11,568 bases of DNA from Evtepia sp. (GTDB lineage: Bacteria > Bacillota > Clostridia > Oscillospirales > Oscillospiraceae). The position numbers were made by a program, and so were the translations under genes. Of the stretch, positions 1 through 11,568 are shown piece after piece. The stretch is from contig JAQSXW010000013.1 of the NCBI GenBank assembly GCA_029256465.1, positions 1 through 11,568 on the forward strand. The letters run 5' to 3'. The notes under the pieces are model-generated. The model searched no databases and had not been told where the DNA came from. It saw only the letters and a list, made by a program, of their open reading frames with translations. Each line of letters starts with the position of its first letter. The stretch's first letter is position 1.

Positions 1-1495
1 CAAACACTCGGGATTGCTCTGATTTCGGAACTCCGATTCCAGTATCGGATACCTTCAGAATGATATCTCCCTCGTTTTGTATGGTAATGGTAGCGCTCCC
101 ACCATTTCGGTTATATTTAATTGCATTGTCAAGCAGGTTATAAAGCATTTCTTCCAAAACGGATGGGATTCCCAAGATTTCTGCTGATTCACCAGAAACG
201 GAGACAGTAATACCAAACTCAGTAGCTTTCGCTTTTAGCCTAGAGACGACTTCCCTAGACAGGGTAAGCAGATTGACCAGCTCTTTTGGAGGGGGCGTGC
301 TTTCCTCAAGCTTGGAAAGGAACATGAGATCTTGAACCAAAGCAATGAGCCGTTTAGCTTCCTGATAGATGCTTTGTGAAAACTCGGGGATATCCTCGGG
401 CTTTGCCACCCCATTCATCATGATTTCTGCATAACCGGAAATTGCAGTAAGGGGGGTTTTTAGTTCATGCGATACATTGGCGGTAAATTCCCGACGAAGC
501 TTTTCACGTTCCTGCTTTTCCGTGACATCCATCAGAATGACAATGATTCCCTGCAAGGTATTCGCACTTGTGACCGGACTGACATATAGTTGGCATTGCC
601 GCCCGGCAATTTCAATAATTCGCTCCAAGGACAATCCTTGTGATGCGGATTGGATCGCCTCGCGGAATTGGTTGCTTCGGTTTAGTGAGAGAATATTGAC
701 ACCGACCGGATGCATTGCGTGGGTATTAAGCAGTTTCATTGCACTTTTGTTGTAGGACAAGACGGTTCCATCACCGTCTAAAACTAATAAACCCTCATTC
801 ATATTCTCAGTGACAGTACTGAATTCTGCTCGCTGCCTGTTTAGTTCCTCTATTTGCAGTTTGATTTGATTGCGTTGGTTCTTTATTCTCGTTAGCAAAG
901 GGACGATTTCGTCATACACCACACTATGTTCTGGATTGTCCAGATCAATGTTATTGATGGGACGTACAATTTTGCGTGTGGCCAAGGAGGCAATGGCAGC
1001 GGCGAGTAGGAAGGCAATGATTGCAATCAAGACTACCAACCAAAAGAGCTGATCATAAGTTGCAATGACACTTTCCGTCGCACTGGCCAACCGTAACACG
1101 GAGCCATCGCCTAGGAGAATGGCATAATAGTAGGTTTGCTCGCGCAACGTATCAGAATAACGGGTGCTTTCTCCAACGCCAGAGGAGAGAGCAGCCTGTA
1201 CTTCAGGTCGGTTCCGATGATTATCCATTTGAGCAGGATCAGTCGAACTGTCATAAAACACCGTGCCATCCGGAGCGATGATCGTTAGCCTGTGTCCCTG
1301 ATGCACCTCAATTTGTGATAGATAGTCTGTCCCGAAATGCTCGATGCCAGGTCGAAGGTAGGTTGCCTCGAGTGCGATTTCCTGCTTAATGGTATGAAAA
1401 AAGTGATTATAGGTAGTAATGGTAATCACAATAGAAGTGAGAATAACGGAAATCAATGCAAGCAGCATCGAAAAGAGAAATATTTTGCGCTTCAT
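1..1495 (-). CDS. phoR: Phosphate-regulon sensor histidine kinase PhoR (partial, C-terminus off window)
   Basis: Membrane sensor kinase that autophosphorylates under phosphate limitation and passes the phosphate to the response regulator encoded just upstream. I translated the open frame from the ATG at 1495; it stays open to base 1, giving 498 residues with the rest of the ATPase domain missing. Visible order: a transmembrane segment at about 7-27, an extracytoplasmic domain at about 28-150, a second transmembrane segment at about 151-173, a PAS-like domain at about 222-325, then the HisKA motif SHELKTP with phospho-acceptor His343. The N box LLDNAIKYN has Asn457, and the G1 box DTGIG starts at Asp484. 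The start overlaps the phoB stop as ATGA, with GGAGG five bases upstream. The kinase class is certain; the PhoR assignment rests on its position after phoU-phoB and on the PAS-containing layout. WalK-like kinases look similar but would not normally sit in a pst operon. Confidence 0.93.
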   Translation of the reverse strand, partial: MKRKIFLFSMLLALISVILTSIVITITTYNHFFHTIKQEIALEATYLRPGIEHFGTDYLSQIEVHQGHRLTIIAPDGTVFYDSSTDPAQMDNHRNRPEVQAALSSGVGESTRYSDTLREQTYYYAILLGDGSVLRLASATESVIATYDQLFWLVVLIAIIAFLLAAAIASLATRKIVRPINNIDLDNPEHSVVYDEIVPLLTRIKNQRNQIKLQIEELNRQRAEFSTVTENMNEGLLVLDGDGTVLSYNKSAMKLLNTHAMHPVGVNILSLNRSNQFREAIQSASQGLSLERIIEIAGRQCQLYVSPVTSANTLQGIIVILMDVTEKQEREKLRREFTANVSHELKTPLTAISGYAEIMMNGVAKPEDIPEFSQSIYQEAKRLIALVQDLMFLSKLEESTPPPKELVNLLTLSREVVSRLKAKATEFGITVSVSGESAEILGIPSVLEEMLYNLLDNAIKYNRNGGSATITIQNEGDIILKVSDTGIGVPKSEQSRVF

Positions 1496-2169
1496 ACGCC
1501 TCCTCCAATTCGATATCCGACCCCACGTACCGTTTCCACAAGATCGGCACATTCTCCAAATTTGGCCCTCAAGGTGCGGATATGGACATCTACCGTTCGG
1601 CTTTCTCCGTCAAAATCATAGCCCCATACACCAGACATAATCTGGTCGCGAGTAAGTACGATTCCCGGGTTTCGAAGCAAGAATACAAGTACATCAAATT
1701 CCTTAGGGGTCAGCGTAACCGGTGAATCAAATACGGTGACAAGATGCCGTGGTATGCTGACAAAAAGCCCACCAAGGCGATATTCATCTGGCTGTTTTTG
1801 CTCCGGTTCAGAACGCCGGAGTAGGCTCTTGACACGTGCAACCAATTCCATCATACCAAAGGGCTTTGGTAGATAGTCATCGGCGCCTAAATCTAATCCC
1901 AGCACCTTATCATATTCAGTGCCTTTTGCCGTCAGCATGATCACAGGCAATTTTGCCGTTGCCGGAGAGGAACGCAGCTTTTTTAGAACATCCAAGCCAT
2001 CCTCGTCTGGAAGCATGATGTCAAGCAATACGAGCTGTGGCACATGCATACGCATGGACTGCCAAAACTCCCCGGCGGTTGCAAAACCTTCCGTCTGTAG
2101 TCCGGAATTATTTAGAGTGTACACCACAAGTTTCCGGATGCTTGGTTCATCCTCCAGAAGGTAGATCAT
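1492..2169 (-). CDS. phoB: Phosphate-regulon response regulator PhoB/PhoP (OmpR family)
   Basis: A 225-residue two-domain transcription factor. The receiver domain (about 1-118) has the acidic pocket E6-D7, phospho-acceptor Asp50 in LLDIMLPD, Thr80 and the conserved Lys102 in LPKPF. The C-terminal winged-helix domain (about 128-222) has the OmpR-type features LTPKEFDVL, the RTVDVHIRTLRAKFG recognition-helix region and the VRGVGYRI wing. Phosphorylated protein should bind the direct repeats upstream of pstS. I chose ATG 2169 because it matches the usual family start (MIYLLEDEPS), has AGAGGG about seven bases upstream and overlaps the phoU stop as ATGA. An in-frame ATG at 2226 would add 19 unrelated residues. 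In Gram-positive literature the orthologue is usually called PhoP. Confidence 0.94.
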   Translation of the reverse strand: MIYLLEDEPSIRKLVVYTLNNSGLQTEGFATAGEFWQSMRMHVPQLVLLDIMLPDEDGLDVLKKLRSSPATAKLPVIMLTAKGTEYDKVLGLDLGADDYLPKPFGMMELVARVKSLLRRSEPEQKQPDEYRLGGLFVSIPRHLVTVFDSPVTLTPKEFDVLVFLLRNPGIVLTRDQIMSGVWGYDFDGESRTVDVHIRTLRAKFGECADLVETVRGVGYRIGGGV

Positions 2170-2828
2170 ACCATGCCCTCTGGACCAGTGATTTCCCTGC
2201 TCCCGGTTAAGGTGTAAAGTACCCATTCTGCAATGTTCGTCGCATGATCACCGATGCGCTCAAAGTATTTGGCAATCATCAAGAGATCCAGACATTCACC
2301 AGCAAGACGGCTATCATTGAGTAGCTGTTGGACTAGTTCCTGTTTGACCTGTGTAAATAAATCGTCGACTACATCATCATAGTCAATCACCGCTTTGGCC
2401 AGCTCTAGATTGTTGTTAACAAAGGAGTCTATGCTTTCAGTCACCATTTTGATGGTGGCACGCGCCATATCGCCAATATGGATATCACTTTTGACTGGGC
2501 TTCCCTTCATAAAGACAGACAGTTCAGCAATGTCTAGACCTTGATCTCCAATACGCTCCATATCAGTAATCATTTTTTGTGCAGCGTTGATGCGACGAAG
2601 GTCACCTGCTACCGGCTGTTCATGCAATATGAGTCGAAAGCACATTTGTTCAATATCATGTTCCAGAAAATTGATCTCATCCTCAATTGCGGCCGTCTTT
2701 TCTAAATAGTTTTCATTGCCATCGAGCAAAGCTTTGGCTGCATTTGCAATGATGTCCTCGCACAAGGCACCCATGTGGATCAGGCTCGTGTGCAATGTTT
2801 CTAGTTGCTTGTCAAATCTAGGTCGCAT
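2166..2828 (-). CDS. phoU: Phosphate signalling regulator PhoU
   Basis: A cytoplasmic 220-residue protein, the normal PhoU length, made of two tandem three-helix PhoU domains (about 15-105 and 118-208). Each carries the metal-binding signature: D89-E91-R92-G94-D95 in the first, and FERIGDHATNIAE with E190 and D194 in the second. In characterised systems PhoU communicates the Pst transporter state to the PhoR kinase and keeps the regulon off when phosphate is plentiful. The ATG directly abuts the pstB stop (TAAATG) and is preceded by GGGGAGG at about nine bases, so it is translated as part of the pst operon. Its stop overlaps the phoB start. Confidence 0.96.
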   Translation of the reverse strand: MRPRFDKQLETLHTSLIHMGALCEDIIANAAKALLDGNENYLEKTAAIEDEINFLEHDIEQMCFRLILHEQPVAGDLRRINAAQKMITDMERIGDQGLDIAELSVFMKGSPVKSDIHIGDMARATIKMVTESIDSFVNNNLELAKAVIDYDDVVDDLFTQVKQELVQQLLNDSRLAGECLDLLMIAKYFERIGDHATNIAEWVLYTLTGSREITGPEGMV

Positions 2829-3578
2829 TTAACCAAACCTCCCCGTAATATAATCCTCGGTTCGCTTATCTTTGGGCATGGAGAAAATCCGATCAGTTGC
2901 ATCAAACTCGACCAATTCTCCTAAAAGGAAATAGGCGGTCTTGTCGGAGATCCGGGCGGCTTGTTGCATGTTATGAGTTACAATAACAATAGTATACTTC
3001 ATCTTCAGCTCACTGACAAGATCCTCAATTTTTAATGTAGAAATCGGATCGAGAGCTGATGTTGGTTCATCCATCAAGAGAATCTCGGGTTCTACAGCGA
3101 GTGCACGAGCGATGCAAATACGCTGCTGTTGTCCACCTGAAAGACCGAGGGCACTTTTTTTCAGGCGATCTTTTGTTTCCTCCCAAATGGCTGCTGACCG
3201 CAAAGAGGCTTCCACAATTTCGTCCAGTTTAACTTTGGAACGGATTCCATGCGTGCGAGGGCCATAGGCAATGTTGTCGTAAATACTCATAGGGAAGGGG
3301 TTTGGCTTTTGAAATACCATTCCCACACGTTTTCTAAGCAAATTGATATCCATGTCACCATAAATATCTTGGCCATCCAGTGTGATAGTACCTTTGATCT
3401 TACAACCCTCGACGAGATCGTTCATACGGTTTAAGGTTTTCAGAAAGGTAGATTTTCCACACCCAGACGGTCCGATAAAAGCAGTGACATCATTTTGATG
3501 AATTGACATGTTGATGTTTTTCAGAGCCTGAAAACTATCATAGTAAAGGTCTAAATTTTGAACGTTAATTTTGTCCAT
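2829..3578 (-). CDS. pstB: Phosphate ABC transporter ATP-binding protein PstB
   Basis: The ATPase subunit that powers phosphate import through PstC/PstA; 249 residues, the usual length. Visible motifs: Walker [10 protein letters not shown] at 36-44, Q-loop Gln90 in [12 protein letters not shown] signature LSGGQQQR at 146-153, Walker B ILLMDEP ending at 172 with catalytic Glu171, D-loop ALD at 175-177, and H-loop His202. The [11 protein letters not shown] stretch after the Q-loop is typical of PstB. I chose ATG 3578 because AGGAGG lies five bases upstream and the protein then begins like other PstBs (MDKINVQNL). The frame is open further upstream to 3746, but those residues are the antisense-frame reading of pstA. 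The first 14 bases overlap the end of pstA, whose Ser-Gly-Gly codons double as the ribosome binding site. Confidence 0.97.
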
Positions 3579-4407
3579 GATTTCCTCCTGACATCCGTTT
3601 CGCCAGCCACCCGGAGCAGGCATTGATGATGAGCACCAAAACAAGTAGCACGACTGCAGTTGCATAGGCCTGATTAACATGAAGTCCTTCGCTGGATAGG
3701 TTGTACATGTGCACCGATAAGGTGCGGGTTGAGTCCAGTAAACCACCTGGAATCTTCGCGAGCGTACCGGCAGTAAAGATCAGTGCAGCCGTTTCGCCAA
3801 CGATTCGTCCCACAGCGAGGATGATACCGGCAAGAATGCCTGGAATTGCCGCAGGAAGTACAATAGATATCACGGTGCGCAAGCGCCCGGCACCCAGTCC
3901 AAAGCTACCTTCTCGGTAAGCATCTGGAACAGAAAGGAGTGCTTCTTCCGTGGTACGCATGATGAGTGGCAGAATCATTATGGTTAAGGTGCAAGTGCCG
4001 GAGATCAGTGAAACCCCCCATTGTAGCGCAACAACAAAAAAGATAAACCCGAAAAGACCATAGACAATAGAGGGGATTCCGGCCAGAACCTCAGCTGCCA
4101 TTCTGATGTACTTGACCAAACGGTTGCCGCGCCGTGCATATTCGCACAGATAAACTGCGGAGAAAATGCCAATTGGGCCCGCGATCAAAAGGGAAAGGAT
4201 CGTCATGATCATGGTATTGATGAAGGCTGGCACACACGACACGTTCTCGCTTGTATAGTTCCAAGCGAAGAGAGATGGCTTTAAGTGGGGGACACCTTTG
4301 ATCAGGATATACCCAACAAGGCACAGAATTACCAAGATTGTCAATGCGGCGGAGGCCTTAACCAAGAAATTCAATAGGGTAGAAAGTGTGTCTTTTCTTT
4401 TCTTCAT
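3565..4407 (-). CDS. pstA: Phosphate ABC transporter permease PstA
   Basis: One of the two membrane subunits forming the phosphate channel; 280 residues with about six hydrophobic segments, the first at about 18-38. The PstA/PstC-specific [11 protein letters not shown] motif is at 110-120. The cytoplasmic EAA-type coupling loop that contacts PstB is at about 155-190 ([13 protein letters not shown] followed by LGAGRLRTV). The start ATG overlaps the pstC stop as ATGA, with a GGGGGA ribosome binding site upstream. It is assigned as PstA rather than PstC because it is second in the permease pair and has the short N-terminal cytoplasmic tail and PstA-like sequence. Confidence 0.95.
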
Positions 4408-5252
4408 GCCAGTTTCCCCCGTTTCAAAAGGGATAAGATTACATTGATCAGCAGAATGAACACGAACAGCACCACAGCCGTGGCAATCAGTGCCTCTCGG
4501 TGGAGGTCTGCAGCATAACCCATTTCCAGGACAATATTGGCCGTCAGGGTACGCACCCCACTCGTTATGCTTTCGGGGATCACCGCTTGGTTACCAGCCA
4601 CCATAATGACCGCCATGGTTTCTCCGATTGCTCGTCCAATTCCCAGAACAGTTGCTGCAAAAATACCGGATTTGGCTGCAGGTAAGACGGCAAAGAAGAC
4701 ACTTCTTTCATGGCTTGCGCCAAGCGCCAGCGAACCTTCATAGTAGCTGTTCGGCACAGCACGTATCGCGGATTCAGAAACAGTGATGATGGTTGGTAAA
4801 ATCATAATACCCAACAAAATAGAAGTAGTTAAAATGCTCTTGCCTCCACCTGTCAGGATTCGTATTAGCGGTACCAGGACGACCAAGCCGAAAAAACCAT
4901 AAATAATGGAGGGTATACCCGCCATGAGGGATACGGCAGGACGGAGCACCCGATTCATCCGCTTGGAGCTGAAGCGCGCAATAAATACTGCTGTGAGGAC
5001 CCCCAACGGAACTCCAATGAGAATAGCCCCAGCTGTGACATAGAGACTACCCAAAATCATCGGCGCGATGCCAAAGATGTTGTTGCCTGGTTTCCACTTT
5101 GTCCCGAGCAAAAACTTAAGCGGACCAATTTCACCGATCGCTGGTAATCCGTTCGCAAACAGGAACAAGCAAATTAGCAGTACACAGAGAATGGATACGC
5201 AGGCACAAAGTAGAAAAAGATATTTCATAATAGATTCTTTGATGTGATTCAT
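4404..5252 (-). CDS. pstC: Phosphate ABC transporter permease PstC
   Basis: The partner permease of PstA; 282 residues. A strong N-terminal membrane segment lies at about 10-34. The region around 45-60 (FLLGTKWKP) is characteristic of PstC, followed by FGIAPMILGSL starting a second segment. The conserved GIPSIIYGFFG motif is at 112-122 and the EAA loop at about 160-195 (ESAIRAVPNSYYEG, then LGAS). I chose ATG 5252 because GGGAG sits about six bases upstream. An in-frame upstream ATG at 5312 would add 20 residues spanning the terminator-like hairpin in the gap and lacks family support. Confidence 0.95.
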   Translation of the reverse strand: MNHIKESIMKYLFLLCACVSILCVLLICLFLFANGLPAIGEIGPLKFLLGTKWKPGNNIFGIAPMILGSLYVTAGAILIGVPLGVLTAVFIARFSSKRMNRVLRPAVSLMAGIPSIIYGFFGLVVLVPLIRILTGGGKSILTTSILLGIMILPTIITVSESAIRAVPNSYYEGSLALGASHERSVFFAVLPAAKSGIFAATVLGIGRAIGETMAVIMVAGNQAVIPESITSGVRTLTANIVLEMGYAADLHREALIATAVVLFVFILLINVILSLLKRGKLA

Positions 5253-5266
5253 AATAACTCCCTTAC

Positions 5267-5291
5267 AAAAAACCGGAGTATGGTCCCGGCT
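5267..5291 (-). terminator. Terminator-like hairpin between pstS and pstC (possible attenuator)
   Basis: On the minus strand an AGCCGG arm pairs with CCGGTT, with loop GGACCATACT between them and a run of six T from 5272 to 5267. An alternative five-base stem, GGAGT with ACTCC, overlaps it. It lies in the only sizeable gap of the operon, between the pstS stop and the pstC ribosome binding site. The stem is short (six pairs, one G-U), so partial termination is more likely than a full stop. This fits the common need for more binding protein than permease, but the function is inferred. Confidence 0.5.
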
Positions 5292-5324
5292 CACTCCAAC
5301 AGATTTATGCAAAGATGATGCATG

Positions 5325-6194
5325 TTAGGAAAGCTCTGACCAGTCTTTCACGCTGCGGGTAAAAACTTGCTTGACCTGTTCTTTGCTGAGATTATTCAGC
5401 GGATTTTCGTTGTTGACAACGACCACAATGCCATCCAGCGCAATGACGGTGGAGACAAGCCCTTTCTCCAATTCGCTGTCTTTGAGTGAGCGGGAGGCCA
5501 TGCCAATGTCGCAAATTCCTTCGATGGCCGAGTTCATGCCAGTCGTTGAATCACTTTGCTGGATCTCGATTTTGGCAGCAGGATTGATTGCCTCATAGCT
5601 TTCCTTCAATGCTTCCATGACGGGAGAGACCGAGGAAGATCCTGCCACCACCACTTTGCCCGCCGCTTTGGTTCCGTGATAGGATGCCGTAATGTCCATG
5701 GGGATATACCCTTTGCTTTCGACGACTTTCTGGCCTTGGGTGCTCACAATAAAGGAGATAAAGTCCTGCGAGGTTGGACTCAGTTCGCCTTTGGTTGCAA
5801 TATTAAAGGGGCGTGAACTGGTATAGCTGCCATCCTTAATGCTTTCTACACTGGGAGCGACACCATCAATGCTGAGAGCCTTCACGCTATCATTCAGTGA
5901 TCCCAAAGAAATGTAGCCGATTGCGGATTTGTCTCCCGCAACGGATGTCAAAATCACTGAGGTATTGTTTGTGATCTCAGCACGTTCATAGGTGGTGTCT
6001 ATTTTATTGCCGTTATCATCTTTCTCTTCCAGTTCAAACAGCTGGATAAAAGCGCCGCGTGTGCCGGAGCCATCTTCACGAGAGACCACAGTAATTTGGT
6101 TGTTTTTCCCCTCTGACGAGTTTCCAGATTTGCAACCTGCTACAGTAAGAAGCAGGAGAGAAACCATCATCACAAAGATGAGGGCTTTTTTCAT
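5325..6194 (-). CDS. pstS: Phosphate ABC transporter substrate-binding lipoprotein PstS, circularly permuted
   Basis: Extracellular lipoprotein that captures phosphate and delivers it to PstCA; 289 residues. The signal peptide has a hydrophobic core at 4-19 and lipobox VAGC with lipidated Cys21. The segment order is unusual. The phosphate-binding motif SREDGSGTRGAF (R39, D41, S43, G44, T45), normally mid-protein, comes right after the lipid anchor. It is followed by the GYISLGSLNDSVKAL and RPFN blocks. The canonical N-terminal strand and loop, VVVAGSSSVSPVM, appears only at about 181-193, with DIGMASR at 229-235. The protein stops at VFTRSVKDWSELS, which in ordinary PstS leads directly into the SREDGSGT motif. 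All expected blocks are present, so it is probably functional. The start has GGAGG seven bases upstream. It is the first gene of the operon, downstream of a Pho box. Confidence 0.94.
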   Translation of the reverse strand: MKKALIFVMMVSLLLLTVAGCKSGNSSEGKNNQITVVSREDGSGTRGAFIQLFELEEKDDNGNKIDTTYERAEITNNTSVILTSVAGDKSAIGYISLGSLNDSVKALSIDGVAPSVESIKDGSYTSSRPFNIATKGELSPTSQDFISFIVSTQGQKVVESKGYIPMDITASYHGTKAAGKVVVAGSSSVSPVMEALKESYEAINPAAKIEIQQSDSTTGMNSAIEGICDIGMASRSLKDSELEKGLVSTVIALDGIVVVVNNENPLNNLSKEQVKQVFTRSVKDWSELS

Positions 6195-6236
6195 ATTGAT
6201 ACCTCCGGATTAGTCATATATTTTTTACCGAATCTT

Positions 6237-6242
6237 AAGATA
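6237..6242 (-). promoter_or_regulatory. Candidate -10 element of the pstS promoter
   Basis: On the minus strand TATCTT (4 of 6 to consensus) lies about ten bases downstream of the last Pho-box repeat, the spacing seen in PhoB-activated promoters where the Pho box replaces the -35. It overlaps a perfect 10-bp palindrome, ATCTTAAGAT (6232-6241). A second A/T-rich candidate, TATATG near 6215-6220, cannot be excluded. Confidence 0.35.
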
Positions 6243-6251
6243 GAATTCCAA

Positions 6252-6292
6252 CGTTAAATCTAAAATCTTGGGAATGTTAAATTTATGTTAAA
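6252..6292 (-). promoter_or_regulatory. Pho box: PhoB/PhoP binding repeats upstream of pstS
   Basis: Two identical TTTAACA heptamers on the minus strand (plus-strand TGTTAAA at 6275-6281 and 6286-6292) are spaced exactly 11 bp apart. A third close copy, TTTAACG, is at 6252-6258, 23 bp from the nearest. The 11-bp period and the TT-A-ACA core match the known layout of PhoB and Gram-positive PhoP binding sites. Placement just upstream of pstS, in an operon encoding the regulator itself, supports autoregulation. The repeats are seen directly; binding is inferred. Confidence 0.8.
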
Positions 6293-6337
6293 TTGTTCGA
6301 TTTTCGTATATTTGGCCTAGTTGGGGAGAGAATTCGA

Positions 6338-6366
6338 TTGACAAAGCAGAAAATATATGGTATAAA
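6338..6366 (+). promoter_or_regulatory. Sigma-A promoter of the riboswitch-ATPase transcript
   Basis: A perfect -35 TTGACA (6338-6343), a 17-base spacer and -10 TATAAA (6361-6366), with TGG immediately before the -10 forming an extended -10. The start site would fall near 6373, just two bases before the 5' arm of riboswitch helix P1, so the leader begins with the aptamer. This is a strong promoter, consistent with control by premature termination rather than by initiation. Confidence 0.88.
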
Positions 6367-6374
6367 AGAAAAAC

Positions 6375-6464
6375 GATAAGGGAGTAGTCGGCGCTTCGGC
6401 GTGGTGAAGCCAACATCACTGGAACCTTGTGTTCTTGGTTTTATCTGAAATGACAAGACTTATC
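6375..6464 (+). promoter_or_regulatory. yybP-ykoY family Mn2+ riboswitch aptamer
   Basis: Helix P1 is closed by GATAAG (6375-6380) with CTTATC (6459-6464). Immediately inside the 5' arm is the family hallmark GGAGTAG, here preceded by G (6380-6387), and just before the 3' arm is the hallmark ACAAGAC (6453-6459). Between them are a small hairpin capped by a cUUCGg tetraloop (6394-6399), the GCCAACATCA segment typical of the docking loop (6409-6418), and a short stem formed by AACC and GGTT around 6423-6440. In the characterised family, Mn2+ binding stabilises P1 and turns expression on, and P-type ATPases are among the known downstream genes. Assignment is from recognised motifs, not a covariance-model search. 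Confidence 0.87.
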
Positions 6465-6490
6465 TGCCGCTGGCAGAGGAGTCTTTTTTT
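6455..6490 (+). terminator. Riboswitch intrinsic terminator T1, mutually exclusive with P1
   Basis: The 5' arm 6455-6468 (AAGACTTATCTGCC) pairs with 6472-6485 around loop GCT, with one A-G mismatch and one G-U pair, followed by a T run to 6490 and a second T run at 6492-6498. Bases 6459-6464 of this stem are the 3' arm of riboswitch helix P1, so only one of the two can form. This gives the expected logic: no ligand, terminate; ligand, read through into the ATPase gene. Confidence 0.88.
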
Positions 6491-6498
6491 GTTTTTTT

Positions 6499-6537
6499 AT
6501 GCCTCTGCAGCAAATGAGCCGCAGGGGTGTTTTTTTT
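6499..6537 (+). terminator. Second tandem terminator T2 in the ATPase leader
   Basis: The 5' arm 6499-6508 (ATGCCTCTGC) pairs with 6521-6530 (GCAGGGGTGT), a ten-pair helix including three or four G-U wobbles, with a 12-base loop and T tract 6530-6537. Its 5' arm (CCTCTGC, 6502-6508) is also perfectly complementary to GCAGAGG (6473-6479) in the 3' arm of T1. The hairpin may therefore be prevented when T1 is opened. It lies 33 bases before the ATPase start. Confidence 0.72.
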
Positions 6538-6570
6538 GCCCTCGTGAGAAAGAGATAGGAGTAAGATGGA

Positions 6571-9228
6571 ATGACAATGCATGGTTTGACGGATGATCAA
6601 GTAGAGAAGTCTAGAAAGCAGTACGGTAGTAATCGGATGACAGAACAGAAACGGGAAGGATTTTTAAAAAGACTTCTCGGAAATTTCAAGGATCCCATGA
6701 TCCGTATCCTATGTGTGGCCTTGGGTATCAACTTCTTGTTTGCCCTTCTAGGGGAAACCGCGTGGTATGAGGCGTTGGGGATTGCTGTGGCCGTTTTGCT
6801 TGCGGTTTTTGTGTCTACAGTCTCCGAGCATCGTAACGAGCATGCCTTTCAAAAATTACAGGAAGAAGCCTCGAAGATACTTTGTAAGGTTTATCGAAAC
6901 AATACTCTGGTGGAGCTGCCGATTGACGAAATCGTCGTGGACGACTGGGTTCTATTACAATTAGGCGATAAGATACCCGCTGACGGCATCATGAGACATG
7001 GGGTCATTCAGGTCGACCAGTCCGCCTTGAATGGAGAGGCAGAAGAAGCGGAAAAGATTGCACTTCCCGATGGAGACCAAGAGCTGAAAGATTCGTTAGA
7101 CTTTCTGGATCCTTTCCAAGTGTTTCGTGGATCCGTGGTCTGTGGCGGAAACGGTGTGATGCAGGTGACCACAGTGGGGGATACCTCCATCTATGGAAAG
7201 CTAGCCGGAGAATTACAGTTGGAGGAGCGAGATTCTCCGCTGAAGGTTAAGCTCAAAGACTTGGCGAAAACAATTAGCCGCTTTGGATATCTAGGAGGAA
7301 TCATCATTGCTTTGGCTTTCCTCTTCCAGCAGGTTGTTGTACAGAACGGTTTTGATCTTACAGTAATTTCGGCTTACTGTAGTAACGGAATCACCTTGAT
7401 GGCAGACCTTCTAGAGGCGGTGATGCTAGCAGTAATTATCATCGTTATGGCAGTACCGGAGGGATTGCCGCTGATGATCGCCATCGTTTCAGCACAGAAC
7501 ATGGGAAAAATGCTTAGAGATCAGGTCTTGGTGCGTAAGGTGACGGGTATCGAGACTGCCGGGAGCATAAATCTGTTACTAAGTGATAAAACAGGGACCA
7601 TCACGAAGGGTCAATTGGAGACAGTTGCCTTTCTGGACGGAGCCGGACAGAGCTACGCTTCTATGGAACAAATAGCACTGAAACTATCACGTTTACTCAC
7701 CTTGAGTGTAGTTTATAATAACAGTGCTGTACGGAGTAAGCAGCCAGATGGAACGCAAAGCTTGATTGGTGGAAACGCTACAGAACGAGCAATGCTGGAA
7801 TTTGTGGGGCCTGTCACAGAAGAGGCAGCCACGGTGCTCACTCGTGTGCCATTTAGCAGTGCAAATAAATACTCTCTTGTTACCATATCGACAGGAAAGC
7901 ATGCGATGACTCTAGTCAAAGGTGCGCCTGAGAAGCTACTCTCCTACTGTAGTAGCTTCTATACCGGTGAAGGTGAGACAAAACCACTTAGTCAGGGGCA
8001 GCTCGAAAAGTTGGAAGCACAAATCGATGACTTAGCGCATCGAGCAATCCGCGTATTGGTGCTCGCCACTTCAGACGAGGAACGAGGCGAAGATAGTCTG
8101 ACTGAAGGCGGTTGGACCTTGGTTGGAATCGTGGGAATTCGGGATGAGGTGCGGCCAGAGGCAGTCGAGGCAATTGCACAAGTACAACAGGCAGGTATTC
8201 AAGTGGTCATGATTACGGGAGACCGCAAGGATACAGCCACTGCGATTGCCAAGGAAGCAGGAATTCTATACAAGGAGACGGATTTGATTTACACCTCAGA
8301 CGAGCTCTCCCAATTGTCCGATGAGGCCTTAAAGGAGAAACTGCCAGAAATTCGTGTGATCGCCCGTGCCTTACCAAGTGATAAGAGTCGATTGGTACGC
8401 TTGGCACAGGAACAAAACTTGGTGGTAGGTATGACCGGCGATGGCGTCAACGATGCCCCTGCCTTGAAGCGGGCAGATGTAGGTTTTGCCATGGGAAGCG
8501 GGACAGAAGTCGCGAAAGAAGCGGGAGATATCGTCATCCTGAACGACAACTTCCAATCAGTCGCAAAGGCCATTCTCTATGGAAGAACTATTTTTAATAG
8601 CATCCGTAAGTTTATTGTCTTCCAGTTGACGATTAACGTATCTGCCGTGCTCATATCCTTGATAGCACCCCTCCTGGGAATGGAAAGTCCTTTGACTATC
8701 ACACAAATTTTGTGGGTCAATCTAGTGATGGATACCTTGGCTGCGATGGCCTTTGGCGGCGAGCCAACCTTGGATCGCTATATGAAGGAGAAGCCTCGCC
8801 GTCGAGATGAGTCAATTTTGAGTACCAACATGAAGAGTGCCATCTTGACAGGAGCTCTTTGGACCTTAGCGGTGAGCCTTTGCCTCCTCTTGTCCCCCTA
8901 TGCGGTGCAGATCTTCCGAGGTGCTACTGATGATGTGTATCATATGACCGGATTCTTTACCTTCTTTATCTTCACTGCGATCTTTAATGCGTTCAACGCC
9001 AGAAGCGAGGGGAGAAATCTACTGGATCATTTACATAAAAATCAAGGATTCTTGAAGATAATGGGGATGATTGTAGTCATACAGGTACTGCTCACCCAGA
9101 TGGGTGGAGCAATCTTTCGCTGCCATGGTTTGGACAGCAAGGAATGGCTCTTTGTCCTCGTCTTGGCAGTTCTGATCATTCCGATTGACCTTCTACGGAA
9201 AACCATAATGGTAAAAGGCGAGAACTAA
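6571..9228 (+). CDS. P2B (PMCA-type) cation-transporting P-type ATPase, probable Mn2+/Ca2+ exporter
   Basis: An 885-residue membrane pump. It shows an N-terminal cation-ATPase domain, TM1-2 at about 45-85, an actuator domain whose usual TGES is NGEA here (154-157, catalytic Glu156 kept), and TM3-4 with PEGLP at 296-300. Phosphorylation site DKTGT starts at Asp339, the nucleotide domain has KGAPE, the hinge motif TGDGVNDAP spans 622-630, and TM5-10 fill about 680-880. Site II metal ligands are present (Glu297, Asn717, Asp721 in NLVMDT). The site I glutamate of SERCA TM5 is Ala692 (NVSA), and TM6 has Met720, as in plasma-membrane Ca2+ pumps, implying one ion per ATP. The Mn2+ riboswitch upstream points to manganese export; Ca2+ is the alternative. 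Start ATG 6571 has TAGGAG (6556-6561) nine bases upstream. Another in-frame ATG lies at 6577. Confidence 0.93.
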   Translation: MTMHGLTDDQVEKSRKQYGSNRMTEQKREGFLKRLLGNFKDPMIRILCVALGINFLFALLGETAWYEALGIAVAVLLAVFVSTVSEHRNEHAFQKLQEEASKILCKVYRNNTLVELPIDEIVVDDWVLLQLGDKIPADGIMRHGVIQVDQSALNGEAEEAEKIALPDGDQELKDSLDFLDPFQVFRGSVVCGGNGVMQVTTVGDTSIYGKLAGELQLEERDSPLKVKLKDLAKTISRFGYLGGIIIALAFLFQQVVVQNGFDLTVISAYCSNGITLMADLLEAVMLAVIIIVMAVPEGLPLMIAIVSAQNMGKMLRDQVLVRKVTGIETAGSINLLLSDKTGTITKGQLETVAFLDGAGQSYASMEQIALKLSRLLTLSVVYNNSAVRSKQPDGTQSLIGGNATERAMLEFVGPVTEEAATVLTRVPFSSANKYSLVTISTGKHAMTLVKGAPEKLLSYCSSFYTGEGETKPLSQGQLEKLEAQIDDLAHRAIRVLVLATSDEERGEDSLTEGGWTLVGIVGIRDEVRPEAVEAIAQVQQAGIQVVMITGDRKDTATAIAKEAGILYKETDLIYTSDELSQLSDEALKEKLPEIRVIARALPSDKSRLVRLAQEQNLVVGMTGDGVNDAPALKRADVGFAMGSGTEVAKEAGDIVILNDNFQSVAKAILYGRTIFNSIRKFIVFQLTINVSAVLISLIAPLLGMESPLTITQILWVNLVMDTLAAMAFGGEPTLDRYMKEKPRRRDESILSTNMKSAILTGALWTLAVSLCLLLSPYAVQIFRGATDDVYHMTGFFTFFIFTAIFNAFNARSEGRNLLDHLHKNQGFLKIMGMIVVIQVLLTQMGGAIFRCHGLDSKEWLFVLVLAVLIIPIDLLRKTIMVKGEN

Positions 9229-9235
9229 GAATAGA

Positions 9236-9267
9236 AAAAGCTGTGTGACGCAGGTCACACAGCTTTT
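9236..9267. terminator. Bidirectional intrinsic terminator between the ATPase gene and asnS
   Basis: A perfect 14-bp inverted repeat: AAAAGCTGTGTGAC (9236-9249), tetraloop GCAG, and GTCACACAGCTTTT (9254-9267). The A-rich left arm and T-rich right arm give a T tract on either strand, so it can stop both convergent transcripts. It sits 7 bases after the ATPase stop and 5 bases after the asnS stop. Confidence 0.93.
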
Positions 9268-9272
9268 ATAAA

Positions 9273-10667
9273 TTAAAACTCTGCTGTTCCCACTGTTCTG
9301 GGATGAGGCAGTACATCACGGATATTGGCGATACCGGTGAGATACATGACCATGCGCTCGAAGCCAAGGCCAAAGCCAGAATGGGTACAGCCACCATAGC
9401 GGCGCAGATCCAGATACCACCAATAGTCCTTGGGATCCAATTCCAATTCCTGCATACGGGCTTCCAGTAAATCTAGGCGTTCTTCACGCTGAGAACCGCC
9501 TAAGATTTCACCGATGCCTGGCACGAGGCAGTCACAAGCAGCAACTGTTTTTCCATCCTCGTTCTGACGCATGTAGAAGGCTTTAATCTCCTTGGGATAG
9601 TCGGTAACGAAAACAGGCCGCTTGAAATGTTGCTCTGTTAGGTAACGTTCATGTTCAGTCTGTAAATCGCAGCCCCATGAAACCGGGTACTCAAAGGTTG
9701 CGTTTGCCTGTTGAAGAATCTCAACGGCTTCGGTATAGGTGACATGGCCAAAGTCAGAATTCACCACACCTTCCAGCCGCTCAACAAGACCCTTGTCCAC
9801 AAAGGAGTTGAAGAAAGCCATCTCATCGGGGCAGCGCTGTAGCACGGTATGAATGACAAACTTAATCATCGCCTCCGCCACTTCCATATCGTCCTTCAGA
9901 TCAGAGAATGCCATCTCAGGCTCAATCATCCAAAATTCTGCTGCATGACGCTGCGTGTTTGAGTTCTCTGCACGGAAGGTAGGGCCAAACGTATAGACAT
10001 TCCCGAAAGCCATGGCAAAGTTTTCTGCGTTCAGCTGCCCGGATACGGTCAGGCTAGCAGATTTTCCGAAGAAATCCTTGCTGAAATCTACGTCACCAGC
10101 TTCTGTACGGGGTAGATTCTCAAGGTCTAAGGTTGTCACACGGAACATTTCACCGGCACCTTCACAGTCAGAGGCGGTGATGATGGGAGTGTGGACATAG
10201 ATAAAGCCTTGGTCTTGAAAAAAGGTATGAACTGCATGAGCCGCGATGGATCGAACTCGGAAAGCAGCTGAAAACAGGTTGGTTCGCGGGCGTAGATGGG
10301 CGATGGAACGCAAAAACTCTATCCCATGACGCTTTTTCTGGAGTGGATAGTCAGATGCAGAAGCACCTTCCACGCGAATTGAGGTGGCCTTCAGCTCCAA
10401 AGTTTGTTTGGCTCCAGGAGTTAAGACGATTTCACCTTCAGCCACTAAAGCGGCCCCGACATTCTGTTTGGAGATTTCCTTGAAATTTGCGATTGCGCCA
10501 TCTTCGAATACGACTTGCAGGCTTTTAAAGCAGCTGCCATCGTTCAGTTCAATAAAGCCAAAGGTTTTCATATCACGTATGGTGCGCACCCAGCCACAGA
10601 CGGTGACGGTTTTTCCACCAAAGAGTTCTTGGTCTGCAAAAATGCGGGAGATTTCGGTTCGCTTCAT
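9273..10667 (-). CDS. asnS: Asparaginyl-tRNA synthetase
   Basis: Class IIb aminoacyl-tRNA synthetase that charges tRNA-Asn with asparagine in the cytoplasm; 464 residues, like the E. coli-type enzyme. An N-terminal OB-fold anticodon-binding domain spans about 17-105 ([23 protein letters not shown]). The catalytic domain includes motif 2 [21 protein letters not shown] beginning at Phe231 with the class II arginine, the [11 protein letters not shown] block, and motif 3 [10 protein letters not shown] with Glu437-Arg438. It is distinguished from AspRS by the AENSNTQRH motif 2. I chose ATG 10667, which gives the typical [10 protein letters not shown] start; its AGGA site is somewhat far, at about 11 bases. 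The open frame extends to 10742, but its first codons overlap the promoter. It is the last gene before the bidirectional terminator. Confidence 0.95.
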
Positions 10668-10703
10668 CTTAAGTTCATTCCTTTCTCTGGAACGCAATTC
10701 AAA

Positions 10704-10718
10704 ATAATGATTCATTAT
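10704..10718. repeat. 15-bp dyad overlapping the asnS -10 and start site
   Basis: ATAATGA, one central base, then TCATTAT: a perfect 7+1+7 inverted repeat covering most of the -10 hexamer and the expected transcription start. It is A/T-rich, so it could be chance, or a small operator. No regulator is suggested by the window. Confidence 0.4.
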
Positions 10719-10742
10719 ATCTGGTTTCCCAACGATTGGCAA
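10714..10742 (-). promoter_or_regulatory. Sigma-A promoter of asnS
   Basis: On the minus strand TTGCCA (10742-10737), a 17-base spacer, and a consensus -10 TATAAT (10719-10714). The predicted start near 10707 leaves a leader of about 40 bases before ATG 10667, too short for a T-box. The -35 begins only seven bases after the prfC stop and no terminator intervenes, so asnS probably also receives read-through from prfC. Confidence 0.82.
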
Positions 10743-10748
10743 GCAGGG

Positions 10749-11568
10749 TCAGCCTTCTTTTACTTTTCCGAATTCAGCTAAAATCAAATTTTTATTTCGC
10801 TCTGATACCCAGTTTATCGACCAAGCAGTGGAGAAAAGGAGCAGTTTTCCACCGCGATAATCCTCTACGAGTTTGGTGTCATTGCTTAAAATCAGATCAT
10901 CTTCTGTAACATCAGCGGGACTTTCGATCCAGCGCAGATACTGATAGGGAAGATTTTCACGGTGGATTTCCACGTTGTATTCGCTTCGGAGTCGGAATTC
11001 CAGTACATCGAACTGAAGTGTTCCCACTACGCCCACGATGACTTCCTCCATACCGCTATGCGGCATCTTGAATATTTGGATAGCGCCCTCTTGGGCGATC
11101 TGTTCCGCGCCTTTGAGAAACTGCTTTCGCTTCATGGTATCCAAGGGACGCACCCTTGCAAAGTGTTCTGGAGCAAAGGTAGGAATAGGATCGAAGCGGA
11201 ACTTTTTGCCTGGCATACACAGAGTGTCTCCAATCGAGAAGATCCCTGGATCAAATACCCCGATGATATCACCAGCGTAGGCTTCCTCGATGATTTCACG
11301 TTCAGCAGCCATGAGCTGCTGCGGTTGGGAAAGACGCAGTTTCTTATTTGCTTGAACGTGATAGACTTCCTTATCTTTGTCAAACCGTCCCGAGCAGACT
11401 CTCATGAACGCTATTCTATCCCGATGTGCCTTATTCATGTTTGCCTGAATTTTGAAGATGAAGGCAGAAAACTCATCATCCATCGAGTCAATCAGGCCTT
11501 CGTCAGAATTTCGAGGGAGTGGAGGTGTGGTTATCTCCAAAAAACGTTCCAAAAAGGGCTCCACTCCG
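10749..11568 (-). CDS. prfC: Peptide chain release factor 3, C-terminal half (partial, N-terminus off window)
   Basis: RF3 is the translational GTPase that recycles RF1/RF2 from the ribosome after termination. The frame is open to the window edge, giving about 273 of roughly 530 residues, so the GTP-binding domain is absent. The visible part covers domain II and domain III. GVEPFLERFLE at the edge matches the region after the G domain, followed by FSAFIFKIQANMNKAHRDRIAFMRVCSG, typical of RF3, then IGDTLC, RVRPLDTMKRKQFLKG, and GVVGTLQFDVLEFRLRSEY. The last two separate RF3 from EF-G. The GTG at 11564 is an internal valine codon, not the start. It lies upstream of asnS on the same strand, 81 bases apart. 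Confidence 0.95.
   Translation of the reverse strand, partial: GVEPFLERFLEITTPPLPRNSDEGLIDSMDDEFSAFIFKIQANMNKAHRDRIAFMRVCSGRFDKDKEVYHVQANKKLRLSQPQQLMAAEREIIEEAYAGDIIGVFDPGIFSIGDTLCMPGKKFRFDPIPTFAPEHFARVRPLDTMKRKQFLKGAEQIAQEGAIQIFKMPHSGMEEVIVGVVGTLQFDVLEFRLRSEYNVEIHRENLPYQYLRWIESPADVTEDDLILSNDTKLVEDYRGGKLLLFSTAWSINWVSERNKNLILAEFGKVKEG

Follow-up and report, generated by a model that had tools for sequence, protein, structure and literature searches.

The window, an 11,568-nucleotide stretch of an Evtepia sp. contig, carries a phosphate uptake operon on its minus strand. Its leading gene, pstS (5325..6194), is an intact open ORF of 289 aa, and the product is almost certainly a circularly permuted version of the phosphate-binding lipoprotein, as the preliminary description of this DNA had proposed. 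Behind it on the same strand lie pstC (4404..5252, in an ORF open from 5312 with a likely ATG start at 5252), pstA (3565..4407), pstB (2829..3578, in an ORF open from 3746 with a likely start at 3578) and phoU (2166..2828), all of which score over the cut-offs of their models (TIGR02138, 289 bits; TIGR00974, 278 bits; TIGR00972, 417 bits; TIGR02135, 196 bits). A two-component pair follows, also on the minus strand. The PhoB/PhoP-type response regulator (1492..2169, ORF from 2226) matches TIGR02154 best, at 212 bits against a cut-off of 296, and the PhoR/PnpS-type sensor kinase (2..1495), which runs off the window, matches NF046044 best, at 212 bits against a cut-off of 400. Heading pstSCAB-phoU and this pair, the permuted gene is a member of a pst operon.

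A direct repeat resembling a Pho box, TTAACA-N5-TTAACA, lies at 6275..6291 on the minus strand as an exact match 80 bases before the pstS start codon, where 0.03 occurrences at one mismatch or fewer are expected in the window; the repeat is presumably a PhoP box. Within 250 bases upstream, a repeat at one mismatch or fewer precedes pstS in 24/92 permuted and 6/25 canonical loci, and in 45/92 and 12/25, respectively, no more than 5 of 100 shuffles do as well as the best match. By this weak scan of upstream sequence, phosphate control of the permuted operon looks ordinary. The neighboring gene, divergent from pstS on the plus strand (6571-9228), encodes a PMCA-type calcium P-type ATPase (TIGR01517, over cut-off). 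Its leader (6375-6490, plus strand) resembles the full length of the Rfam model SSRC10 (Streptococcus sRNA 10) with 28.4 bits, short of the gathering score of 56, and is possibly a cation-responsive leader.

The permuted chain is best described by the two halves of canonical mature PstS, the N-terminal half A and the C-terminal half B, which here stand in the order signal peptide and cysteine, half B, linker, half A (all on the minus strand). The signal peptide (residues 1-21; 6132..6194), read by eye, ends in a lipobox cysteine, Cys21, that is invariant among 54 aligned permuted proteins and, on sequence alone, marks the protein as a lipoprotein. Half B (residues 32-164; 5703..6101) corresponds to TIGR02136 positions 160-295 and scores 232 bits against a half-profile that counts the window protein among its rows. 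It contains SREDGSGTR (residues 38-46; 6057..6083), in which R39, G42, S43, G44 and T45 are invariant across the 54 rows. A linker (residues 165-178; 5661..5702) joins the old C- and N-termini and leads into half A (residues 179-288; 5331..5660; half-profile 194 bits; TIGR02136 positions 30-157), whose first loop, AGSSS (residues 184-188; 5631..5645), is invariant from G185 to S188. Half A also holds SDSTTG at 214-219, DIGMASR at 229-235 (5490..5510), placed by the alignment and by BLASTP comparison, and W285. By analogy with E. coli PstS, SREDGSGTR is taken to be the phosphate-binding loop of half B, and AGSSS is assumed to be the first ligand loop of half A. Profiles and the 54-row alignment thus find both halves and both predicted ligand loops in one chain, for which an AlphaFold2 model reaches a mean pLDDT of 85. 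The preliminary description had anticipated this anatomy closely, placing C21, SREDGSGTR, AGSSS, DIGMASR and W285 where they are found, setting the linker at residues 166-180 and arguing that the phosphate-contacting residues are kept, as the conservation of both loops suggests.

Comparison with collinear family members supports the swapped order. TIGR02136 and PF12849 each hit the window protein as two stretches in exchanged order. The PF12849 (PBP_like_2) score, 121.1 bits over two stretches, exceeds the gathering cut-off of 27 and places the protein in that family, and against TIGR02136 the whole protein reaches 186.2 of the 206.6 bits that the curated cut-off demands, which leaves it outside curated PstS. 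In BLASTP comparisons with 68 canonical PstS ORFs, 65 align as two swapped blocks. The remaining three have no usable second block: L036 and L037 align by the A block alone, and L049 adds to its A block a weak alignment between the two signal-peptide regions, hence its scripted label of "collinear". No collinear diagonal spanning both halves was seen against any of the 68, and the swapped blocks rule out a collinear PstS with misread motifs. PDB chains of canonical PstS, such as 4q8r and 1twy, likewise match in two swapped stretches. Among 23 PDB sequences hit by profile, only 4H1X is collinear with the window protein over its full length (residues 26-288 to 3-264, 5.1e-58).

The position of the cut is nearly constant. 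Canonical ORFs have, in this order, a W-S-E-V region, a turn of four residues (usually GGxD) and a strand leading into SREDGSGTR; by profile, the turn has four residues in 26/27 canonical ORFs and 38 in the other (L211). Permuted proteins end right after W-S-E and, behind the signal peptide and a linker, begin just before the strand that leads into SREDGSGTR, so that the new ends fall at the junction named in the preliminary description. The C-terminus lies within four residues of the profile end in 351/353 permuted proteins. The linker between the old ends measures 14 or 15 residues in 91/94 permuted ORFs and 14-16 residues in 352/353 permuted proteins. A simple pattern recognizes a lipobox in 81/94 permuted and 27/27 canonical ORFs.

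Permuted PstS is widespread, with many gut bacteria and streptococci among its carriers. Half-profiles derived from alignment A1 of 54 permuted homologues and run on 172 fetched loci identify 105 B-A ORFs (in which the window's own gene is counted three times, as L001, L002 and L143), 68 A-B ORFs and two A-B-A-B ORFs. Typing of the 359 best-listed homologues yields 353 B-A, four B-A-B and two A-B-A proteins; these lists hold the best matches to permuted queries and therefore show abundance, not a majority over the canonical form. With the shared cut, the near-constant linker and the single clade discussed below, the counts bear out the expectation of a stable and widespread form. The permuted gene is found in 12 of 60 near genomes, the window's included (G000, G005, G014, G016, G022, G023, G024, G030, G037, G041, G048 and G052), and B-A order was confirmed in all 11 besides the window's. 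In six genomes besides the window's (G005, G016, G022, G024, G030 and G048), it is all that the PstS model matches, and G023 holds both permuted and canonical forms. Within the window's genus, three of 16 genomes carry the permuted gene (the other two being G005 and G014), nine carry the canonical gene (truncated by a contig end in G001) and four have no match.

Beyond close relatives, at least 18 of 398 genomes of the phylum, the window's included, carry the permuted gene, a lower bound because at most six candidates were scored per genome. The 80 loci retained from 518 relatives include Thermoclostridium (T. caenicola DSM 19027), Roseburia and Anaerotignum. Records from beyond Bacillota are among them too, under the titles Desulfovibrionaceae, Eggerthellaceae, Adlercreutzia and Synergistaceae, and several of these are metagenome bins. 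Streptococcus, Granulicatella, Trichococcus and Carnobacterium also contribute permuted proteins among the matches listed. Two plasmids, from Treponema saccharophilum and Monoglobus pectinilyticus (L213 and L214), bear permuted pstSCAB-phoU operons. A second permuted gene is present at two further loci, in tandem beside the first in L063 (319-2327, an Anaerotignum record) and as a very divergent upstream copy in L071 (496-1425, a Lachnospiraceae record).

The permuted gene keeps constant company. In a gene-order reading that recognized pst and phoU genes only, a same-strand PstC follows next after permuted PstS in 92/92 loci (the window, L063-L142 and L173-L183), at a gap below 300 bases in all 92 if PstC is taken to be 300 residues long, an estimate from frame length. 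PstA follows PstC in 91/92; the exception, L129, is a short fetched stretch. In a tree of concatenated PstC and PstA that used 43 of 91 permuted operons, the permuted-linked permeases form one clade (support 97), rising to 100/99 under LG+G4 when two long canonical rows (L197 and L187) are left out, and 25 canonical and two A-B-A-B operons fall outside it. The comparison of permease and binding-protein phylogenies that had been suggested at the outset thus returns one clade for each. Within the permuted set, the operons of the window, G005 and G014 form a group; six canonical ones from this genus sit in another clade, and G007 forms a long row apart. Since permuted and canonical operons occupy separate PstC+PstA clades, members of the genus differ by the whole operon and not by PstS alone.

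One segment of PstA also tracks the permutation. Residues 37-65 of the window's PstA (4213..4299, minus strand), which lie between hydrophobic stretches one and two as judged by eye, carry NVS in place of a canonical G-I motif. Permuted-linked PstA proteins have a segment like Y-T-S-E-N-V-S at this place in 93/93 cases, 91 by pattern and two, L081 (NVT) and L128, by eye. The G-I motif is present in 23/25 canonical PstA proteins and in both A-B-A-B ones; the long-branch L187 and L197 failed the pattern. What sets permuted-linked PstA apart in this sample is the change at the G-I motif alone, which may be an adaptation to the permuted partner or may simply reflect common descent. A two-residue deletion in this PstA segment was rejected as a mark of the permutation, as the canonical L201 shares it. 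No comparable indel appears in PstC of the permuted-linked set in the alignment without L197 and L187, and the plasmids searched yielded no Lactobacillales operon for the PstA comparison.

Phylogenies of PstS itself argue for a single origin, which is very probable. In a first FastTree of 160 rows, which kept 53 of 68 canonical sequences after dropping those with a half scoring below 30 bits or shorter than 90 aa, half A and the concatenation each require one state change between orders and half B requires two; later single-half trees with fewer half-B rows require one each, in one run with mixed proteins not counted and four long rows left out. A 90-row tree of concatenated halves comprises 41 of 118 permuted sequences (103 from the 160-row set plus 15 proteins), 45 of the 53 canonical sequences and four tandem rows, and unites the permuted rows with an SH-aLRT of 98. 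A careful tree of 77 rows, the same set minus 13, unites them at 100/99 (bootstrap/SH-aLRT). Because most permuted rows were collected by likeness to the window protein, this single clade is one from which distant or second permutations may be missing.

How the permutation arose is less firmly settled. The preliminary description had favored duplication followed by loss of the outer halves, and this route is plausible and reasonably probable: one old duplication and fusion would have been followed by loss of both outer halves, after which the operon would have been passed on by descent and transfer as one unit. The A-B-A-B state that such a route requires exists today as a single ORF heading a pst operon in two genomes, G342 and G361 (L209 and L210), with stop-to-stop frames of 544 and 531 aa and copies that are 75% and 74% identical within each protein. 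These fusions represent a separate event in a canonical lineage, not sister to the permuted clade, and they establish the viability of the state without making it the ancestor of permuted PstS. The survey of orthologues that had been proposed thus recovers permuted, tandem and canonical forms. It also recovers six mosaics of canonical and permuted PstS in metagenome records, four B-A-B (P0016, P0121, P0126 and P0213) and two A-B-A (P0345 and P0356), each standing for one contig and listed by no source other than "ena". The first B half is identical in P0121 and P0126, which differ in later sequence, and all four B-A-B proteins place their extra B half in one supported group that also contains 14 canonical halves. 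On these grounds, the mosaics were not accepted as evolutionary relics and may be recent joins or assembly chimeras.

The mosaics bear on a different proposal, that permuted PstS fused halves of two different PstS paralogues instead of arising by duplication of one gene. If the records are real, they show that paralogues can join, as the grouping of the extra B halves with canonical halves would also suggest, and the trees give the permuted clade no resolved parent. When 46 canonical or tandem rows are ranked by their distance to the permuted clade, however, half A and half B give similar orders (Spearman 0.76), and a fusion of paralogues is unlikely. That the arrangement reflects misassembly or a frameshift scarcely merits belief: the assembly that holds the window is 54% complete and split into 130 contigs, yet the ORF is open and the B-A order recurs in other genomes (including G005 and G014), in the named strain T. 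caenicola DSM 19027, on a complete plasmid and in the solved chain 4H1X. Duplication and loss in a single ancestor remains the preferred account.

The role of the permuted protein is, with high probability, phosphate uptake, in which it would bind phosphate in a two-lobe cleft as other PstS proteins do and pass it to PstCA. A changed ligand or a mainly sensing role is very improbable; nothing favors it directly, save that G023 has both forms of PstS, and against it stand the conserved ligand loops, the place of the permuted gene at the head of pstSCAB-phoU, the Pho-box-like repeat upstream and the six other genomes in which permuted PstS is the sole match to the PstS model. Gene content, conserved residues and trees together make it highly likely that this is a working phosphate-binding protein derived from one ancient circular permutation, with the entire operon inherited together.

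The two chain ends of a canonical type II binding protein form lobe I, and the middle of the chain forms lobe II. On this topology, the new ends of permuted PstS would lie in lobe II, leaving lobe I continuous and lobe II discontinuous, and the lipid anchor would have moved from lobe I to lobe II. The co-segregation of a permease lineage and a PstA segment with the permutation is the only hint toward altered docking on PstC/PstA. A stronger version, in which PstS re-tethered by lobe II is matched to its own permease and the NVS segment of PstA compensates, such that the permuted protein would be incompatible with canonical PstCA, is doubtful.

The permuted topology is already in the PDB, as S. 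pneumoniae PstS2 (4H1X) is collinear with the window protein. The preliminary description supposed the form to be seldom noted, and no description of a circularly permuted PstS was found in the open-access literature searched; subscription papers could hold one. Two RefSeq plasmid records (L213 and L214) call the permuted protein only a "substrate-binding domain-containing protein", plausibly because the curated TIGR02136 model expects collinear order, and other sources do use phosphate names. A textbook binding protein has a circularly permuted version in clostridia and streptococci, and records from a few other phyla show it as well. With operons of both kinds, the window's genus is a natural setting in which to ask whether docking in type I importers depends on the order of the chain and the position of its anchor, and the A-B-A-B proteins are a present-day form of the kind demanded by duplication-and-loss models of circular permutation.

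Among known systems, canonical PstS of the TIGR02136 family (4q8r, 4gd5, 1twy and 4exl) is homologous to the window protein in both halves and shares its ligand loops, with the halves in the order A-B instead of B-A. The A-B-A-B proteins of G342 and G361 contain a B-A unit in their middle and, like the permuted form, are encoded by the first gene of pstSCAB-phoU; unlike it, they keep both outer halves and belong to a separate lineage. PstS2 and other Lactobacillales homologues are collinear with the window protein and fall in the same clade, where the Lactobacillales B-A proteins, including the source of 4H1X, form their own subclade (support 99) apart from the window protein. Among the matches listed in the Lactobacillales search, B-A proteins have a linker of 15-16 residues in 118/118 cases and an end within three residues in 116/118. 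At an E-value of 0.001, the Pfam and NCBIfam matches of the window protein include no type I sugar-binding family, which sets it apart from proteins of the Tp0684 type. Tp0684 (MglB-2) is the nearest precedent, a circularly permuted type I binding protein for which the authors propose a sub-class "Ic" (PMC4990184). Both proteins represent natural circular permutation in a tethered binding protein of an importer, and Tp0684 differs in its sugar-binding type I fold, its other cut and its fourth lobe crossing (PMC4990184).
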